64,000 nucleotides of DNA from Thermococcus indicus (GTDB lineage: Archaea; Methanobacteriota_B; Thermococci; Thermococcales; Thermococcaceae): NCBI RefSeq assembly GCF_006274605.1, contig NZ_CP040846.1, positions 124,001 through 188,000 of the forward strand. The letters are read 5' to 3'. The notes below the pieces were generated by a model. The model did not search any database. It had not been told where the DNA came from and was given only the letters and a program-made list of their open reading frames with translations. Below, in pieces: positions 1 through 64,000 of this stretch. Position 1 is the first letter of the stretch. Each line of letters opens with the position of its first letter. The translations under genes were made by a program, and so were the position numbers.

Positions 1-385
1 CCCAGACTTCCATCTTCTCCTTGAAGAAGCCTATCCCTATCCCGCCGATCGAGAACACCTTCTCGGCTTTCATTTCCTTCAGGTAGTTCGCCAGCTCCTT
101 CGCTATCTCGTTCACGAGAGTTGGGGGGACGTAGATGTCCGCAACCGCCACGATGATGTTGTCCTTCCCGTAGAAGCGGAGTGGGGGATTCGGCTTCCCT
201 TCGAGAACGATGCTCATTGGCGGAATGAATGGACTCTCAACGTAGCCTATCATCTCCATTCCAAGCTCCTTCGCGAGGAAGTTGCCCGCTATGTGGCCGA
301 CGAGGCCTATTCCGGGATAACCTTCTATGAGAATCGGGTTCTTTATCTCCGGGAGCACTATTTTGACAGGCCCCCCGTTTTCCAC
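1..385 (-). CDS. PAC2-family (proteasome assembly chaperone-like) protein, C-terminus cut by window edge
   Basis: The visible N-terminal 128 residues start from GTG with a GGGGGTGG ribosome-binding site a few bases upstream. They contain the stretch ILIEGYPGIGLVGHIAGNFL and, later, FYGKDNIIVAVADIYVPP and KVFSIGGIGIGFF, which is the usual layout of archaeal PAC2/DUF75 ATP-grasp-associated proteins (about 240-270 residues). These are cytoplasmic and related to eukaryotic proteasome assembly chaperones PAC1/PAC2; the archaeal role is not settled. It is divergent from the mtnP gene, so the 145-base gap holds promoters for both. The C-terminal half is outside the window. Confidence 0.8.
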   Translation of the reverse strand, partial: MENGGPVKIVLPEIKNPILIEGYPGIGLVGHIAGNFLAKELGMEMIGYVESPFIPPMSIVLEGKPNPPLRFYGKDNIIVAVADIYVPPTLVNEIAKELANYLKEMKAEKVFSIGGIGIGFFKEKMEVW

Positions 386-470
386 GGTACCACCCCCGGA
401 GAAATTTAGTTCCAAAAGGTTATTAAATTTTCGTCTCTACCCGGCGGTGCTCCCCTTCATTCGAGTTTCA

Positions 471-500
471 TTTCCACTGGAAAAGCAACCCTTAAATAAC
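471..500 (+). promoter_or_regulatory. mtnP promoter with 13-bp palindrome
   Basis: A perfect palindrome TTTCCACTGGAAA (471-483) sits directly before the BRE/TATA region (CTTAAATAA, about 490-498). Transcription would start near 520, leaving a very short leader before the ATG at 530. The same palindrome, or a one-mismatch version, occurs before the next gene and before trpS, so it is probably a regulator-binding site. The regulator is not identified. Confidence 0.55.
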
Positions 501-529
501 CCGGGCTCTATTTTTACAGGGTGGTGTCT

Positions 530-1303
530 ATGGTGAAGATTGGTATCATAGGCGGTTCGGGCGTTTATGGCGTCTTTGAGGCAAAGGAAACGGTCAAGGT
601 CCACACCCCCTACGGCAGGCCTTCGGCTCCGGTGGAAATAGGGGAGATAGAGGGCGTTGAGGTGGCCTTCATACCCAGGCACGGCAAGCACCACGAGTTC
701 CCGCCGCACGAGGTTCCCTACCGGGCCAACATCTGGGCGCTCAAAGAGCTCGGCGTCGAGAGGGTCATCGGCGTTACCGCCGTCGGCTCGCTCCGCGAGG
801 AGTACAAGCCCGGTGACATCGTCATAACCGACCAGTTCATTGACTTCACCAAAAAGCGCGATTACACCTTCTACAACGGGCCTAAGGTGGCACACGTGAG
901 CATGGCCGACCCCTTCTGTCCCGAGATGAGGAAGATATTCTACGAGACGGCAAAGGAGCTGGGCTTCCCGGTCCACGAGAGGGGCACCTACGTCTGCATC
1001 GAGGGCCCAAGGTTCTCAACGCGCGCTGAGAGCTTCATGTTCAGGCAGTACGCCCACATAATAGGCATGACGCTCATCCCGGAGATAAACCTCGCAAGGG
1101 AGCTGGGTATGTGCTACGCGAACATCGCAACGGTCACCGACTACGACGTCTGGGCCGAGAAGCCCGTCGATGCCCAGGAAGTTCTTAAGGTCATGGCCGA
1201 GAACAACTACAAGGTCCAGGAACTGCTCAAGAAGGCCATCCCGAGGATTCCCGAGGAGAGGAAGTGCGGCTGCGCCGACGTGCTGAAGAGTATGTTCGTC
1301 TGA
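530..1303 (+). CDS. mtnP: S-methyl-5'-thioadenosine phosphorylase
   Basis: Cytosolic enzyme that splits methylthioadenosine with phosphate into adenine and methylthioribose-1-phosphate, recycling the by-product of polyamine synthesis. The 257-residue product has the PNP/MTAP family phosphate-binding GGSGVY (residues 8-13), RHGKHH (50-55) and the TDYDVW motif (203-208) that favours 6-aminopurines over 6-oxopurines. A C-terminal CGC motif (246-248) matches the CXC disulfide known from Pyrococcus MTA phosphorylase. ATG 530 is chosen because GGTGGT (520-525) is its ribosome-binding site; in-frame GTG codons at 521/524 lie inside that site. The next gene, an MTA/SAH deaminase, acts on the same substrate. 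Confidence 0.93.
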
Positions 1304-1329
1304 TTTCTCTTCTCCGACACCTTTTTAAC

Positions 1330-1358
1330 TTCCACCGGAAACACAACCCTTTAAAAAA
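1330..1358 (+). promoter_or_regulatory. mtaD promoter with copy of the TTCCA-C-YGGAA palindrome
   Basis: TTCCACCGGAAA (1330-1341) is followed at the same spacing as upstream of mtnP by CAACCC and a TATA-like CTTTAAAAAA (1349-1358). The shared palindrome-spacer-BRE/TATA layout suggests coregulation of the two salvage genes. Confidence 0.5.
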
Positions 1359-1369
1359 GGGTGGTGGCT

Positions 1370-2644
1370 ATGAGCGTTCTCATCAAGAACGGTTACGTTG
1401 TCTACGGCGAGAGCTTTGAGGTCGTAAAGGCTGACGTTCTCATCGAGGGGAATCGAATCGTCAAAGTGGCCAGAGACATCAACGAGGCAGCCGATACCGT
1501 CATCGATGCGAGGGGGAAGGTCGTTTCCCCGGGCTTCATAAACCTCCACACCCATTCCCCGATGGGCCTCTTCCGCGGCCTGGCCGACGATCTGCCCCTC
1601 ATGGACTGGCTCCAGAACCACATATGGCCGCGTGAGGCGAAGCTCACGAGGGAGTACGCCAAGGTTGGGGCCTACCTCGGAGCGCTGGAGATGATAAAGA
1701 CCGGCACGACGACCTCCCTTGACATGTACTTCTTCATGGACGCCGTTGCCGAGGTGGTTCTTGAGTCCGGCCTCAGAGGCTACCTCTCCTACGGGATGAT
1801 AGACCTCGGAGACCCCGAGAAGACCGAGAAGGAACTCAAAGAGGCCCTCCGCACGATGGAGTTCATCGAGAAGCTCGGCTCCGACAGGGTTCACTTCGTC
1901 TTCGGGCCCCACGCGCCCTACACCTGCTCGATAGCCCTGCTCAAGGAGGTAAGAAGGCTCGCGAACGAGCACGGGAAGATGATAACGATCCACATGAGCG
2001 AGACCATGGCAGAGATAGGCCAGATAACCGAGCGCTACGGAAAGAGCCCGGTGGTTCTGCTCGACGAGATTGGCTTCCTGGGAAGCGATGTTATCATCGC
2101 CCACGGCGTCTGGCTCGATGCGAGGGATATACAGATTCTAGCGAGGCACGGAGTTACAGTTGCCCACAACCCCGGCTCAAACATGAAGCTCGCGAGCGGC
2201 GTCATGCCCCTCCAGAGGCTCCTGAACGCTGGAGTTAACGTTGGCCTCGGAACCGATGGAAGTGCAAGCAACAACAACCTCGACATGCTCGACGAGATGA
2301 AGCTGGCCGCTCTGCTTCACAAGGTCCACAACCTCGACCCGACGGTTGCCGATGCCAAGACTGTCTTCAGGATGGCCACCATCAACGGGGCCAAAGCCCT
2401 GCGCCTCAACGCCGGCGTCATAAAGGAGGGCTACCTGGCGGACATAGCAATCATCGACTTTAACCAGCCCCACCTGAGACCGATAAACAACGTGGTTAGC
2501 CACCTCGTCTACTCGGCCAATGGAAACGACGTCGAGACGACGATAGTCGACGGGAAGATCCTCATGCTCGACAGGGAAGTTTTAACGCTCGACGAGGAGA
2601 AAATCCTGAGCGAAGCGGAAAAAACGATAGGAAAACTGGCTTAG
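1370..2644 (+). CDS. mtaD: Methylthioadenosine/S-adenosylhomocysteine deaminase family amidohydrolase
   Basis: Metal-dependent amidohydrolase of 424 residues. The metal-binding HTH (residues 60-62, in NLHTHSPMGLFRGLADDLPL) and the later IHMSET, AHGVWLD and GTDGSASNNNLDM segments are those of the TIM-barrel SAH/MTA deaminase (TRZ/ATZ) group. Members deaminate adenosine-type nucleosides such as MTA, SAH or 5'-deoxyadenosine to inosine forms; exact substrate preference cannot be read from sequence. ATG 1370 follows GGGTGGTGG. It lies 66 bases after mtnP, whose substrate it probably shares, and has its own promoter with the same palindrome. Confidence 0.88.
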   Translation: MSVLIKNGYVVYGESFEVVKADVLIEGNRIVKVARDINEAADTVIDARGKVVSPGFINLHTHSPMGLFRGLADDLPLMDWLQNHIWPREAKLTREYAKVGAYLGALEMIKTGTTTSLDMYFFMDAVAEVVLESGLRGYLSYGMIDLGDPEKTEKELKEALRTMEFIEKLGSDRVHFVFGPHAPYTCSIALLKEVRRLANEHGKMITIHMSETMAEIGQITERYGKSPVVLLDEIGFLGSDVIIAHGVWLDARDIQILARHGVTVAHNPGSNMKLASGVMPLQRLLNAGVNVGLGTDGSASNNNLDMLDEMKLAALLHKVHNLDPTVADAKTVFRMATINGAKALRLNAGVIKEGYLADIAIIDFNQPHLRPINNVVSHLVYSANGNDVETTIVDGKILMLDREVLTLDEEKILSEAEKTIGKLA

Positions 2645-2645
2645 C

Positions 2646-3458
2646 TCAGAGGCTGGCCAGCCAGTCCGGGTCGATGTTCACCCTCTTTTCTTCCCATGCC
2701 CTGAGCGCCCGGTACATAGCCGCCCCGGCGATGGCTGAGAGAACGCTCGCGAGGCCCGTTATGAGGCCATCAATCAGGCCCGCCAGCAGGGCCCCGGTGA
2801 ATCCTCTGGCAAAGAGCGAAGTCATGAAAACAAGCCCCCCTGCCGCGGCCCCGATGCCAACGATAACTGCCCCCATAAGTGCCCCGAATACGAAAACCTC
2901 CCTGGCGTTGTCCAGGGCGGTTTCGATTATTCTCAGCCCTTCCCCGAAATCTTTGGTCCATATGTACGCTGGAATCATCATGGTGATTATCCCAATCAGG
3001 AAGATCGCGGGGGGCAGTCCGAGCAGTCCCGCTATCACGTACCTCGTTGTTCCGGAGAGGGCGTAGTGAGCCAGTATTGCGGGGAAGAGCATGAGGCCAC
3101 CGACTATGAGGATCACGATTCCGTAAACGATGCCCACCAGGAGGACCATTATTCCCCCTGCCACGGACTCCCTTATGAGGGCCGGCTCCTCGAAGGGTAT
3201 GCCCTTTTTGTGGTGGTAGAATGCCCTGGTAGGGTAGTAGAGGACTGTGAGTCTGATTAGCAGGGCTATAAGGACGAGCAGAACCGCGATGCCGGCGTTG
3301 AAGTCTGGGCTGTACGCCACCAGCTCCACGTTTGAGTCGAGTCCGGAGATGGCCATGAGCGCACCGGCTATCCCCGACGCCGCAACGGGATACCTCCATA
3401 GCTTTTTGTCCTCGGAAATGGATGTAATGGCTTCCGTCAGTGCTTCCAACGCTTTCAT
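2646..3458 (-). CDS. Multi-pass membrane protein of unknown function
   Basis: A 270-residue protein with about six hydrophobic helices: one pair within residues 25-75, long ones at about 95-135, 150-175, 190-215 and 220-245. A soluble N-terminus (EALTEAITSISEDKKLWRYP) resembles DUF4013-type archaeal membrane proteins, but I do not recognise the family with certainty. The C-terminus is cytoplasmic-looking (RALRAWEEKRVNIDPDW). Convergent with mtaD with one base between the stops; the ATG is preceded by GGTG. No catalytic motif is visible. Confidence 0.75.
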   Translation of the reverse strand: MKALEALTEAITSISEDKKLWRYPVAASGIAGALMAISGLDSNVELVAYSPDFNAGIAVLLVLIALLIRLTVLYYPTRAFYHHKKGIPFEEPALIRESVAGGIMVLLVGIVYGIVILIVGGLMLFPAILAHYALSGTTRYVIAGLLGLPPAIFLIGIITMMIPAYIWTKDFGEGLRIIETALDNAREVFVFGALMGAVIVGIGAAAGGLVFMTSLFARGFTGALLAGLIDGLITGLASVLSAIAGAAMYRALRAWEEKRVNIDPDWLASL

Positions 3459-3892
3459 GGTGCACCACGTACATCTTTCTTTTGAAATCCTACTTTTATG
3501 CGGAGGTGTGGACTTCCCGATGACCCTTTAAAGTCGAAATCCTTAAATGTCTTTCTGATTAATACTATCATAAGATAGCAGTAGAAAAATAATTAATTTT
3601 GAAGTACAATATGTTCTTTTATCTTTCTGATTGGAATTATCTACACCCTTTCAAAACACGTTCGGGCCTTGTACCTTTCCTTGAAACTCTCTGTGGGAGG
3701 AAATGGGGACAGAGAACAGTGTTTTTGAAGATATATCTGGACGTGTCGTTGCTGCTCCAAACGTGTTGCGAATCAGGACATGTCCCAGCTGGGTGTTGGG
3801 TGGTGGGTCGCAACGGAAAGATTTTAATGTTTGGGGAAAAATACTGACTTCGAGCTAAAGGTATGTGAATAGAAACATAACCGGTGGGTGGG
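3459..3892. other. Intergenic region between divergent membrane-protein genes
   Basis: About 430 bases, unusually A+T rich between roughly 3540 and 3640. A 10-bp palindrome GGACATGTCC lies at 3776-3785 and a TATA-like ATTTTAATG near 3822, about 30 bases before a plausible start of the downstream transcript. An 82-codon open frame at 3599-3847 has no ribosome-binding site and unusual composition and is not called as a gene. Confidence 0.5.
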
Positions 3893-4849
3893 ATGATCGA
3901 GCTGATTTTTGGAGCGGCGTTCCTCGTGTCGTACGTTTTACTCTTCTACAACTATCACCTTACTGGACGGAAGGCGCTAGTTTACTACGCGCTGGCCTGG
4001 TTCAGCCTTTCGATACACTTCTTTGTTCCGAGGGAATCCATATACGCTGTCGGTCTCGCTTTCTTCGCGTTCTTTATCTGGCTTGGGAACATCAGGGCTT
4101 CGGATGAGCTCCTGTGCTCCCTTAGATATTCCCGGGAGCTTAGGTACTTCTCCGTTATTCCTGTGGCGGGGTTGATCTTCCTGTTTCCTGAACATTCGTT
4201 GGTTTCCTTTACTGTTCTCTCGGCGAGTGTAATGTTCTCGGGGATTTACTTAGTCCTTACTAAAAATAGTGATCTGAAACTGATGGGGCTCCTGGAGATA
4301 CTCTTTGCCGCCACTTCTTTCCTTAGAGGTTACTACTTTTCCAATTCATATGTTGGTCTGGTTGAGGCTCTCCTGGCATTTGTCCTCTCCTACGTTTCAA
4401 TAAAGACCTTCCTAGATAGCTCATTCATCGGCGAGTTTGAGGTGATGGATGTAAAAACCGAGCTGAAGCCAGGTGTTGTCATGCTTGAGTCCGTTCCTGA
4501 GGATATCTTTGAGGGCGCTTTGGTATTTTCAAGGCAGAGGAGGGAGTCCCCCAACTGGTTCTGGATAACCAAGGTTTCCGATGGGGGAATCTCACCCACC
4601 AACCTTCCCAAGATACTTGACATCGCTGTTAAATTCATGAAAAGGGCCAATGAGCACGGAAAGCGCCCGGTCATAGTCATGGATGGCCTTGAGTACCTGA
4701 TTCTTGAGAATGGATTCCCCACGGTTATCAAATTCCTGACAACGATGAGGGACTACGCTCTGCTCCACAATGCGACCATCGTTGTAGTGGGGGACGATTC
4801 CTTTCTGGATGAGCGGGAGAGGAGGATACTCCACAAACTCCTCGAGTAA
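3893..4849 (+). CDS. DUF835-family membrane protein
   Basis: About 318 residues. The N-terminal 165 residues form roughly six short hydrophobic helices. The C-terminal 110 residues (from GALVFSRQRRESPNWFWIT, through PVIVMDGLEYLILENGF, to the C-terminal helix ERRILHKLLE) match the Thermococcales/Methanomicrobia DUF835 domain. That domain has a degenerate KaiC/RecA-like look and often follows membrane or PAS domains, so a sensory or regulatory role is possible but unproven. ATG 3893 is preferred over GTG 3884 because GGTGGG lies just upstream of it. No Walker A motif is present. Confidence 0.75.
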   Translation: MIELIFGAAFLVSYVLLFYNYHLTGRKALVYYALAWFSLSIHFFVPRESIYAVGLAFFAFFIWLGNIRASDELLCSLRYSRELRYFSVIPVAGLIFLFPEHSLVSFTVLSASVMFSGIYLVLTKNSDLKLMGLLEILFAATSFLRGYYFSNSYVGLVEALLAFVLSYVSIKTFLDSSFIGEFEVMDVKTELKPGVVMLESVPEDIFEGALVFSRQRRESPNWFWITKVSDGGISPTNLPKILDIAVKFMKRANEHGKRPVIVMDGLEYLILENGFPTVIKFLTTMRDYALLHNATIVVVGDDSFLDERERRILHKLLE

Positions 4850-4894
4850 CCAGCCCGGCAAAGCTCTTAAGTCTTGAGGGGATCAGGTGAAACG

Positions 4895-5452
4895 GTGATT
4901 GGGATGTTCTCCTTTGAGATTGTCCGTGGAGACATAACCCGCTTTCCGGCCGAGGCCATAGTCAATGCCGCCAACCGCTATCTGGAACACGGCGGCGGTG
5001 TGGCCTACGCTATAGCCAAGGCCGCTGCTGGAGACGCCCGCGAGTACATCAGGGTAAGCAAGGAGGCCATGAGGGAGCAGCTCGGAAAGGACTCCATCGA
5101 GCACGGTGAGGTCGTCGTAACCCCTGCGATGAGGCTCGAAAAGTTTGGGATTAAATACGTCATCCACACGGTCGGGCCCTATTGCGGCGGCGTCTGGGAC
5201 GAGGACAAGAAGGAGAAGCTCCGAAAAGCAATTATGGGGGCGCTGAAGAAGGCCGATGGGCTGGGTGTTAAAACAATAGCCTTCCCGGCCATAAGCGCCG
5301 GAATCTACGGCTGTCCGCTGGAGGAGGTCGTGAGGACGTTCAAGGAGGTTGTTGATGGGTTTTCAAGGGAAGCGAGGAGTGTGGAGAGGATTTACCTGGT
5401 GCTGTACTCGGAGGATGCCTACCGAAAGGCGTGTTCTGCTCTATGGGGATAA
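4895..5452 (+). CDS. Macrodomain protein (ADP-ribose/O-acetyl-ADP-ribose binding)
   Basis: A stand-alone macrodomain of about 185 residues. Diagnostic segments are the N-terminal VRGDITRFPAEAIVNAANRYLEHGGGVAYAI (given here only as landmarks: GDIT, NAAN, GGGVA), the central VIHTVGP, and PAISAGIYGCP near residue 135. Family members such as Archaeoglobus AF1521 and bacterial YmdB bind ADP-ribose or hydrolyse ADP-ribosyl or O-acetyl-ADP-ribose esters. GTG 4895 is chosen because AGGTGA ends four bases before it; ATG 4904 is the alternative. Closely follows the DUF835 gene but has no obvious functional link. Confidence 0.9.
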   Translation: MIGMFSFEIVRGDITRFPAEAIVNAANRYLEHGGGVAYAIAKAAAGDAREYIRVSKEAMREQLGKDSIEHGEVVVTPAMRLEKFGIKYVIHTVGPYCGGVWDEDKKEKLRKAIMGALKKADGLGVKTIAFPAISAGIYGCPLEEVVRTFKEVVDGFSREARSVERIYLVLYSEDAYRKACSALWG

Positions 5453-5514
5453 CGTTCCAGAAGCGATGAGCAACGGTAACGATATTCAAAATAAATAAAT
5501 CGGATGAAGTGACG

Positions 5515-7367
5515 TCAGTCGTTCCAGGGTATTCTTTCGACGATTATTGGGCTTCCGTTGTTCCAGTCCACCACGAGGATTTCTGTTGGGTAGTTTTCCA
5601 TTTTTCCGAAGAGCTCTACCACAGCCCTGGTTCCCCAACGGTCGGAGCCGGCTAAGATTATCACATCTCTGCCGTTTATGTTTTTGACCGCTATTATGCC
5701 CTTTCCGCGTCCAGGATAGTCGTTCGTGATGCTGAGGTTGAAATGGTTCTCAAGATAGAACTTTGTTAGGTTGTTTGCCAACGGGCCTCCCACTAAGATT
5801 AATGGGAACAGAGTGTCTGGCACTTCTTCCCTGTCTGTAATCAAGTTATTGTCCACGCTCTGCTGTTTCAGGGCTCTTGCGTACTCGGAATCAACTCTTC
5901 CGTCACCGTAGACTATTGTTGCCCTCCATGAGTTCTCGTCTATGTTTATTATGCCATCGTTGTCGTAGTCCTCGAAGTACTTGTCTATCGGAAGTTTCTC
6001 AGTGCCCCACACGTATTTTTCGAAGAACCATGAGAAGTCTTTCCCTGTTACGTTGTTTACAATCCTGAGAAGGTCTTCGTTTGTGTACAGTTTTTTGAAT
6101 CCTCTAAACTCTTTGAATTTTTCTTTCTCCACGTCATCGAGGGACTTTTTACCCCCCGTGGCTTTTTGGATTTCAAGGTCGAGGAGCATGGCAACGAGTG
6201 CTCCCTTTCTGTATACTATCTCTGCCCCCGCTGAAAAAGCGCTCCAACTCACTCGCTTGTCAAAGTATTTGTAGCCCTCTGAGACGGGGACATCGTATTC
6301 AGTTTGTCTCATGTCTTTGTAGACGTCGTAATACCAGATTAGGGGAGACTCCCGATAACTGGGAATTATGTTCATATTGACTAATGACTTTGCTACGTAA
6401 TATTCGTTTATTCCCTCCCATTGCCAATTTGCTTCTGTTACGCCTCTTATTCCTTCAGGTGGCCATCCTTCCCATACGTGAAACATCTGGTGGGGTAGAG
6501 CAGTATATCTGATGTCTTGGATTCCCCAATTGGGTTTAAAACTTACAGCCTGTCCGTACTGACATTCACCACCCCATATCGGTAGGTCTCTGGGCCAAGG
6601 TAAAAACACAACCATGTAGACTCCATAGGGGGAAGGTGTCTCGAAGAGATTCTCGTAGTATTCAAAGAGCTTAACGGTTTGCTTTTCAATCTTGTACGCG
6701 TCTTTGATTGATTTATGGACGTAAATCTCTATCCGTGTCCCATGTTTAGTGTATTTGGTATACTTAAAAAATGCTCCTGCTTTTGAGACAATAATATATC
6801 CTCTAAAAAATATATCTCCAGTGCTATCATAAAATCTATCTTTGCCAGGGGTTATCACATCCCAGTTTTCAGATGGTATTACATGTAATTTTATTTTTGT
6901 AACCGCCGGGGGAACTTCTGGTTGTATCTTGGGTTGAAATATGTCAGGTCGTATTAAAATAAAGTCGTCTCCTCTGTATTGTACATAGTCAATTGGTCTT
7001 CTTGCAACTGTTGTTGGAAGGTTGTATTCGACCGTTAGCTTGTTATATCTCGATGTTGGAAGGGGATAACTGACGCATCCGTCATCCGAAACTTGAGGTT
7101 CTATGCTTAGTTTCTCTCCGTCTCCATATATCGTCACATTGGTAACGGTCCACTCGCATCTGAACCCCCTCCTTCCTGCTGTAATGATATGTCCCACTGA
7201 ACTCCGCTGATCTCCATCTTCACGTGTATTGTGTCCTTGCTCGGGTCTACGTAGTAGGTGTACTCGACTGTGGGAGTGGCGGGACTTTCTGAGAGGACGA
7301 TGGGGACGTTTGGGCTCAGAATTAGGCTTGCCAGTATCACCAGAGCAACAAGGCGTCTGTCCAACAT
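5515..7367 (-). pseudogene. Secreted M61-like metallopeptidase homologue with frameshift and altered active site
   Basis: Two overlapping frames form one gene. The first encodes a signal peptide (MLDRRLVALVILASLILS...) and MEISGV; the second, open from about 7197 to 5515, carries the rest (some 560 residues). The frames join at a run of five C (7165-7169; G on the coding strand); one extra G would restore the reading as LQQEGGGFRCEW. The body resembles glycyl-aminopeptidase (M61) proteins, with a zinc site HQMFH (6478-6492) and a downstream WEGINEYY supplying the third ligand. The catalytic Glu of HExxH is Gln here (CAG), so even an intact protein may lack peptidase activity. A minus-strand TATA (TTATATAA, near 7418) and GAGGTG precede ATG 7367. 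The C-terminal 150 residues include a DYDNDGIINIDE calcium-type loop. Confidence 0.6.
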
Positions 7368-7546
7368 AAGGGACACCTCTAATAAGTTGAAACTACTCTT
7401 AGAAGCTTCTAGATAAAGTTATATAATCCTTTTGATAATACCAAGTGTTCCGGTGATGGCTGAGATTCTCTGCATTCCGATTTTCGTGCTCCGTCGGTAT
7501 GGAAAACCCCTTAACCTTTGAACCCAAAATTTCTCCGGTGATACTC

Positions 7547-8989
7547 ATGCGCATCGAGGACGTTTACATCTGGGACATCAACGCCAAGTGGCTTGGGATT
7601 ACCCCCTACCAGCTCATGGAAAACGCCGGAGCGGGCGTTGCCAGGACGATTGAGAAGCGCTTTGGGACGGGACTGAGGGTGGCGGTCTTCTCAGGCACCG
7701 GAAACAACGGTGGGGACGGCTTCGTCGCGGCCAGACACCTCAGCTTCGACAACGACGTTACACTCTTCCTCGTTGGAGACGAGGCAAAGATAAGGAGCGA
7801 GGAGGCAAGGCACAACTGGGAGATACTCAAGGGCCTCGACTTTGTGGAGATTAGGCTTCTCAAGGATTCCGCCTACGTAAAGTCCCTCGACCTGGGCGGC
7901 TTCGACGTGATAGTCGATGCCCTTCTTGGGGCCGGCACAAGGGGCGAGCCGCGCGAACCGATACGCTCTGCGATAGAGAAAATCAACGAATACGCGGGAA
8001 GGGCGAAGATAGTTAGCGTTGATCTGCCGAGCGGGTATCCCTCCCGGATTCGCGTCAAGGCAGACTTCGCGGTGACCTTCCAGTGGGACAAGGAGGAATA
8101 CGGGGGCTTTGAGAGGGTGATAGTCAAGATAGGCTATCCAAAGGAGCTCTACCACCTCGTCGGGCCGGGCGATGCGAAGTTCGCGTTGAGGAAGAGGGGC
8201 GAGCACAAGGGGCAGAACGGTAAACTGCTCATCATCGGCGGGAGCGGGGACTACTACGGTGCTCCCTACCTTGCTTCCAAGGGGGCGGGCTACCTCGTCG
8301 ATTTGGTTTACCTCGCGATGCCCTCCGAACCGGCGAAGAGGATAAGCGACCCCGACCTGATCCTCAGGCCCATTGAGGGACAAAACTTCTCGCCGGGGCA
8401 CGTCCATGAACTTCTGAGCATAGCCCAAAAGGTAAATGCCGTCGTCATCGGCCCTGGAATCGGTCTCGCCGAGGAAACGAAGGAGTTCGTGAGGGAATTC
8501 ATCAAGCGCTGTGAGAAGCCGATGGTCATAGATGCCGATGCCCTGAAGGCCATAACTGAGGACTTGAGCGTTCTCAATGGAAAAACCTTCGTCCTGACGC
8601 CCCACGCGGGTGAGTTCAATGTCCTCTTTGGGGTGAAGCCTGAGGGTTCACTCATGGAGAAGGCCGAAGTGGTGAAAGGGGAGGCCGGCGAGGTTGGCGG
8701 TGTTATCCTTCTCAAAGGTGCCTACGACATCATCAGCGACGGAAAGACCTGGAAGTACAACAGAACCGGGAACAGGGGAATGACCACTGGTGGAACCGGA
8801 GATGTCCTGGCCGGCCTTGTTGGCGCCTTGCTGGCTTTGGGCAACGAACCGTTGAGGGCCGCTTCCGCTGGTGCCTTCCTCAACGGCCTCGCCGGGGACA
8901 TGGTGAAGGAAGAGCTCGGCGAGAACTTCACCGCTTTAGAGGTTGCGAAGAAAGTGCCGCACGCGGTTAGGTGGGTGATGGAGTTCTAA
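7547..8989 (+). CDS. nnr: Bifunctional NAD(P)H-hydrate epimerase / ADP-dependent dehydratase
   Basis: Repairs hydrated NADH/NADPH. The N-terminal YjeF_N half (about residues 1-210) contains the FSGTGNNGGDGFVAARHL nucleotide-binding motif and epimerises the R hydrate. The C-terminal carbohydrate-kinase-like half (about 215-475) carries KLLIIGGSGDYYGAP, VIGPGIG, TPHAGEFN and the catalytic GGTGDVLAG, and dehydrates the S hydrate with ADP. ATG 7547 follows CCGGTGAT; an upstream extension to 7499 lacks such a site. The TATA-like CCTTAACC lies near 7510. Cytoplasmic, 480 residues, the normal fused archaeal length. Confidence 0.93.
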   Translation: MRIEDVYIWDINAKWLGITPYQLMENAGAGVARTIEKRFGTGLRVAVFSGTGNNGGDGFVAARHLSFDNDVTLFLVGDEAKIRSEEARHNWEILKGLDFVEIRLLKDSAYVKSLDLGGFDVIVDALLGAGTRGEPREPIRSAIEKINEYAGRAKIVSVDLPSGYPSRIRVKADFAVTFQWDKEEYGGFERVIVKIGYPKELYHLVGPGDAKFALRKRGEHKGQNGKLLIIGGSGDYYGAPYLASKGAGYLVDLVYLAMPSEPAKRISDPDLILRPIEGQNFSPGHVHELLSIAQKVNAVVIGPGIGLAEETKEFVREFIKRCEKPMVIDADALKAITEDLSVLNGKTFVLTPHAGEFNVLFGVKPEGSLMEKAEVVKGEAGEVGGVILLKGAYDIISDGKTWKYNRTGNRGMTTGGTGDVLAGLVGALLALGNEPLRAASAGAFLNGLAGDMVKEELGENFTALEVAKKVPHAVRWVMEF

Positions 8990-9267
8990 GTGGTTGTTTC
9001 TGATTTCATCTTATCTTCTTTTGGGATATTACCTCACCAACGAGATTGTTACGGCAGGGAGAGAATAGTGTAAGCCCGAAAGTTCTGGGGGATGAGGTGA
9101 GTTTGAAGTTTTGGGAATCTCTTTTACTCAACTTGTTTTCGTCAACTGGAGTCGTTTTGCAGTGGTTGAAGTCTTTTTTTTCATGTTTGTTGTAAATTAC
9201 TATTAAAGAGAAAAACTTTTAAGGACTTGGATTTTATGTCCATTGAAAACTCTCGGAGGTGAACCTC

Positions 9268-9987
9268 TTGAAGTGGCGTCCGTTGATGGCAGTCCTCCTC
9301 GGACTGCTCCTGCTTGGAGTGACGGCTGGAAGTGCAATAGCGATGCCGGTTCGAATGGAACCGATAAGACCACAGAGTGGCATTGGCCTGGGGTCGTATG
9401 TTTCGATATCAATAAAAGGGTCCAATGCGGATCACTATTCGCTTCCCATATCTGGTGGACTCAGAAAACTTGATGTGTGGCGGATAAGCAGAAACAGATG
9501 GTATACAGTTGAAGTAAAGTATTACAGGATACCCCTTAGCGGCCAGTATCAATTTGCAGTTATCCTTCCAGAGAGTGCCGTGGTGAACCTAAATGATGCC
9601 ACAGACCTGGATGGGAAAAAGATACTCTCGAATGAGTACAAAAAGGTGGAGTATCTTGGCCCATGGATTGGGGACAAGAAGAACACGTTCCACTTCAAGA
9701 AGGAAGGCTGGTTGACTTGGAAGGTTGGAGTCAGAATCCCTGCGAAATTCACAAAGCGGGGGTGGACGATAGTCGGTACTCTGGGAACTTCCATGTCATC
9801 GTTCGGAGACACTACAAAGCTTGCGGCGAGTTTTTATGGCATTAAAAAGCTCGTTGAGTCTCTTGGTACAAAGTTCACTCTAAGTGCTCTCAAGAACCTG
9901 GCGTTGAAGTCCAACCTTGCAGGTCTCGTGGCCTCGATAATTGAAACTGGGGTCAACGCGGACATAGCCTTTGTGTACGTGGGGTGA
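9268..9987 (+). CDS. Small secreted protein, first gene of a secreted/membrane cassette
   Basis: TTG 9268 is chosen because GGAGGTGA (9255-9262) lies five bases before it. The 239-residue product begins with a clear signal peptide (KWRPLMAVLLGLLLLGVTAGSAIA) with predicted cleavage after about residue 25. The mature part is beta-rich to about residue 160 and ends with a hydrophobic, alanine/leucine-rich segment (LAGLVASIIETGVNADIAFVYVG). I do not recognise a family. Its signal-peptide coding sequence is nearly duplicated in the small gene at 10879. The next two genes follow within a few bases and are probably in one transcript, driven by TTTTAAG near 9218. Confidence 0.75.
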   Translation: MKWRPLMAVLLGLLLLGVTAGSAIAMPVRMEPIRPQSGIGLGSYVSISIKGSNADHYSLPISGGLRKLDVWRISRNRWYTVEVKYYRIPLSGQYQFAVILPESAVVNLNDATDLDGKKILSNEYKKVEYLGPWIGDKKNTFHFKKEGWLTWKVGVRIPAKFTKRGWTIVGTLGTSMSSFGDTTKLAASFYGIKKLVESLGTKFTLSALKNLALKSNLAGLVASIIETGVNADIAFVYVG

Positions 9988-9992
9988 GATTT

Positions 9993-10370
9993 ATGAAACT
10001 TTTGAGGTTTTTCTATATTTACTCTTTTATTGCCATTGTCGGACTGATTGAAGTCACCCGGGGTAAATGGGATATCTGGGAAATTGGGGAAGGAATTATT
10101 TATGCTGTGGTGATTCCCCTCGTCGTTGTTTCGGTAATATTAATTCTGTCTCTCGTATATGAAAGATTTAAAACCGGAAATGGCTCCTATGAAAGAAAAA
10201 ACTCAGACAGAAGCATGAGGGAGCTTGTGGGGCTTTTGGCCATTGGTATTATCCTCGCGTACTTCCCGGCTTTGGTTGGAGGATGGATGAAACCAATCAT
10301 CGGATGGTTTTGCTTGTTCCTGGTGTTACCGGTTCTCTACAGGCTTGATAAAATCGTGGAGAGTGATTAA
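9993..10370 (+). CDS. Small membrane protein in the secreted/membrane cassette
   Basis: About 125 residues with four predicted membrane helices (near residues 5-25, 40-62, 82-100 and 103-118) separated by a charged loop (YERFKTGNGSYERKNSDRS). ATG 9993 follows GGGGTGA and lies six bases after the previous stop; an in-frame GTG at 9984 overlaps that stop. Unknown family. Its place between a secreted protein and another membrane protein would fit an export or self-protection role, which is inference only. Confidence 0.7.
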   Translation: MKLLRFFYIYSFIAIVGLIEVTRGKWDIWEIGEGIIYAVVIPLVVVSVILILSLVYERFKTGNGSYERKNSDRSMRELVGLLAIGIILAYFPALVGGWMKPIIGWFCLFLVLPVLYRLDKIVESD

Positions 10371-10859
10371 ATGTCCGAACTGGGTAGGGCATTGCTGAGA
10401 ATTTCCTTTTATTCTTGGATGTTTTATCTGCCCCAAATATTGTCCTTTACAGTGTGGGGCTTTGGATCTGGGTGGGCTGCAGCACTGCTGTTATTTTTGA
10501 TTTCAAGTGTTGGTTATACGATTAGGGGTATGGCGTTTTTGATTGTCCCGTTGGGTCTTTTGAAGATGATTCTATGGTCCAATGTAACTGTAACGGAGGA
10601 TTCTGTAAAATATTTCAGGCCTGCTGCGGTTTATGGTGTGGTTGCATTCGCTTTGAGGCTTTTTAATGTGCTTATCCCGGAATTTCTCCCGGTCAGAGTT
10701 ATTCTTGAACAAAGCCTCCTTGTAGTTTCTCTCGTTGTGTCTTACTCTTATATGGGAATCATTGTCTCGAGGTCTTCACCTGGAGGAGTTTATTTGATTC
10801 GGATTTCCAGTTTATTGGTGGGTTTCATAACATTTTTCCTTTTACCCCCTCCTATTTAG
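10371..10859 (+). CDS. Multi-pass membrane protein in the same cassette
   Basis: A 162-residue, very hydrophobic protein with about five membrane helices. Its ATG immediately follows the stop of the preceding gene, so the two are translationally linked. No recognisable motif; ends in FFLLPPPI. Base composition is lower in G+C than in the flanking housekeeping genes, as in the neighbouring two genes, consistent with a laterally acquired cassette. Confidence 0.7.
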   Translation: MSELGRALLRISFYSWMFYLPQILSFTVWGFGSGWAAALLLFLISSVGYTIRGMAFLIVPLGLLKMILWSNVTVTEDSVKYFRPAAVYGVVAFALRLFNVLIPEFLPVRVILEQSLLVVSLVVSYSYMGIIVSRSSPGGVYLIRISSLLVGFITFFLLPPPI

Positions 10860-10878
10860 CACTATCTAGGTGATGCGC

Positions 10879-11022
10879 ATGAGATGGCGTCCGTTGGTGG
10901 CGGTCTTCATTGGACTGCTGATGATTGGAGTGACGGCAGGGAGTGCACGTGCAACTAGTGTTCATCAAAAGGACATAAGTGGCTCCGGGAGTTTCATTAT
11001 CTGCGTCAGCTGCTGCGGCTAA
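10879..11022 (+). CDS. Short secreted peptide with Cys-rich end
   Basis: A 47-residue frame with AGGTGA (10868-10873) five bases before ATG 10879. The first 25 residues (RWRPLVAVFIGLLMIGVTAGSARA) nearly copy the signal peptide of the 9268 product, also at DNA level. The predicted mature peptide is only about 22 residues and ends FIICVSCCG. A different frame from about 10982 to 11068 continues without stops and encodes an alanine-rich helix ending HKFVESHGQ, so a frameshifted longer version cannot be excluded. Possibly a bacteriocin-like peptide or a degraded paralogue of the 9268 gene. Confidence 0.5.
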   Translation: MRWRPLVAVFIGLLMIGVTAGSARATSVHQKDISGSGSFIICVSCCG

Positions 11023-11082
11023 GATCTCAGATGCTGCTCACAAATTTGTGGAAAGTCACGGACAGTAATGGGTCTATGTGAA

Positions 11083-11104
11083 GAGAGGCTAACCTCTTTT
11101 ATTT
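11083..11104 (+). terminator. Possible hairpin-T terminator after the cassette
   Basis: AGAGG-CTAAC-CCTCT style hairpin (AGAGG at 11083-11087, CCTCT at 11093-11097) is followed by TTTTATTT. Short stem, so low certainty; archaeal termination mainly needs the T run. Confidence 0.35.
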
Positions 11105-11140
11105 CAAAATATTTTAATGTCTCGAAACTGGGTGATGAAA

Positions 11141-11515
11141 ATGGCCTCCGAAAACGCGGTTCGAGTGCTCATGTCGGTTCCAGCCGTTATCCTTGCAGTC
11201 GCTGTCCTCGCGGTTAGAGGGTTTTCTCCTGAGACAATGCTCGTTCTGGTCCTTCTCTGGGTTGCGGGTGCCCTCCTCCCCCGCGCCTGGGAGTTCCGGA
11301 ACGGGAAACTGGAGGGGGCCTTTTTACTCCAGAACGTCCTTCTGTATACCGCTTTGGTGGTTCTCTGTGGGGTAGAGTACCTGCTCCTTGAAGAGAGCGT
11401 CTATGGGGTCTCCAAGGAGATGGTGATGTTCTTCACTGCCTGGCTTCTCAGTGGGGTTTTTGAGTTCCTCTGGCCCGGATTCGCGAGAAAGGGAGCCAAT
11501 CAAGTGTCGTCGTAA
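11141..11515 (+). CDS. Small membrane protein, four helices
   Basis: About 124 residues with four predicted helices (residues 7-25, 31-47, 64-82, 93-112). GGTG (11131-11134) precedes ATG 11141; an upstream in-frame ATG at 11117 overlaps the TATA-like ATTTTAAT and is less likely. Unknown function; may be the last member of the secreted/membrane cassette but appears to have its own promoter. Confidence 0.65.
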   Translation: MASENAVRVLMSVPAVILAVAVLAVRGFSPETMLVLVLLWVAGALLPRAWEFRNGKLEGAFLLQNVLLYTALVVLCGVEYLLLEESVYGVSKEMVMFFTAWLLSGVFEFLWPGFARKGANQVSS

Positions 11516-11555
11516 ACAGAAACGAGAAGAATGGAAACAACTGGGGTGGGAGACC

Positions 11556-12928
11556 TCAGCCCACCCCACAGTAGCTCCAGACGGAGTAGCCGTACTGGCC
11601 GCTGGCCGGGTCGTGGGCCGGGGCCTCGAGGTAGACCCAGCCGCTGGAGGAGACGTACCTGTCCACCCAGCCGCCGAGGTTGCCGGTGTACTCGTGTATG
11701 CACGAGCCGGCAAACTTCGGAACGTAGACCCACCTTCCGGCCTTGCTTGAGCCGAGGTTGATGTAGGTTATCAGTCCGGGCTTGCTTCCGTAGCCGTTTC
11801 TGACGAATATTAGCTCGTCGCTGTCGTAGTAGACTATGCTCGTGCTTCCCCCGCGAGGTGATCGTGTATCCAGATGAGGTTCTTGAGCCTGTCCTTGTTG
11901 AGCCACTCCTCGTAGTCGCGGTAGAATATGACCGGCTGCCCCTCGTAGGTGAGAATGAACGCGTAGGCAGGATACTTGTTCCAGATTATGTCGGTGTCGT
12001 GGTTGGCCACAAACGTCACCGCCTTGAAGGGGTCGCGACTGACCACCGTCTGGCCGTATCTGAGGGCATCCACCAGCGCGGGAATATTGTTGTTGTCAAA
12101 GGCCTCGTCCATCTTGTAGTAGAGCGGGAAGTCGAAGACTTTAGCCCCGCTGTCGTAGGCCCAGCCCAGGAGCGCATCGACGTTGGTGTCCCAGTACTCG
12201 CCGACGGCCCAGCCGCCCCACCAGTTCAGCCAGTCCTTGACCACCCACGCTCCATAACCCTTGACGTAGTCAAAGCGCCAGGCATCGATGCCGATGCTCC
12301 TGAGATAGGCGGCGTAGCTCTCCTGGCTGGCCCAGAGCCAGTACTGATCCCAGCTCTTCTCGTGGGCGATGTCAGGATAGCTCCCGAAGGTGCCCTCGTC
12401 GCAGCACTTGACCTCGTTGGGGTGGAAGTCGAGGTAGTTGGCGGTGTACTTGCCGGAGGCGACCTTGGAGAAATCGGTCCAGGTGTAGTCGTTCACGAAG
12501 GGGTTCCACTCCAGGTCGCCGCCGGCGCGGTGGTTGATGACTATATCTGCAATGACCTTCATGTTGTAGGCGTGTGCAGTGTTTATCATGTTCACCAGTT
12601 CCTGCTTCGAGCCGAACCTCGTCTCCACCGTCCCCTTCTGGTAGTACTCACCGAGGTCGAAGAAGTCGTAGGGGTCGTATCCCATCGAATAGCCGCCGCT
12701 CATGCCCTTGCTCGCGGGGGGAATCCATATCGCCGAGATCCCTGCGCTCGCCCAGTCAGGTATCTTGCTCCTGATGGTGTCCCACCAGATTCCCCCACCG
12801 GGAACGTCCCAGTAGAAGGCCTGCATTATGACGCCGCCGTTCTCAAGGGTTTCCGCCTTCGCCGGAACCGCCGAGACGCTGAGAACTACCAAAAGCACGA
12901 GAAGTGCCACCAACACCTTCCTGGCCAT
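11556..12928 (-). pseudogene. amyA: Extracellular GH13 alpha-amylase, split by a one-base frameshift
   Basis: Strongly recognisable Thermococcus/Pyrococcus secreted alpha-amylase (about 457 residues when joined). Signal peptide [24 protein letters not shown], then [16 protein letters not shown]. Catalytic regions are present: [10 protein letters not shown] (nucleophile Asp), VGEYWD (acid/base Glu) and VANHDTD. KCCDEG supplies the known cysteine pair. The reading frame breaks at a run of five C (11848-11852) after DHLAG; one further G on the coding strand would give [20 protein letters not shown] and continue to the normal end [19 protein letters not shown]...WSYCGVG. It could be a real loss of the beta-sandwich C-domain or an assembly error. 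ATG 12928 follows GGTGGTGATTG. Confidence 0.85.
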
Positions 12929-12955
12929 GGCAATCACCACCGGATGGTCAGAACA

Positions 12956-12988
12956 TATCACCGGTGGTGAAATATTTAAACTTTGCCA
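12956..12988 (-). promoter_or_regulatory. alpha-amylase promoter with Thermococcales glycolytic motif (Tgr/TrmBL1 site)
   Basis: TATCAC-CGGTG-GTGAAA (12956-12972) matches the TGM consensus TATCAC-N5-GTGATA at 11 of 12 fixed bases. On the minus strand it lies just downstream of the TATA box (TTTAAATATT, 12972-12981), between TATA and the expected start near 12952. In this position the sugar-responsive regulator Tgr/TrmBL1 is known to repress; the gene should be relieved by maltodextrins. Confidence 0.75.
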
Positions 12989-13125
12989 CTATTGTTCATT
13001 GTAGAACGTAAAAGAACACTGGATGGATGGTCAGAAATGAAACATCCCGTTTCAACGCTGAGTTTTTCTTTCCGTGAGCCTGGCCCTTTGGGGGCAGTTG
13101 AAAAGAAAGGGCTGGATAACAAGAT

Positions 13126-13686
13126 TCAGTCGTCTTCAATCATCCCTTGGGCCTTTTGGGCTTTTCTGCACAGTTCGCAGCTCTGCATGAAGACGAGCAT
13201 GTTGAGGAGGTGGAAGAGCTCTATCTCCGTGAGTTCCACGCCCGCCTGGGATATTCTCTTGAGAACTGGCTGGGAGTTGATCTCTATCTCATCCAGGACC
13301 TCTTTGGCGAGTTTTACCAGCTCCGCCCTGTTTTTTATCTTGAAACCCGCTTTCTCTAGGATCTGAACGAGCTTCTCAGCCTCTACCTGGAGGTATGCCT
13401 GTCTGAACTTCTCCACGCTCTCGTCCGGGTCTGCCTTGATGAGGAACAGCCTGGCGGCCCTGGAGTAGACCCTCTCGTTTCCGTGGGCTTCCAGTTCCTC
13501 AACGAGTCCTGCTTTCTCCAGGGTCTTGACGTGGCGGTAGACCGTTGTTCTGTCCTTTTCCAGGGCGTCACTCAGTTCGTTTATGGTCATGGGTCTCTGT
13601 CTGAGGAGCTGGAGAATCCTGAAGCGCGTCTCTTCCGAGAGCACCTTCACCTTCTCGGGCTCTGTGATTATCAAAACTTCCCTCAC
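13126..13686 (-). CDS. ArsR-type winged-helix transcriptional regulator
   Basis: 186 residues. An N-terminal winged helix (about residues 10-75: LSEETRFRILQLLRQRPMTI, DRTTVYRHVKTLEKAGLVEE) is followed by a helical domain with a C-terminal CELCRK motif that could bind metal or form a redox pair. Starts directly at the last base of the upstream DUF211 gene, so the two are one operon. Ligand and targets unknown. Related in N-terminal layout to the regulator at 14019. Confidence 0.82.
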   Translation of the reverse strand: MREVLIITEPEKVKVLSEETRFRILQLLRQRPMTINELSDALEKDRTTVYRHVKTLEKAGLVEELEAHGNERVYSRAARLFLIKADPDESVEKFRQAYLQVEAEKLVQILEKAGFKIKNRAELVKLAKEVLDEIEINSQPVLKRISQAGVELTEIELFHLLNMLVFMQSCELCRKAQKAQGMIEDD

Positions 13687-13992
13687 TCAGTACTCCTCCA
13701 GCTTGTCCTGGGGGGTTTCTCCCTCCTCGACGATCTTCCTACCCGCCGCAACCATGTCTATGCTGTGCACAACTCCGCCGAACTCCTCTATCGTCCTGAC
13801 TATCTCGTCGTAGTCGAGGTTGTCGCCGGCCATCGTTATCTTGACGTTCTCCGTCTCCTTGTCTATCTCTACGAGAGTTATGTTGACCCCATCGACCCCG
13901 TCGAGCTCGCTGAGTCCGAGCGCCAGCTCCGTCACCATCGGCTGGTGCGGCTTAAGCACATCCAGAACCAGTAACCTTATCCCCTTTGCCAT
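13687..13992 (-). CDS. DUF211-family protein
   Basis: 101 residues, ferredoxin-like fold family conserved in archaea and some bacteria. Recognised by KGIRLLVLDVLKPHQPMVTE and GVNITLVEIDKETENVKIT. Function unknown; crystal structures of relatives show metal-linked oligomers. Sits between two HTH regulators and is contiguous with the downstream one. Confidence 0.9.
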   Translation of the reverse strand: MAKGIRLLVLDVLKPHQPMVTELALGLSELDGVDGVNITLVEIDKETENVKITMAGDNLDYDEIVRTIEEFGGVVHSIDMVAAGRKIVEEGETPQDKLEEY

Positions 13993-14018
13993 ATCCCATC
14001 GCTTCCCCTTTCTAGGAG

Positions 14019-14594
14019 TTATTTTTTAAGTATTTCTCCCAGCTTCTTCAAGAGCGCCAGGGTCTCCTCGTCGCGGCCCATCCTGGCCATTGCCAGCCAC
14101 TCGATGGCGTGGATGATGTCCTCGTTGGAGAAGTCTTTGAGCGCCTCCTCGTTGGCCTCGATCTCCTTTGATATCTCCGTCTTGAACTCGTGCTCCTTTT
14201 TGAGAAGCTCGTCCATTGTGTTGAGCAGCTCCTCGTCATCGAACTCGTAGCCAAGGGCCTTGAATATCTCCAGCTTTATCTTGAGCCTCGAGCGTGCGAA
14301 GTAGCGGAGCTCCTCGTCTCCGAGGTACATGTTGATGTAGAAGGCATCGGCCGTTCTTCCGTAGTACTTCTCCACCAGGTTGCCCTTCATCTCCGTCCTC
14401 TTGACCTCGACTAAACCGGCTTCCTTGAGCTTCTCGATGTGGTGGTATATCGTCTGGGGCGTCTTCCCCAGTATCTCGCTCAGCTGAGAGATGGTCATCT
14501 CCTTGTTGCGGAGCAGTCCGAGGATCTTCCTCCTCGTGTCCTCAAGCATCAGCTTTATAACTTCCGGGTCTGTTATGACCTTAACCTTCGCCAT
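14019..14594 (-). CDS. ArsR-type winged-helix transcriptional regulator
   Basis: 191 residues from ATG 14594, which follows GGGTGGT. Winged helix in residues 10-75 (EDTRRKILGLLRNKEMTISQ, KTPQTIYHHIEKLKEAGLVE), then a long charged helical region likely to dimerise and an acidic/basic coiled C-terminus. No cysteine cluster. First gene of the 14594-13126 run with DUF211 and another regulator. Minus-strand TATA candidates lie near 14645 and 14670. Confidence 0.82.
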   Translation of the reverse strand: MAKVKVITDPEVIKLMLEDTRRKILGLLRNKEMTISQLSEILGKTPQTIYHHIEKLKEAGLVEVKRTEMKGNLVEKYYGRTADAFYINMYLGDEELRYFARSRLKIKLEIFKALGYEFDDEELLNTMDELLKKEHEFKTEISKEIEANEEALKDFSNEDIIHAIEWLAMARMGRDEETLALLKKLGEILKK

Positions 14595-14727
14595 TCCTAC
14601 CACCCAATTTAAACGTTCTAATGCTTCTTTTAACGTTATGGCATATAACCCTTTTGCTTTCCCCGGTAGCTTTATATATGTAAAGGCTATGCTTCATTAG
14701 GGCCACTGATGGACAAAATATCCACTT

Positions 14728-14766
14728 CCCCGGATGTACCCATCTGGGGAGGAAGGCTTAAATATG
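14728..14766 (+). promoter_or_regulatory. Promoter of acyl-CoA synthetase alpha gene with 9-bp inverted repeat
   Basis: CCCCGGATG (14728-14736) and CATCTGGGG (14741-14749) form an inverted repeat with one G-T position around TACC, ending next to the BRE/TATA (GGCTTAAATATGG, 14757-14766 at its core). Its position immediately upstream of the BRE suits an activator or a repressor that blocks TFB. Confidence 0.5.
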
Positions 14767-14797
14767 GGCTCCCGAAAAACCTTCGGAGGTGGACAAG

Positions 14798-16207
14798 ATG
14801 GAGGCTCCAAGGCTCGATTTCCTGTTTTATCCGAAGAGCGTCGCGGTCATCGGGGCGTCAAACGTCCCGGGAAAGATAGGAAACGCGATAATGCGCTCGA
14901 TAACGCTCAACTTCGATGGAAAGGTCTACGCCGTCAACGTCAAGGGCGGCGAGGTCGAGGTCAACGGAAAGAAGTTCCAGGTTTACAGGAGCATCAAGGA
15001 GATACCGGGCGAGGTTGACGTCGCGGTCATAGCGGTTCCCGCGAAGTTCGTCCCGGACGTCATAGACGAGTGCGGCGAGAAGGGAGTTAAGAGCGCCGTC
15101 GTCATCTCGGCAGGCTTTAAGGAGGCCGGAAGGGTTGAACTCGAGGAGGAGCTTGTTAAGCGCGCGAGGAAGTGGGGCATAAGGGTCGTTGGTCCGAACT
15201 GTCTCGGCGTTACGAACCTCGAGAACGGCTTCGACTGCAACTTCAACCCGCCGGAGAGGCAGGCCAGGCCGCCCTTCGGAAAGGTCGCCTTCATGAGCCA
15301 GAGCGGTGCCTTCGGCGCTGCAATCCTCGACTGGGCGGCGAGCCACAAGATAGGCATGAGCAAGTTCATCAGCCTCGGCAACATGGCCGACCTCGATGAG
15401 AGCGACTTCATAGCGTACCTCGGCGAGGACGAGAAGACCGGCGTCATAACAGGCTACATCGAGGGCGTCAAGGACGGAAGGAAGTTCTTCAACATAGCGA
15501 AGGAGGTCACGCTCAAGAAGCCCATCATCATCCTCAAGGCCGGAAGAACCGAAGCCGGCGCCAAGGCTGCCGCAAGCCACACCGGTTCCCTCGCCGGTTC
15601 GTTCAAGATATACGAGGCGGCTTTTGAACAGACGGGTGTTCTCTCGGCCAAGAGCATGCGCCAGCTCTTCAACTACGCGAAGGCCTTAGCCATGCAGAAG
15701 CCGGCCAAAGGAAACCGCGTGGCTATAGTTACTAACGGCGGTGGAGCGGGAGTCATGATGAGCGACGGCCTGCTCGAGAAGGGAATGAAGCTCGCGGAGC
15801 TGAGCGAAGAAACCAACGAGCGCTTTAGGAAAGACATCGAGGAAGGCAAGCTCCCGCACCACATGAGCTACAGGAACCCGATAGACGTCATCGGCGACGC
15901 CCCGTCGAGCCGTTATGAGATAGCCATGCGCTATGCCCTCGAAGACCCGAACGTCGATGTCCTCGTCGTCATAGCGCTCTTCCAGAGCCCGGCCCTCGAT
16001 GAGGGAATCGTCGAGGCGATGGCGAGAATGCAGGAGTACGGCAAGCCCATAGTCTTCGTGGCTCCGGGTGGAGACTACCCGCACAAGATGGCCAGGAACA
16101 TCGAACTCAAGGGCGTTCCGGTTTACGAGACCGTCGAGGACGGTGTCGATGCGGTCTATGCCCTCGTCAAGTACGGCGAGTGGCTGAGAGAGAACGGAAA
16201 GCTCTGA
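14798..16207 (+). CDS. ADP-forming acetyl/acyl-CoA synthetase, alpha subunit
   Basis: 469 residues. CoA-binding domain with PKSVAVIGASNVPGKIGNAI near residue 10, succinyl-CoA-ligase-like domain with GPNCLGV and SQSGAFGAA, and the phosphorylated His in SHTGSLAG (about residue 258). The alpha2-beta2 enzyme makes ATP from ADP, phosphate and acyl-CoA, the energy-conserving last step of sugar and peptide fermentation. Thermococcales have several alpha paralogues (acdA type); which acid this one prefers cannot be told, and no beta gene is in the window. ATG 14798 follows GGAGGTGG. Confidence 0.9.
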   Translation: MEAPRLDFLFYPKSVAVIGASNVPGKIGNAIMRSITLNFDGKVYAVNVKGGEVEVNGKKFQVYRSIKEIPGEVDVAVIAVPAKFVPDVIDECGEKGVKSAVVISAGFKEAGRVELEEELVKRARKWGIRVVGPNCLGVTNLENGFDCNFNPPERQARPPFGKVAFMSQSGAFGAAILDWAASHKIGMSKFISLGNMADLDESDFIAYLGEDEKTGVITGYIEGVKDGRKFFNIAKEVTLKKPIIILKAGRTEAGAKAAASHTGSLAGSFKIYEAAFEQTGVLSAKSMRQLFNYAKALAMQKPAKGNRVAIVTNGGGAGVMMSDGLLEKGMKLAELSEETNERFRKDIEEGKLPHHMSYRNPIDVIGDAPSSRYEIAMRYALEDPNVDVLVVIALFQSPALDEGIVEAMARMQEYGKPIVFVAPGGDYPHKMARNIELKGVPVYETVEDGVDAVYALVKYGEWLRENGKL

Positions 16208-16215
16208 CGGGCTTT

Positions 16216-17604
16216 TTAGCTCCTACTCTTTTCGTTCCTTTCTCCAGTTCTTTCACTGAGTGGAATCCCCTCAAAGTCCCTCAGGTCAAAGGCCAGTTCG
16301 AGGTTTTCTTTCCCCTCGATCTTTTTCGCGATTATTCCGAAGTGCTTCTCGTAATCCTCAAGCCCAACGAGTTCGGCCTTCCTCTCAAGGTTTCGGAGGA
16401 TTCTCCGCGCGTCCCTTAATCCAAGCTCCTTCCACTTGACTTCGATGAAGAGGGCTTTCTTTGAGCTCTCGTTTAAGGCCACCAGGTCAATCTCCTCTCC
16501 CCTGTGCCACCACCTGCCAATCTTTGTGAATCTGAATGGTAGGAGATTTTTTCCCTTCGCCTCAATCAGGAACTCCTTCGCGATTTCCTCGAAGGGCTTC
16601 CCGAGGAAGGTGTTGAAGTTTCTCTCAAAATCTTCGATTGCCGCCTCGACGAAGTTTCCCTCAATCTCCCCGTAGTAGGGGCTGACAAAGCGCGACCAGA
16701 AGAGGAAGTAGTTGTCCGCTATCTCGTAGATTCCCTTCTTTCCGAAAAGGGGGGTTGCCTTTCCAACAATCCCTAGCTCGCCGAGAACCCTCAGGTAGGG
16801 CACTACCCGGTTCTCCTTCATGTAGCAGAAGTTCGCTATCTGTGTGACCCTCGTGTTGCCCCTCGCTATCGCCTCTAGAATTGCCAGATAGGTTGACAGC
16901 TCCCTCAGCTCCTCGCTTAAAAGGGCTCTCGCCTCTCTGAAGAGAAAGGCCGAGGAATTAAAGAAGCTGGCCTTTATCTCCTCCTCGACGTTCCTTCCGC
17001 TGAAGAATTCGAGGTACTTCGGGGTTCCACCGGTTACGGAGTATATTTTCACGAGGTCCTCAACGCTCGAATCGAACCATTCGAAGAGGTGTTTGAATTT
17101 CAATGGTTGAACTTTGATGTTTGCGTCGCTCCTTCCGTAGATTGGGCTTGAGTAGCTGAAGAACTCCCTCTCAAGGAGGGAAACGTAGGAACCCGAAACA
17201 ACCACCAGGGCGTCCATGTCTCTGTTCTCCTCGATGGCCCTTGAAAGCTCGCTGAGAATTCCCCCATCTTTTTTGATTAGATACGAGAACTCGTCAAGAA
17301 TGAGCAGTATCCTCCCACGGTTCAGCCTTTTTAGGAGAGCGAACAGCGAAGGAAAATCATGAACCTCGACGTTGAATCCTAGGAACTCGGAGACTTTGCT
17401 TGAGAGGAGTTTGAAGTTGTACTCCCTCGGCTTGTCCTCAAAGATGACGAAAATCCTCTCCTTGTCCTTTGAAAACTCCTCAAGGAGCCTCGTTTTCCCA
17501 ACCCTTCGCCTTCCGTAGACCAGAACCAGGGTTAACCCTCTCCTTCCCCAGAGTTCTTCGAGGGTACTTAGCTCATCCCGGCGGTTGACAAATTCTCTAA
17601 GCAT
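16216..17604 (-). CDS. Archaeal P-loop ATPase with DUF234 nuclease-like C-terminus
   Basis: 462 residues from ATG 17604. N-terminal ATPase: FVNRRDELSTL, Walker A VYGRRRVGKTRLL, Walker B ILLILDEFSYL, SGSYVSLLE sensor segment. A winged-helix middle (LAILEAIARGNTRVTQIANF) and C-terminal DUF234 with GEEIDLVALNESSKKALFIEVKWKE, whose D/E-x-K pattern resembles a PD-(D/E)xK nuclease fold. These MNG10327-type ATPases are abundant in Thermococcales and of unknown role, perhaps linked to mobile DNA. TATA CTTAAAAAC about 25 bases upstream implies a nearly leaderless transcript. It is divergent from trpS. Confidence 0.85.
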   Translation of the reverse strand: MLREFVNRRDELSTLEELWGRRGLTLVLVYGRRRVGKTRLLEEFSKDKERIFVIFEDKPREYNFKLLSSKVSEFLGFNVEVHDFPSLFALLKRLNRGRILLILDEFSYLIKKDGGILSELSRAIEENRDMDALVVVSGSYVSLLEREFFSYSSPIYGRSDANIKVQPLKFKHLFEWFDSSVEDLVKIYSVTGGTPKYLEFFSGRNVEEEIKASFFNSSAFLFREARALLSEELRELSTYLAILEAIARGNTRVTQIANFCYMKENRVVPYLRVLGELGIVGKATPLFGKKGIYEIADNYFLFWSRFVSPYYGEIEGNFVEAAIEDFERNFNTFLGKPFEEIAKEFLIEAKGKNLLPFRFTKIGRWWHRGEEIDLVALNESSKKALFIEVKWKELGLRDARRILRNLERKAELVGLEDYEKHFGIIAKKIEGKENLELAFDLRDFEGIPLSERTGERNEKSRS

Positions 17605-17664
17605 GATTATATAAACGTGATTAGAGTTTTTAAGGCTTTCGAGTGAACGTCCTTCTCCAAAAAC

Positions 17665-17783
17665 TTTAAATCCCCTTCTTCCCCTTCTCTTCCCATGCGC
17701 GGTGGTCGTTTTTGGCCCTGGTGAAGCCGACCTCTTCTTGACCGCCTTAGCCCTGAGTTTCGTTTCCACTGGAAATGGAGGTG
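17665..17783 (+). promoter_or_regulatory. trpS leader region: promoter, leader peptide and possible ribosome-site sequestering fold
   Basis: TATA-like TTTAAA (17665-17670) predicts a start near 17693, just before a nine-codon ORF. ACCTCT (17730-17735) can pair with the trpS ribosome-binding site GGAGGT (17777-17782), enclosing a TTTCC-ACT-GGAAA hairpin (17763-17775). The latter is also the exact palindrome found before mtnP, so it may instead be a DNA operator. Confidence 0.4.
17695..17724 (+). CDS. Putative Trp-rich leader peptide MRGGRFWPW
   Basis: ATG-initiated nine-codon ORF ending in TGA, with two Trp codons (17713-17715 and 17719-17721) split by one Pro codon, located 65 bases before tryptophanyl-tRNA synthetase. 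If transcription starts near 17693 it would be read leaderless. Two Trp in nine residues upstream of exactly this enzyme suggests sensing of Trp-tRNA charging by ribosome stalling. It is too short to exclude chance. Confidence 0.4.
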   Translation: MRGGRFWPW

Positions 17784-17789
17784 CTTTGA

Positions 17790-18941
17790 ATGGACGACTT
17801 TAAGGTCACCCCATGGGACGTTGAGGGTGTCGTGGACTACGCTAAGCTGATAGAGGAGTTCGGGACGAGCCCGCTGACCGACGGGCTGATAGAGAAAACC
17901 GCAGAGCTGACGAAGAGCGAGCTTCCCATCTACTTCCGGAGGAGGTTCTTCTTCTCCCACAGGGACTACGATAAAGTTTTAGCGGACTACGAGAGCGGAA
18001 AGGGCTTCTTCCTCTACACCGGCAGAGGCCCGAGCGGACCGATGCACATCGGCCATATCATCCCCTTCTTCGCCACCAAGTGGCTCCAGGAGAAGTTCGG
18101 CGTGAACCTCTACATCCAGATAACCGACGACGAGAAGTTCCTCTTCAAGGACAAGCTCACCTTCGACGACACCAAGAGATGGGCCTACGACAACATCCTC
18201 GACATCATAGCCGTCGGCTTCGACCCGGACAAGACCTTCATCTTCCAGGACAGCGAGTTCACTAAGATATACGAGATGGCGATACCGATAGCGAAGAAGA
18301 TAAACTACTCGATGGCCAAGGCTGTCTTCGGCTTCACCGAGCAGAGCAAGATAGGAATGATTTTCTACCCGGCCATACAGGCCGCTCCAACCTTCTTCGA
18401 GAAGAAGCGCTGTCTCATCCCGGCGGCGATAGACCAGGATCCCTACTGGAGGCTCCAGAGGGACTTCGCGGAAAGCCTCGGCTACTACAAAACGGCGGCG
18501 ATTCACTCAAAATTCGTCCCTGGTTTAATGGGCCTCGAGGGCAAGATGAGCGCGAGCAAGCCCGAAACTGCCGTATACCTCACCGACGACCCGGAGGAAG
18601 CCGGAAAGAAGATATGGAAGTACGCCCTCACCGGGGGCAGGGCAACCGCCAAGGAGCAGCGCGAGAAAGGTGGCGAGCCTGAGAAGTGCGTCGTCTTCAA
18701 GTGGTTCGAGATATTCTTTGAGGAAGACGACAAGAAGCTCATGGAGCGCTATCATGCGTGCAAGAACGGCGAGCTCCTCTGCGGCCAGTGCAAGCGCGAG
18801 CTGATCGAGAGGGTTCAGGAGTTCCTGAAGGAGCACCAGAAGAAGCGCAAGGAGGCCGAGAAGAAGGTCGAGAAGTTCAAGTACACGGGCGAGCTGGCGA
18901 GGGAGCAGTGGGATAAGAGCATCCCGGAGCCCCTCAGGTGA
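17790..18941 (+). CDS. trpS: Tryptophanyl-tRNA synthetase
   Basis: Class Ic aminoacyl-tRNA synthetase charging tRNA-Trp, 383 residues, normal for archaeal/eukaryotic-type TrpRS. HIGH at residues 86-89 (GPMHIGH) and KMSAS starting at residue 252, with the TDDEK and PAAIDQDPY substrate-binding segments. The archaeal N-terminal extension (VTPWDVEGVVDYAKLIEEFG) is present. ATG 17790 has GGAGGTG six bases upstream. Its 3' end overlaps the convergent gene at 18934 by eight bases. Confidence 0.97.
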   Translation: MDDFKVTPWDVEGVVDYAKLIEEFGTSPLTDGLIEKTAELTKSELPIYFRRRFFFSHRDYDKVLADYESGKGFFLYTGRGPSGPMHIGHIIPFFATKWLQEKFGVNLYIQITDDEKFLFKDKLTFDDTKRWAYDNILDIIAVGFDPDKTFIFQDSEFTKIYEMAIPIAKKINYSMAKAVFGFTEQSKIGMIFYPAIQAAPTFFEKKRCLIPAAIDQDPYWRLQRDFAESLGYYKTAAIHSKFVPGLMGLEGKMSASKPETAVYLTDDPEEAGKKIWKYALTGGRATAKEQREKGGEPEKCVVFKWFEIFFEEDDKKLMERYHACKNGELLCGQCKRELIERVQEFLKEHQKKRKEAEKKVEKFKYTGELAREQWDKSIPEPLR

Positions 18942-19899
18942 ACCCCCACTTCTCCTCGAATTCCCTTTCCTCAAGTTTCTCTGCTTCTTTTCCTCCCAGC
19001 TCTACCATGAACTTCTCCTCGGCTTTAACGTCCGGCCTCAGCCTTATGTCGAGGATGGCGCGGATTATGAACCCACCGTGCCCCATAACGAGAGTTTCGC
19101 CTCCGAGGCTGCCAGCCAGGCTTCTCGGGCTGACCGTTTTGTAGTTCCCGACGAGCACAGTGCTCTCCTCGGGCAGCATTGGGGCGCTGAACTCGAAGGA
19201 CGTTCCCGTCCCAAGAATCTTTTCGAAGCTGAAGCCCTCCGTCGTAAGCGCCACCTTTACCTGTCTCGCCTTCGTAAGGGTCGAGTACACGCTCCCCCTG
19301 ATGAGTTTTCCGTCGCCTCTGAAGCTCACCTGGGCCGAGTCCTCCTGCGTTGAGACCGTCACCGTGCCCTCACCATTCACACGTCCTTTTCTGGTCAGGA
19401 ACAGGAGCACCACGTCCCTGTACGGCTCGCTCAGTATCCTCACCGCCGGCGTCCTGACGAATCCTGTGCCGTCGGAGTAGATCGCGGCCTTGAACTCCCC
19501 CTCGGCAAGGGGAATCCGTGAGCCCCGGGACGTCCTCTCGGCCGTGAACTCTCTGCTCACGTGGTAGGTTCTGTTCTTTCCTCCGCTCCACCAGCCCCTC
19601 ATCTCCAGAACGCCCACCTCAAAGTCCATCTCGTCTGGAAGGGAAACCGCCGAGTCCGAGAACTCCGCGGCCGAGAAGAACGCTTCTGCCCTCTTTGATG
19701 CGGAACGAACCCGGATTACACCGTAGAGCCCGCCCCCAAATATCAGAAGCGCAAAAGCGATGAAAAGCACCAGAAACAGCGTTCCCCCGGCAGCGCTCAG
19801 GAGCATGTAGACCAGGGGCGCCATGAACGCCACCATGAAGATCAGTATGAACACCACCGCCAGGGTGCTTCCCCTATCCCTGAGAACGACGACTTTCAT
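18934..19899 (-). CDS. Membrane-anchored protein of unknown function
   Basis: About 321 residues from ATG 19899 (TTGGTGGA upstream). Two adjacent membrane helices in residues 15-65 are followed by a soluble, beta-rich region of about 250 residues with repeated VxVALTT/VTVSTQ strands and a C-terminal acidic helix (GGKEAEKLEEREFEEKWGF). Not recognised. The soluble part is probably extracellular or cytosolic depending on helix topology, which cannot be settled by eye. Overlaps trpS at the 3' end. Confidence 0.7.
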   Translation of the reverse strand: MKVVVLRDRGSTLAVVFILIFMVAFMAPLVYMLLSAAGGTLFLVLFIAFALLIFGGGLYGVIRVRSASKRAEAFFSAAEFSDSAVSLPDEMDFEVGVLEMRGWWSGGKNRTYHVSREFTAERTSRGSRIPLAEGEFKAAIYSDGTGFVRTPAVRILSEPYRDVVLLFLTRKGRVNGEGTVTVSTQEDSAQVSFRGDGKLIRGSVYSTLTKARQVKVALTTEGFSFEKILGTGTSFEFSAPMLPEESTVLVGNYKTVSPRSLAGSLGGETLVMGHGGFIIRAILDIRLRPDVKAEEKFMVELGGKEAEKLEEREFEEKWGFT

Positions 19900-19993
19900 G
19901 ATGTCCACCAATGGGGCTTTCGGCGGGGTTGTTTATTATCCTTCCCGCGAGCGCTTTATAACTCCCGCTTCGAATTCATATCGGTGCTGCATC

Positions 19994-20671
19994 ATGGTGC
20001 GCCTTCCCTTCCGTGACACATACTATGAACTCCGTCCGAGCAAAATAGTGGCTCTGGCCAAGAACTACGCCGAACATGCCAGGGAGATGGAGAGCGACGT
20101 TCCCAAAAGCCCCGTCTTCTTCCTCAAGCCTCCGAGCGCGCTGATAGGCCCCGGCGACCCGATAATCTTGCCCAGAATGAGCAGGAGAGTAGACCACGAG
20201 GTCGAGCTTGCCGTCATAATCGGGAAACGGGCCAGACGAGTGCCGAGGGAAAAGGCGTTCGATTACGTCCTCGGCTACACGATACTGCTGGACATAACCG
20301 CCCGCGATCTCCAGGCCGAGGCGAGGGAGAGGGGCCTCCCATGGAGCCTGGCCAAAGGCTTCGACACCTTTGCCCCGGTCGGCCCTAGAACAGTGGACAG
20401 GCGCGAGTTGGACATAGCGGACCTTGAAATCGGCCTCAGGGTGAACGGCGAACTCAGGCAACTCGGAAGGACGAGCGAGATGGTTTTCAAGGTTCCCGAG
20501 CTGATAGAGTACATAAGCTCCGTCATGACGCTGGAGCCTGGCGATATAATCGCAACGGGAACGCCGGCTGGAGTAGGCCCGCTCAGGCACGGCGATAGAG
20601 TTGAGGCGTGGATAGAGGGCATAGGTAAGGTCGAGTTTGATGTTCTGGCCGAGGGTTCGATACTCTGCTGA
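19994..20671 (+). CDS. Fumarylacetoacetate hydrolase (FAH) family protein
   Basis: 225 residues from ATG 19994 with GGTGCTG upstream and TATA TTTATAAC near 19955. Family signatures: KIVALAKNYAEHAREM near residue 20, DHEVELAVIIGK (metal-ligand E-x-E region), GYTILLDITARDLQ and TGTPAGVGPL. FAH-family enzymes act on 2-oxo/acylpyruvate compounds with Mg or Mn: hydratases, decarboxylases, oxaloacetate tautomerase or acylpyruvase. Substrate here is not evident. Divergent from the membrane protein gene at 18934. Confidence 0.9.
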   Translation: MVRLPFRDTYYELRPSKIVALAKNYAEHAREMESDVPKSPVFFLKPPSALIGPGDPIILPRMSRRVDHEVELAVIIGKRARRVPREKAFDYVLGYTILLDITARDLQAEARERGLPWSLAKGFDTFAPVGPRTVDRRELDIADLEIGLRVNGELRQLGRTSEMVFKVPELIEYISSVMTLEPGDIIATGTPAGVGPLRHGDRVEAWIEGIGKVEFDVLAEGSILC

Positions 20672-20716
20672 AAAACTTTTTTAAGTTTTCAATCTTTAAC
20701 CCTATTGGGTGGTGTC

Positions 20717-21055
20717 ATGAGGCGGGCGCGTTCGGTGGTCGTCTTCCTGCTGATTCTCTCCGTTGTAACGGCCGGCTGTCTCGACAACAACTTCGTTTAC
20801 GCCAGGGGAAAGAGCGTTCCGGCGGGGGAGAGCAGGGAGTGGCCGTTTAAAGGCCCAGCTAACCTGACCGTGAAGATCAGCTCCAGCGTCCCGGTGGAGG
20901 TGAAGGTGGTCTCCTCCGACGGGATCGTGCTGAGGGACTTTGGAACCGTCAGGGAAGTAAACGCGGTCGTTGAGCTTCCGGGGGGCAGGTGGAAAGTTGT
21001 GGTGAGGAACCCCGGCAACGAGACTGCGGTCATCGACGTGACACTGAAGACCTGA
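20717..21055 (+). CDS. Small predicted lipoprotein
   Basis: 112 residues from ATG 20717 (GGGTGGT upstream). N-terminal basic-hydrophobic signal ends in VTAGC, a lipobox-like site (Cys about residue 20). The mature domain of some 90 residues is beta-rich (NLTVKISSSVPVEVKVV, WKVVVRNPGNETAVIDVTL) like small carbohydrate- or substrate-contact modules. Likely anchored on the outer face of the membrane. Unknown family; own promoter. Confidence 0.75.
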   Translation: MRRARSVVVFLLILSVVTAGCLDNNFVYARGKSVPAGESREWPFKGPANLTVKISSSVPVEVKVVSSDGIVLRDFGTVREVNAVVELPGGRWKVVVRNPGNETAVIDVTLKT

Positions 21056-21396
21056 GCCTTCGCTTTTCCCAGAATTTTTCCTAAATCGCTTCAGCCTTTT
21101 CAAGTTTCAACTAACCATCGTTCGGCGGATTAAACGGCACATTAAACACCCTTCGAGCCTTTAATGTCGTAATGTGCGTTGGTGTCCAATTGTCCATCTT
21201 CCTGATGAATTTTTATTCATGCTGAGACTAAAAACGGCATAAAGGTCTTTTTTAACCCGTTTCTGGTTTTAAATCCACGTTCTTGACTTTTACAGGGCTG
21301 AAAAACTTTATATTTTGGAACAGGCCAATCTCCAAGGAATGCACATTCCTAAAGAACGTGGACATGAATGCTCATAACTGTACAGGAGGTTGGGAG
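21056..21396. other. Intergenic region upstream of the OPT transporter
   Basis: About 340 bases, A+T rich. Contains an 8-bp inverted repeat ACATTAAA/TTTAATGT (21139-21146 and 21160-21167), an ATGAAT-TTTT-ATTCAT hairpin near 21210, and the OPT promoter described separately. No convincing gene; the in-frame extension of the transporter upstream of 21397 lacks a ribosome-binding site. Confidence 0.5.
21307..21350 (+). promoter_or_regulatory. OPT transporter promoter with 16-bp palindrome at the transcript start
   Basis: TATA TTTATATT (21307-21314) predicts initiation near 21335. A perfect palindrome AGGAATG-CA-CATTCCT (21335-21350) lies exactly there, where bound protein would block initiation. 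The resulting leader is about 60 bases. Confidence 0.55.
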
Positions 21397-23148
21397 ATGG
21401 CCGATGCCAACTGGAAGGTTGGAGAAGCGAGCTGGAAGCGTAAGGATTCGGACGAGACCTACCGCGAAGTGACGCCCGCCGCTATAATACTGGGTGTCAT
21501 CTGGGGCGCCTTCATGGCCGCCAGCTTCACCTACGCGGGAATGATAATGGGCTTCACCTCCGGCGGTTCAGCCATAGCTGCCATCGTCGGATGGGGAGTC
21601 CTCAGGGGAATCCTCAAGAAGGGAACCGTCGTCGAGAACAACATCGTCCAGACCATAGCCTCTGCCGTCAACATCTCCGTTTCGGGAGTCATCTTCACCA
21701 TCCCGGCGCTCTACATCATGGGCCTGCACCAGGAGATAAACACGACCTACTTCTTCCTCGCCACCGCGGCCGGAGCGATACTGGGAATCACCTTCATAAT
21801 CCCGCTGAGGAAGCAGATGATCGAGATTGACAGGCTTCGCTTCCCGACCGGAACGGCCGTTGCCACCGTCCTCAAGACCCCGGGAAGCGGAATCGAGAAG
21901 GCCAGGCTGCTCTTCCTCGGCATGGCCGTCAGCGCGGCCGTCTATCTGGTCCAGCAGTTCCCGGTGCTCGGCCTCCCGGAGATAATCCCCGAGTACATCG
22001 ACCTTGGAGCCATACTCCACCTCCCCGAGTGGGTCAGCCTTGCCATGGCCCTCTCGCTGATGGTCTTCGGAATGGGCCTCATCACCGGAAGGAACGGTCT
22101 CATAGTCCTCGCCGGTGGAATACTCTCCTACTACATCATCACACCCATAGTTAAGACCCTCGGCTGGCTCCCGAGCGACGTCACCGGCGGAGCAATCAGC
22201 GGTTTCGTCTACGCCAACATGACCAGGCCGCTCGGCATTGGTATGCTCCTCGGCGGCTCGATAGCCGGGCTGATACTCTCGATGCCCGTCATCATAGTCG
22301 CCCTCAGGAGCATAGCCAACGCGAGCAAGCTCGGAACCGGAAGGAACGAGGAGCTCCCGATAAAGTACCTCTACGCCGGAATAACCCTCGCCTTCCTGCT
22401 GCTCCTCGTCACCACCTACCAGCTGGGCAACCTCGGCATCGGCAGGAGTCTGCTAACTGCCCTCGTCGGCGTCGCCTGGATATTCGTCGCCTCACTGCTC
22501 GTCGCCATGTCCACCGGAATGACCGACTGGAGCCCGGTTTCCGGTCTCTCCCTCGTGTCGGTCATGATACTCCTCTACCTCACCGGCAAGCAGGTGCCGC
22601 TGACCATACTCCTCGGAGCCACCGTCGGTGTCGCCATCTCCGGCGCCGCCGACATGATGCAGGACCTCAAGACCGGCCACCTCGTTGGCGGTATTCCCTC
22701 CAGGCAGCAGAAGGTTGAGCTCCTCACCGCCTGGATAGGGCCGATAATAGCCCTCACCGTCGTTGGCCTCATATGGAAGGCCTACGGCATCGGAAACGAG
22801 ATGGTCCCGGCGCCGCAGGCCATGGCCCTCAAGTCCATGGTCGATGCCATCCTCGGCGGCAACGTCCCGGTTGACAAGTTCATCGCGGGAGGAATCCTCG
22901 GCTTCGCCCTCTCCATGAGCGGAATACCGGGACTCGGAGTCCTCGTCGGCCTGTCGATGTACCTGCCGATGCTCTACATCCTGCCCTACGGACTCGGCTG
23001 TATCGTCCACGAGATAGCCAAGAGGAAGAAGGGCAACGAGTTCATAACCGAGAAGGTGCTCCCGGTCGCGGCCGGACTCATGGTCGGAGAGGCGGCAATG
23101 ACGCTCCTCTTCGCGGTCCTGACCGTTATGGGAGTGCTCCACCCGTGA
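21397..23148 (+). CDS. OPT family oligopeptide/metal-chelate transporter
   Basis: Integral membrane transporter of 583 residues with about 14-16 helices. OPT family features include the N-terminal TYAGMIMGFTSGGSAIAA segment, RLRFPTGTAVATVL and the later GAADMMQDLKTGHLVG and PSRQQ segments. Family members take up oligopeptides or metal-siderophore complexes with protons. ATG 21397 has GGAGGT six bases upstream. Followed by a small membrane-anchored protein gene that its stop nearly overlaps. Confidence 0.9.
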   Translation: MADANWKVGEASWKRKDSDETYREVTPAAIILGVIWGAFMAASFTYAGMIMGFTSGGSAIAAIVGWGVLRGILKKGTVVENNIVQTIASAVNISVSGVIFTIPALYIMGLHQEINTTYFFLATAAGAILGITFIIPLRKQMIEIDRLRFPTGTAVATVLKTPGSGIEKARLLFLGMAVSAAVYLVQQFPVLGLPEIIPEYIDLGAILHLPEWVSLAMALSLMVFGMGLITGRNGLIVLAGGILSYYIITPIVKTLGWLPSDVTGGAISGFVYANMTRPLGIGMLLGGSIAGLILSMPVIIVALRSIANASKLGTGRNEELPIKYLYAGITLAFLLLLVTTYQLGNLGIGRSLLTALVGVAWIFVASLLVAMSTGMTDWSPVSGLSLVSVMILLYLTGKQVPLTILLGATVGVAISGAADMMQDLKTGHLVGGIPSRQQKVELLTAWIGPIIALTVVGLIWKAYGIGNEMVPAPQAMALKSMVDAILGGNVPVDKFIAGGILGFALSMSGIPGLGVLVGLSMYLPMLYILPYGLGCIVHEIAKRKKGNEFITEKVLPVAAGLMVGEAAMTLLFAVLTVMGVLHP

Positions 23149-23158
23149 GGTGATGGAA

Positions 23159-23671
23159 ATGAAGAAGCTCGTTGGAAACGTCCTGCTCACGGTAGGCCTC
23201 GTTGCCGGCGCGATAACCGCCGCCAGGATACCGCCCATGTGGGGCGGCTTGGCCGCTTCCCTGGCCGTCATGGGGGCGGGCATCTTCCTCAGGCGCCAGG
23301 GTGCGAAGGAGGAGCTCCACAGGGCGGCCCAGAGTGGAACCGGAGGCGTCAGGGAGCTTGAGAGGCTCCTCACCGATGCCCTTGGCAGGATCGAGAGGAT
23401 AATGGACGCCCCGCGCGAGAAGGCCGTTGAAGAACTCACCGGAATCCTCGAGGAGCTCGATGAGTTCGCCGAGAAGGCGCAGCCCCTCAGGATAGAGGGC
23501 CTCATGACCTACGGAACCATCATGAGCGTCTTCAGCAGGGGCGAGAGGGCCCTCAACAGGGCCTGGAGCGCCTTCGCCGACGGCTATGAAAACGAGGGAA
23601 GGAGATACCTCCGCTACAGCTACGACGACCTCAAGGAGACCCTCAGCGCAGTCAAGGCGCTGAAGGTCTGA
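23159..23671 (+). CDS. Membrane-anchored helical protein, partner of the OPT transporter gene
   Basis: 170 residues from ATG 23159, with GAGGTGA (23147-23153) overlapping the transporter stop, so translation is probably coupled. Two hydrophobic helices (residues 5-22 and 28-45) are followed by a soluble all-helical region with EELERLL/ELEELDEFAEKA heptad character. Could be an accessory subunit or regulator of the transporter. Family not recognised. Confidence 0.75.
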   Translation: MKKLVGNVLLTVGLVAGAITAARIPPMWGGLAASLAVMGAGIFLRRQGAKEELHRAAQSGTGGVRELERLLTDALGRIERIMDAPREKAVEELTGILEELDEFAEKAQPLRIEGLMTYGTIMSVFSRGERALNRAWSAFADGYENEGRRYLRYSYDDLKETLSAVKALKV

Positions 23672-23697
23672 GCTCTCTTTCTTTTCTTCTCCTCTGG

Positions 23698-24855
<1,158 letters not shown>

Positions 24856-25013
24856 TCATATAACTTGGTTATTGAGTATCAAAATGATTTTATTCCATTG
24901 TATGTTACGACATTTTATCTACTAGTCAAAAGTTCATTTATCGAACTGTTAATTTCAATCAACGTAACTCTTATAAGTTTGTGATGTTACAGAACCATAC
25001 GCGGTGAATGTGT

Positions 25014-26480
25014 ATGGGCGGCGATGGATTTGTTAGTTCATTATATCTTGACAAGGTACTCGATGAGTACATTCTGTTCTCGCCAAAGACGCTCCACCTT
25101 ATCCGGCTAGATGCTGAGAGCTATGAACTGCTTGATTCCATCAGAAAGCGCGGAGTCGAAGAGGGCGTTAGTGAGTTCTTGAAAAAACACCCTGAAATCA
25201 GCCCTCAAGATGTGGACCGGGTGATAGAAGGCCTGAAGGCCTTAAGCGCGGTTCCTCCTTACTTGAGCGTGGACTCTAAATCGTCCGAGGTTGTTCCAAC
25301 TTCCGTTGCCCTCTACCTGACGAGTGCGTGTAACTTTAAATGCGTGTATTGTTATGAGCAGCAGCACGGGATTCCGCTGTTTATGATACGTGATGAAAAT
25401 GATGCAGATGGCATAATTGAGTTTTTGCTTTCCAGGGGGTCATCCAAACTGTCAGTTGGTTTCTTCGGGGGTGAGCCTCTCCTGAACTTCCGCATGCTCA
25501 GATACATTGCCGAGACTCTTTCGCGGAGGGCAGCTTCCCGGGGGAAGACCGTTAATTTCAGCATCACCACAAACGGTTACTTGATAACGCCTTCTGTTGT
25601 GGATTTCTTCAAAAGATTCCGCTTTAACGTCGTTCTCAGCATGGACGGACCCAGGGAGATACAGAATCACAACAGGCCCACGAAAACTGGGGATCCAACG
25701 TTTGACGTTGTAATGAAAAACCTCCGGCTCCTGCTTACCAGTGGTGTTCCTGTGACTGTGAGGGCAACGATACTTCCGGAGCAGATTGACAGGTATTTTG
25801 AAATTTTTAGATTTTTTGTGGAAAACGGCGTTAGGAGTGTTCACATTGAGCCCGCATCTATCGGCTCAGATAGTTTCCGCGAGATAGTCTCACCACTGAA
25901 GGAACAACTGAAGCTCATTGCCGAGTACGAACTCGAGCACATCGAGGAGACGGAGATGTTTAGGTACTCCCACTTCAGGAAGTACTTCACGATCCTCGCC
26001 TCAAGGCGTTCCCTTGTCTATCCTTGCGGCGCTGGCAGGAAACTTTTTGGTGTATCCTCGGACGGAAAGCTTTACCCATGTCAGAGGTTCGTGGGAATGG
26101 ACGAGTTCGTCGTGGGAGACGTTAGATCGGGTGTCAATGTTGATTCAGAGGTGATACAAAAGATACTTCGCAATCCTCCGAGGGAACCGTGCAACCACTG
26201 CTGGGCCTATCCATTGTGCAGGGGAGGCTGTTACTACATAAACTACATGTATTCTGGGGACATTCACAAACCTGATCCCTATTACTGCGAGTTCATTAGA
26301 GAGCTTATACGGCTTTCCATGTGGCTTTACGTCAAGGTTAAGAGAAATCACCCTGTGATTTTCGAGAAGATGTTGAAATCACTTGATTACTACTCACCCC
26401 CTTCCGGGGTGAGCGAGGCTTCGGCCGATGAGTCAAAAATTAAAAAGGAGGTGGGTGAAGTATGGAGTTCGAGGTCGTGA
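25014..26480 (+). CDS. SPASM-type radical SAM peptide maturase
   Basis: 488 residues from ATG 25014 (GGTGA upstream; TATA CTTATAAG near 24971). Residues 1-85 look like a PqqD-type peptide-recognition winged helix (FSPKTLHLIRLDAESYELLD). The radical SAM core has C106-x3-C110-x2-C113 (CNFKCVYC), GGEPLL, ITTNGYL and the MDGP motif common in peptide-modifying enzymes. The C-terminal SPASM region has CGAGRKLFGVSSDGKLYPCQ, then PCNHCWAYPLCRGGC and a final CEF, for two auxiliary 4Fe-4S clusters. It overlaps the small peptide gene by 19 bases. By analogy with PapB/QhpD-type enzymes it probably forms thioether bonds between Cys and acidic residues of that peptide. Confidence 0.9.
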   Translation: MGGDGFVSSLYLDKVLDEYILFSPKTLHLIRLDAESYELLDSIRKRGVEEGVSEFLKKHPEISPQDVDRVIEGLKALSAVPPYLSVDSKSSEVVPTSVALYLTSACNFKCVYCYEQQHGIPLFMIRDENDADGIIEFLLSRGSSKLSVGFFGGEPLLNFRMLRYIAETLSRRAASRGKTVNFSITTNGYLITPSVVDFFKRFRFNVVLSMDGPREIQNHNRPTKTGDPTFDVVMKNLRLLLTSGVPVTVRATILPEQIDRYFEIFRFFVENGVRSVHIEPASIGSDSFREIVSPLKEQLKLIAEYELEHIEETEMFRYSHFRKYFTILASRRSLVYPCGAGRKLFGVSSDGKLYPCQRFVGMDEFVVGDVRSGVNVDSEVIQKILRNPPREPCNHCWAYPLCRGGCYYINYMYSGDIHKPDPYYCEFIRELIRLSMWLYVKVKRNHPVIFEKMLKSLDYYSPPSGVSEASADESKIKKEVGEVWSSRS

Positions 26481-26614
26481 ACCCCGGAGACAAGACCAAG
26501 ATCTGGATCGGGCCCTGCGGAGTTCTTGACCAGGGCGGCTGCCCGTTCCCGGAGGACTGGGAGTGCTGGTGGCCGGAGGACATATGCTATGGACCTGAGG
26601 TGACTTCCGTCTGA
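26462..26614 (+). CDS. Putative RiPP precursor with four Cys-x3-Asp/Glu motifs
   Basis: 50 residues, ATG 26462 with a perfect GGAGGTG (26447-26453) eight bases upstream inside the end of the maturase gene. Residues 1-18 form a leader-like part. Then come C19-GVL-D23, C27-PFP-E31, C35-WWP-E39 and C42-YGP-E46: every Cys is followed four residues later by an acidic residue. CX3D/E is the crosslinking unit of freyrasin (PapA), where PapB joins Cys sulfur to Asp/Glu side-chain carbon. The regular spacing, the tight link to a SPASM radical SAM enzyme and the short length make a ranthipeptide-like natural product likely. Mature form and function are unknown. Confidence 0.75.
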   Translation: MEFEVVNPGDKTKIWIGPCGVLDQGGCPFPEDWECWWPEDICYGPEVTSV

Positions 26615-26664
26615 CTTTGTGAGTTTTCACATTTTAAATTTTTCAGAGGTTGCGGGGGGATTAG

Positions 26665-27777
26665 ATGGGAGTTCCAGTAAGAACTGTCTCCAGATTGGTG
26701 GCCATATACTTGAGTGTTCTTCTTGTCATTGTTATAGTGGCAGGCGCCACTTCCAATAAAATTATGTGGGATCATGTTCATGAGGCTGTTCTTAACATTC
26801 AGAGCTTTAATCCGTATCTTTACTCGGAGCTCGAGAGAAATGCCACTAGTGAGGGATTGACCGTGGAGGAGTACTATTACAAGCTCATCGCCGGGTCTAA
26901 CTCTAATACTATGAATCTCGAAGAGTTCATGTTCTCTGGTAGTGATGGTGAGTATTACTATCGTCTCCTGAAAGAATCTGGAGGTATTCGAACCGACAAC
27001 CTTCTCCTCATGGGGATAGACCTCCTCAGGAAGAGCTTTGACTACTACCGCGAGAACCCCAAGTACGACTTCGCCCACGTCATAAAGGTGACCCTCGCCG
27101 TCATGGGGCTGGCCATGGTCTTGACCCTTCTCCTGGGTCTCTTCCTTGGCTTCAGGCTGGCGAACGGTAGGTTCCTTGGAACGGTTGAGGGCCTGGCGCG
27201 CTTCTTCAACGGTCTTCCCTCCTGGTGGATTGGTGCGGTTCTGATAGCGGTCTTCGCGGTCGAGCTGGGGGTTTTTCCGATAGCCGGCCTGAGGAGCACT
27301 CCACCAAAGGAGGGCTTTGGGGACTTCATCGACATCCTCTGGCACCTCATCCTCCCGGTTTCCACGCTGGTCTTCGTCTACGTCTGGGAGTTCGTGGTCA
27401 CGGTGGCCCACGAGGTGAGGAACGAACTTGGAAAGCCCTACGTCCTCACCGAGAGGGCCAAGGGCCTTCCCGAGGGGCTGATATACAGGAAGCACGTCCT
27501 CCGGAACGTTTCCATCGTCCTGAGTTCTTTCACGGTCCAGAAGTTCGTGGAGATGTTCACGGATTACATAGTCATCGACGTCCTCTTCGGCCTCGGCGGT
27601 CTTGGAACCCTCCTAAGGGCCAGCTTCGTCAGGACCATAGTCCCGGCCATAGGCGTGGTGGTGCGCTTCGACTACCGCCTCTTCTTCGTCGTAACGCTGT
27701 CGATAGCCACCATAACGTTCCTCTTCTCCCTCCTGCTCGAACTGACCAAGGGACTGCTCGATCCGAGGGTGAGCTGA
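26665..27777 (+). CDS. Dpp/Opp-type ABC transporter permease (DppB-like)
   Basis: 370 residues. N-terminal helix (residues 8-28), then a large extracytoplasmic domain of about 95 residues, then five helices. The BPD_transp_1 region includes HVIKVTLAVMGLAMVLTLLL and the EAA-type cytoplasmic loop with ERAKGLPEGLIYRKHVLRN, and the LFGLGGLGTLL segment typical of DppB. ATG follows GGGGGGATTAG, 50 bases after the peptide gene, so it is probably cotranscribed. No ATPase or binding protein is nearby; it may use a shared ATPase. A role in moving the modified peptide is inference. Confidence 0.85.
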   Translation: MGVPVRTVSRLVAIYLSVLLVIVIVAGATSNKIMWDHVHEAVLNIQSFNPYLYSELERNATSEGLTVEEYYYKLIAGSNSNTMNLEEFMFSGSDGEYYYRLLKESGGIRTDNLLLMGIDLLRKSFDYYRENPKYDFAHVIKVTLAVMGLAMVLTLLLGLFLGFRLANGRFLGTVEGLARFFNGLPSWWIGAVLIAVFAVELGVFPIAGLRSTPPKEGFGDFIDILWHLILPVSTLVFVYVWEFVVTVAHEVRNELGKPYVLTERAKGLPEGLIYRKHVLRNVSIVLSSFTVQKFVEMFTDYIVIDVLFGLGGLGTLLRASFVRTIVPAIGVVVRFDYRLFFVVTLSIATITFLFSLLLELTKGLLDPRVS

Positions 27778-27778
27778 A

Positions 27779-29029
27779 ATGGGACGGAAAGCTGGAGTGG
27801 CGATACTCGTAATCTTCGCGCTCTTCGTGGCCTTCTCGAACGCGGGCGTGAGCGATGAGGACATTGCCAACTGGGAGAATCTTAACTACTGGAAGGACAA
27901 CCCGCGAATGGCATATCCCTCGTGGTTCGCCCTATTCGGCGACAGAACTCCCACGGTCTTCCTGGAGCCGTCGCTCGTTGAGGAGAACGGTTCCTCAGTT
28001 TACAGGTTTTCCTACGAACATGCCTACCACGACAAACCGAGCGACGTCAGGTTCTACGGCCTCCCCTACGGTGAGGAGGTTGAGATAAGCGTTCTGAGGC
28101 CGGACGGGATTAGAGTGCCCCTCTACGGCGGTATAGCGACCTCGAGCAACCTCAGCCTCAACACCAACATGCGCACGGGAGTTGTTTCTTCGCTTTCCGG
28201 CGTTCTCAATCTCAGCGAAGCTGGGTACGTTCTCTTCTCCGCCACCCAACTACTGTTCTCCCGCGACGGAAGTATGGCAACTCTCAACGGGGAGTACGTC
28301 TTTGAGGTTCGCATAGCTGGAAACGCCACGCCCTCCGTTGAAATCCTCGGAACCTGCTACGGTTTCCTCGGCACGGACTCCTACGGCAGGGACATGTGGG
28401 TCGGCTTCGTCAAGGGAATGAACAACACCCTCTACCTTGCATTCTTCACCACGGTGATAATAGTGGTCCTGGGGGTTCTTATAGGTCTCATCTCGGGCTA
28501 CGTTGGCGGTGCCCTTGGTGAGTTCATAACGTTCCTCCTGGAGGTTCTCGTCGCTTTGCCGATGCTCCCAATTCTGGTCGTCCTCGTCTGGCTGTTCTCC
28601 ACCCAGGGCTACGGCCAGCAGGTCAGGATAAACCCCGTCCTCTTCATGTTCCTCGTTGCCCTCCTCACCCTCGGGAAGTTCGCCAAGACGGTTAGAATGA
28701 TGACGATAAGGGAGAAGGTGAACGAGTACGTCAAAGCCGCGGTGAGCATGGGCGCCGGCACGCTCTGGGTCCTGAGGAGGCACATACTCCCGCCGGTCGG
28801 GGAGTTCTCCCTCAGGTACTCCACCATACTCCTGGCCAGGATAGTGGCGCTGGTTTCGGTGTTCGGGTTCTTCGGCCTGATTCCGGGCACAAACTGGGGG
28901 TCGTTCATGATAGAGGCCATGAACCAGGGGGCGCTCTACGGGGGCTACTGGTGGTGGATAGTGGCTCCCGGCCTCGCCATGGCGGTTCTGAGTGCCGGTC
29001 TGGCTTTCGTCTCCTCCGGCTCCGGTTAG
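27779..29029 (+). CDS. Dpp/Opp-type ABC transporter permease (DppC-like)
   Basis: 416 residues, starting one base after the DppB-like stop. One N-terminal helix, an extracytoplasmic domain of about 175 residues (beta-rich, unusually large), then the permease core from LGTDSYGRDMWVGFVKGMNN, the classic DppC entry motif, through LISGYVGG and the cytoplasmic EAA loop KAAVSMGAGTLWVLRRHILP. Pairs with the upstream permease as a heterodimer. Ends at a convergent GTPase gene with a zero-base gap. Confidence 0.85.
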   Translation: MGRKAGVAILVIFALFVAFSNAGVSDEDIANWENLNYWKDNPRMAYPSWFALFGDRTPTVFLEPSLVEENGSSVYRFSYEHAYHDKPSDVRFYGLPYGEEVEISVLRPDGIRVPLYGGIATSSNLSLNTNMRTGVVSSLSGVLNLSEAGYVLFSATQLLFSRDGSMATLNGEYVFEVRIAGNATPSVEILGTCYGFLGTDSYGRDMWVGFVKGMNNTLYLAFFTTVIIVVLGVLIGLISGYVGGALGEFITFLLEVLVALPMLPILVVLVWLFSTQGYGQQVRINPVLFMFLVALLTLGKFAKTVRMMTIREKVNEYVKAAVSMGAGTLWVLRRHILPPVGEFSLRYSTILLARIVALVSVFGFFGLIPGTNWGSFMIEAMNQGALYGGYWWWIVAPGLAMAVLSAGLAFVSSGSG

Positions 29030-30103
29030 CTACTCCAGTATAGCCACCACGCCCTTCCACTTCTTGCCGAAGCACTCGCTCGCCAGGACGTGCTTGCCGG
29101 TCAGCCGCTCCAGGAGCTTCGTTCCGCCGTCGCACTTCTTGAAGCCCGTAGCTATTCCCACGGTGAAGCCCTCTATCTCCCTTATCCCGACCCTCTTTCT
29201 GTTGTCGAGCTTCTTCCTCAGCTCGTCACCGTACCTCCAGAGTACCCTCCTCGGGTCCAGGAGGAGTTCCCGCTCAACTCCGTCGAGGATTTCCTCGAAG
29301 TCCCGGATAAATTCCTCTTCCCTTCTCTCCTCCTTTCCGAAGAGCGTAAAACGGCCGGTCTGCCACTCCCTGAGGAACCACCTTGCCGTCTCCTCCAGAT
29401 CGACCTCACCGCCGGCCTTTATGAGGCCCCTTTTTTCTCCTATCCTCCTGAGGATTTCCTCCTCGCCCTCAAACTCCTCGATGCCAAACTTCTCGGTGAG
29501 GGCTTCTTTCCTCGTATCCAGAATACGCCTGATGAGTTTGAGCGCCGGTTTGACGGGCTCGTCTATCTTGTCCGCTGGGAAGCCTCCCTTGATGACCAGC
29601 TCATCGAAGTCGTCTATCGGGATGACGCCCGGTGAATCTAAGAGCCATATCTTTTTGCTCAGCTTTATCAGCTGTTTACCCTTTGTGTAGCCGGGAATCG
29701 GGGCGGTTCCGACGGCTTTCTTTCCCTTCAGGGTGTTGATTATCGTGCTCTTGCCGACGTTGGGATAGCCGATGAGGGCCACCTTAACCTTTTCTCCCTC
29801 GTCCAAGAGCGGCCTGGCGAGCCTCTTTATCTCCCTCCTCAGTATTCCGGTTCCCTTCCTCTCGCGGGCGGAGATGAAAACCACCGGTATCTCGCTCTTT
29901 CTCTTGTACTCCTCGGCCCATTCTTTTGGTACCAGGTCCGCCTTGTTCATGACTATGAGGAGCGGCTTGCCCTCATCCAGGATGAGCCTCTCAAGCTTTC
30001 GGTTCCTTGTTCCTATGGGGTCACGGGCATCGACGACCTCGACGATAACGTCGGCCTCGTCAACTACCTCCCTCACCACTCTCCACGCCTTTCTCGCCTT
30101 CAT
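29030..30103 (-). CDS. Circularly permuted GTPase of the YlqF/RbgA family
   Basis: 357 residues. Motifs occur in permuted order: G4 MNKADLV (about residue 50), G5 VFISARERKG, then G1 GYPNVGKSTI (about 112) and G3 LLDSPGV. The N-terminal part (VVREVVDEADVIVEVVDARDP) and permutation define the YlqF/YawG/NOG group, which assist large ribosomal subunit assembly. Residues 170-357 form a mixed helical C-terminus. The interrupted TIGR04076-like gene upstream originally overlapped its start by about 44 bases. Confidence 0.92.
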   Translation of the reverse strand: MKARKAWRVVREVVDEADVIVEVVDARDPIGTRNRKLERLILDEGKPLLIVMNKADLVPKEWAEEYKRKSEIPVVFISARERKGTGILRREIKRLARPLLDEGEKVKVALIGYPNVGKSTIINTLKGKKAVGTAPIPGYTKGKQLIKLSKKIWLLDSPGVIPIDDFDELVIKGGFPADKIDEPVKPALKLIRRILDTRKEALTEKFGIEEFEGEEEILRRIGEKRGLIKAGGEVDLEETARWFLREWQTGRFTLFGKEERREEEFIRDFEEILDGVERELLLDPRRVLWRYGDELRKKLDNRKRVGIREIEGFTVGIATGFKKCDGGTKLLERLTGKHVLASECFGKKWKGVVAILE

Positions 30104-30246
30104 CTCTCACCACCGTTATCTCAAAGATTGCGGTGCCGCCGTCCGTGTACGGTGGCCCCGGGTCGAGGCACTGAACGTATGCCTTCTCACCCGTGCCCAG
30201 GCCTAGTTCACTCGGCTTAATACCCTTTCGCAGCGCAACTATGTAT
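30060..30246 (-). pseudogene. C-terminal fragment of a TIGR04076-like gene split by a tnpB element
   Basis: Encodes YIVALRKGIKPSELGLG, KAYVQCLDPGPPYTDGG and IFEITVVRDEG before a TGA at 30060-30062. The N-terminal part (31694-31839) ends ICTHAFASLLP. Removing 30247-31693 joins CC to A, giving the codon CCA and a continuous 110-residue ORF. TIGR04076 proteins are small Cys-containing proteins of unknown function. Confidence 0.8.
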
Positions 30247-30324
30247 GGGGTCTTCTCTACGTGAGTTTTTGTGTGCTCACGTGGAGATTCATCCCCCGAG
30301 TTACTGTGAGTGCCCGGACTTAGA

Positions 30325-30405
30325 CCGTCCCGCCCACTCTCCTTCTCTTCCAGTTCACTACGGCGGAACGGGTCGCCCGAACACCCGCAGGGCTCAACCA
30401 GCCCT
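30325..30405. other. G+C-rich structured segment in the left part of the tnpB element
   Basis: CCGTCCCGCC (30325-30334) pairs with GGCGGAACGG (30362-30371) except at one position, followed by GGGTCGCCC (30370-30378) and a perfect AGGGCT/AGCCCT hairpin (30389-30405). Composition contrasts with the A+T-rich tnpB. Could be a structured RNA of the element or remnant coding DNA; strand unknown. Confidence 0.35.
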
Positions 30406-30496
30406 CCACCTCGCCTCGCTCATCGACTTCACCGGGCTGGCCTCACAACCAAAAACTATTTAAGTAAGCAGGTATTTAAGAATTTCGGTGAATACA

Positions 30497-30658
30497 ATGG
30501 GAGTCATAACCGTGAAAATTCCGGACGAGCTGGAAGTTAAATTCCGAAAGAAAATCCTCGACGTTTACGGGGTCAAAAAAGGAGCCCTCGGAATGGCCAT
30601 AACGGAGGCTATTGAATTATGGCTCGAAAAACACGAAAAATCCGCCGAGCAGAAGTGA
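30497..30658 (+). CDS. Small ribbon-helix-helix-like protein of the tnpB element
   Basis: 53 residues (GVITVKIPDELEVKFRKKIL, then GALGMAITEAIELWLEKHE), the beta-strand plus two-helix pattern of CopG/Arc-type DNA-binding proteins. TATA-like TATTTAAG (about 30472-30479) and GGTGA precede ATG 30497. Overlaps tnpB by 40 bases, so the two are co-expressed; it may regulate the element. Confidence 0.7.
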   Translation: MGVITVKIPDELEVKFRKKILDVYGVKKGALGMAITEAIELWLEKHEKSAEQK

Positions 30659-31701
30659 ACTACATCACAATCAAAACAAAACTCGAACCAGTGGGACAGG
30701 AAGACTACCTGAAACTCGCTCTCCTGACTGAAAAATTCAAAAGGGCCGTCGAACTCGCAATAAGACTCCAGCTCAGGGGCATTAAAAAGAGCGAAGGCGT
30801 GAGGGAAGTTTCTCGGTTGATTCTCAACAACTGGTGGTATTCTGACAGTGCGTGGGATTATGCGAAAATGCTCCTCAAGGGAGCAAAACAAAACGGTGGA
30901 AATCCAAGGCACATTCACCTGAAATCAAAGTTCCTTATTAGCAAACCAAAGGAAAATGAGAAGGGAAACCGGAACGTGAGGATTGAGGGGTTGAAGGTTA
31001 GAATCCGCTCGAACGGTGAATGGCTGAACTTTAAGATGAAAACCACCGAGAAGTTTCTTCCAGTTCTTCTGGACGCTCAAAAGTTTAAATACGGTGCTCA
31101 GGTTGTCTTACGGAATGGGAAAGTTTACCTGCACGTTCAGGTGCCCTTTGAGGTTTATCTGGGACGCTACAGAAGAACAACCAACGGAAGACTTTACGCT
31201 GGTTTTGATTTGAACTCGGACAGGGTGAATATGGTTATTCTCGACGGAGATGGTATTATTCGGGACGTTAGGGTTAAGCACTTTCCAGAGGTTAATTCTC
31301 CGGGGTTTCCGAGGAAGAAGGCGAGGGATTTGAGGTTGAATGCTCTCGCTCGCCTTCTGGATTATGTGTTTTATCATGGTGTCAGAGTCGTGTTCTTTGA
31401 GGATTTGGGAAGGATTAAGAGAAAGAATGGGAAAGCTACAAGTTCGAGACGGGGGAATCGTAAGGCGTCGAATTTTGCGAAGAAGGAACTTCTTGAGCAT
31501 GGTGTTGTTATGGCGTTAAAGAGGGGTTTTAACGTTTATCTGGTTAATCCTGCTGGTTCTTCGAAGTTGGGGCGTGAAATTGCTCAATGGTTGGGTTTGG
31601 ACGTTCATTCTGCGTCAGCGTTTGTGGTTGGGTGGTGGGGAGTTATTTCCCTAAAAACTCACGAACACTCTCGAAAAAAGAACAGTTCTGGTAGGCAGTA
31701 G
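30619..31701 (+). CDS. tnpB: TnpB-family RuvC nuclease without zinc ribbon
   Basis: 360 residues; ATG 30619 with GGAGG ten bases upstream. RuvC triad appears intact: D197 (GFDLNSD), E261 (FFEDLG) and D328 (GLDVHSASA). The Cys4 zinc ribbon normally between the last two motifs is absent: NPAGSSKLGREIAQWLGLDVHS runs straight through. The last codons and TAG (31699-31701) come from the interrupted host gene, so the tail HSRKKNSSGRQ is partly junction-derived. TnpB proteins are RNA-guided nucleases that help keep such elements in place; activity of this form is untested. Confidence 0.8.
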   Translation: MARKTRKIRRAEVNYITIKTKLEPVGQEDYLKLALLTEKFKRAVELAIRLQLRGIKKSEGVREVSRLILNNWWYSDSAWDYAKMLLKGAKQNGGNPRHIHLKSKFLISKPKENEKGNRNVRIEGLKVRIRSNGEWLNFKMKTTEKFLPVLLDAQKFKYGAQVVLRNGKVYLHVQVPFEVYLGRYRRTTNGRLYAGFDLNSDRVNMVILDGDGIIRDVRVKHFPEVNSPGFPRKKARDLRLNALARLLDYVFYHGVRVVFFEDLGRIKRKNGKATSSRRGNRKASNFAKKELLEHGVVMALKRGFNVYLVNPAGSSKLGREIAQWLGLDVHSASAFVVGWWGVISLKTHEHSRKKNSSGRQ

Positions 31702-31839
31702 CGATGCGAATGCATGGGTGCATATTGCGTCCGTTTCTTCCAGGTTCACCCTGGGCCCCTCAACCACTATCCTGTCCCCAACGTGAAAAACGGGACATTT
31801 TCCCCGGATTTCTATTACGCGAATCTCTAACCGCTCCAT
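31694..31839 (-). pseudogene. N-terminal fragment of the split TIGR04076-like gene
   Basis: ATG 31839 with GGTGAG upstream encodes MERLEIRVIEIRGKCPVF, VVEGPRVNLEETDAICTHAFASLL and then runs into the element. RGKCP and DAICTHA are typical of TIGR04076 proteins. The C-terminal half is at 30060-30246. Confidence 0.8.
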
Positions 31840-31928
31840 ACACTCACCGAAACCTAAATAAAGATTGAAGTTCAAAAAACTATCCGGCATGAGAAACTGT
31901 TATGATAACGTTGATGGTGGTGCTCAAC

Positions 31929-33359
31929 GTGTCCGAGGATATCGAGGCGAAGATTCGCCGTTTGAGGGAGCTGGGTAAAGCCAGCGCCGAACCAGAGCCC
32001 CCTGTGGCCCCCAAACCCGTCCCTGCTAAAAAACCTTCCCGCAGACCGCGCTCGGTGGGTAGTATCCGCGAGAAGGAGAGGAGGAAGCGGATCCTGATAG
32101 GAGTTTCTATCGTGATAATCGTGCTGATTCTAACGTCGGTTGGCGCCTACGTTTATCTCCAGAACCGTGCCACCGAGGAACTTACCAACGCCAGAAACAA
32201 AAAGCTGGCCGAGGTTAACCTGTACTTCAAGCCCGACATATTCAACAATACCAACTGCTCCCCCAAAGCCAACGCTATCAAATCCCAGCTCCTCAACCAG
32301 ATACTTCACGCCAAATCCGTTGATGAGCTCAATGCCATTGACGTTAAGGGGAACTACGATATTGCGTTGCGTGAGTACAATTCGTGTATCGATGAACTTC
32401 ACAGGCTGGAGCTGGAGAGGCAGCTGAACAGGACAAAGGAGCAGAAATTAAAACTCCTTGAGCTTGAGTTCCAGCCACTTCTCTCGATGCCCCTCCCGGA
32501 TGACATCCGCACCAAAACCGTAACGTACATGAACGACCTTAAGGAGCGCGTCATGTCCGCCACAAGCGTTGATGAGGTCAACTCCATAAAGGCCGACCCG
32601 TACCTCCTGGAGGTGTGGAGGGACTACTACTACTGGCGCATCGACGCCCTCCCCGGACAGGATGTGATACTTGAGTACGGCGACTCCAAGAAGATGGTCA
32701 CCAAGGCCGATGCCAAGGCTGTGCTGGGGGGCATCATGGACTATAGAGAGCTCATGAAGTACAACGTCGTGAAGGTTGAGTGGGTGGAGATGTCCCTTGT
32801 CCTCCCCAAGAGGAACATAAACGGTGCGTTCCTTTCGCCGGGTGACAGAATAAAACTTTTTATCCAGGGTCAGAACACAACGGCGGTTGACGGGTACTTT
32901 GAGCTTGTCCTTCTGCCTGTTCAGTCGGGTTCGATATCGGTTAGTGAGTCCCAGAGTCAGTCAAGTTCCTCCTCCACTTCCTCATCGACCACCTACAGTG
33001 AGAGCCACTCCTCATCCGCTTCCCCGGGTGGAGCCTCGATATCCGACAGCAGCAGTGCGAGTGACTCCGTCACCAACAGCCAGTCGGTGAGTCAGAGTTC
33101 GTCCGGCAGCTACTCCTACAGCGTGAACCTGGCGGAGATACTCAAAGCGATAGCCGCCGGTAAGATACAGGCCAGCGAGGAGGTTAGGCAGCAGCTCAGC
33201 GCGTACGGATGGAAGGTTCTTGACCTCGAGAAGGACACGTCATTGGAGGCTATTGACCACAACACCCAGCTGCTCGTTATAGTCAAGGTTCCCTCGATAT
33301 TCGTCCCGGACGTGCTGGCCAACCAGAACTCCCTTTACCTTGTCAGGGTATCAACGTGA
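31929..33359 (+). CDS. DUF515-family membrane-anchored protein of the KlbA cluster
   Basis: 476 residues from GTG 31929 (GGTGGTG six bases upstream; ATG 31902 is an alternative). A cytosolic Pro/Lys/Arg-rich start, one membrane helix near residues 55-78 (ILIGVSIVIIVLILTSVGAY), then a helical external region. A Ser-rich low-complexity tract at about 335-400 (mostly S, T, G) precedes a C-terminal domain. DUF515 genes stand beside KlbA/TadA-like ATPases in Thermococcales, which suggests a part in a pilus or secretion machine. The Ser tract may be a flexible or glycosylated spacer. Confidence 0.8.
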   Translation: MSEDIEAKIRRLRELGKASAEPEPPVAPKPVPAKKPSRRPRSVGSIREKERRKRILIGVSIVIIVLILTSVGAYVYLQNRATEELTNARNKKLAEVNLYFKPDIFNNTNCSPKANAIKSQLLNQILHAKSVDELNAIDVKGNYDIALREYNSCIDELHRLELERQLNRTKEQKLKLLELEFQPLLSMPLPDDIRTKTVTYMNDLKERVMSATSVDEVNSIKADPYLLEVWRDYYYWRIDALPGQDVILEYGDSKKMVTKADAKAVLGGIMDYRELMKYNVVKVEWVEMSLVLPKRNINGAFLSPGDRIKLFIQGQNTTAVDGYFELVLLPVQSGSISVSESQSQSSSSSTSSSTTYSESHSSSASPGGASISDSSSASDSVTNSQSVSQSSSGSYSYSVNLAEILKAIAAGKIQASEEVRQQLSAYGWKVLDLEKDTSLEAIDHNTQLLVIVKVPSIFVPDVLANQNSLYLVRVST

Positions 33360-33369
33360 GGTGATGGCC

Positions 33370-34221
33370 GTGAAACGCCCCGCGGCATTTCTTTTACTTT
33401 TCATTTCGTTATTTGCGGCTCTGCCCGGTCACTACCAGGTGCAGGCCGCAGGCACACTCCAGGGTGATGTTCTAATAAACCTTAACGTTACCCTTGTGAA
33501 CACCGCACCGTTTCCCAAGTTCCTGGTTCTCAATCCCGCGTACAATATAACCGTTTACCGGCGCGGAAACAACGAGACGAACCTCGGGTTCTACATAGAT
33601 AAGGGGATGAACCTTAACTACAACCCTGGCATATGGATTATGCCGTACGAAACCGTTGTGATAAACGTCAGGGTCTCCAAAACCGAGTCATACTCCCTCC
33701 CGTCCGTTACGTGTGGGGGAACCGATGGTACCTCCATCGGCTGCGGTGTTGTTGTGCCCCCTCTCGTCAACTCGCCATCCCAGCTCTCAGCGCTCTCAAT
33801 GTTCCCACTCGTCGATGGACACATCCGTATTCTGGAGTACCGGGGAGTCGTTAAGTTCAACGTGTACTCGGGGGATGCGGGTACGTTCAAGAAGTTCTTT
33901 GCCGTTACCGTCCCCGTTGTGTTCGTTGATGGGAGGATGTACGACTTCACTCCGAACTACACAATGGACTACAGCGAGTACGTGGACGCACTTTTTGAAT
34001 ACACTGGAACAGGGAGGCGCTCTGTGAACGTAGAAAACAGCGTTCAGATGCCGCAGGGGATGTTCCAGCTCACTCCAACGCTTCTTACCGGTGTCAGTGT
34101 TGGAATGCCGGGTCGGGTTCTCCCGTCGAATGAATCCTATGAGTTGCCCCTGTGGGTCGTCACAACGGGAACCGGCGTGGAGATAACCTACCGTGTTGAA
34201 TGGAGCGCGGGGGGGCTGTAA
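33370..34221 (+). CDS. Secreted beta-rich protein of the KlbA cluster
   Basis: 283 residues from GTG 33370 (GAGGTGA upstream, overlapping the DUF515 stop). Signal peptide KRPAAFLLLFISLFAALPGHYQVQA. The rest is beta-strand rich with many N-x-S/T sites (NVTLVNTAP, YNITVYRR, NETNLG, NYTMDYS) and a possible disulfide pair in TCGGTDGTSIGC. No membrane anchor at the C-terminus. Unknown family; position suggests a surface or extracytoplasmic component of the secretion/pilus apparatus. Confidence 0.75.
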   Translation: MKRPAAFLLLFISLFAALPGHYQVQAAGTLQGDVLINLNVTLVNTAPFPKFLVLNPAYNITVYRRGNNETNLGFYIDKGMNLNYNPGIWIMPYETVVINVRVSKTESYSLPSVTCGGTDGTSIGCGVVVPPLVNSPSQLSALSMFPLVDGHIRILEYRGVVKFNVYSGDAGTFKKFFAVTVPVVFVDGRMYDFTPNYTMDYSEYVDALFEYTGTGRRSVNVENSVQMPQGMFQLTPTLLTGVSVGMPGRVLPSNESYELPLWVVTTGTGVEITYRVEWSAGGL

Positions 34222-34224
34222 AAG

Positions 34225-37200
34225 TTGGTGTTCGATGACGAGAAGAAGAAAAAGCCCACCTCATGGATAGATGAAATCCTGAACGGTGAGGATGACCTGC
34301 TGGAGGCTATGCTGGGCTCTGGTGGGGAGACCGCTAAAGATGAAAAAGAAAAAAAAGAACCTGAGAGGAAGAAGGCCGGTGAAAAAGAGGCCCCAGAGGC
34401 CCCGTTCCCCATTGCGGGAAGTGGGGGTATAGACCTTCAGGAGATACTCAGCAAGCCCTCCACCCCGGAGGAAGCCGCCCAGAGTCGCCCCACCGGGGCG
34501 GACCTTCTGGGAGAGATTTTTTCCACGGCACCGCCGAGGGAGGAACCCAGGCCCAGGGCGAAGGTAAAACCGGCGGTGCCGCCTTCATCAACCCTCCAGG
34601 ATATATTGGGTACGTTTCCTTCCACGGAAGAAACAAAGTACGTTGGAAAGGCAGAGGTTCTCGATGCATATGGTAACGTTCGCATTTTGCGGGTTAAAGG
34701 GGAACCCGTCCCGATATATGAGATACGTCTCCCTAAACTCAGTAGAGAGGAGGAGGAACTCCTCCGCCTCATAAAAGAGCGGGCAATAACTGAGCTTCAG
34801 ATAGACCCCACGGCCTTTCCAAATCCCGAGGAGCGGAGAAGGGTCTTCATGAACGCCATCAGGAAAATGCTGAAAGCTGCTGCCCCTCACTTCTCGGAGG
34901 GCAGGATAGAGGTACTCGCCGATATGATAGTTCAGGTCATGATAGGCTACGGCAAACTCGATCCCCTCGTCCGCGACGACAACCTCGAGGAGGTCATGGT
35001 CATAGGAACCAACAGGCCGGTTTACGTCTGGCACAGGCGCTTCAACATGTGCAAGACCAACATCGTGTTTGAGGAGGAGAAGGAGATACTGAACATCATC
35101 GAGCGCATAGCCAGGGAGGTCGGCAGGAGGATAGACCAGCAGAGCCCCCTCCTCGATGCCCGCCTTCCCGATGGAAGCCGTGTGAACGCGACAATCCCGC
35201 CGATCAGCCTCGACGGCCCGACGATAACCATCCGTAAGTTCAAGAAGGACCCGCTAACCATCATAGACCTCATCAAATACGGTACCATGAACACGGATAT
35301 AGCGGCCCTCCTCTGGATATTTGTTGATGGTCTCGGGGTTAAACCAGCCAACGTCCTCGTAGCTGGAGGTACCGGTTCCGGTAAGACCACCACCCTCAAC
35401 TCGCTTGCGATGTTCATTCCCCCTAGCGAGCGCGTCATCACCATAGAGGACACCGCAGAGCTCCAGCTTCCTGTGGAGCACTGGATAAGACTTGAGACAA
35501 GGCCGCCCAACGTTGAGGGTAAGGGCGAGATAACGATGGACGATCTCGTGAGGAACACCCTTCGTATGCGTCCGGATAGAATCATAGTGGGTGAGGTTCG
35601 CGGTCCCGAAGCAAGGACAATGTTCACGGCGATGAACACGGGACATAATGGGGCCCTCTACGACTTCTCGGTCATACAGCTCTCGGACGGCAGGTTCGTG
35701 CTCATCGGTGACCTCATCGATGAACTCTTCGAGAAGTACTCGGACAGGGTTGAAACCTACAAGGATTTGGAGTACATAGTCCTCGACGAGAAGGACAGGT
35801 TCGAGGTAGTCAGCGTCGGCCCCGACCTGAATGCCGGGAAGCACATCGTTTCAAGGGTCTGGAGGAGAAAGGTAAGGCCCGGGGAGAAGCTTATCCGCGT
35901 GAGAACGAGGACAGGCAACGAGGTGATACTCACCAAGACCCATCCGTTCTTCGTCTTCTCCGGTGGCGACGTCGTGAGAAAAGAGGCGGAGAAGCTGAAA
36001 CCCGGCGATAGGGTCGCGGTGATGAGGAAACCGCCGAGGCCACCGCAGAGGAAGGCCATCATAAGTCCTGAGGTTTACGCGAGAATAAGTGACTACTACC
36101 TCGTTCCCAACGGAAAGGGCCTCGTGAAGGTTCCGAACGACGGAATTCCGCCTGAAACAGCCCAATATTTGATTTCGGTCAACTCAAAACCCGTAAGGAT
36201 TGTCCGCGAGGTGGACGAGAAGCTCTCCTATGCTCTCGGTGTTATCATCGGCGACGGCTACATCTCCTCGAACGGCTACTACGTCTCGGCCACCTTCGAC
36301 GACTCCTCCTACATGAACGCCTTCATCTCGGCCCTGTCGGAGTTCCTGCCGGAGAGCGAGCCCGAAATCAAAAGAAACGAGGGCTACACCGTTGTGACCT
36401 ACGGCTCGAAGATATTCGCCGAGTTCCTTCACAGGGCATTCAGAATCCCAAAGGGCGGGAAGGAGAACCTCGACGTGCCCGATTTGGTGCTGTCGAACGA
36501 CGAGCTTTTGAGGTACTTCATAGCGGGCCTCTTCGATGCCGATGGCTACGTTGACGAGAACGGCCCGGCTGTAATCCTCACGACGAAGAGTGAGAACCTC
36601 GCGAGGAAGGTCTGGTACGCCCTTCAGAGGCTCGGGATAATAAGCACGGTCTCCCGCGTGAGGAACAAAGGCTACAAGGAGGGCGTAATCTTCAGGGTCA
36701 CCGTGAGGGGCGTTGACGACCTCATCAGGTTCAACCGCTCGATTCCCCTCAGGCACTCAAGGAAGAAGGCGAGGCTTGAGGAGCTCATCAGGAAGTACAG
36801 ACCGCACCGCGGAAAGAGGACCGACCGCGTTCCGATTTCGCCGTCAATGCTTGAACCCATAAGGAGGCGGCTTAACCTCAGGGTTTCCGAGCTTTCAAGG
36901 CTCGCCACCAGCCACGCCGGCGAGAAGGTTTCAGAAAGCCTCATACGCCACGTCGAGAAGGGTAGGGTGAAGGAGATAAGGCGCTCCGCTTTGAAGGGAA
37001 TGGCCCTCGCCCTCCAGCAGGTGGCGAGGGATTTAAACGATGACGAGGCCTGGGTTCAGGCGAAGAGGCTTGAGCTCATAGCGGAGGGCGACGTCTACTG
37101 GGACGAGGTCGTGAGCGTTGATGAGGTCGAGCCGGCGGAGCTTGGTATAGAGTACCTCTACGACCTTACCGTTGAGGAGGACCACAACTACGTTGCCAAC

Positions 37201-37713
37201 GGTATACTTGTTTCGAACTGTATGGGTACAATCCACGCCAACAGCGCCCGCGAGACAATAATACGCCTTGAGAGTCCACCCATGTCCGTTCCGAGGATCA
37301 TGCTCCCTGCCCTGGACATAATCATCATGCAGGTCAGGTTCCACAGCAGAAAGAAGGGCACCATAAGGCGCATTACTGAGATAGCGGAGATATCCGGCGT
37401 TGAGGGGGAGAGCATACAGCTCAACAAGCTCTACAAGTACGATCCCGCTAAGGACGAGCTCGTATCGACGGGCGTCCCCAGCAGAACCCTCAATCTCCTC
37501 GCCCACCACACGGGAATGAGCGTCTCCGAGCTGGAACTGGAGAAGGAGAAGAGAAAGATAATCCTCGACTGGATGATTGAGAGGGGCATCAGGAGCATCG
37601 AGAAGGTTGGCTACTACATCAGGCAGTTCTACATAGACGAGGAGTCGCTCCTGAAGAAAATCGAAGCCGAGGGCAGCACTGAGACGAGCAGGCAGATAAG
37701 GACTTTGATTTAA
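34225..37713 (+). CDS. klbA: KlbA-type secretion/pilus ATPase containing an intein
   Basis: 1162 codons. Extein is a GspE/TadA-family hexameric ATPase powering a type II/IV-like secretion or pilus machine at the inner face of the membrane. It has a disordered acidic/Pro-rich N-terminus (1-150), an N-domain, Walker A AGGTGSGKTT (about 380), Walker B region DRIIVGEVRG and GTIHANSARE after the intein. The intein interrupts between NTGHNG and CMGTIHANS. Start is TTG 34225 or GTG 34228, four to seven bases after the previous stop. Spliced product is about 640 residues. The two next genes encode its membrane partners. Confidence 0.92.
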   Translation: MVFDDEKKKKPTSWIDEILNGEDDLLEAMLGSGGETAKDEKEKKEPERKKAGEKEAPEAPFPIAGSGGIDLQEILSKPSTPEEAAQSRPTGADLLGEIFSTAPPREEPRPRAKVKPAVPPSSTLQDILGTFPSTEETKYVGKAEVLDAYGNVRILRVKGEPVPIYEIRLPKLSREEEELLRLIKERAITELQIDPTAFPNPEERRRVFMNAIRKMLKAAAPHFSEGRIEVLADMIVQVMIGYGKLDPLVRDDNLEEVMVIGTNRPVYVWHRRFNMCKTNIVFEEEKEILNIIERIAREVGRRIDQQSPLLDARLPDGSRVNATIPPISLDGPTITIRKFKKDPLTIIDLIKYGTMNTDIAALLWIFVDGLGVKPANVLVAGGTGSGKTTTLNSLAMFIPPSERVITIEDTAELQLPVEHWIRLETRPPNVEGKGEITMDDLVRNTLRMRPDRIIVGEVRGPEARTMFTAMNTGHNGALYDFSVIQLSDGRFVLIGDLIDELFEKYSDRVETYKDLEYIVLDEKDRFEVVSVGPDLNAGKHIVSRVWRRKVRPGEKLIRVRTRTGNEVILTKTHPFFVFSGGDVVRKEAEKLKPGDRVAVMRKPPRPPQRKAIISPEVYARISDYYLVPNGKGLVKVPNDGIPPETAQYLISVNSKPVRIVREVDEKLSYALGVIIGDGYISSNGYYVSATFDDSSYMNAFISALSEFLPESEPEIKRNEGYTVVTYGSKIFAEFLHRAFRIPKGGKENLDVPDLVLSNDELLRYFIAGLFDADGYVDENGPAVILTTKSENLARKVWYALQRLGIISTVSRVRNKGYKEGVIFRVTVRGVDDLIRFNRSIPLRHSRKKARLEELIRKYRPHRGKRTDRVPISPSMLEPIRRRLNLRVSELSRLATSHAGEKVSESLIRHVEKGRVKEIRRSALKGMALALQQVARDLNDDEAWVQAKRLELIAEGDVYWDEVVSVDEVEPAELGIEYLYDLTVEEDHNYVANGILVSNCMGTIHANSARETIIRLESPPMSVPRIMLPALDIIIMQVRFHSRKKGTIRRITEIAEISGVEGESIQLNKLYKYDPAKDELVSTGVPSRTLNLLAHHTGMSVSELELEKEKRKIILDWMIERGIRSIEKVGYYIRQFYIDEESLLKKIEAEGSTETSRQIRTLI
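35653..37218 (+). other. KlbA intein with LAGLIDADG homing endonuclease
   Basis: 522 residues (477-998 of the precursor). Begins with Ala (ALYDFSVIQLSDG) rather than Cys/Ser, like the Methanocaldococcus KlbA intein, a class that splices without the first N-S acyl shift. Block B is TKTHPFF; two dodecapeptide motifs are LGVIIGDGYISS and FIAGLFDADGYVD. It ends LTVEEDHNYVANGILVSN before Cys+1. The residue before the final Asn is Ser instead of the usual His. Confidence 0.92.
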
Positions 37714-37724
37714 GGGTGGTTTCA

Positions 37725-38789
37725 ATGGGGGTATTCGATGCGGTTGTCAACTTCCTCGAGCGACTCGGTGGGAAGACTATTGAGGTAGCTGAAAAGCCAG
37801 TCAGAAGGATACCCGAGGGCAGGTCAGTCCAGGAGAGACTTAAAGCCCTGAAACAGCTCCAGAAGGAGATGGAGACTGAGACGAGGGAGGATGAAAGAGA
37901 AAAACAGCTTGAAGAAATCCTGGAGTGGCGGAAGCAGGAAATACAGCGCCCGTTCTTTGACAGACTTGCGGATGCCATGCTGCGCTACTTTAAGGGTCCC
38001 ATAGAGTCCCTAACCAAATCCCTCAGGGGTCTGGATGAGGACCTTTACCGTGCCAGCATGACAACGCCCAAGGAAAAATACGTTGCCCTCATGATTCTTG
38101 TGGCTATCTTCTCCGCGGTGTTCTTAGCCCTGTTTGGGTATCTGCTCTACCTGACACCCGACATAATAGTCCTGCTGTCGGTCCTTGGGTTTATCGGTGG
38201 ATTCATGTACATGAGGCACTACCCCCGCATGGTATGGAAGAGACGTGTGGTGGAGGTGGAGCGCGCCCTCCCCTACGCCCTCAGGCACATGGCTTCCCTT
38301 CTCAGCGCCGGTGTCGGTATCGCGGAGGCCATGCTCTCGGTGTCCAGGGCGGATTACGGCCCGATCTCCGAGGAGTTCGAGTTCATACTGATGGAGATGA
38401 GGACGGGTTCTTCCTTTGAAGACGCCCTAACGAAGTTCGAGCAGAAGATGGCGTCTGAAAGCGTCAGCAGGGTCGTTAAGCAGATACTGAGGGCGGTCAA
38501 GTTCGGCGGCAATCTCTCCGAGATACTTTATAAAATGGCGGAGGATTTCTCCTTTGAGTACCGGATGAAGCTGGTTGAGTACGTCCAGAAAGTCAACGGT
38601 ATCTCCTTCGTCTACATGTTCCTTACCATAGTCATGCCCACTATGTTCGTCGTGGGTATTCTGGCAGGTTCCATCATGTCCAAGCACCTCGTCATGCCCC
38701 CGGAGGCCCTCGCGGTGATACTGCTCTTCGCGTTCCCCGGGGTGTCGTTCATAATTATCAACATGATCAAGAAGGGAGAGCCCAGGTGA
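37725..38789 (+). CDS. TadB/FlaJ-type (T2SF) membrane protein
   Basis: 354 residues from ATG 37725 (GGGTGGT upstream). A charged cytosolic start (to about 115) is followed by a pair of helices (about 125-165), the T2SF cytoplasmic domain (YALRHMASLLSAGVGIAEAM, ARLDYG-like and FEDALTKFE segments) and two or three C-terminal helices. These proteins form the membrane platform for a GspE-like ATPase, here KlbA just upstream. Overlaps the next gene. Confidence 0.85.
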   Translation: MGVFDAVVNFLERLGGKTIEVAEKPVRRIPEGRSVQERLKALKQLQKEMETETREDEREKQLEEILEWRKQEIQRPFFDRLADAMLRYFKGPIESLTKSLRGLDEDLYRASMTTPKEKYVALMILVAIFSAVFLALFGYLLYLTPDIIVLLSVLGFIGGFMYMRHYPRMVWKRRVVEVERALPYALRHMASLLSAGVGIAEAMLSVSRADYGPISEEFEFILMEMRTGSSFEDALTKFEQKMASESVSRVVKQILRAVKFGGNLSEILYKMAEDFSFEYRMKLVEYVQKVNGISFVYMFLTIVMPTMFVVGILAGSIMSKHLVMPPEALAVILLFAFPGVSFIIINMIKKGEPR

Positions 38790-38794
38790 TTACC

Positions 38795-39709
38795 ATGCCC
38801 CGTGGAGTAACGTCCCTGCTTGTCTCTGCGTTTCAGCGAATCCTTCCCCAGAAGTGGGTGAAGCGTTATGAGATATTCATTTATTCGGCGGGATTGAACT
38901 TCCTTGCCGTTGAGTATCTGGTTATCTCCGTCCTGTTCGGTGTTATCGGTGCACTCCTTGTGGCGATGGTGTCCACATGGGTCTACTCGGTGGCCACGTT
39001 CATTGCCCTCTTCCTTGGTATGGCCTTTGGGTATCCCTACTGGAAGGTTATGAAGCGTGTTGAGGAGATGGAGAAGAACCTCCCAGATGCGTTCTTCTAC
39101 CTCGCAAGCTCCCTCAGGGCAGGTATATCCTTTTCCGAGGCCCTTGAGGAGCTTACCACGGCCAAGTTCGGGGCATTGACCGACGAGTTCAGAAAGACCG
39201 TGGCGGAGATAAAGAAGGGCCGTCCCACAGTCGATGCCCTCAGGGCCTTCGCAATCAGGAACAGAAAATCGGTGGTCCTGTACAGGTCGATGATGATTAT
39301 CATTGAGGCCCTGGAGCGCGGTGCCCCTATGAGCGATGTTCTGGTCTACGTCGGCAACGACGTGAGAGAGATACTCAGAATCAGACAGGAGCGCAAGGCT
39401 TCCACGGGAATGCAGATGATGTTCTTCATAATCACCAGTGGATTCATAGGGCCCATGATACTCGCGGTCGTTTATAAGGTCATGGAGACGATGGGGACGG
39501 ACATGGTGGTCCTCCCGGTGGACACAATCAAACTGATACTCCTGGGCTTCGTTGTCATTCAGGCCTTTATCTCCGGCCTTGGAATCGGGGTAATAAGGGA
39601 AGGAAAGTACTCTGCTGGACTTAAGTACAGCCTCATGTTGATGCTCATGGGCGTGGTCGTCTATCAGGGCGTCTCGTCACTCAACATCGGCGGTGGCTTC
39701 GGACTCTAA
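38795..39709 (+). CDS. TadC/FlaJ-type (T2SF) membrane protein
   Basis: 304 residues from ATG 38795; AGGTGATT overlaps the stop of the preceding gene. Two N-terminal helices (about 35-75), cytoplasmic T2SF domain with NLPDAFFYLASSLRAGISFSEALEEL, and helices near 205-230 and 245-290. Forms the second half of the platform for the KlbA ATPase, as TadB and TadC do in tight-adherence pili. Its 3' end overlaps the convergent FKBP gene by 33 bases. Confidence 0.85.
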   Translation: MPRGVTSLLVSAFQRILPQKWVKRYEIFIYSAGLNFLAVEYLVISVLFGVIGALLVAMVSTWVYSVATFIALFLGMAFGYPYWKVMKRVEEMEKNLPDAFFYLASSLRAGISFSEALEELTTAKFGALTDEFRKTVAEIKKGRPTVDALRAFAIRNRKSVVLYRSMMIIIEALERGAPMSDVLVYVGNDVREILRIRQERKASTGMQMMFFIITSGFIGPMILAVVYKVMETMGTDMVVLPVDTIKLILLGFVVIQAFISGLGIGVIREGKYSAGLKYSLMLMLMGVVVYQGVSSLNIGGGFGL

Positions 39710-40174
39710 GTCCTTCCCCTTTTCTATGTCCACTATCTCAACCTCGAACACGAGGGTCTTTCCTGCCAGAGGGTGGTTGAAGTCGAGGCTGACGCTCTCC
39801 TCCCCAACCTTGGCTATCTTTGCTATCCCCGAGTCGGTCATGACGTACATGCCCTCGACCGGTTCCATCCCTATGTTGGTGAACTCGGTGAGGGGAACGT
39901 CTATGACCAGCTCCGGGTTCGGCATACCGTAGGCCTTCTCCGGCGGAATCGTGACGGTCTTCTTTTCACCGATCTCCATCCCGATCAGTGCCTCATCGAG
40001 GCCCGGGATGATCTCGCCGACACCGACATTGACGCCGAGCGGGCCGTACTCCCTCTCCTCGACGTATATCTCGTTCTCCCTGGCGATATCCTCGTAACTC
40101 GTGTCAAAAACTTCACCGTTCTCAAACCTGCCTATGTAGTGGAACACCACAAAATCTCCAGCTTCAATCTTCAT
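39677..40174 (-). CDS. FKBP/SlyD-type peptidyl-prolyl isomerase
   Basis: 165 residues from ATG 40174. Short archaeal FKBP: DFVVFHYIGRFENGEVFDTSY, GVGEIIPGLDEALIGMEIGEKKTVTI and PEKAYGMPNPELV, then the insert-in-flap (IF) domain and the return strand DFNHPLAGKTLVFEVEIVDI. Such proteins speed prolyl isomerisation and act as chaperones in the cytosol. Minus-strand TATA CGTTATAAGG lies near 40222. TTG 40201 is a possible upstream start. Confidence 0.93.
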   Translation of the reverse strand: MKIEAGDFVVFHYIGRFENGEVFDTSYEDIARENEIYVEEREYGPLGVNVGVGEIIPGLDEALIGMEIGEKKTVTIPPEKAYGMPNPELVIDVPLTEFTNIGMEPVEGMYVMTDSGIAKIAKVGEESVSLDFNHPLAGKTLVFEVEIVDIEKGKDLESEATADVE

Positions 40175-40299
40175 TTCCTTCAACTCCAAAACTGTCTTCA
40201 ATGGGGGTTACTCCCGCGCCTTATAACGCTTTTGGTGTCCCTTTCGGAAGGCTCGACAGGTATATAAGGACGTTGCACTATATAATGTCGGTGATTGAC

Positions 40300-40467
40300 A
40301 TGGGATACCTTTCTGATATGCTGAGTAAGGAATATGGAAACCTCGAGGCTATGGACGTCTACTCCACGAAGCTGGGGGAGACGGACGTGGAGATACTCGA
40401 GGTCTCGGTGGGGGGAGAGAAGTTCATCGCAATGTTCCAGAGCGTTCCGGTCAAGGAGAACCTTTAC
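40300..40467 (+). pseudogene. N-terminal part of a 98-residue gene split by a tnpB element
   Basis: ATG 40300 with GGTGATT and a classic TATA (GGTATATAAGG, 40258-40268). Encodes MGYLSDMLSKEYGN, ETDVEILEVSVGG and PVKENLY, where TAC (40465-40467) is the last host codon. Deleting 40468-41930 joins it in frame to KWSIIITSAHNTRT at 41931. Small Thermococcales protein of unknown function. Confidence 0.8.
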
Positions 40468-40582
40468 AGTTTTCTTTTGAAAGCCCCGTCCTAAAGGACG
40501 GGGATGCAGTAAACCACCCAACCAGCCTTTGAGCAGGAAAGGGATACTCTTTTAAAGCCTAAAATCCATACCATGCTTTGAA

Positions 40583-41893
40583 ATGAAGCGAACAGTAACG
40601 CTTAAACTCCAACCTTCAAAGGAGCAGGCAAAAATCCTCTCCGAGTTAGCTGGCCTTGGAGCTAAAGTCTGGAACAGAGTAAACTACCTGAGAAGGCAAC
40701 AATTCTTCAAAGAGCAAATCGTGGACTTCAATTCAACTGAGAAGACTGTTTACGAGGAATTTAAACAGGAAATCGGTTCTGCAACAGTCCAGCAAATATG
40801 TCGTAAAAATGCGGAAGCTTGGCGGAGTTTCTTCTCACTCCTTCGGAAGAAGCGAAACGGCGAACTCCCCTCTTGGATGAAACCCAAACCACCAAACTAC
40901 CTGAAAGAAGACGGGAAAAGAAGACCCTTAATCGTTTTGAGAAACGACCAGTACAAGATTGAAGGGAATACGCTTATTTTAAAAGGCCTTGGCAAATTCA
41001 AACGCCTTGAAATCCGGTTTAAGGGTAGAATACACTTGAAAGGCAAGCAGGGGCGGTTAGAAATAACTTACGATGACGTTAAACGCAAGTGGTATGCTCA
41101 CATCAGCTTTACTGTCGAGGAAAAACTTGAAGGCGGAGAATGGGTGAGCGTTCCAAGACAGCCAAAGGGAAATCTCTCAGCGGGAATTGACCTTGGAGTA
41201 AACAATCTCATGGCCGTTTACGTGAAGAACGGGGAAAGTTTTCTCGTGAATGGGAGACCGTTAAAGAGTATTGATTTTTACTGGCGGAGGAGGATTGCGG
41301 AGTACCAGTCAAAACTCAATAAAAGCGGGGCAAAGACGAGTAGGAAGCTAGAGAGAATGCACGATAAAGCGAAACTTCAGGCGAAGCACTACATCAATAC
41401 TGCCGTTAGACAGACGGTTAAGAAGCTCTACGATTTGGGAGTTAGCAGAATTGTCGTTGGTTATCCTAAAGGCATTGCAAGGAGCTCTGATAAGGGCAAA
41501 AAGCAGAATTTCCTCCTCTCTCACGTGTGGCGGTTTAATTACGTGATTAAACGCTTGACTGAGGTCGCGGGGGAGTATGGTATTCGGGTTGTGGTCGTGA
41601 ATGAGGCTTTTACTTCTAAAACCTGCCCCGTTTGCGGGAAGCCCCATGAAGGGGCGAGGTTTGTTCGTGGATTATTTAAGTGTCCCGCAACGGGACTTAT
41701 CTTCAATGCTGACTTGGTTGGGGCGTTTAACATTTTGAAGAAGGCTGTGAAAACTATAACCCCAAACTTGGGCGGTTTGTATGCCCAAGAGAGGGGTAAT
41801 TGGCCTAAGACCGGGCCAGAGGGGTTGAAAACCCGCTTTTTAGTGGGTTTGAGTGAGACCCCTCAAACCTCCCCGCCAATGGCGAGGGGTTAA
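40583..41893 (+). CDS. tnpB: TnpB-family nuclease (IS605 OrfB) with unusual catalytic layout
   Basis: 436 residues, full length. First RuvC Asp is D203 (AGIDLGVNNL) and the last is D377 (FNADLVGAFN). Where other TnpB proteins have the second catalytic Glu (VxxEDL), this one has VVGYPKGIARSS. A Glu appears instead just before the zinc ribbon (VVNEAFTSKTCPVCG, E341), where others usually have Pro. The ribbon has CPVC and then KCPATG, so the fourth Cys is replaced. TATA CTTTTAAAGC lies near 40550. The close relative at 47540 shares every feature. Confidence 0.88.
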   Translation: MKRTVTLKLQPSKEQAKILSELAGLGAKVWNRVNYLRRQQFFKEQIVDFNSTEKTVYEEFKQEIGSATVQQICRKNAEAWRSFFSLLRKKRNGELPSWMKPKPPNYLKEDGKRRPLIVLRNDQYKIEGNTLILKGLGKFKRLEIRFKGRIHLKGKQGRLEITYDDVKRKWYAHISFTVEEKLEGGEWVSVPRQPKGNLSAGIDLGVNNLMAVYVKNGESFLVNGRPLKSIDFYWRRRIAEYQSKLNKSGAKTSRKLERMHDKAKLQAKHYINTAVRQTVKKLYDLGVSRIVVGYPKGIARSSDKGKKQNFLLSHVWRFNYVIKRLTEVAGEYGIRVVVVNEAFTSKTCPVCGKPHEGARFVRGLFKCPATGLIFNADLVGAFNILKKAVKTITPNLGGLYAQERGNWPKTGPEGLKTRFLVGLSETPQTSPPMARG

Positions 41894-41930
41894 TTCGTTG
41901 AAACCCAGCTTAAAGCGGGGAGGAGGTCAG
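41850..41930 (+). ncRNA. Candidate omega/reRNA 3' end of the tnpB element
   Basis: Overlaps the end of tnpB and reaches the element's right end. Hairpins GGGTT/AACCC (41887-41906) and CCC-A-GCT/AGC-G-GGG (41904-41920) are kept, with sequence changes, in the sister element. By analogy with IS605 TnpB, the guide would be the flanking bases starting AAGTGGTCG at 41931. The 5' boundary is a guess. Confidence 0.45.
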
Positions 41931-42059
41931 AAGTGGTCGATAATCATAACCAGCGCCCACAACACCCGGACGCTTAAGGGGATGGACACCCTGGATGGCA
42001 TAAAGCTGGCCCTCAAATCGAGCATAGAGGCCATGATGGCGGGGATGAGGTGGGAGTGA
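41931..42059 (+). pseudogene. C-terminal part of the 98-residue gene split by the tnpB element
   Basis: Encodes KWSIIITSAHNTRT, LKGMDTLDGIKLALKSSIEA and MMAGMRWE to TGA at 42057-42059. It has no own start; the in-frame GTG at 41853 is inside the element. It continues the ORF begun at 40300. Confidence 0.8.
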
Positions 42060-42061
42060 GG

Positions 42062-42556
42062 TCACTCCTCCGGCAGGATGTAGTACACGTAGTGGGGCCT
42101 GCTGGTTATCTCGTCTATGAAGACCACCGTCCCGGTCTTCGGCGGCTTTAGGTAGTGGACTTCCCCTTTCTTCGTCGTCACGGCCGCGAAGGCGTCCCCC
42201 CTCCTCACGCGGTTGCCGACGTTGGCTATGATGGTCTTTGTATAGCCCTCCACGGGGAGGATGAGCAGCTCGTCGCCCTTCTTCAGGTATATCCTGGTTC
42301 TCCCGTCGGGGAGGATCAGTATAGCGTCGACGAGCATCCTTCCCTCCGTTCCGTCCACGTAGAGGTAGAACCTGTCGTAGACCTCCTTCGCCAGGAACTT
42401 CGCTCCCTCTGCCTCCACGAAGTCGGGAACCCCTTCATCCTTTCTCAGCCAGACCTCAACGCTTCCCTGGATTATCACACAGTCCCTGGTGACCTTTCCA
42501 TCTTTGATGCACTCCTCCGCGGGGGCCTCCACGTAGAGCCTCGGCATCTTCTCCAT
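42062..42556 (-). CDS. DUF2118-family protein
   Basis: 164 residues from ATG 42556 (GGGTGGT upstream). Recognised by PRLYVEAPAEECIKDGKVTRDCVI and a C-terminal biotin/lipoyl-like fold with NVGNRVRRGDAFAAVTTKKGEVHYLKPPKTG, though without the modified Lys motif. Conserved in methanogens and Thermococcales; function unknown. Convergent with the split gene before it, two bases apart. Confidence 0.85.
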   Translation of the reverse strand: MEKMPRLYVEAPAEECIKDGKVTRDCVIIQGSVEVWLRKDEGVPDFVEAEGAKFLAKEVYDRFYLYVDGTEGRMLVDAILILPDGRTRIYLKKGDELLILPVEGYTKTIIANVGNRVRRGDAFAAVTTKKGEVHYLKPPKTGTVVFIDEITSRPHYVYYILPEE

Positions 42557-42624
42557 GCTACCACCCAAGGTTTACCTCGGGGTAAAAGCTTTTAAACCTG
42601 CCCTTCGTACGGCCTTTGATAAAA

Positions 42625-43476
42625 ATGTCCATCAGGGTAAAATTCGCGGCACTCTACGCCCTGCTCTTCACATTGATGACCCTCATGATGGGGTACAGCG
42701 TTAAAAACTCCGGGCTTCAGCGGAGCGAGGCCTCCTCCTTCAGCGTTCTGCTGCTTGCGATCGTTGTCGCGTCCCTGCTGGTCATCCTACTCGTTCTTCT
42801 GAGCTGGAGGGACCTCTCGCCGGGCAAGAAAAAGTATCCCGTTAACGTCAGGTCCTACCTGATGGCCTGGGCGTTCGCGATAGCAGGCACGGCGGGGATA
42901 CTCTACTACCTGGAAAGAACCCGCGCGGCTAATGTGCCTTCCAACCTCACGTTAAACCGCTCCCTCAACAACACGACCGCCGGTGTTGCCACTCCCCCCG
43001 CCCCCGTTTACCACAACGACACCGTTTCAGCCGCCCCTCCCTCGGGGGTCCCCTCGAGCTACGTCCTCTACGGCGCGGCGCTTCTCTTTCTTGCGGGACT
43101 CGTTTACTTCGCCGTCCTCTACTACCGCGAGGCCCTCAGAAGGAGGAAGCTCAGGGAGATGAGGCTTAAGGCGGAACTCTTTGACAGGAAGGTGGAGGAG
43201 CTGGGCCTGGATATGTTCAGCGACCCGCGAGAGGCGATCGTTGGAATATACAAGAACGCCGTCCTCTGGCTGGAGATACTCGGCGTTCCCTATCAGGAGA
43301 GCTGGACCCACCGGGAGCACGCGGAGAGGGTTCAGGTTTTCAGGGAGCCCTTCAGGGGCATAACGGGGCTCTTTGAGAAGGCAAAGTACGCCCCGGAGAA
43401 GGTTACCTGGGAGGACGCGAAGAGGGCGCTCGAGCTTTACAGGAAGATGAGAGGTGCGGTCGATGAGGCTTCATAA
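42625..43476 (+). CDS. DUF4129-domain membrane protein
   Basis: 283 residues from ATG 42625 (TTG 42616 possible). Helices near residues 7-25, 38-58, 75-92 and 145-165; the loop between helices 3 and 4 is Asn/Thr/Pro rich (NLTLNRSLNNTT). The C-terminal cytosolic DUF4129 region (REAIVGIYKNAVLWLEILGV, ESWTHREHAERV) is a degenerate transglutaminase-linked module. First gene of a DUF4129-MoxR-DUF58 operon. TATA TTTTAAAC near 42588 suggests an almost leaderless transcript. Confidence 0.82.
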   Translation: MSIRVKFAALYALLFTLMTLMMGYSVKNSGLQRSEASSFSVLLLAIVVASLLVILLVLLSWRDLSPGKKKYPVNVRSYLMAWAFAIAGTAGILYYLERTRAANVPSNLTLNRSLNNTTAGVATPPAPVYHNDTVSAAPPSGVPSSYVLYGAALLFLAGLVYFAVLYYREALRRRKLREMRLKAELFDRKVEELGLDMFSDPREAIVGIYKNAVLWLEILGVPYQESWTHREHAERVQVFREPFRGITGLFEKAKYAPEKVTWEDAKRALELYRKMRGAVDEAS

Positions 43477-43915
43477 GGCCCTCCTGTTTATTGGCTCCGT
43501 CCTGCTGCTCGCGGCCACGCTGGCCGGCTCCTACCTGGTCAGGTGGCTCGCTGTGCTTTTCCTTGGAGCGGTGCTCGCGTTCTTCCTGTTCGGTGTCGAG
43601 ATAAAGGTGGCGAGGCAGAGGATAAGCCGCGGAGTGAAGGTCGAGAGGAAGACCGACGTGGACAGAACCGTTTCCCTCCTTCGGAAGGCCAGGACTGGGC
43701 GGGTTGCACGCTCCCTGGTGGAGGAGAAGATAGTGGAAATCTACGCCACCCTGTCCGACGACTACAACCCTACATATCACTCCCTCCTGACGAACCCGAA
43801 CGAGGCCGTAAGGACCCTCCGTGCGGAGGGGGATTTCCTCGACAACCTTGAGAAGGCCCTTGAGATTGTGGAGGCTGATCTGAATGAGAGTGGAGGAGAT
43901 ACACGAGAAAGGTAA
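43463..43915 (+). CDS. Membrane-anchored helical protein of the MoxR operon
   Basis: 150 residues from ATG 43463 (AGAGGTG upstream), overlapping the previous gene by 14 bases. Two helices in residues 6-45, then a soluble helical region (SLLRKARTGRVARSLVEEKIVEIY). Overlaps the MoxR gene by 32 bases. No recognised family; conserved-looking position suggests it belongs to the MoxR/DUF58 complex. Confidence 0.75.
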   Translation: MRLHKALLFIGSVLLLAATLAGSYLVRWLAVLFLGAVLAFFLFGVEIKVARQRISRGVKVERKTDVDRTVSLLRKARTGRVARSLVEEKIVEIYATLSDDYNPTYHSLLTNPNEAVRTLRAEGDFLDNLEKALEIVEADLNESGGDTRER

Positions 43916-44837
43916 CGCCGTCCTTGAGGAGGTCAAGAAAGCGATAGTTGGAAAGGACGAGGTGCTGAGGCTTATCCTGACCACGATACTCGCCGATGGC
44001 CACGTCCTGCTGGAAGATTTGCCAGGACTGGCCAAGACCCTGATGGCCAAGAGCTTCGCGAAGGCCCTGGGAGTCCAGTTCACCCGCGTCCAGTTCACGC
44101 CGGACCTGCTCCCGAGCGACATACTTGGGGTGAGCGTCTTCAACCAGAAGACCCTAGAGTTCGAGTTCAGGAAGGGGCCGGTCTTCACGAACGTCCTCCT
44201 GGCGGACGAGATCAACCGCGCCCCGCCGAAGACACAGAGCGCGCTCCTCGAGGCCATGCAGGAGAGGCAGGCCACGATTGAGGGGAACACCTACTCACTG
44301 CCCAGGCCGCTCATAGTCATAGCCACGCAGAACCCGATAGAGCAGGAGGGAACCTACCCCCTCCCCGAGGCCCAGCTCGACAGGTTCCTCGTCAGGCTTC
44401 GCGTTGGTTATCCCTCCAAGGCGGAGGAGATAGAGATACTCCGCAGGAGAATGGCCAGGAAGAAGGAGGAACCGGACGTTCGTACCGTCCTGAGCGCGGA
44501 GGAAGTAGTCAAGATGCAGAGGACGGTCGAGGAGGTCTACGTCAGCGACGCCATACTGGAGTACATAACCGACATCGTGACGGCCACCCGGGAGGACAAG
44601 AGGGAGATAGAGATAGGCGCCTCTCCAAGGGGAAGCCTGGCCCTGCTCAAGCTCTCCAGGGCCTACGCAGCCCTCAACGGCAGGGACTACGTGATTCCGG
44701 ACGACGTCAAAGCCGTGGCAGTTCCGGCCCTGAGCCACAGGCTCATCCTCAAGCGCGAGCTGTGGTACACCAAGGTGAGCCAGGAGAGCATAATGGAGAA
44801 GCTCCTCGAGCGTGTTCCGGTTCCTAAATTCGAGTGA
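43884..44837 (+). CDS. MoxR-type AAA+ ATPase
   Basis: 317 residues. Walker A is the MoxR variant [15 protein letters not shown] (about residues 42-56), Walker [23 protein letters not shown], sensor [22 protein letters not shown] and the C-terminal [16 protein letters not shown]. MoxR ATPases act as chaperones that activate or mature partner proteins, commonly with DUF58/VWA proteins, as here. Confidence 0.95.
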
Positions 44838-44846
44838 GGTGAAACG

Positions 44847-46151
44847 GTGCAGCCGGTTCCCAGAACCCCAACGCCCGTTGAACCCGGGAATGGGCCTGAT
44901 GAAGGTGCGGGGCCAGAGGGGAGAATGGTTCCAACCGAGAAGGCGGAAGAGCTTTTCCTGGCCCTCTGGCTTCTCGTCCTCATCGCCTTCCTCCTGCTCC
45001 GCTGGGAGCTTGTCTATCTCCTCCTGCCGGCCCTGTGGTTGGTCTTCGTCGCGGTGTTCTTCTTCAAGCCCAGGATGGACGTCGAGCTGGAGAGGGTGAT
45101 TCCCCACAACCGCTTCCTCGAGGGCACCGAGCTGGAGATAGTGCTCAGGATAAGGGCCGGCGAGAGAATTCCGAGCCTCAAGGTGAGGGAGGACCTCCCC
45201 GGGGGGCTCGAGCTGATAGACGGGAGAACCGAGTGGGTGCTGTCACTCAGAAAGGGCGAGCTGAAGGAACTTCGCTACCGCGTTCGGGTTAAGCGCGGAA
45301 TCCACGAGTTCAACTGGGTCGAGCTGAGCTACCGCGACCCCTTCGGCTTCTTCCACTTCACGAAGAAGTTCGACCTCTACACCGAGCTCATAGGCGTTCC
45401 CATAATAGAGGACGTTCCAACGCCATACTCCACGAGGGGAACCAAGATAACCGTCGGCTCCCTCCCGAGCCCCAGGGTAGGCGAGGGCGTGGAGTTCCAC
45501 GCCATCAGGGAGTACCAGCCGGGGGATCCGCTCAAGATAATCAACTGGAAGGCCACCGCGAGAACGGGGAGGATAATGGCCAACGAGTACGAGAGCGAGC
45601 GCAAGGTGGACGTGATATTCATCGTCGATGCTTCCTACACCGGGGAGCTGGTCTTTGACAACCTAGTCCGCGCCGCCGCTTCGCTCATGCTCAACGCCCT
45701 CAACAGCGGAACCAGCTTCGGCCTCCTTCTTGCTGAAGAGGTTCCCCTCTGGGTCCGCCCGGACTACGGTAAGAGGCACTTCTTCAAGTGCATCGACTTC
45801 CTCAGCACGGCCAAGCCCGACAGGAACAACATGATAGCCTACCAGGTTGAGCACTTGATACGTTCCCACTTCCCGCCGAGGGCACAGCTGGTCTACTTCT
45901 CCCCACTCCTTACGGAGGAGAGCAGGGAAGCGCTCAGGATAATGGCCTCCTTCGGTTACAACGTCGTCGTCATCAGCCCGAACCCGTACACCGCAGTTGA
46001 GCCGAAGAACCGCGAGGAGGAGCTGGCAATAAAGCTGCTAGGCCTGCAGAGGAAAGCCGTCTTGCGGAAGATGGCCGGCTACGGCGTGATAATCGACTGG
46101 GACGTCAGGAAGCCGCTGAAGGCCGCGATAGCGGAGGTGATTCAGGTATGA
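44847..46151 (+). CDS. DUF58-family membrane protein (VWA-like)
   Basis: 434 residues from GTG 44847, with GAGGTGA upstream. Two helices at about 33-75, a beta-sandwich segment (EIVLRIRAGERIPSLKVREDL), then the DUF58 motif REYQPGDPLKIINWKATARTG and a VWA-like domain with VDVIFIVDASYTG (a partial MIDAS, D-x-S). Works with the MoxR ATPase just upstream. Overlaps the next gene by four bases (ATGA). Confidence 0.92.
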   Translation: MQPVPRTPTPVEPGNGPDEGAGPEGRMVPTEKAEELFLALWLLVLIAFLLLRWELVYLLLPALWLVFVAVFFFKPRMDVELERVIPHNRFLEGTELEIVLRIRAGERIPSLKVREDLPGGLELIDGRTEWVLSLRKGELKELRYRVRVKRGIHEFNWVELSYRDPFGFFHFTKKFDLYTELIGVPIIEDVPTPYSTRGTKITVGSLPSPRVGEGVEFHAIREYQPGDPLKIINWKATARTGRIMANEYESERKVDVIFIVDASYTGELVFDNLVRAAASLMLNALNSGTSFGLLLAEEVPLWVRPDYGKRHFFKCIDFLSTAKPDRNNMIAYQVEHLIRSHFPPRAQLVYFSPLLTEESREALRIMASFGYNVVVISPNPYTAVEPKNREEELAIKLLGLQRKAVLRKMAGYGVIIDWDVRKPLKAAIAEVIQV

Positions 46152-46570
46152 GGATAAAAAGAAGGCTCTACTCCCTTGCTCCCCTGGTTCTGCTCTTTAT
46201 TCTGCTCGCCCTGATCGACCGCCGCACTCTCCTCCTGCTTCCCTTAGCTCTGATGGGAGTTCAGTGGTACTTCATTGGTTCCCTTTTCCTCGTCTCCGTG
46301 GGGGCGTTCCTCATCTACACGAGGACAGGCGGTCTCTACGGCCTGGCCGTTATGGCTCTGGCCCTTCTGGCCATAGAGATGGGTCACCTCGACAGGGAGA
46401 ATGCTCCCCTGGAGCACTACGCCGTCCTCCTGGCGGCGGTTGGCCTGGCCCTTCCGTCTTACCTGCTGATGGCCTCGGTCTCGCCACTGCTGCCCAGGCT
46501 GGAGGTCACGGCCCTGGCCGCTGTCCTGCTGGTTGTGCTCTACGTCTTCGTCAGGCTGGCGACGGACTAG
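46148..46570 (+). CDS. Membrane protein ending the MoxR/DUF58 operon
   Basis: 140 residues and about five helices covering nearly the whole chain. ATGA overlap with the DUF58 stop indicates translational coupling. No motif visible. The stop overlaps by four bases with that of the convergent sugar-kinase gene. Confidence 0.75.
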   Translation: MRIKRRLYSLAPLVLLFILLALIDRRTLLLLPLALMGVQWYFIGSLFLVSVGAFLIYTRTGGLYGLAVMALALLAIEMGHLDRENAPLEHYAVLLAAVGLALPSYLLMASVSPLLPRLEVTALAAVLLVVLYVFVRLATD

Positions 46571-47397
46571 ATGCTCCAGCTCCCCTTCTTCTTAAGCACC
46601 TCCCTGGCCCGCTCCAGTCCGAGTTTTACGCAGGTCTCCATGGGCTCTCCTTTGGCGTAACCCGCCAGAAATCCGCCGGCGAATGCATCTCCGGCCCCTG
46701 TGGGGTCCACGATTTCATTTTCATTTATGGGGAGCGCCGGAAACTCCCTGAACTCCCCGTCGTAGAGGAGAACTCCCCTCTCGCCCCTGGTCACGACCAC
46801 GATTCCGGCGCCCCATTCGTGGAGAGCCGCCGCGGCCTCCTCGACACTCCCCGCGCGGGTCATGACGAGAGCTTCTCTCTCGTTGGGGAAGACCACCTCG
46901 GCGCGCGAGACGATTTCCCTCATGAGGTCCGTTTTCTCCCGGTAGTCGGCCATGTACGTCGGGTTGAAGTCGAGGCTTATCCTCTTCCCCTCGAGCCTCT
47001 TCAGGGCCTTCAGCTGCTCCTCAGGGGGGATGGGGGCGATGTGGAATATTCCCGCGGCCAGGTACTCCTCTGGAATCGGGGTCTCACCCATGTTCACCGC
47101 AACACCCATATCCACCGGGGCGTCCACGCTCCCGTCCTCGTGGTAGATCATGTAGATGTGAATTGTCTTCCCGGGCAGGATTTGAACGCCCCTCACGTCC
47201 AGGACGGAGGAGAGCTTTTCGAGCCATTCTCCCGGAAAATCCTCCCCCACCCTGGTCACGAGGCCCACTTTTGCGCCGGCTAGGGCGGCGGAGGTGGCCA
47301 CGGCGGCCGCCGCTCCGCCCGGCATGTTCACCCTTCTCCCGTTGGGAAAGACTATTGTGTCTATAGAGACGTGACCTATGACGACGAGCTCGATCAT
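46567..47397 (-). CDS. PfkB/ribokinase-family sugar or nucleoside kinase
   Basis: 276 residues from ATG 47397 (GGGGTGAT upstream). ELVVIGHVSIDTIVFP start, GGAAAAVATSAALAGAKVGLVTRVG (substrate lid region), and the ATP/anion-hole motif NEIVDPTGAGDAFAGGFLAGYA with catalytic Asp. The substrate could be a sugar, a nucleoside or a sugar phosphate. No neighbouring pathway gene helps. Confidence 0.9.
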   Translation of the reverse strand: MIELVVIGHVSIDTIVFPNGRRVNMPGGAAAAVATSAALAGAKVGLVTRVGEDFPGEWLEKLSSVLDVRGVQILPGKTIHIYMIYHEDGSVDAPVDMGVAVNMGETPIPEEYLAAGIFHIAPIPPEEQLKALKRLEGKRISLDFNPTYMADYREKTDLMREIVSRAEVVFPNEREALVMTRAGSVEEAAAALHEWGAGIVVVTRGERGVLLYDGEFREFPALPINENEIVDPTGAGDAFAGGFLAGYAKGEPMETCVKLGLERAREVLKKKGSWSI

Positions 47398-47491
47398 TTT
47401 ATCACCCCATCTAATTCTGGACACTGTGTCATTGAAGTTGACCCATTTATGTTGCCCCTGGTTTTAAGCCAAGCGGTGGGTATGTGAGGTG

Positions 47492-47575
47492 CTGACCTCC
47501 CCCTCGCCCTGAAGGGTGAGGGTTCCAGCGAGGAACCCCCTACCCAATTAGCGGAGAGGTTTGAGGGGTCTCATT
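47492..47575 (-). ncRNA. Candidate omega/reRNA 3' end of the second tnpB element
   Basis: On the minus strand, hairpins GGGTTCC-TCGCT-GGAACCC (47520-47538) and CCCTCACCC-TTCA-GGGCGAGGG (47501-47522) match the shape but not the sequence of those in the first element. The guide would begin CACCTCACA just outside the right end. Boundaries are approximate. Confidence 0.45.
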
Positions 47576-48844
47576 TAGACCCAAAATAAAGCGGGTCTTC
47601 GACCCCTCCGGCCCGGTCTTGGGCCAATTACCCCTCCTCTGAGCGTAAAGACCGCTCAGATTAGGGGTTATGGTTTCCACCACCTTCTTCAAAATGTTAA
47701 AGGCACCAACCAAGTCAGCGTTGAAGATAAGCCCCGTTGCGGGACACAAATAAAGACCACGAACGAAACGGGCCCCTTCATGGGGCTTCCCGCAAACGGG
47801 GCAAAGCTTAGAAGTGAAAGCCTCATTCACGACCAAAACCTGAATACCATACTCTTCCGCAACCTCGGTTAAGCGTTTGATAACCGTATTGAACCGCCAG
47901 ACGTGAGAGAGGAGGAAATTCTGCTTTTTACCCTTATCAGAGCTCCTTGCAATACCTTTAGGATAACCAACGATGATTCTACTAACTCCCAAATCGTAAA
48001 GCCTTCTAACCATTTGCCTTACTGCCGTGTTAATGTAGTGTTTTGCCTGAAGTTTAGCCCTCTCGTGCATTCTTTTAAGTTTTCTGCTCGTTTTCGCCCC
48101 ACTCCTGTTGAGTTTTGACTGATAATCAGCAATTTTTCTTCTCCAGTAGAAGTCGATGCTTTTGAGAGGCTTTCCGTTCACGAGAAAGCTTTCTCCATTC
48201 TCCACATAAACTGCCATCAAGTTGTTAATCCCCAAATCAATTCCCGCTGAGAGATTCCCTTTTGGAGTTCTTGGAAGTTCAATCCACTCCCCACCCTCAA
48301 GTTTTTCCTCGACTGTGAGGCTGACGTGAGCATACCACCTTTTCTTAACGTTGTCATAAGTTATCTCTAACCGCCCTTGCTTGCTCTTCAAGTGTATTCT
48401 GCCCTTGAATTGAATTTCCAAGCGTTTGAACTTTCCAAGGCCTTTGAGGATTAACTTGTTTCCTTCACTCTTGTACTGGTCGTTTCTCAAAACGATTAAG
48501 GGCTTTCTCTTCCCGTCTTCTTTCAGGTAGTTCGGTGGTTTTGGTTTGAGCCAGTTAGAGAGTTCTCCATTCCGCTTTTTCCGAAGGAGCGAAAAGAAAC
48601 TCCGCCATGCTTCAGCATTCTTCCTCGCTATTTGCTGGACGGTTGCTGAGCCGATTTCCTGTTTAAACTCTTCATAAACGGTTTTCTCGGTTTTATTGAA
48701 GTCCACGATTCTGTCCTGGAAGAATTGTTGTCTTCTTAGGAAGTTCACTCTATTCCAGACTTTGGCTCCAATGTCGGCTAACTCAGAAAGGATTTTTGCC
48801 TGCTCTTTTGATGGTTGGAGTTTGAGCGTTACTGTTCTCTTCAT
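47540..48844 (-). CDS. tnpB: TnpB-family nuclease, sister of the 40583 copy
   Basis: 434 residues, full length and clearly homologous throughout to the copy at 40583. Same features: AGIDLGINNL first Asp, VGYPKGIARSS in place of the usual second catalytic Glu, VVNEAFTSKLCPVCG with the candidate replacement Glu, and KCPATG replaced by LCPATG in the ribbon. The frame is intact, so both copies may be active. Confidence 0.88.
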   Translation of the reverse strand: MKRTVTLKLQPSKEQAKILSELADIGAKVWNRVNFLRRQQFFQDRIVDFNKTEKTVYEEFKQEIGSATVQQIARKNAEAWRSFFSLLRKKRNGELSNWLKPKPPNYLKEDGKRKPLIVLRNDQYKSEGNKLILKGLGKFKRLEIQFKGRIHLKSKQGRLEITYDNVKKRWYAHVSLTVEEKLEGGEWIELPRTPKGNLSAGIDLGINNLMAVYVENGESFLVNGKPLKSIDFYWRRKIADYQSKLNRSGAKTSRKLKRMHERAKLQAKHYINTAVRQMVRRLYDLGVSRIIVGYPKGIARSSDKGKKQNFLLSHVWRFNTVIKRLTEVAEEYGIQVLVVNEAFTSKLCPVCGKPHEGARFVRGLYLCPATGLIFNADLVGAFNILKKVVETITPNLSGLYAQRRGNWPKTGPEGSKTRFILGLNETPQTSPLIG

Positions 48845-49081
48845 TTCAAAGTATGGTATGGTTTTTGGGCTTTAAAAAAGATTGCTTTTCCTGCTTAATG
48901 GCTGTTGGGTTGTTTACTGCATCCCCGCCGTGAACGGCGAGGCTTGAGAAAGAAAAAATGTGATGGATTACCACCCTCATAATTTCAACCTATTTTGGAA
49001 CTTTTGGGATGTTTTTAATGGTTTTGTTTAACCAAAAGGTTTTTATATGGCCGTTTAACTATTAGTAGTTGGTGATTCCTT

Positions 49082-50116
49082 ATGTCGAAGTTTGGTCTGT
49101 GGTGGGTTAGGTGGGACGGGAATCTCAGAACTTACGCCTCGAGGATGACCCTTGGAGGAAAACGGCCAACTTCTTACGATGAAGCCGTCCAGTGGTTTAA
49201 GAACAGGGGTTTTGATAGGGTAGTCTTCCTCAGTGGAGAAGGAAAGGGAATCAACTATACTGGAAACGGTTATGATGATGGGCTTCGCATGGCTTTGTGG
49301 CTCTCATCAAGGATCGGCAGCATGGATTACTACGTGCCGATTCCGTTCTACAAGTATGGGAGTAAAAAACCGAGGGATAACCCGTCCGAGGGATTCAATA
49401 ATTCTTACTGGAAGGACTGGATTGACGGTGTCCTTAGTGTTGTTGACAGCAACAGGCTCGGCTTCTACTGGAGTTACGAGAGTTGCCTTCAAACTACTCC
49501 CAATGATAGCACCGGTGTGTCTGTTGAATTCATTCAAAAGATGTCCAACTACGTTCACGACCACGAGCAGGAACTGATTTGGATTCCAGCAACGGGTGGC
49601 AGAGGCGTGTCTTATTTAAATGACCCAAAATATGATGGAATTCTCAAGATTGGTAGCTACTTTGACTACGTTTTTGTCCAGCCTAATTACTACCAGTACT
49701 CAAAGCTAGATGAAGAAGGAAACCATGGTTTACCCTACACTTACGAGAAACTCGTCGAGAAAATCCGCTGGATTCACGAAGAACTCCCCTTGAAAATCAA
49801 GGAGCAAAACCCCAACTCCACGACAAGGGTCTCAATAGAAATGGAAGCCGACAGGACAGTACTGGAAATTCATTGTACCTGCCCAAGAGACTGCCCAGAA
49901 GGCATGAACTGTGATTCTAATATTCACACTTGTTATGAACACTGCAGAGATAACCATCCCCAAAAAGCAATCAATTATGCTCTGGATTACGTTAGAGCAC
50001 TTCAAGACGTTGGCTGGAACCCCCAGGACTTAGCATACTACTTCAGCATAGATTTCAAAGTGATAGACATCCTTCAGGGATACTGCAGGAGGGAATTCAA
50101 TGAGCCGTATGTTTAG
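49082..50116 (+). CDS. DUF4855-like protein
   Basis: 344 residues, no signal peptide evident. Features include KFGLWWVRWDGNLRTYASRM, FYWSYESC, ELIWIPATGGRG and the segment SYFDYVFVQPNYYQY typical of DUF4855, a family with a TIM-barrel glycosidase-like look. A late Cys cluster (HCTCPRDCPEGMNCD...CYEHC, eight Cys in about 30 residues) is unusual. TATA TTTATATG (49042-49049) and GGTGATT precede ATG 49082. It overlaps the secreted protein gene downstream, suggesting joint function at the cell surface. Confidence 0.7.
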   Translation: MSKFGLWWVRWDGNLRTYASRMTLGGKRPTSYDEAVQWFKNRGFDRVVFLSGEGKGINYTGNGYDDGLRMALWLSSRIGSMDYYVPIPFYKYGSKKPRDNPSEGFNNSYWKDWIDGVLSVVDSNRLGFYWSYESCLQTTPNDSTGVSVEFIQKMSNYVHDHEQELIWIPATGGRGVSYLNDPKYDGILKIGSYFDYVFVQPNYYQYSKLDEEGNHGLPYTYEKLVEKIRWIHEELPLKIKEQNPNSTTRVSIEMEADRTVLEIHCTCPRDCPEGMNCDSNIHTCYEHCRDNHPQKAINYALDYVRALQDVGWNPQDLAYYFSIDFKVIDILQGYCRREFNEPYV

Positions 50117-51974
50117 TCTTCGCCTTTTTCTTATCCTCTTACTTCTAATCCCTCCTATCTCTTTTCATGGAGCCACTGCTTCCAGCACACAAACGTTCCA
50201 GGCGTATCAAATCACAATTAAAGGCGTTAGACCCCCAAGCACTGGAATTTCACCATACTTCATCATCACTGTGAAGCCCCACTGGAGAGCAAACGGTTCA
50301 TACCCCGGTGAATACCGCCTCCTCTACCTCGCGTACTCCTCGTATTATAACATCACCAACTGGACCCTCCGATACGTGAACATCACGAACCTGCCGGGAG
50401 TCACCCACAAGCTTGGGAACGTAACCCTGCCCTGGCCGACGAACCGGTTCGACGTGTTTGCCTACCACAACGACCCGGTTCTGCACTGGTGGGCCGAGAA
50501 CAACACCACTTACGATTACTTCCTCAATATGGGAGTACCAGTAGTCGTCAAGTACAAACCGTCCAATTTTCAGTTGATTGGACGCGTGGAAGGGGAATAC
50601 GTTGTGTTCAGGGGTTTTAACACGACTTTCAAGGTTCCGGTGGAGGAGCTTTTAAAATACTACCCCAGGCATTTTCTGAATGACCTCGGAGGGATATTGT
50701 ATTTTGACGTGGTTGACATCTGGAACGCTACCAATGCCTCCTTTATAACTTATCACAGAAAATGCTTTATCATTTACCCTCTGCGTTTGAGTTATTGGGA
50801 GACTAATGGAAGGGTCTACGTGGGTGTTAATTTTTCAGAGGGCGTTGAGTTAAAAGTCAACCAGTCAATTCCAATCCTTCTCTATTTGAACAACGAAACG
50901 TTAAAGCCGATAGTGGACGTTTTGGGATTAATCACGCCCCAGGGCGACCCCCTCAGAAACCTGCCAAATCCAATCATCGCAACGATTTCCCAAACTTGGA
51001 TAACCCCAACTCCCGCTCACGAGATTTTCTCTGAGTTTTTCGATGATGATAGGTATCCGCGCTATGTCTCGCTTTTTTATTCCGTGGTTTCGAACGGTAG
51101 TTCCGCGGTTCTCGTTGTCACGATGAAGGAACCCGGGTGGATACCCTATCATTACTCCTACCTCGTCGTGAACGGTGTTCCTAAGTTCTTCAACCTCTCG
51201 CCCACCTGGAGGAACACCAGCAAACCCTGGTGCTGGCATTGCGAGTACAAGTTTGGCGTCTGGAAGGGACATTACGAACTCCTCTGGGAGTCGTCGTACA
51301 ATAAGGGTGTTTACGTGCTCAACGGAACCTGCTGGCGGCTGGTTTCAGAGTCCCCTAAGGGTTTCCATGCCTCCAACGGTTCCGTGGCGAGGGGAGTTGT
51401 TGAGGGTAGCTATATGGTCTTCCGCTTTAACGGGACGACCCTTAGAATTCCGCTCCGAGAATTGGAGGAGTATTATCCTCCAAGGGTGTGGGAGTGGCAA
51501 CTCATCGCGGCAAAGGACGGAAATGGCTACCTGATACTCCCTGCCGTGTGGTTTTATTACGGGAATTATTATTATGCAGGGGGTTCTAGTTTTGGAGTGG
51601 TGTGGGGTCCGGGGGATTTTCTTTTACCGGTGGATAATTCTTCCGGTGTTTACGCGCTGTATTACGTGAATGGGACCTTGAGGCCGGCTTTTGATTTGCT
51701 CCGGCTTATGGGTCCCCAAGGGGATTGGATGAGGAATCTGCCTGGCTTTAGGGTTCTGCCCAACCAGTATTTCAATTCGAGCGTGACTTTTGGAGTCTGC
51801 AGTGCTGGAACACAAACGCAAGCGGAGCGCACGAACACCTCAACCCGGACAGTTGGGAGAACTACTACTCCAACTTCAACAGGCACAAAAGAAAAAAGCA
51901 TCTGTGGACCGGGGTTTATGGTTTTGCTTGCGGTCGTTGGTCTTCTCGCAGAAAGAACACGTAAGAGGGGGTAA
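50100..51974 (+). CDS. CGP-CTERM surface protein
   Basis: 624 residues. Signal peptide FSLRLFLILLLLIPPISFHGATA. Large extracellular beta-rich, aromatic-rich body with two related halves: both contain a NxxxKPIVDVLGLITPQGD / RPAFDLLRLMGPQGD segment. Thr-rich spacer (about 565-595) and a C-terminal CGP-CTERM tail, CGPGFMVLLAVVGLLAERTRK. That tail is a Thermococcales surface-sorting signal thought to be processed and lipid-anchored. GGAGGG precedes the ATG, which overlaps the DUF4855-like gene. Confidence 0.8.
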   Translation: MSRMFSLRLFLILLLLIPPISFHGATASSTQTFQAYQITIKGVRPPSTGISPYFIITVKPHWRANGSYPGEYRLLYLAYSSYYNITNWTLRYVNITNLPGVTHKLGNVTLPWPTNRFDVFAYHNDPVLHWWAENNTTYDYFLNMGVPVVVKYKPSNFQLIGRVEGEYVVFRGFNTTFKVPVEELLKYYPRHFLNDLGGILYFDVVDIWNATNASFITYHRKCFIIYPLRLSYWETNGRVYVGVNFSEGVELKVNQSIPILLYLNNETLKPIVDVLGLITPQGDPLRNLPNPIIATISQTWITPTPAHEIFSEFFDDDRYPRYVSLFYSVVSNGSSAVLVVTMKEPGWIPYHYSYLVVNGVPKFFNLSPTWRNTSKPWCWHCEYKFGVWKGHYELLWESSYNKGVYVLNGTCWRLVSESPKGFHASNGSVARGVVEGSYMVFRFNGTTLRIPLRELEEYYPPRVWEWQLIAAKDGNGYLILPAVWFYYGNYYYAGGSSFGVVWGPGDFLLPVDNSSGVYALYYVNGTLRPAFDLLRLMGPQGDWMRNLPGFRVLPNQYFNSSVTFGVCSAGTQTQAERTNTSTRTVGRTTTPTSTGTKEKSICGPGFMVLLAVVGLLAERTRKRG

Positions 51975-51976
51975 CA

Positions 51977-53005
51977 ATGTCCAGACTGATGAGTTATCTT
52001 TCCTTCCTCGTGCTGGCGCTCCTCCTGTTCTTCCCCTTAACCTCGGCCCAAGAGGTTTACGAGGTTAAGTATGCTGTGATGTCCAACGGAAGCGACGCAC
52101 TAATTCCCCTTCAGGTTCTCACCTACGAGCCATACTGTCCTCCCCTCTCGGGAATCAACTGCGCCAACGCAACCACCGGGGAGGTTCTTGGGGGAGAGGA
52201 ACATCTCTTCTACTTCAATGGCTCCCAGCTCTACTTACTTAACTTCACCCCCGCGTTCAGAGCCCTTTACCCAAACTATAGCACTCTCCTTGACCAGTCC
52301 AGGGCCCTTTACCACTACACTCTCGGCCAGTCTCTTAATGGTGCGCGCTTCATAAACGGGAGCTGGTACCTGGACCTCACGTTCTACCCTCCGATGACGC
52401 ATGTCCATGGCATCTACCTCTTCAATCCAAAAAACTTATGCATTGAGCCGGTCAATGTTAGCTGGCTTAAGCTCCCAAAGGGAAAAATCAGCGACGAGAT
52501 AAACGGCTGGCGGATTGAGCTTCAGTCCCCGAGCTTCAAAAAATGGGACTACGCGAACGTGAGCGACGTGTGGGTCACGATGAGCGAGAACGCGCTGAGG
52601 TGGTCTCCTGGCCCCACTGAAGTCGTCAATTCGAGCGTTTTTCCGATTTACTTCCTCCTCAAAAAGGAGGGCCACGTGAAGAACATCACCCTCGTTTACC
52701 TTAACATGAACGTTACAAGGGACGACTTCGTCCCGCCGAACACCCCCGTTCCAGGCTACTGGTTCCCGGACAGTGTTAAGATAGCCAACGTGACGGTCTG
52801 CGAGAAGGCGAGCGCGAACACTGGCAAGACGGGTGAGAACGTCACGGCGAATTCAACGGACACTCCTCACACCCCACCAATCAAAACCACTCCCTCTCAT
52901 CCCACCAGCACAAAAGAAAACAGCAAAATCTGCGGGCCGGGGCTTGTAACCTTGCTTGCCGTGATCCCGGTGCTCATGGGGAGGTTAAAAAGACGGGTGG
53001 AGTGA
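51977..53005 (+). CDS. Second CGP-CTERM surface protein
   Basis: 342 residues. Signal peptide with hydrophobic core YLSFLVLALLLFFPLTSA, extracellular domain with several N-x-S/T sites and four Cys in the first third (PYCPPLSGINC), Thr/Pro-rich spacer and the CGP-CTERM tail CGPGLVTLLAVIPVLMGRLKRR. Starts two bases after the previous stop. Probably one transcript with the two genes upstream. Confidence 0.8.
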   Translation: MSRLMSYLSFLVLALLLFFPLTSAQEVYEVKYAVMSNGSDALIPLQVLTYEPYCPPLSGINCANATTGEVLGGEEHLFYFNGSQLYLLNFTPAFRALYPNYSTLLDQSRALYHYTLGQSLNGARFINGSWYLDLTFYPPMTHVHGIYLFNPKNLCIEPVNVSWLKLPKGKISDEINGWRIELQSPSFKKWDYANVSDVWVTMSENALRWSPGPTEVVNSSVFPIYFLLKKEGHVKNITLVYLNMNVTRDDFVPPNTPVPGYWFPDSVKIANVTVCEKASANTGKTGENVTANSTDTPHTPPIKTTPSHPTSTKENSKICGPGLVTLLAVIPVLMGRLKRRVE

Positions 53006-53092
53006 ATCATTCCAGCCCTCGTTTAGATGGGCATCGAAAAGATTAAAAGAACTGCTCCCGAAAATTCTTCAAAGTGATGTGGGGTGGTTGCC

Positions 53093-54592
53093 ATGGAGAG
53101 CGTCTTCCAGAACGAGACGGTAAAGGAGATTCTCGGCAAGTACCGCAGGATATGGGCGATAAACCACGCCCAGAGCGTCCTTGGCTGGGACATGGAGGTC
53201 AACATGCCCGGGGAGGGAATCCTCGAGCGCTCGGTGGCCCAGGGCGAGCTTTCCGTGCTTTCTCAGGAGTTCCTCCTCAAGCCGGACTTCGTCGAGCTGG
53301 TTGAGAAAGCGAAGGGAATCGAGAACCTCAACGAGTACGAGCGCGGCGTCGTTCGCGTCCTCGACCGCTCAATAAGGATAAGCAGGGCCTTCCCGCCGGA
53401 GTTCCTCAGGGAGATGAGCGAGGTCACGAGCCAGGCCACCAAGGCCTGGGAGGAGGCAAAGAAGAGCGACGACTACTCCAAGTTCGAGCCCTGGCTCGAC
53501 AGGATAATCGACCTGGCGAAGCGCGCCGCTGAATACCTCGGCTACGAGGACGAGCCCTACGACGCTTTGCTCGACCTCTTCGAGGAAGGCCTGACCACCA
53601 GGGACGTCGAGAGGATGTTCGACAAGCTGGAGAAGGAGCTCAAGCCGCTCCTTGAGAAGATCATGGAAGAGGGTAGGGTTCCCCAGAGCCACCCGCTCGA
53701 GAAGGAGAGCTATGAGCAGGCCCAGATGGAGCGCGTGAACCGCTGGATCCTCGAGAAGTTCGGCTTCCCGCTCGGTGTCCGCTCAAGGCTTGACGTTTCA
53801 GCTCACCCCTTCACGACCGAGTTTGGGATAAGGGACGTTAGGATAACCACCCGCTACGAGGGCTACGACTTCAGAATGACCGTCCTCAGCACCGTCCACG
53901 AGTTCGGCCATGCCCTCTACGAACTCCAGCAGGACGAGAGGTTCATGTTCAGCCCGATAGTCGGTGGAGTGAGCCTCGGAATCCACGAGAGCCAGAGCAG
54001 GTTCTGGGAGAACATCATCGGCCGCTCCAGGGAGTTCGCCGAGCTGATATACCCGACCCTCAGGGAGAACCTGCCCTTCATGGCCAACTACACGCCCGAG
54101 GACGTTTACCTATACTTCAACATGGTCAGGCCCGACTTCATAAGGACCGAGGCCGATGTGGTGACCTACAACTTCCACATCCTGCTCCGCTTCAAGCTAG
54201 AAAGAATGATGCTCAACGAGGGTGTTAAAGCCAGAGACCTCCCCGAGCTCTGGAACGACGAGATGGAGAACCTCCTCGGCATAATGCCGAAGACCTACCG
54301 TGAGGGAATCCTCCAGGACATCCACTGGGCCCACGGAACGGTCGGCTACTTCCCGACCTACAGCATAGGAACGCTCCTCTCAGCCCAGCTCTACTACCAT
54401 ATGAAGAAGGACATCCCGGACTTCGAGGAGAAGGTTGCAAAGGCCGAGTTCGACCCGATAAAGGCCTGGCTCCGCGAGAGGATCCACAGGCACGGAAGCA
54501 TCTACCCGCCGAAGGAGCTCCTCAGGAAGGCCATCGGCGAGGAGCTGAACCCGGACTACTTCATCAGGTGGGTGAAGGAGAGGTATCTGTGA
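53093..54592 (+). CDS. M32-family thermostable carboxypeptidase (Taq type)
   Basis: 499 residues from ATG 53093 (GGGGTGGT upstream). Zn-binding HEFGH within VLSTVHEFGHALYELQ (about residue 270) and the downstream HESQSRFWEN that supplies the third ligand identify M32. DMRLTTRYEG-like and YTPEDVYLYFNMVRPDFIRTEAD segments are family-conserved. Cytoplasmic, removes C-terminal residues, important for peptide fermentation. Pyrococcus and Thermus homologues are about 500 residues. Confidence 0.95.
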   Translation: MESVFQNETVKEILGKYRRIWAINHAQSVLGWDMEVNMPGEGILERSVAQGELSVLSQEFLLKPDFVELVEKAKGIENLNEYERGVVRVLDRSIRISRAFPPEFLREMSEVTSQATKAWEEAKKSDDYSKFEPWLDRIIDLAKRAAEYLGYEDEPYDALLDLFEEGLTTRDVERMFDKLEKELKPLLEKIMEEGRVPQSHPLEKESYEQAQMERVNRWILEKFGFPLGVRSRLDVSAHPFTTEFGIRDVRITTRYEGYDFRMTVLSTVHEFGHALYELQQDERFMFSPIVGGVSLGIHESQSRFWENIIGRSREFAELIYPTLRENLPFMANYTPEDVYLYFNMVRPDFIRTEADVVTYNFHILLRFKLERMMLNEGVKARDLPELWNDEMENLLGIMPKTYREGILQDIHWAHGTVGYFPTYSIGTLLSAQLYYHMKKDIPDFEEKVAKAEFDPIKAWLRERIHRHGSIYPPKELLRKAIGEELNPDYFIRWVKERYL

Positions 54593-54593
54593 T

Positions 54594-54941
54594 TCAGAGC
54601 TTTGCCACTCTTATTTTATCTTCATGAACGCTCACGATTTTTCCTTTGAAGTCAATATCCAGCCCTAAGACTGCACGGAGTTTTGAGTAAATGTACTCAA
54701 TGCTCTTCGGTGGAAACCTCAGAAGGATAAGTCCGGGAATTGTGATGCTCTCAACAAAAATAATCATTCCAAAATCTTTGTCGAACGTTATAAGGATTCT
54801 GTCCTCCCTGTTGGCAATCTGGGCAACTTCCTCGTCAGTTATGCCTCTCTTGACTTCGTAGATGGATGTTATGTCAAAACTCTCTGCTCTTAAGCGTTTG
54901 ACAACAGGATAGGGTATGTTCTCGTCAGCCAGAAACTTCAA
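54594..54941 (-). CDS. DUF5615 PIN-like protein, putative toxin
   Basis: 115 residues. KFLADENIPYPVVKRLR and ILITFDKDFGMIIF give the Asp residues of a PIN-like (Mut7-C type) fold. DUF5615 proteins are predicted RNases, commonly paired with DUF433 genes. It overlaps the upstream DUF433 gene by 17 bases, as is typical for toxin-antitoxin pairs. Confidence 0.85.
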   Translation of the reverse strand: MKFLADENIPYPVVKRLRAESFDITSIYEVKRGITDEEVAQIANREDRILITFDKDFGMIIFVESITIPGLILLRFPPKSIEYIYSKLRAVLGLDIDFKGKIVSVHEDKIRVAKL

Positions 54942-55155
54942 CGTACTGCTCCTCCTTTAATATCATACTGGCGTACCTTATAGCCGCGAGTATGTCCTCT
55001 TTTGTCAGCTGAGGGTAGCTCTCAAGTATCTCCTCAAAGCTCCAACCGTTGGCGAGGAGCTCCAGTATGAGGTAAACCGGAATCCTTGTCCCCTTTATCA
55101 CGGGCTTTCCGCCCATCTTCTTGGGATCTATCTCTATTCTTTCGTCAATCATCAT
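54925..55155 (-). CDS. DUF433 protein, putative antitoxin
   Basis: 76 residues (ATG 55155 or 55152). MGGKPVIKGTRIPVYLILELLANGWSFEEILESYP with KEDILAAIRYAS is the standard DUF433 helix-turn-helix-like domain. First gene of the pair with the DUF5615 gene; it may repress its own promoter. Confidence 0.88.
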   Translation of the reverse strand: MMIDERIEIDPKKMGGKPVIKGTRIPVYLILELLANGWSFEEILESYPQLTKEDILAAIRYASMILKEEQYVEVSG

Positions 55156-55236
55156 ATTCCTATCTTGGGGGTGGAGCTTAAAACGGTTTCCGCAACTCCC
55201 TTAAACCTCAACCCCAAGTTTTCGCTGGTGACAGGC

Positions 55237-55374
55237 TTGGAGGAGAACCGCTGGGTGCTTGAGAAAATCTTTGGAATCCTGAGCGAGGAGGAGTATAAAG
55301 CCACCCTGGAGGCTCTTGAAGATGTTGAGAGGAGCTTTGAGGAGTGGGAGCACCGGCTCAGGAACTCACCCTAA
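55237..55374 (+). CDS. Small hypothetical protein
   Basis: About 45 residues from TTG 55237, helical and charged (LEKIFGILSEEEYKATLEAL, VERSFEEWEHRLR). GGTGAC lies seven bases before the TTG, and a TATA-like CTTAAAC is at about 55200. A longer frame back to 55165 would overlap the promoter. Overlaps the ASCH gene's end by nine bases. No family recognised. Confidence 0.45.
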   Translation: MEENRWVLEKIFGILSEEEYKATLEALEDVERSFEEWEHRLRNSP

Positions 55375-55716
55375 CGGTTCCCCAACCCACGCCACCGGCT
55401 CGACCTCTATCGCCGCCACCCCGTACTTCCTCTCCTTCTCCTCAGAGTAGAAGCGCCTGTAGACCTTAACGCCCTCCTCGATGCTCTCAACTCCGGGGAG
55501 AACGTTCTCAAGGCCCTCCTTCTCCAGCATCTCCATGAACGACGAGTAGACCCTCACGTCCTTCACGACGCATACCAGCTTGTTCTCGAAGACTATCTCG
55601 TCCCCCGGTTTTATCCCCTGCCTCTTCTCGTCGTATAAGCGGCCTTCAATCCTCTTCCTCCCCTCGGCTATCGCCTTGAGGTACTCCTCTTGGAGGCCCA
55701 TCTTCCACCTTGCCAT
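55366..55716 (-). CDS. ASCH-domain protein
   Basis: 116 residues. MGLQEEYLKAIAEGRKRIEGRLY, KPGDEIVFEN and a C-terminal VAAIEVEPV strand fit the ASCH beta-barrel, related to PUA and thought to bind RNA or modified nucleosides (bacterial YqfB hydrolyses N4-acetylcytidine). The EGR motif is typical. Nine bases after the downstream-encoded flavoprotein gene, so likely cotranscribed. Confidence 0.85.
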   Translation of the reverse strand: MARWKMGLQEEYLKAIAEGRKRIEGRLYDEKRQGIKPGDEIVFENKLVCVVKDVRVYSSFMEMLEKEGLENVLPGVESIEEGVKVYRRFYSEEKERKYGVAAIEVEPVAWVGEPLG

Positions 55717-55725
55717 TCTCTCACC

Positions 55726-56838
55726 TCACACGAGGTAGCGAACGATGCTCGGGCTTATCCTTATTAGCTTTGCGAGGAGTTTCGGCCTCCTGAGTATCGC
55801 CTTCGCGGTCTTCACGTGGTCGTCGAAGTCCGCCTGGCTCTCTATGACCTCCCTCGCCTCCGCGCTTCCGAGGACCTCGAAGACCCTCTCGATATCCTCC
55901 TGGCTCATCCCCCTGAATATCTTCCTGAAGCGCAGTCCGAAGCTTATCTGGTTCTTGATCGCCCCGCAGAGCTTTTCATAGCTCTCGGGCTTCCCGGTCA
56001 GGAGGGCTTCCCTGAGGGCACGGGCGCAGAGCATCCCGAAGACGATTCCCCCCGCGGTGGTCGGCTTTATCTGCAGCGCCGCGTCCCCGAGCAGCGCCAC
56101 GTTGCCCCTCACCCACGGCTTTCTCCAGCCAAAACCAACCGAACCCGCCTTGAACTCGACTATTGAAGTGGGCTTGAGCATCCTCACCCTGAGAAAGCGG
56201 TTGAGGGCCTCGATGCTCCCGAGTGTTCCGACTCTAGCTAGCCCCTCGTTCACCGGCGCCACCCACATGAAGAAGTCCCCGTTCATGTCCTTGTTAACCC
56301 AGACCTCGACGAAATCCCGCCTGAACTCGCCAACGACCTCGACCTCGTAGCCGCTCAGGAACTCGGCCATGGCTTTGGCCCCGATGGCCTTGGCAACGGC
56401 GCTGTTAACGCCGTCCGCCCCGACGTAGAAGTCCGCCCCAATCTCAAGCCTCTCCCCCAGGTGCTGGAGCACGGCTTTTCCGTTCCTGAACCCCTTGAAA
56501 GTCGTGGCCATGTAGTAATCCACGCCCTTCCTGACGGCCCTCTCAGCGAGGCTCTTCTCCAGGGCTTTCCTGTCCACCAGGTACGCCTGGGGGGTTTTCC
56601 TCTCTATCTCGAAGCTCTGGATCCGTGAGTAAAAAACGGCCCCGCGGAGTTCGTTCAGTACGGCCTCCTCCGGGAGGCCAAGCCTCTCGTAGTTAGCCGC
56701 CCCGATGATGCCCGTGCAGGCTTTGCCTCCAAATGCACCCTTCTTTTCGACCACGGCAACGCTGAAGTCCCTGGCGAGCAGGTTCGCGAGGTAGTTGCCC
56801 GAGGGCCCGCCGCCGATGATGAGAACATCGTACTTCAT
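55726..56838 (-). CDS. Geranylgeranyl reductase-like FAD-dependent oxidoreductase
   Basis: 370 residues from ATG 56838 (GGGGTGAGG upstream). FAD-binding KYDVLIIGGGPSGNYLANLLA, CTGIIG, FYVGADGVNSAVAKAIG and GNVALLGDAALQIKPTTAGGIVFGM are those of the GGR family, which saturates isoprenoid chains of archaeal lipids or related substrates. Smaller than the main digeranylgeranylglycerophospholipid reductase, so the exact substrate is uncertain. Confidence 0.85.
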   Translation of the reverse strand: MKYDVLIIGGGPSGNYLANLLARDFSVAVVEKKGAFGGKACTGIIGAANYERLGLPEEAVLNELRGAVFYSRIQSFEIERKTPQAYLVDRKALEKSLAERAVRKGVDYYMATTFKGFRNGKAVLQHLGERLEIGADFYVGADGVNSAVAKAIGAKAMAEFLSGYEVEVVGEFRRDFVEVWVNKDMNGDFFMWVAPVNEGLARVGTLGSIEALNRFLRVRMLKPTSIVEFKAGSVGFGWRKPWVRGNVALLGDAALQIKPTTAGGIVFGMLCARALREALLTGKPESYEKLCGAIKNQISFGLRFRKIFRGMSQEDIERVFEVLGSAEAREVIESQADFDDHVKTAKAILRRPKLLAKLIRISPSIVRYLV

Positions 56839-56899
56839 CCTCACCCCTCGTCCGAAGTAGTTTTTAAACCCTAAAAACCTAACCTTCCCGGTGATTGGA

Positions 56900-57502
56900 A
56901 TGAAGGTTCTCATAACGGGTTTTGAGCCCTTTGGGGGAGAGGAGATAAACCCGTCGTGGGAGGCCGTTGAGAGGCTTCCGGAGAACATAGGCGGGGCGAG
57001 GCTGATAAAACACCGGCTGCCGGTGACCTTCAGGGGAGTCAGGGAGATTCTGCCGAGGCTCATCGTGGAGGAAAGGCCGGACGTGGTCATCTTAACCGGC
57101 CAGGCCGGTGGTAGGCCGAACGTAACCGTTGAGAGGGTCGCGATAAACGTGATGGACAGCAAGATGCCGGACAACGAGGGCTTTGCTCCCGAGGACGAGC
57201 CGGTCTTTGAGGACGCCCCGGCCGCGTACTTTGCGACCCTCCCTGTAAAGGCCATCGTTGCTGCCCTCAGGAGGAAGAACATACCGGCCGGGGTTTCAAA
57301 CACTGCCGGAACGTACGTCTGCAACGCGGCTATGTTCACCGCCCTGCACACGATAGCCGTCGCTGGAATGGAAACCAGAGCCGGCTTCATCCACGTGCCC
57401 TTTATCCACGAGCAGGCCCTGGAAAAGCCGAGGCCCTCTATGGCCCTGGAAACCGTAACGCGGGCATTTGAGGTCGCCGTTAGGACCTCGCTTGAGGTCT
57501 GA
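56900..57502 (+). CDS. pcp: Pyrrolidone-carboxylate peptidase (pyroglutamyl peptidase I)
   Basis: 200 residues from ATG 56900 (CCGGTGATTG upstream). C15 cysteine peptidase removing N-terminal pyroglutamate. TGFEPFGGEEINPSWEAV start, GQAGGRPNVTVERVAIN (catalytic Glu region), SNTAGTYVCNAAMF (catalytic Cys) and HVPFIHEQ (catalytic His). Cytosolic tetramer in Thermococcales. Divergent from the flavoprotein gene. Confidence 0.96.
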   Translation: MKVLITGFEPFGGEEINPSWEAVERLPENIGGARLIKHRLPVTFRGVREILPRLIVEERPDVVILTGQAGGRPNVTVERVAINVMDSKMPDNEGFAPEDEPVFEDAPAAYFATLPVKAIVAALRRKNIPAGVSNTAGTYVCNAAMFTALHTIAVAGMETRAGFIHVPFIHEQALEKPRPSMALETVTRAFEVAVRTSLEV

Positions 57503-57541
57503 AACCTTTTTAAATCCTCTTTCCTACCCCCTACAAAGCCC

Positions 57542-59560
57542 ATGAGGGTGAGGCCTATTCTAATCCTCGGCATTGACGTGATAAGTGAGAACCCCAAGAG
57601 GTTCGCGGTGGTGAGCTGGTTCAACGGCAGGCTTGAGCGGAAGGGGGAGTTCACGCTATACCGTCTTATTCGCTTCATCCAGTCCAAGAGGCCCGACATA
57701 GTGGCCATGGACAGCGTTACCGAGCTGGGCGATGACCTGAGGAAGTTTCTCCGCGCCCTTCCGAGCGGGACGAAGCTGGTTCAGGTTACCGGCCGTCCGG
57801 GTGAGCAGAGGAGCTTGCAGAGCCTCGCGAAGGAGCACGGCATAAGGGCCTTTGATAGGTTCGACCCCTACGAGGAGGCCAAGCTTTCCGCACTCCTCGC
57901 GAGCAAGGGGGTCGGCTACGAGGTTCTCGCCTTCGAGGACGAGGTGATAATCAAGGTAACCCGGGGGAGGAGCCACGGAAAGGGCGGCTGGAGCCAGGAC
58001 AGGTACAGGAAGAGGGTTCACAACCTCGTTCGGGACAAGGTGAGGGAGATAGAGGACAGGCTCAGAAGGGCGGACATACCCTTTGACCTTGAAACGGAGG
58101 AAAAGGACTACGGCCTGGCCAGGGGGGAGTTCCGGGTCTACGCTTCCAGGGAGGAGCTGGCCGGCCTTATAAAGCCCACCCGCGGCGGGGACGTTGAGGT
58201 GAGGATTCAGCCCGTCGAAAGGGCTGAGCTCGGCTTCGCCCCCCTGAAAGGGGAGGAGGCGATACGGGAGAGGATGAGCATCATAGTCGGCATAGACCCC
58301 GGCATAACGGTGGGCATAGCCGCCATAGACCTCGACGGGAACATCGTGGCCCTCCACAGCGAGAGGAACATGCCGGTCGGCGAGGTCTTCCGCTTCATCA
58401 GCGAGGTCGGTCACCCGGTCATCGTTGCCACCGACGTCTCCCCCGCCCCTGGCTTCGTCGAGAAGATAGCCCGCTCCTTCAAGGCGAACCTGTTCGTTCC
58501 CAGGGAGAGCCTCCGCGTTCAGGACAAGAACGAACTGCTGAGGGACCTCGGAATAACCGTCGAGGATGACCACCAGCGCGACGCCTTGGCGGCCGCCTAC
58601 AAGGCATACCTCCGGCTGAAGCCGAAGCTGGAACACATCGATGCCAAACTGCGCGAGGCCGGTCTGATAAAGAAGTCCGACGAGGTAAAGGCCCTTGTCA
58701 TACAGGGATACAACCTCGGGGAAGCCATGCAAAGGGTTACCCTCCGCGAGAGGCCGAGGGAGGAGGAGAAGCCCGGGGAGGCCAGAAGGCAGGGCCCGGA
58801 CGTTGAGCACTACCTCAGGAGAATCCGCGAGCTTGAGAGGAGGATCGAGTTCCTGGAGAGGGAAAACCGGGAGCTTAAGGGGATCATCCGTGAGCAGAGG
58901 AAGACCATAGGCAGGCTCGAGAGGAAGCTCGTCGATTACGACGAGGAAATCAGGCGGAAGGTTCTCCGCGAGAGGGAGCTTGAGGCCAAGGTGAAGCGCA
59001 TCGAAACCCTTGAGAGACAGCTGAGGGAGGCCAAGGCGGTCATAGAGCGCCTGAGCAGGGACCTGGTGCAGGTAAAGCGCATGAACGTCGTGGAGCTTCG
59101 CGGTAGCGCGGTTCCGCTCAAGGTGATGGAGGTTCTGAGCTGGCGCGAGCTTGAGAGGATTGAGCGTGAGGTCGGGTTGAGGAGGGGTGATGTGCTCTTC
59201 GTGATAAATCCGGCCGGGGCGGGGAGGGCCATAGCAGGGGAGCTGGTTGAGAAGGGGATAAAGGCGCTCATCACCGAGAAGCCCCTTCCGGAGCCGGTGA
59301 GGGAGGTTCTCCGCGAGGCCCACGTGCCATTCTTCACGGGCGAAGAGCTTGACGTCAAGCGCGTCGATGAGTTCGCGGTGGTTGAGCGGGAGACCCTGGA
59401 GAGGGCCATCGATGGGCTCCTGGAGAAGTGGAAAGCGGAGGACGAGGAGAGGGAGGTCGAGCGGATGCTCCGCCTGGTTGAGGAGTACCGGCTGGAGAGG
59501 AAGAAGGAGCTGAAAAGGAAGGCCGAGGAGGAGTCAAAAACGGAACATCGGAATGCTTAA
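57542..59560 (+). CDS. DUF460-family protein with two RNase H-like domains
   Basis: 672 residues. N-terminal RNase H-like region (LGIDVISENPKRFAVVSW, VAMDSVTELG), a middle part, then a second one with IIVGIDPGITVGIAAIDLDG, ATDVSPAP and EDDHQRDALAAAYKAY, giving D...D...D/DD triads like RuvC/YqgF. Residues about 410-510 are a long coiled coil (EHYLRRIRELERRIEFLERE). Conserved archaeal DUF460; role in nucleic-acid processing is suspected. ATG 57542. Confidence 0.88.
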   Translation: MRVRPILILGIDVISENPKRFAVVSWFNGRLERKGEFTLYRLIRFIQSKRPDIVAMDSVTELGDDLRKFLRALPSGTKLVQVTGRPGEQRSLQSLAKEHGIRAFDRFDPYEEAKLSALLASKGVGYEVLAFEDEVIIKVTRGRSHGKGGWSQDRYRKRVHNLVRDKVREIEDRLRRADIPFDLETEEKDYGLARGEFRVYASREELAGLIKPTRGGDVEVRIQPVERAELGFAPLKGEEAIRERMSIIVGIDPGITVGIAAIDLDGNIVALHSERNMPVGEVFRFISEVGHPVIVATDVSPAPGFVEKIARSFKANLFVPRESLRVQDKNELLRDLGITVEDDHQRDALAAAYKAYLRLKPKLEHIDAKLREAGLIKKSDEVKALVIQGYNLGEAMQRVTLRERPREEEKPGEARRQGPDVEHYLRRIRELERRIEFLERENRELKGIIREQRKTIGRLERKLVDYDEEIRRKVLRERELEAKVKRIETLERQLREAKAVIERLSRDLVQVKRMNVVELRGSAVPLKVMEVLSWRELERIEREVGLRRGDVLFVINPAGAGRAIAGELVEKGIKALITEKPLPEPVREVLREAHVPFFTGEELDVKRVDEFAVVERETLERAIDGLLEKWKAEDEEREVERMLRLVEEYRLERKKELKRKAEEESKTEHRNA

Positions 59561-59581
59561 GTAGTTTGAAAATCGCCGGGG

Positions 59582-60196
59582 GTGTTGAGTATAAACCTGG
59601 AAGAAAAGACAGTTCTGGTATCAATGTCCGTGCTCGTCATCGGATTTTTCACCGGCCTCTATTATCGAAGGGTTGACCACATACTGAGGACTTCGTGGAT
59701 GATGGCCTACCTCCTCGCCGTCCTCTGGCTTCCCCGGAAGCACAAACGGCAGAGTGGAACCCTCGGAGTCCTTCTCAGCCCCTTCTACAATGAGGGCATC
59801 ACCGCCATAACATCGGTTTTTCTCGCCGTTCACGCGTCCCTGGTAAACGTTCCGTTCACGAGCATTGACCTCTTCAACGTGGCCTTCCGGGACGTGGACA
59901 TGATAAGCCACTTCCTCGGCGGACTCGTCATCTGGCTCTTCCTCGTGAGCATCCTCAGGGGGCTTTTAACAGAGACCCCGTGGAGGAGGGTTCTCATCCA
60001 CTCCTTCACGCTCCTGCTGGTAATAGGGGTGGGCTGGGAGGTAGCCGAGTGGGCGGGAAGTCACTTCACGGAGGGCATACTGAAGGAAACGACGCAGAAC
60101 AAGGTGAGGGACGTCCTGATGGAACAGCTGGGCGCCCTCTTCGGCCTCTGGATGGTCACGAAGAAGGGCTATCCTTTCAGTCCCCGGCGGGGATGA
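59582..60196 (+). CDS. Multi-pass membrane protein
   Basis: About 204 residues from GTG 59582 (ATG 59624 is an alternative). Five or six helices. Conserved-looking polar motifs within membranes: DMISHFLGGLVIW and GWEVAEWAGSHF, then DVLMEQLGALFGLWM, a layout seen in DUF2238/VanZ-like families. Ends by overlapping the convergent regulator gene by 20 bases. Confidence 0.7.
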   Translation: MLSINLEEKTVLVSMSVLVIGFFTGLYYRRVDHILRTSWMMAYLLAVLWLPRKHKRQSGTLGVLLSPFYNEGITAITSVFLAVHASLVNVPFTSIDLFNVAFRDVDMISHFLGGLVIWLFLVSILRGLLTETPWRRVLIHSFTLLLVIGVGWEVAEWAGSHFTEGILKETTQNKVRDVLMEQLGALFGLWMVTKKGYPFSPRRG

Positions 60197-60485
60197 GTGA
60201 TAGGATCTTTTTTAAGGCCCTCAGGTACTCCCCGGTTTCCTTTGCTCCCTTCTCCGTTATCCTAACGGCCGTCCTGGGTCTGTCGGCGAAGACCTTGTAG
60301 AGCTCGATGTAGCCGGCCTTTTCAAGGGCCTTAAGGTGTGAGTCGAGGTTTCCCGGCGTTACCTCGAGCACCTCCAGGAGGTCCCTGAAGAGGGCCTTAC
60401 CCCTTGGCAGGAGGTAGAGCATTATTCCTAGCCTTATCGGGTTGCCCAGGACATGGTTCCTGCTCAGCTCCCGCAGGGCTTCCAT
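60177..60485 (-). CDS. Winged-helix transcriptional regulator
   Basis: 102 residues. Single winged helix (VLGNPIRLGIMLYLLPRGKA, LEVTPGNLDSHLKALEKAGYIE) with a C-terminal helix, matching the wHTH_31 'transcriptional regulator' type. Four bases after the membrane protein gene upstream (60490), an arrangement common for small regulator/membrane pairs; it probably controls that operon. Confidence 0.85.
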   Translation of the reverse strand: MEALRELSRNHVLGNPIRLGIMLYLLPRGKALFRDLLEVLEVTPGNLDSHLKALEKAGYIELYKVFADRPRTAVRITEKGAKETGEYLRALKKILSLIPAGD

Positions 60486-60489
60486 GCTA

Positions 60490-61104
60490 TCACCGCTCTA
60501 TTGCCCTGAAGGCCGAGTGGAGGTACCACATCACGGTAAGGGTGAACCCCAGTCCCACGATGAAGCCCGCCCAGGCCATCGCCCCGGCTTCCATCCTCAT
60601 TGCAATGGGTATTCCAGTGGCGGGGATAAGAAAAGCCGGAATTATTTCACGCTCGGCTCCCCCGTATCTGGCAAAAACCAGCCACATGGCGAACACCGAG
60701 AATGCTATGAAGCTTAGAAACCCCATGGCCAGGCTCGCTTCGGCGTTCACCCCGAGGTGCATCCCTGGAACAACGCCCCATCCAAGGATTATTCCCGCAA
60801 TCCAGGAAAGGGCTATTAAGATCCCGCCGAAGGTCGATGCTTCGGCTTCCCTGCCGGTAACCCTTCCCAGCTTTTGAAGGCGCTTCCACACCCTTCCGGT
60901 GAATCCCATTGCCACCACAAAAGCTACCGGCCAGTAGACCAGGTTGAACTGCCAGGAAGGTCTGAACACACCTATGATGACGTAGTAGAACAGCATCACC
61001 GAGAGCCAGGCCCCAAAGTTCATCGCCCCGTACATCTTTCCCGCCGCTATCAGCTTGCCCTCGACCCTCTCCAGAACGGTCTTCAACTCCCTAACTTCTT
61101 CCAT
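60490..61104 (-). CDS. Membrane protein paired with the winged-helix regulator
   Basis: 204 residues. Short soluble helix (EEVRELKTVLERVEGKLIAAG) then six helices arranged as three pairs. Family not recognised. ATG 61104 follows a GGTGATACC sequence on the minus strand. First gene of the two-gene operon with 60177. Confidence 0.75.
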   Translation of the reverse strand: MEEVRELKTVLERVEGKLIAAGKMYGAMNFGAWLSVMLFYYVIIGVFRPSWQFNLVYWPVAFVVAMGFTGRVWKRLQKLGRVTGREAEASTFGGILIALSWIAGIILGWGVVPGMHLGVNAEASLAMGFLSFIAFSVFAMWLVFARYGGAEREIIPAFLIPATGIPIAMRMEAGAMAWAGFIVGLGFTLTVMWYLHSAFRAIER

Positions 61105-61243
61105 GGTATCACCATTTATAGATGGAACGGCCGGCTATTTATAACGTGAGGTTTTTCTGAATCGCAGAACATCCCCAACTTTGATACAGAAAGTGAAGAA
61201 TAGTTTTAAATACAGCATTAAATAAAACATATTGGGTGATACC

Positions 61244-62002
61244 ATGGAGCTTTTAAGCACCGGCATTCCTGCTCTCGACAGGGCCCTGGGGGGCGGTCTG
61301 CTCGAGGACAGCAACCTCCTCATCGTTTACGATACGTACTCCAAGGGATGGGCCATTGCCTTTGAGATACTCAGGAATCGTATTCGTGCGGGAGATTTTG
61401 GGGTGATAATTGACTCGGTTCTCCCGATATCATCACTGGAGATGGAGCTCAGGGCCGCCGATTTTGACATTGCTTCGGAGGGCACGGCGGGTAATGTCGC
61501 GGTTATAGATGTGTTCTCTTCCTTTTACGGAATCGAATATCCGTACGATTTTGTATACACCGATGGGACGATGGATGCTGGCACGTTTTTACCGAAGTAC
61601 AGCAGGCTCTACCGCCGCCTGCTGACCGAGCGCATCGGGGACAGGAGGCCGGTGGGTATAGACGTCACCATAGATGGACTGGCATTCCTGTTTGGTAAGG
61701 AGAATTTCCTGTCGGTCTTCCAGCGTCTTATCGCGGATAAGGAGAGGGCCAGGATAACCGAAACCCGGAAGCGTCCGATAAATATCTTCCTCCTCAACAG
61801 GGGGAGGGCTTCTAGCGACCTTGTGGCGTGGGTTTCCCTCTACAGCCAGTACGTCCTTGAGTTCAGCTCCAGCAGTGCCCCCTTTGAGGAGAGGATGGTC
61901 ATCAGAAAATCGCCCCTCCCCGAGTTCAACCCGCTAAAAAGTCAGTATAGCTTCAGGCTCTGGGGTGGAAAGATTGAACTCAGTCCAATTCAGTCTAAAT
62001 GA
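61244..62002 (+). CDS. KaiC/RecA-like protein with degenerate P-loop
   Basis: 252 residues from ATG 61244 (GGGTGATACC upstream; TATA TTTTAAATAC near 61205). The opening STGIPALDRALGGGLLEDSNLLIVYD is the KaiC-family start, but where Walker A (GxxGxGKT) should follow it has DTYSKGWAIAF. A Walker B-like VTIDGLAFLF lacks the acidic pair. ATP binding is therefore doubtful; possibly a regulatory paralogue like the DUF835 or GvpD-type proteins. Confidence 0.75.
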   Translation: MELLSTGIPALDRALGGGLLEDSNLLIVYDTYSKGWAIAFEILRNRIRAGDFGVIIDSVLPISSLEMELRAADFDIASEGTAGNVAVIDVFSSFYGIEYPYDFVYTDGTMDAGTFLPKYSRLYRRLLTERIGDRRPVGIDVTIDGLAFLFGKENFLSVFQRLIADKERARITETRKRPINIFLLNRGRASSDLVAWVSLYSQYVLEFSSSSAPFEERMVIRKSPLPEFNPLKSQYSFRLWGGKIELSPIQSK

Positions 62003-62053
62003 TACCCGTTAATCCTGTGGCCGCACAGTACCCCCCCATGACGAGATTCAGAA

Positions 62054-62248
62054 CTAACCTCCCGCCCTCGCCAGGCGGAGCTTCTCCATGAAGCGCTCTA
62101 TCTCCCTTTGCTCCCCCTTTATCAGAACCCTGCTGAGGGGTATACCGTTTCTCTCCGTCTTCCCGAGGAGGATTAATCTAACCTCCGCCCCGCTCTTCCT
62201 TTTTATATCCTCAAGCTCCTCCGGTGGAATCACGGTCTCGATAATCAA
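62054..62248 (-). CDS. Small conserved-looking protein
   Basis: 64 residues from TTG 62248, with GGAGGT just upstream inside the end of the ATPase gene. Pattern IIETVIPPEELEDIKRKSGAEVRLILLGKTERNG, EIERFMEKLRLAR suggests one alpha-beta domain. Overlaps the preceding ATPase gene by 38 bases, so translation is probably coupled. Not recognised. Confidence 0.6.
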   Translation of the reverse strand: MIIETVIPPEELEDIKRKSGAEVRLILLGKTERNGIPLSRVLIKGEQREIERFMEKLRLARAGG

Positions 62249-63509
62249 GGAGGAACCTCCACAGGGGTATTATTTCGATTCCGTCTGTTTTCTTCTCTAT
62301 GTCCCACGTTATCAACTTTGCTTTTTCCCACCCGAAGAGTCGTTTTGCTTTTTTCAGAGCTTTGAGTTCCCTTTCTAGTGTCTCCGGCCTCGAAACGTCG
62401 TAGCTCACCTGAATCAACGTTTCCTCCTCTGGCAGAACGAAGTCCACCTCCCAGTTCTCGCCGGAGGCGTAGTTAACCTCCCTACCCCTCCTCATGAGCT
62501 CGATGAAGACCGTGTTCTCCATGAGCCTGCCGATGTTATCACTGAACTTTACACTCAGGAACGTGAGGAAAGCCGTGTCCACGAAGTATATCTTCTTGGG
62601 GTGCTGGATTCTCAGCCTGACCTTGGGGGAGTATACTTCCACGGGAAAGGTGAAGTAGCACTCGTTCAGGTAGCGGAGGTAGTTGGCCAGAGTTGCCTTG
62701 CTGACCGAATACCCGAGGCTTCTCATGGTTCTCTCAGCTTTACTCAGGCTGAAGTACTCTGAGTTGAGAAGCAACCTGAGAAGCGCCCTCAGCTCCTCTG
62801 GGTTCCGTACCCGGTACCTTTCGACAATGTCCAACGCAATAATCGTGTTGAAGTAGTCCCTGACTATCATCCCTTTTATTTTTTTATCGTTGGAGAGGAC
62901 AACCTCCGGAAATCCCCCGTAGAGAAGATACTCCCTAAGGAGGTTTAGGAGCTGGCTCTTCTTCCCGCTGAATTCGACTCTTTGTGGTATGTCGAAGTTT
63001 TTGAAGCGGAGGAACTCCTGGAAGCTCAGCGGGAAGACTTCGAATGTGAGAGCCCTACCCCTGAGCGATGTGGGTATCTCCCTGCTTGATAGCTTTGAAG
63101 AGGAACCACTCAGGAAGAGCCTCACGTCTTTCCTTGAGTCATGTACCCGCCTGACCCATGAGTCCCATCCCGGAATATTCTGGATTTCGTCTAGAAACAG
63201 GTAAAGCCTCTCCTTCTTCCCAAATAGCTCTTCGATTGTGGGGATAAGCTCAGTCAGCGTTTCGGTTCTCTTCTCTATTCTCTCGTCCTCGAAGTTGATG
63301 TAAAAAATCTCATCCTGAGGTATTTTCTTAGAAAGCCCGTTTATCAGCTGGAACATTAGGTATGTTTTGCCTGTTCTCCTGCATCCGGCGAAGGTGATGA
63401 TCTTTCTTGGTCTTTCAGGAATCAAGGAGAAGTCGAAGTCCCTTTCGATTAGTTCCGGCGTCCAGTTTTCCTGCCACTCAACAATGACTCGCGCGAGGTT
63501 CTCGTTCAT
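62211..63509 (-). CDS. P-loop ATPase with DUF4143 C-terminus
   Basis: 432 residues. Walker A FAGCRRTGKTYLM, Walker B RLYLFLDEIQNIPGW, SGSSSKLSS sensor segment, then the linker FPLSFQEFLRF and a DUF4143 domain ending with ENWEVDFVLPEEETLIQVSYDV, a PD-(D/E)xK-like nuclease pattern (D...E..Q instead of K). These AAA+ proteins are frequent and variable in Thermococcales genomes. ATG 63509; a near-palindromic TATA region lies before it (TTTATAAA). Confidence 0.87.
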   Translation of the reverse strand: MNENLARVIVEWQENWTPELIERDFDFSLIPERPRKIITFAGCRRTGKTYLMFQLINGLSKKIPQDEIFYINFEDERIEKRTETLTELIPTIEELFGKKERLYLFLDEIQNIPGWDSWVRRVHDSRKDVRLFLSGSSSKLSSREIPTSLRGRALTFEVFPLSFQEFLRFKNFDIPQRVEFSGKKSQLLNLLREYLLYGGFPEVVLSNDKKIKGMIVRDYFNTIIALDIVERYRVRNPEELRALLRLLLNSEYFSLSKAERTMRSLGYSVSKATLANYLRYLNECYFTFPVEVYSPKVRLRIQHPKKIYFVDTAFLTFLSVKFSDNIGRLMENTVFIELMRRGREVNYASGENWEVDFVLPEEETLIQVSYDVSRPETLERELKALKKAKRLFGWEKAKLITWDIEKKTDGIEIIPLWRFLLDYRDRDSTGGA

Positions 63510-63583
63510 GGTAACGTTTACTAACCCAACATTTATAAAGATTGTTCAGTATACTGAACAGCCTTTTATAAATACTCGTTCAG

Positions 63584-64000
63584 TTAATCCACCCGGAACG
63601 TGAGTCCCTTCTCTCTGGCCTTCCTCTCGACCTGAAGGCGGAACTGGCAGGCCTTGCATATCTCTCCCGTCGTCGGCTGGCCGCATATCTTACAGCGGTT
63701 CAGCTCGCTCGTCCTTTTGGTGTACGTCCTCGCTATGAGGGGGAATAGCTTGTCGTAGCTCCTCAGTATCTGATACTTCGTCCCCGGATGCCTCTCCTCC
63801 ATCTCGTTGATCCAATCCCGAATTTCGGCCCTGAAGGCCTCAACGGCGTAGGGGCACTCGCTGAAATCAACCTCTATGTTGTTGAGGACCGCGTAGAGAA
63901 CTATCTCCTTCTCGGGAATCTCGCGGAGGGGCTTTATCCTGGGGACCAGCTCTGGGTGTATCTCCTCGTAGTAAGGGCCGGTCCTTCCGAGGCGTGCCAC
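63584..64000 (-). CDS. ttuA: TtuA/NcsA-type tRNA 2-thiolation protein, C-terminal part
   Basis: The last 138 residues only. RTGPYYEEIHPELVPRIKPLREIPEKEIVLYA, DFSECPYAVEAFRAEIRDWIN and the C-terminal zinc finger CKICGQPTTGEICKACQF are characteristic of the TIGR00269/TtuA group, which inserts sulfur at U54 (TtuA) or U34 (NcsA) of tRNA. The N-terminal zinc finger, P-loop-like PP-motif and catalytic Cys lie beyond the window. Which of the paralogues this is remains open. Confidence 0.85.
   Translation of the reverse strand: MARLGRTGPYYEEIHPELVPRIKPLREIPEKEIVLYAVLNNIEVDFSECPYAVEAFRAEIRDWINEMEERHPGTKYQILRSYDKLFPLIARTYTKRTSELNRCKICGQPTTGEICKACQFRLQVERKAREKGLTFRVD

Follow-up and report, generated by a model that had tools for sequence, protein, structure and literature searches.

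Which product is made from a small cysteine-rich gene overlapping a radical SAM gene in Thermococcus indicus, and do the two permeases encoded downstream belong to the same system? These questions are raised by a locus in the window, i.e., the whole stretch of 64,000 nucleotides that was analysed (C1:124001-188000 of the 2.23-Mb genome). The locus is likely to be a ranthipeptide-type RiPP cassette, making a peptide with Cys-Asp/Glu thioethers. This reading starts from directly observed genes, their conservation, family and fold relationships, a register of cysteines and acidic residues, and genomes that retain the permeases alone; the bond chemistry and the ring pattern are predicted from family and pattern.

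Layout of the locus

The features of the locus are as follows (G numbers denote genomes used for comparison).

24970..24977, + strand: putative TATA-like box (CTTATAAG) 5′ of the maturase gene, read directly from the sequence
25014..26480, + strand: SPASM radical SAM peptide maturase, 488 aa, assigned by family, domain, model and alignment evidence
26447..26453, + strand: ribosome-binding site GGAGGTG of the peptide gene, 8 nt before the peptide ATG
26462..26614, + strand: gene of the 50-aa precursor peptide, overlapping the maturase gene by 19 nt
26590..26988, + strand: mosaic (replaced) tract, divergent from G016/G017 between near-identical flanks
26665..27777, + strand: DppB/OppB-type permease (permease 1); PF00528 E 1.1e-18, Opp4B 4.5e-22
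27779..29029, + strand: DppC/OppC-type permease (permease 2); PF00528 E 2.9e-13, Opp4C 4.1e-31

The overlap of a SPASM radical SAM gene with a 50-residue gene preceded by a good ribosome-binding site, already described in the initial annotation, is thus borne out, and the GGAGGT of the peptide gene is conserved in four genomes. The maturase open reading frame spans 25008-26480; the ATG at 25014 is the preferred start because a GGTGA motif at 25003-25007 is well spaced only relative to this codon and because the G018 ortholog begins there. The AT-rich stretch around the TATA-like box can still be made out in G017 and in two genomes with maturase remnants, G026 and G023. Permease 1 begins 51 nt after the peptide stop codon. 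No protease or exporter genes are encoded beside the window cassette, an Rfam scan of 24000-31000 gave no match, and the RNA fold around the peptide start is not significant (z -1.0). Scans for bacterial-type promoters and terminators, the models of which are not applicable to archaea, returned results near chance.

The maturase

Assignment of the enzyme to the radical SAM proteins follows from a match to PF04055 (74.9 bits against a Pfam cut-off of 29.5) and from a CX3CX2C core (CNFKCVYC, 25329-25352), the cysteines of which are invariant in an alignment of 18 homologs. The same holds for all seven cysteines of the SPASM region at 26025-26288 (positions 340, 358, 395, 398, 404, 408 and 427, numbered from 25008), a set that corresponds to two auxiliary clusters; the SPASM domain PF13186 scores 22.4 against a Pfam cut-off of 21.5. 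The gene is under constraint (dN/dS 0.09-0.18).

Among NCBIfam models, the highest scores are those of QhpD (TIGR03906; 241.6 bits, curated cut-off 453) and PapB (NF047865; 238.3 bits, curated cut-off 340), followed by the nif11 and SCIFF maturases (TIGR03974 for the latter; 175.5 bits, cut-off 425). CefB reaches 134.8 against a cut-off of 600. All of these scores lie under the cut-offs, and the enzyme is accordingly not assigned to the PapB, QhpD, SCIFF or CefA/CefB families, yet the PapB, QhpD, nif11 and SCIFF maturase models match every one of the 18 homologs. Identity to a plasmid-borne QhpD is 28-30% over ~90% of the length. In a tree built with QhpD and further bacterial relatives but no PapB sequence, branches are long, and the order of the Thermococcal clades, QhpD and the enzyme of G113, a genome from another family of the same class, is not fixed. 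The maturase is accordingly best described as a relative of the QhpD and PapB families rather than as a proven member of either. In the maturase tree, an enzyme from a Thermococcus nautili plasmid groups among sequences of the same genus. A scan of genome contigs for the maturase revealed distant relatives only (20-31% identity), and nothing close was found in viral contigs.

An AlphaFold2 model of the enzyme (pLDDT 79.6) has as its best PDB match CteB (5wgg; Foldseek E 4e-27, TM (target) 0.82, 461 columns), an alignment of essentially full length, and CteB is also the closest solved structure by sequence. In the model, the N-terminus (~residues 5-85) is RRE-like, with strands at 13-17, 20-25 and 30-34 and helices within 36-80. 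Pfam PqqD gives E 0.17, below its cut-off; a leader-binding RRE region at the maturase N-terminus is predicted from the model.

The precursor peptide and its orthologs

The 50-aa peptide, MEFEVVNPGDKTKIWIGPCGVLDQGGCPFPEDWECWWPEDICYGPEVTSV, appears to comprise a leader (~residues 1-13), a spacer (14-18) and a core that begins at Cys19 and consists of four in-line C-x3-D/E units. Its cysteines lie at 19, 27, 35 and 42, with spacings of 8, 8 and 7 and no CxxC knuckles, and Asp, Glu, Glu and Glu at 23, 31, 39 and 46 occupy position +4 of every cysteine, as had been noticed initially. Because the four pairs (19-23, 27-31, 35-39 and 42-46) follow one another without overlap, the rings expected from them would be in-line, and the earlier description of them as nested has to be given up. 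When the cysteines were held fixed and the other residues shuffled, four acids at +4 arose in 0.14-0.17% of shuffles, and four acids at any common offset from 1 to 6 in 0.8-1.0%. The register is thus modest evidence by itself; it becomes solid given its conservation in three other genomes and in the paralog peptides described below.

The peptide is present at the same chromosomal slot in G017, G016 and G018, next to maturases that are 99, 98 and 84% identical, respectively, to that of the window. All four cysteines are kept in these genomes, and leader residues 1-13 are conserved with a single change, in G018, where spacer residues 14-17 are replaced. The only core acid lost is Glu31, which is Lys in G018; there, Asp32 at +5 is retained. 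The peptide dN/dS is below 1. A conserved peptide in a conserved neighbourhood, asked for at the outset, was therefore found, with the Cys-acid pattern intact save for this one position. Further weak peptide matches (E 0.01-0.5) were left out of the homolog count. Pfam and NCBIfam scans assigned the window peptide to no family, and the CefA model did not match peptides of the window type; a weak DUF5981 match (E 0.054) was attributed to Cys composition and discarded.

The proposal that three of the crosslinks run through Glu fares less well. Glu does stand at +4 in three motifs; its role as acceptor is doubtful because Glu31 is replaced by Lys in G018 with Asp32 kept, and because the acid in the paralog peptides is nearly always Asp. 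The Asp at +5 may instead serve as acceptor in motifs 2 and 3.

Paralogous maturases and their peptides

A second maturase clade (clade 2), ~40% identical to the window maturase, has one copy in the same genome (C1:38144-39520). In nine genomes, clade-2 maturases are directly followed by one to three tandem Cys/Asp peptides (~18 peptides) that share the leader M-F-[KR]-[KR]-L-[NTG], a few of them with a short N-terminal extension before it, and that consist of tandem C-x2-D and C-x3-D units with 5 to 8 cysteines. Among the 103 cysteines of 16 distinct peptides, 45% have an Asp at +3 and 41% have one at +4 (z 5.9 and 5.5 versus shuffles, values that overstate independence because the peptides share ancestry). 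Asp is depleted at +1, +2 and +6; it is also common at -2, as follows from the tandem arrangement of the units. The acids at +3/+4 of the paralog peptides comprise 88 Asp versus 5 Glu. Some clade-2 peptides score weakly with CefA (22.3 bits at best versus a cut-off of 30), and clade-2 loci have ABC-2-type transporter genes of their own.

A third clade, 30-35% identical and also represented on a T. nautili plasmid, is accompanied by short peptides with the pattern M-R-A-[LM]...C-x4-D-x2-C-E and by an adjoining MFS-type transporter. In G113, a maturase likewise has peptides of the Cys/Asp pattern nearby, e.g., ...CPWVDICTIDFDPCAFIDICGIDYH. Immediately downstream of each maturase lies its own peptide type, and small adjacent precursors with regularly spaced cysteines and acceptor residues are common to the window, its three orthologs and the paralogs. 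No NCBIfam or Pfam model exceeded its cut-off for the paralog peptides, and the precursor genes of such maturases are easily missed in annotation. The precursor gene beside the T. nautili plasmid maturase is missing in the PLSDB gene table.

A lipoprotein gene at 20705-21055 was considered as a further component. Relatives of it adjoin clade-2 peptides, yet of the 36 genomes (out of 94) that carry it, most are without a maturase, and it was therefore left out of the system.

Mobility of the cassette

Cassettes related to that of the window are scattered through the family, and several relatives lack the peptide and the enzyme yet have the permeases. Between the window and G017/G016, dS is 0.05-0.06 for the maturase, 0.12-0.27 for permease 2, and 0.3-0.8 for a methyltransferase-like and a GTPase gene. 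The G+C content is 48.5% in the maturase gene and 33.5% in its upstream region versus 53.9% in the window. The low maturase dS compared with permease and flanks, together with the lower G+C content of maturase and upstream region, indicates that the cassette moves between strains.

The mosaic tract covers peptide residues 43-50, the intergenic gap and residues 1-108 of permease 1, including a 27-residue insertion. Identity to G016/G017 is 27-66% in the blocks of 26601-27000 versus 93-100% in the directly flanking blocks. No donor was found among 94 genomes, the best partial match reaching 71%. Since one exchange tract spans both, the peptide tail and the N-terminal, probably extracellular, part of the permease changed together; as a single event, this joint change may be due to chance.

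The permease pair

Both permeases contain PF00528, as in Dpp/Opp systems with their two permease subunits, and both carry a large N-terminal insertion that is probably extracellular. The genes adjoining the pair include neither a binding protein nor ATPases, i.e., no full Dpp/Opp operon is present; an apparent SBP-DppB-DppC operon lies elsewhere in the genome (about C1:265000-269900). At least eight genomes (G014, G039, G044, G033, G026, G042, G077 and G023) have the intact pair in the same slot with no maturase or peptide. These permease-only loci adjoin the methyltransferase-like gene; the GTPase gene lies alongside as well, except in G023. In the maturase-less genomes, dN/dS is 0.07-0.18 for both permeases (0.07-0.11 for permease 2), indicating purifying selection; OPT dN/dS values were left out on account of a shifted alignment. 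Maturase remnants were detected in three of the eight: in G023, about the first 79 codons, and in G026 and G077, a short, decayed 5′ part of the gene along with the AT-rich promoter stretch. No remnants are left in the remaining five (G014, G039, G044, G033 and G042). Several permease-only loci therefore once had the cassette. While the presence of a Dpp-type pair directly downstream of the peptide, as initially reported, is confirmed, its inclusion in the biosynthetic system has to be revised, given its persistence in maturase-less genomes and the lack of ATPase and binding protein; the peptide is not what the two permeases are dedicated to.

Is there a functional link at all? The cassette might have landed in front of a dipeptide-type permease with an unrelated, housekeeping function, a scenario that is somewhat doubtful but has points in its favour: in other genera, permease pairs of this family that are more diverged occur in unrelated surroundings, suggesting that the link to the peptide may be loose, and the low maturase dS points to a cassette that moves independently of permeases and flanks. 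It is countered by homologous pairs near several clade-2 maturases at other chromosomal sites, by the remnants that mark permease-only loci as former cassette carriers, and by the exchange tract that joins the peptide tail to the permease N-terminal domain. A dedicated exporter of the mature peptide that recruits a shared ATPase in trans would account for the 51-nt distance and for the related permeases near clade-2 maturases. This is unlikely, since an exporter maintained by purifying selection in maturase-less genomes would have no cargo and since clade-2 loci have their own ABC-2-type transporters. The same lack of cargo favours immunity or uptake over export, and the retention of the genes suggests, with a probability that we place a little below even, that the pair handles the mature peptide from outside, in self-protection or uptake. 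A more speculative and rather improbable extension is that thioether peptides mediate antagonism or signalling among hyperthermophilic archaea, such that strains that lose biosynthesis would keep orphan permeases for immunity or capture, with the tail of the peptide and the N-terminal domain of the permease being swapped as one recognition module.

Predicted maturation

The ribosome would make the 50-residue peptide, the leader of which (~residues 1-13) would be bound by the RRE-like N-terminal region of the maturase. The core [4Fe-4S] cluster and SAM would then give rise to a 5′-deoxyadenosyl radical that takes a hydrogen from a side-chain carbon, either Asp C-beta or Glu C-gamma. The thioether would be closed by the sulfur of a Cys, bound close to an auxiliary cluster, with two hydrogens lost per bridge. 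Up to four small in-line rings could be formed: Cys19-Asp23, Cys27 to Glu31 or Asp32, Cys35 to Glu39 or Asp40, and Cys42-Glu46. The mature product would exit the cell by a putative exporter, and the adjacent Dpp-type permeases would act on it from outside, in self-protection or uptake.

Ranthipeptide-type maturation is well supported as a prediction, and the initial view of a ranthipeptide-like system is sustained by the QhpD/PapB scores, the CteB fold, the conserved peptide and the Cys-Asp register of the paralogs. The product might instead be a sactipeptide, in which an enzyme of the same class joins Cys sulfur to the alpha carbons of non-acidic residues and the +4 acid is a recognition feature. 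Sactisynthases do belong among the SPASM maturases, and the model of the sactisynthase RumMC matches 4 of the 18 homologs at 1e-30 or better. This alternative is nonetheless improbable: family scores favour QhpD, PapB and SCIFF over sactisynthases, and the strong +3/+4 register of acids across the paralog peptides is that expected of an acceptor. Still less probable is a metal-binding or redox mini-protein, with the maturase modifying something else or one site only, since four conserved cysteines in a small peptide would fit such a role but the 8, 8, 7 spacing without CxxC knuckles, the range of 5 to 8 cysteines with acids in register in paralogs, unlike a fixed metal site, and the pairing of every maturase with its own peptide type would not.

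To our knowledge, the biological role is unknown for most ranthipeptides. Here, because biosynthesis was repeatedly lost while the permeases were kept, it is directly testable by simple gene deletions.

Comparison with known systems

Thioethers between Cys and Asp or Glu have been characterised in bacteria, in freyrasin and in quinohemoprotein amine dehydrogenase. If the ranthipeptide reading is true, a hyperthermophilic archaeal maturase family with fast-diversifying Cys/Asp precursors would offer naturally heat-stable cross-linking enzymes and peptides. Ranthipeptides are a class among the archaeal RiPPs predicted by bulk genome mining (PMC12144867); the text of that survey contains no Thermococcales, precursors of the window type or permease pattern. 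A literature search, with most subscription papers outside its reach, did not turn up any account of this Thermococcal family.

The bonds formed by QhpD and PapB connect the sulfur of Cys with C-beta of Asp or C-gamma of Glu (PMC11002830; PMC9413430). PapB tolerates Cys-Xn-Asp (n = 0-6) and Glu (PMC9413430); in the case of CteB, the residue linked to Cys is Thr (PMC11002830). As in PapA/PapB (freyrasin; NF047865, Paenibacillus), a SPASM maturase lies beside a peptide with tandem Cys-x3-acid units (Asp in PapA); unlike this pair, the window system is archaeal and has four motifs rather than six, its acids at +4 are mostly Glu with Asp at +5, and its enzyme scores 238 bits against the PapB cut-off of 340. 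With QhpD/QhpC (TIGR03906) it shares the top family score and a substrate gene directly downstream and overlapping, but its substrate is a small RiPP-like peptide instead of an enzyme subunit, and no amine dehydrogenase genes lie alongside. The CteB/SCIFF maturases (TIGR03974) provide the closest solved structure, full-length including the RRE region, whereas SCIFF peptides have six cysteines and the window peptide four. The Cys-every-fifth RiPP CefA/CefB (NF038108/NF038107) resembles the window system in its regular cysteine spacing, which in the window is 8, 8, 7 rather than every fifth residue; the CefB score is under its cut-off, and the window-type peptide does not match CefA. The system is thus a variant of an already known ranthipeptide kind, with an unusually testable pattern of gain and loss.

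Surroundings of the cassette

Three further features of the window lie outside the maturase, peptide and permease genes:

20705-21055, lipoprotein-like gene
30488-31701, TnpB-like gene belonging to an IS200/IS605-type element
31902-34221, gene for a DUF515 protein and its neighbour

The TnpB-like gene, which is preceded by a small ORF, has no homolog in the corresponding regions of G016, G017 and G018, the other genomes carrying maturase and peptide at this slot, and the element therefore probably represents a recent insertion near the cassette. The DUF515 gene and the one beside it match G016 almost exactly but share only 45-58% identity with G017 and G018; judged by these identities, they constitute a further mosaic stretch of the window. 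The lipoprotein-like gene is present in 36 of the 94 genomes compared, and its relatives lie directly 3′ of the peptides at loci of the second maturase clade (L128, L134, and L136).

Related loci elsewhere

The T. indicus genome harbors a second maturase outside the window (in the region C1:36644-41020, within locus L130), accompanied by two tandem Cys/Asp peptides, with ABC-2-type transporter genes and a permease pair homologous to that of the window nearby. A third permease of the window type (34% identical) is encoded at C1:257932-259137 (L153).

A clade-3 maturase resides on a Thermococcus nautili plasmid (L206, NZ_OX281346.1, 5911-7600) together with an MFS transporter and a 34-aa peptide, MRAMVKTRPKMEDDMLCSRIGDQWCEASDKAEII, missing from the gene listing. 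L179 and L180 hold maturases of a fourth type, with about 30% identity, where a 39-aa three-Cys peptide, MKIETLYTTKEEITSGCQVPPNFYGCPNLCITINDEESE, kept in two genomes, lies upstream (about 1308-1430). A related maturase is encoded in G113, which belongs to a different family within the same class; it is accompanied by two Cys/Asp peptides whose leaders contain 'IRLN' (L174, about 2861-3190).
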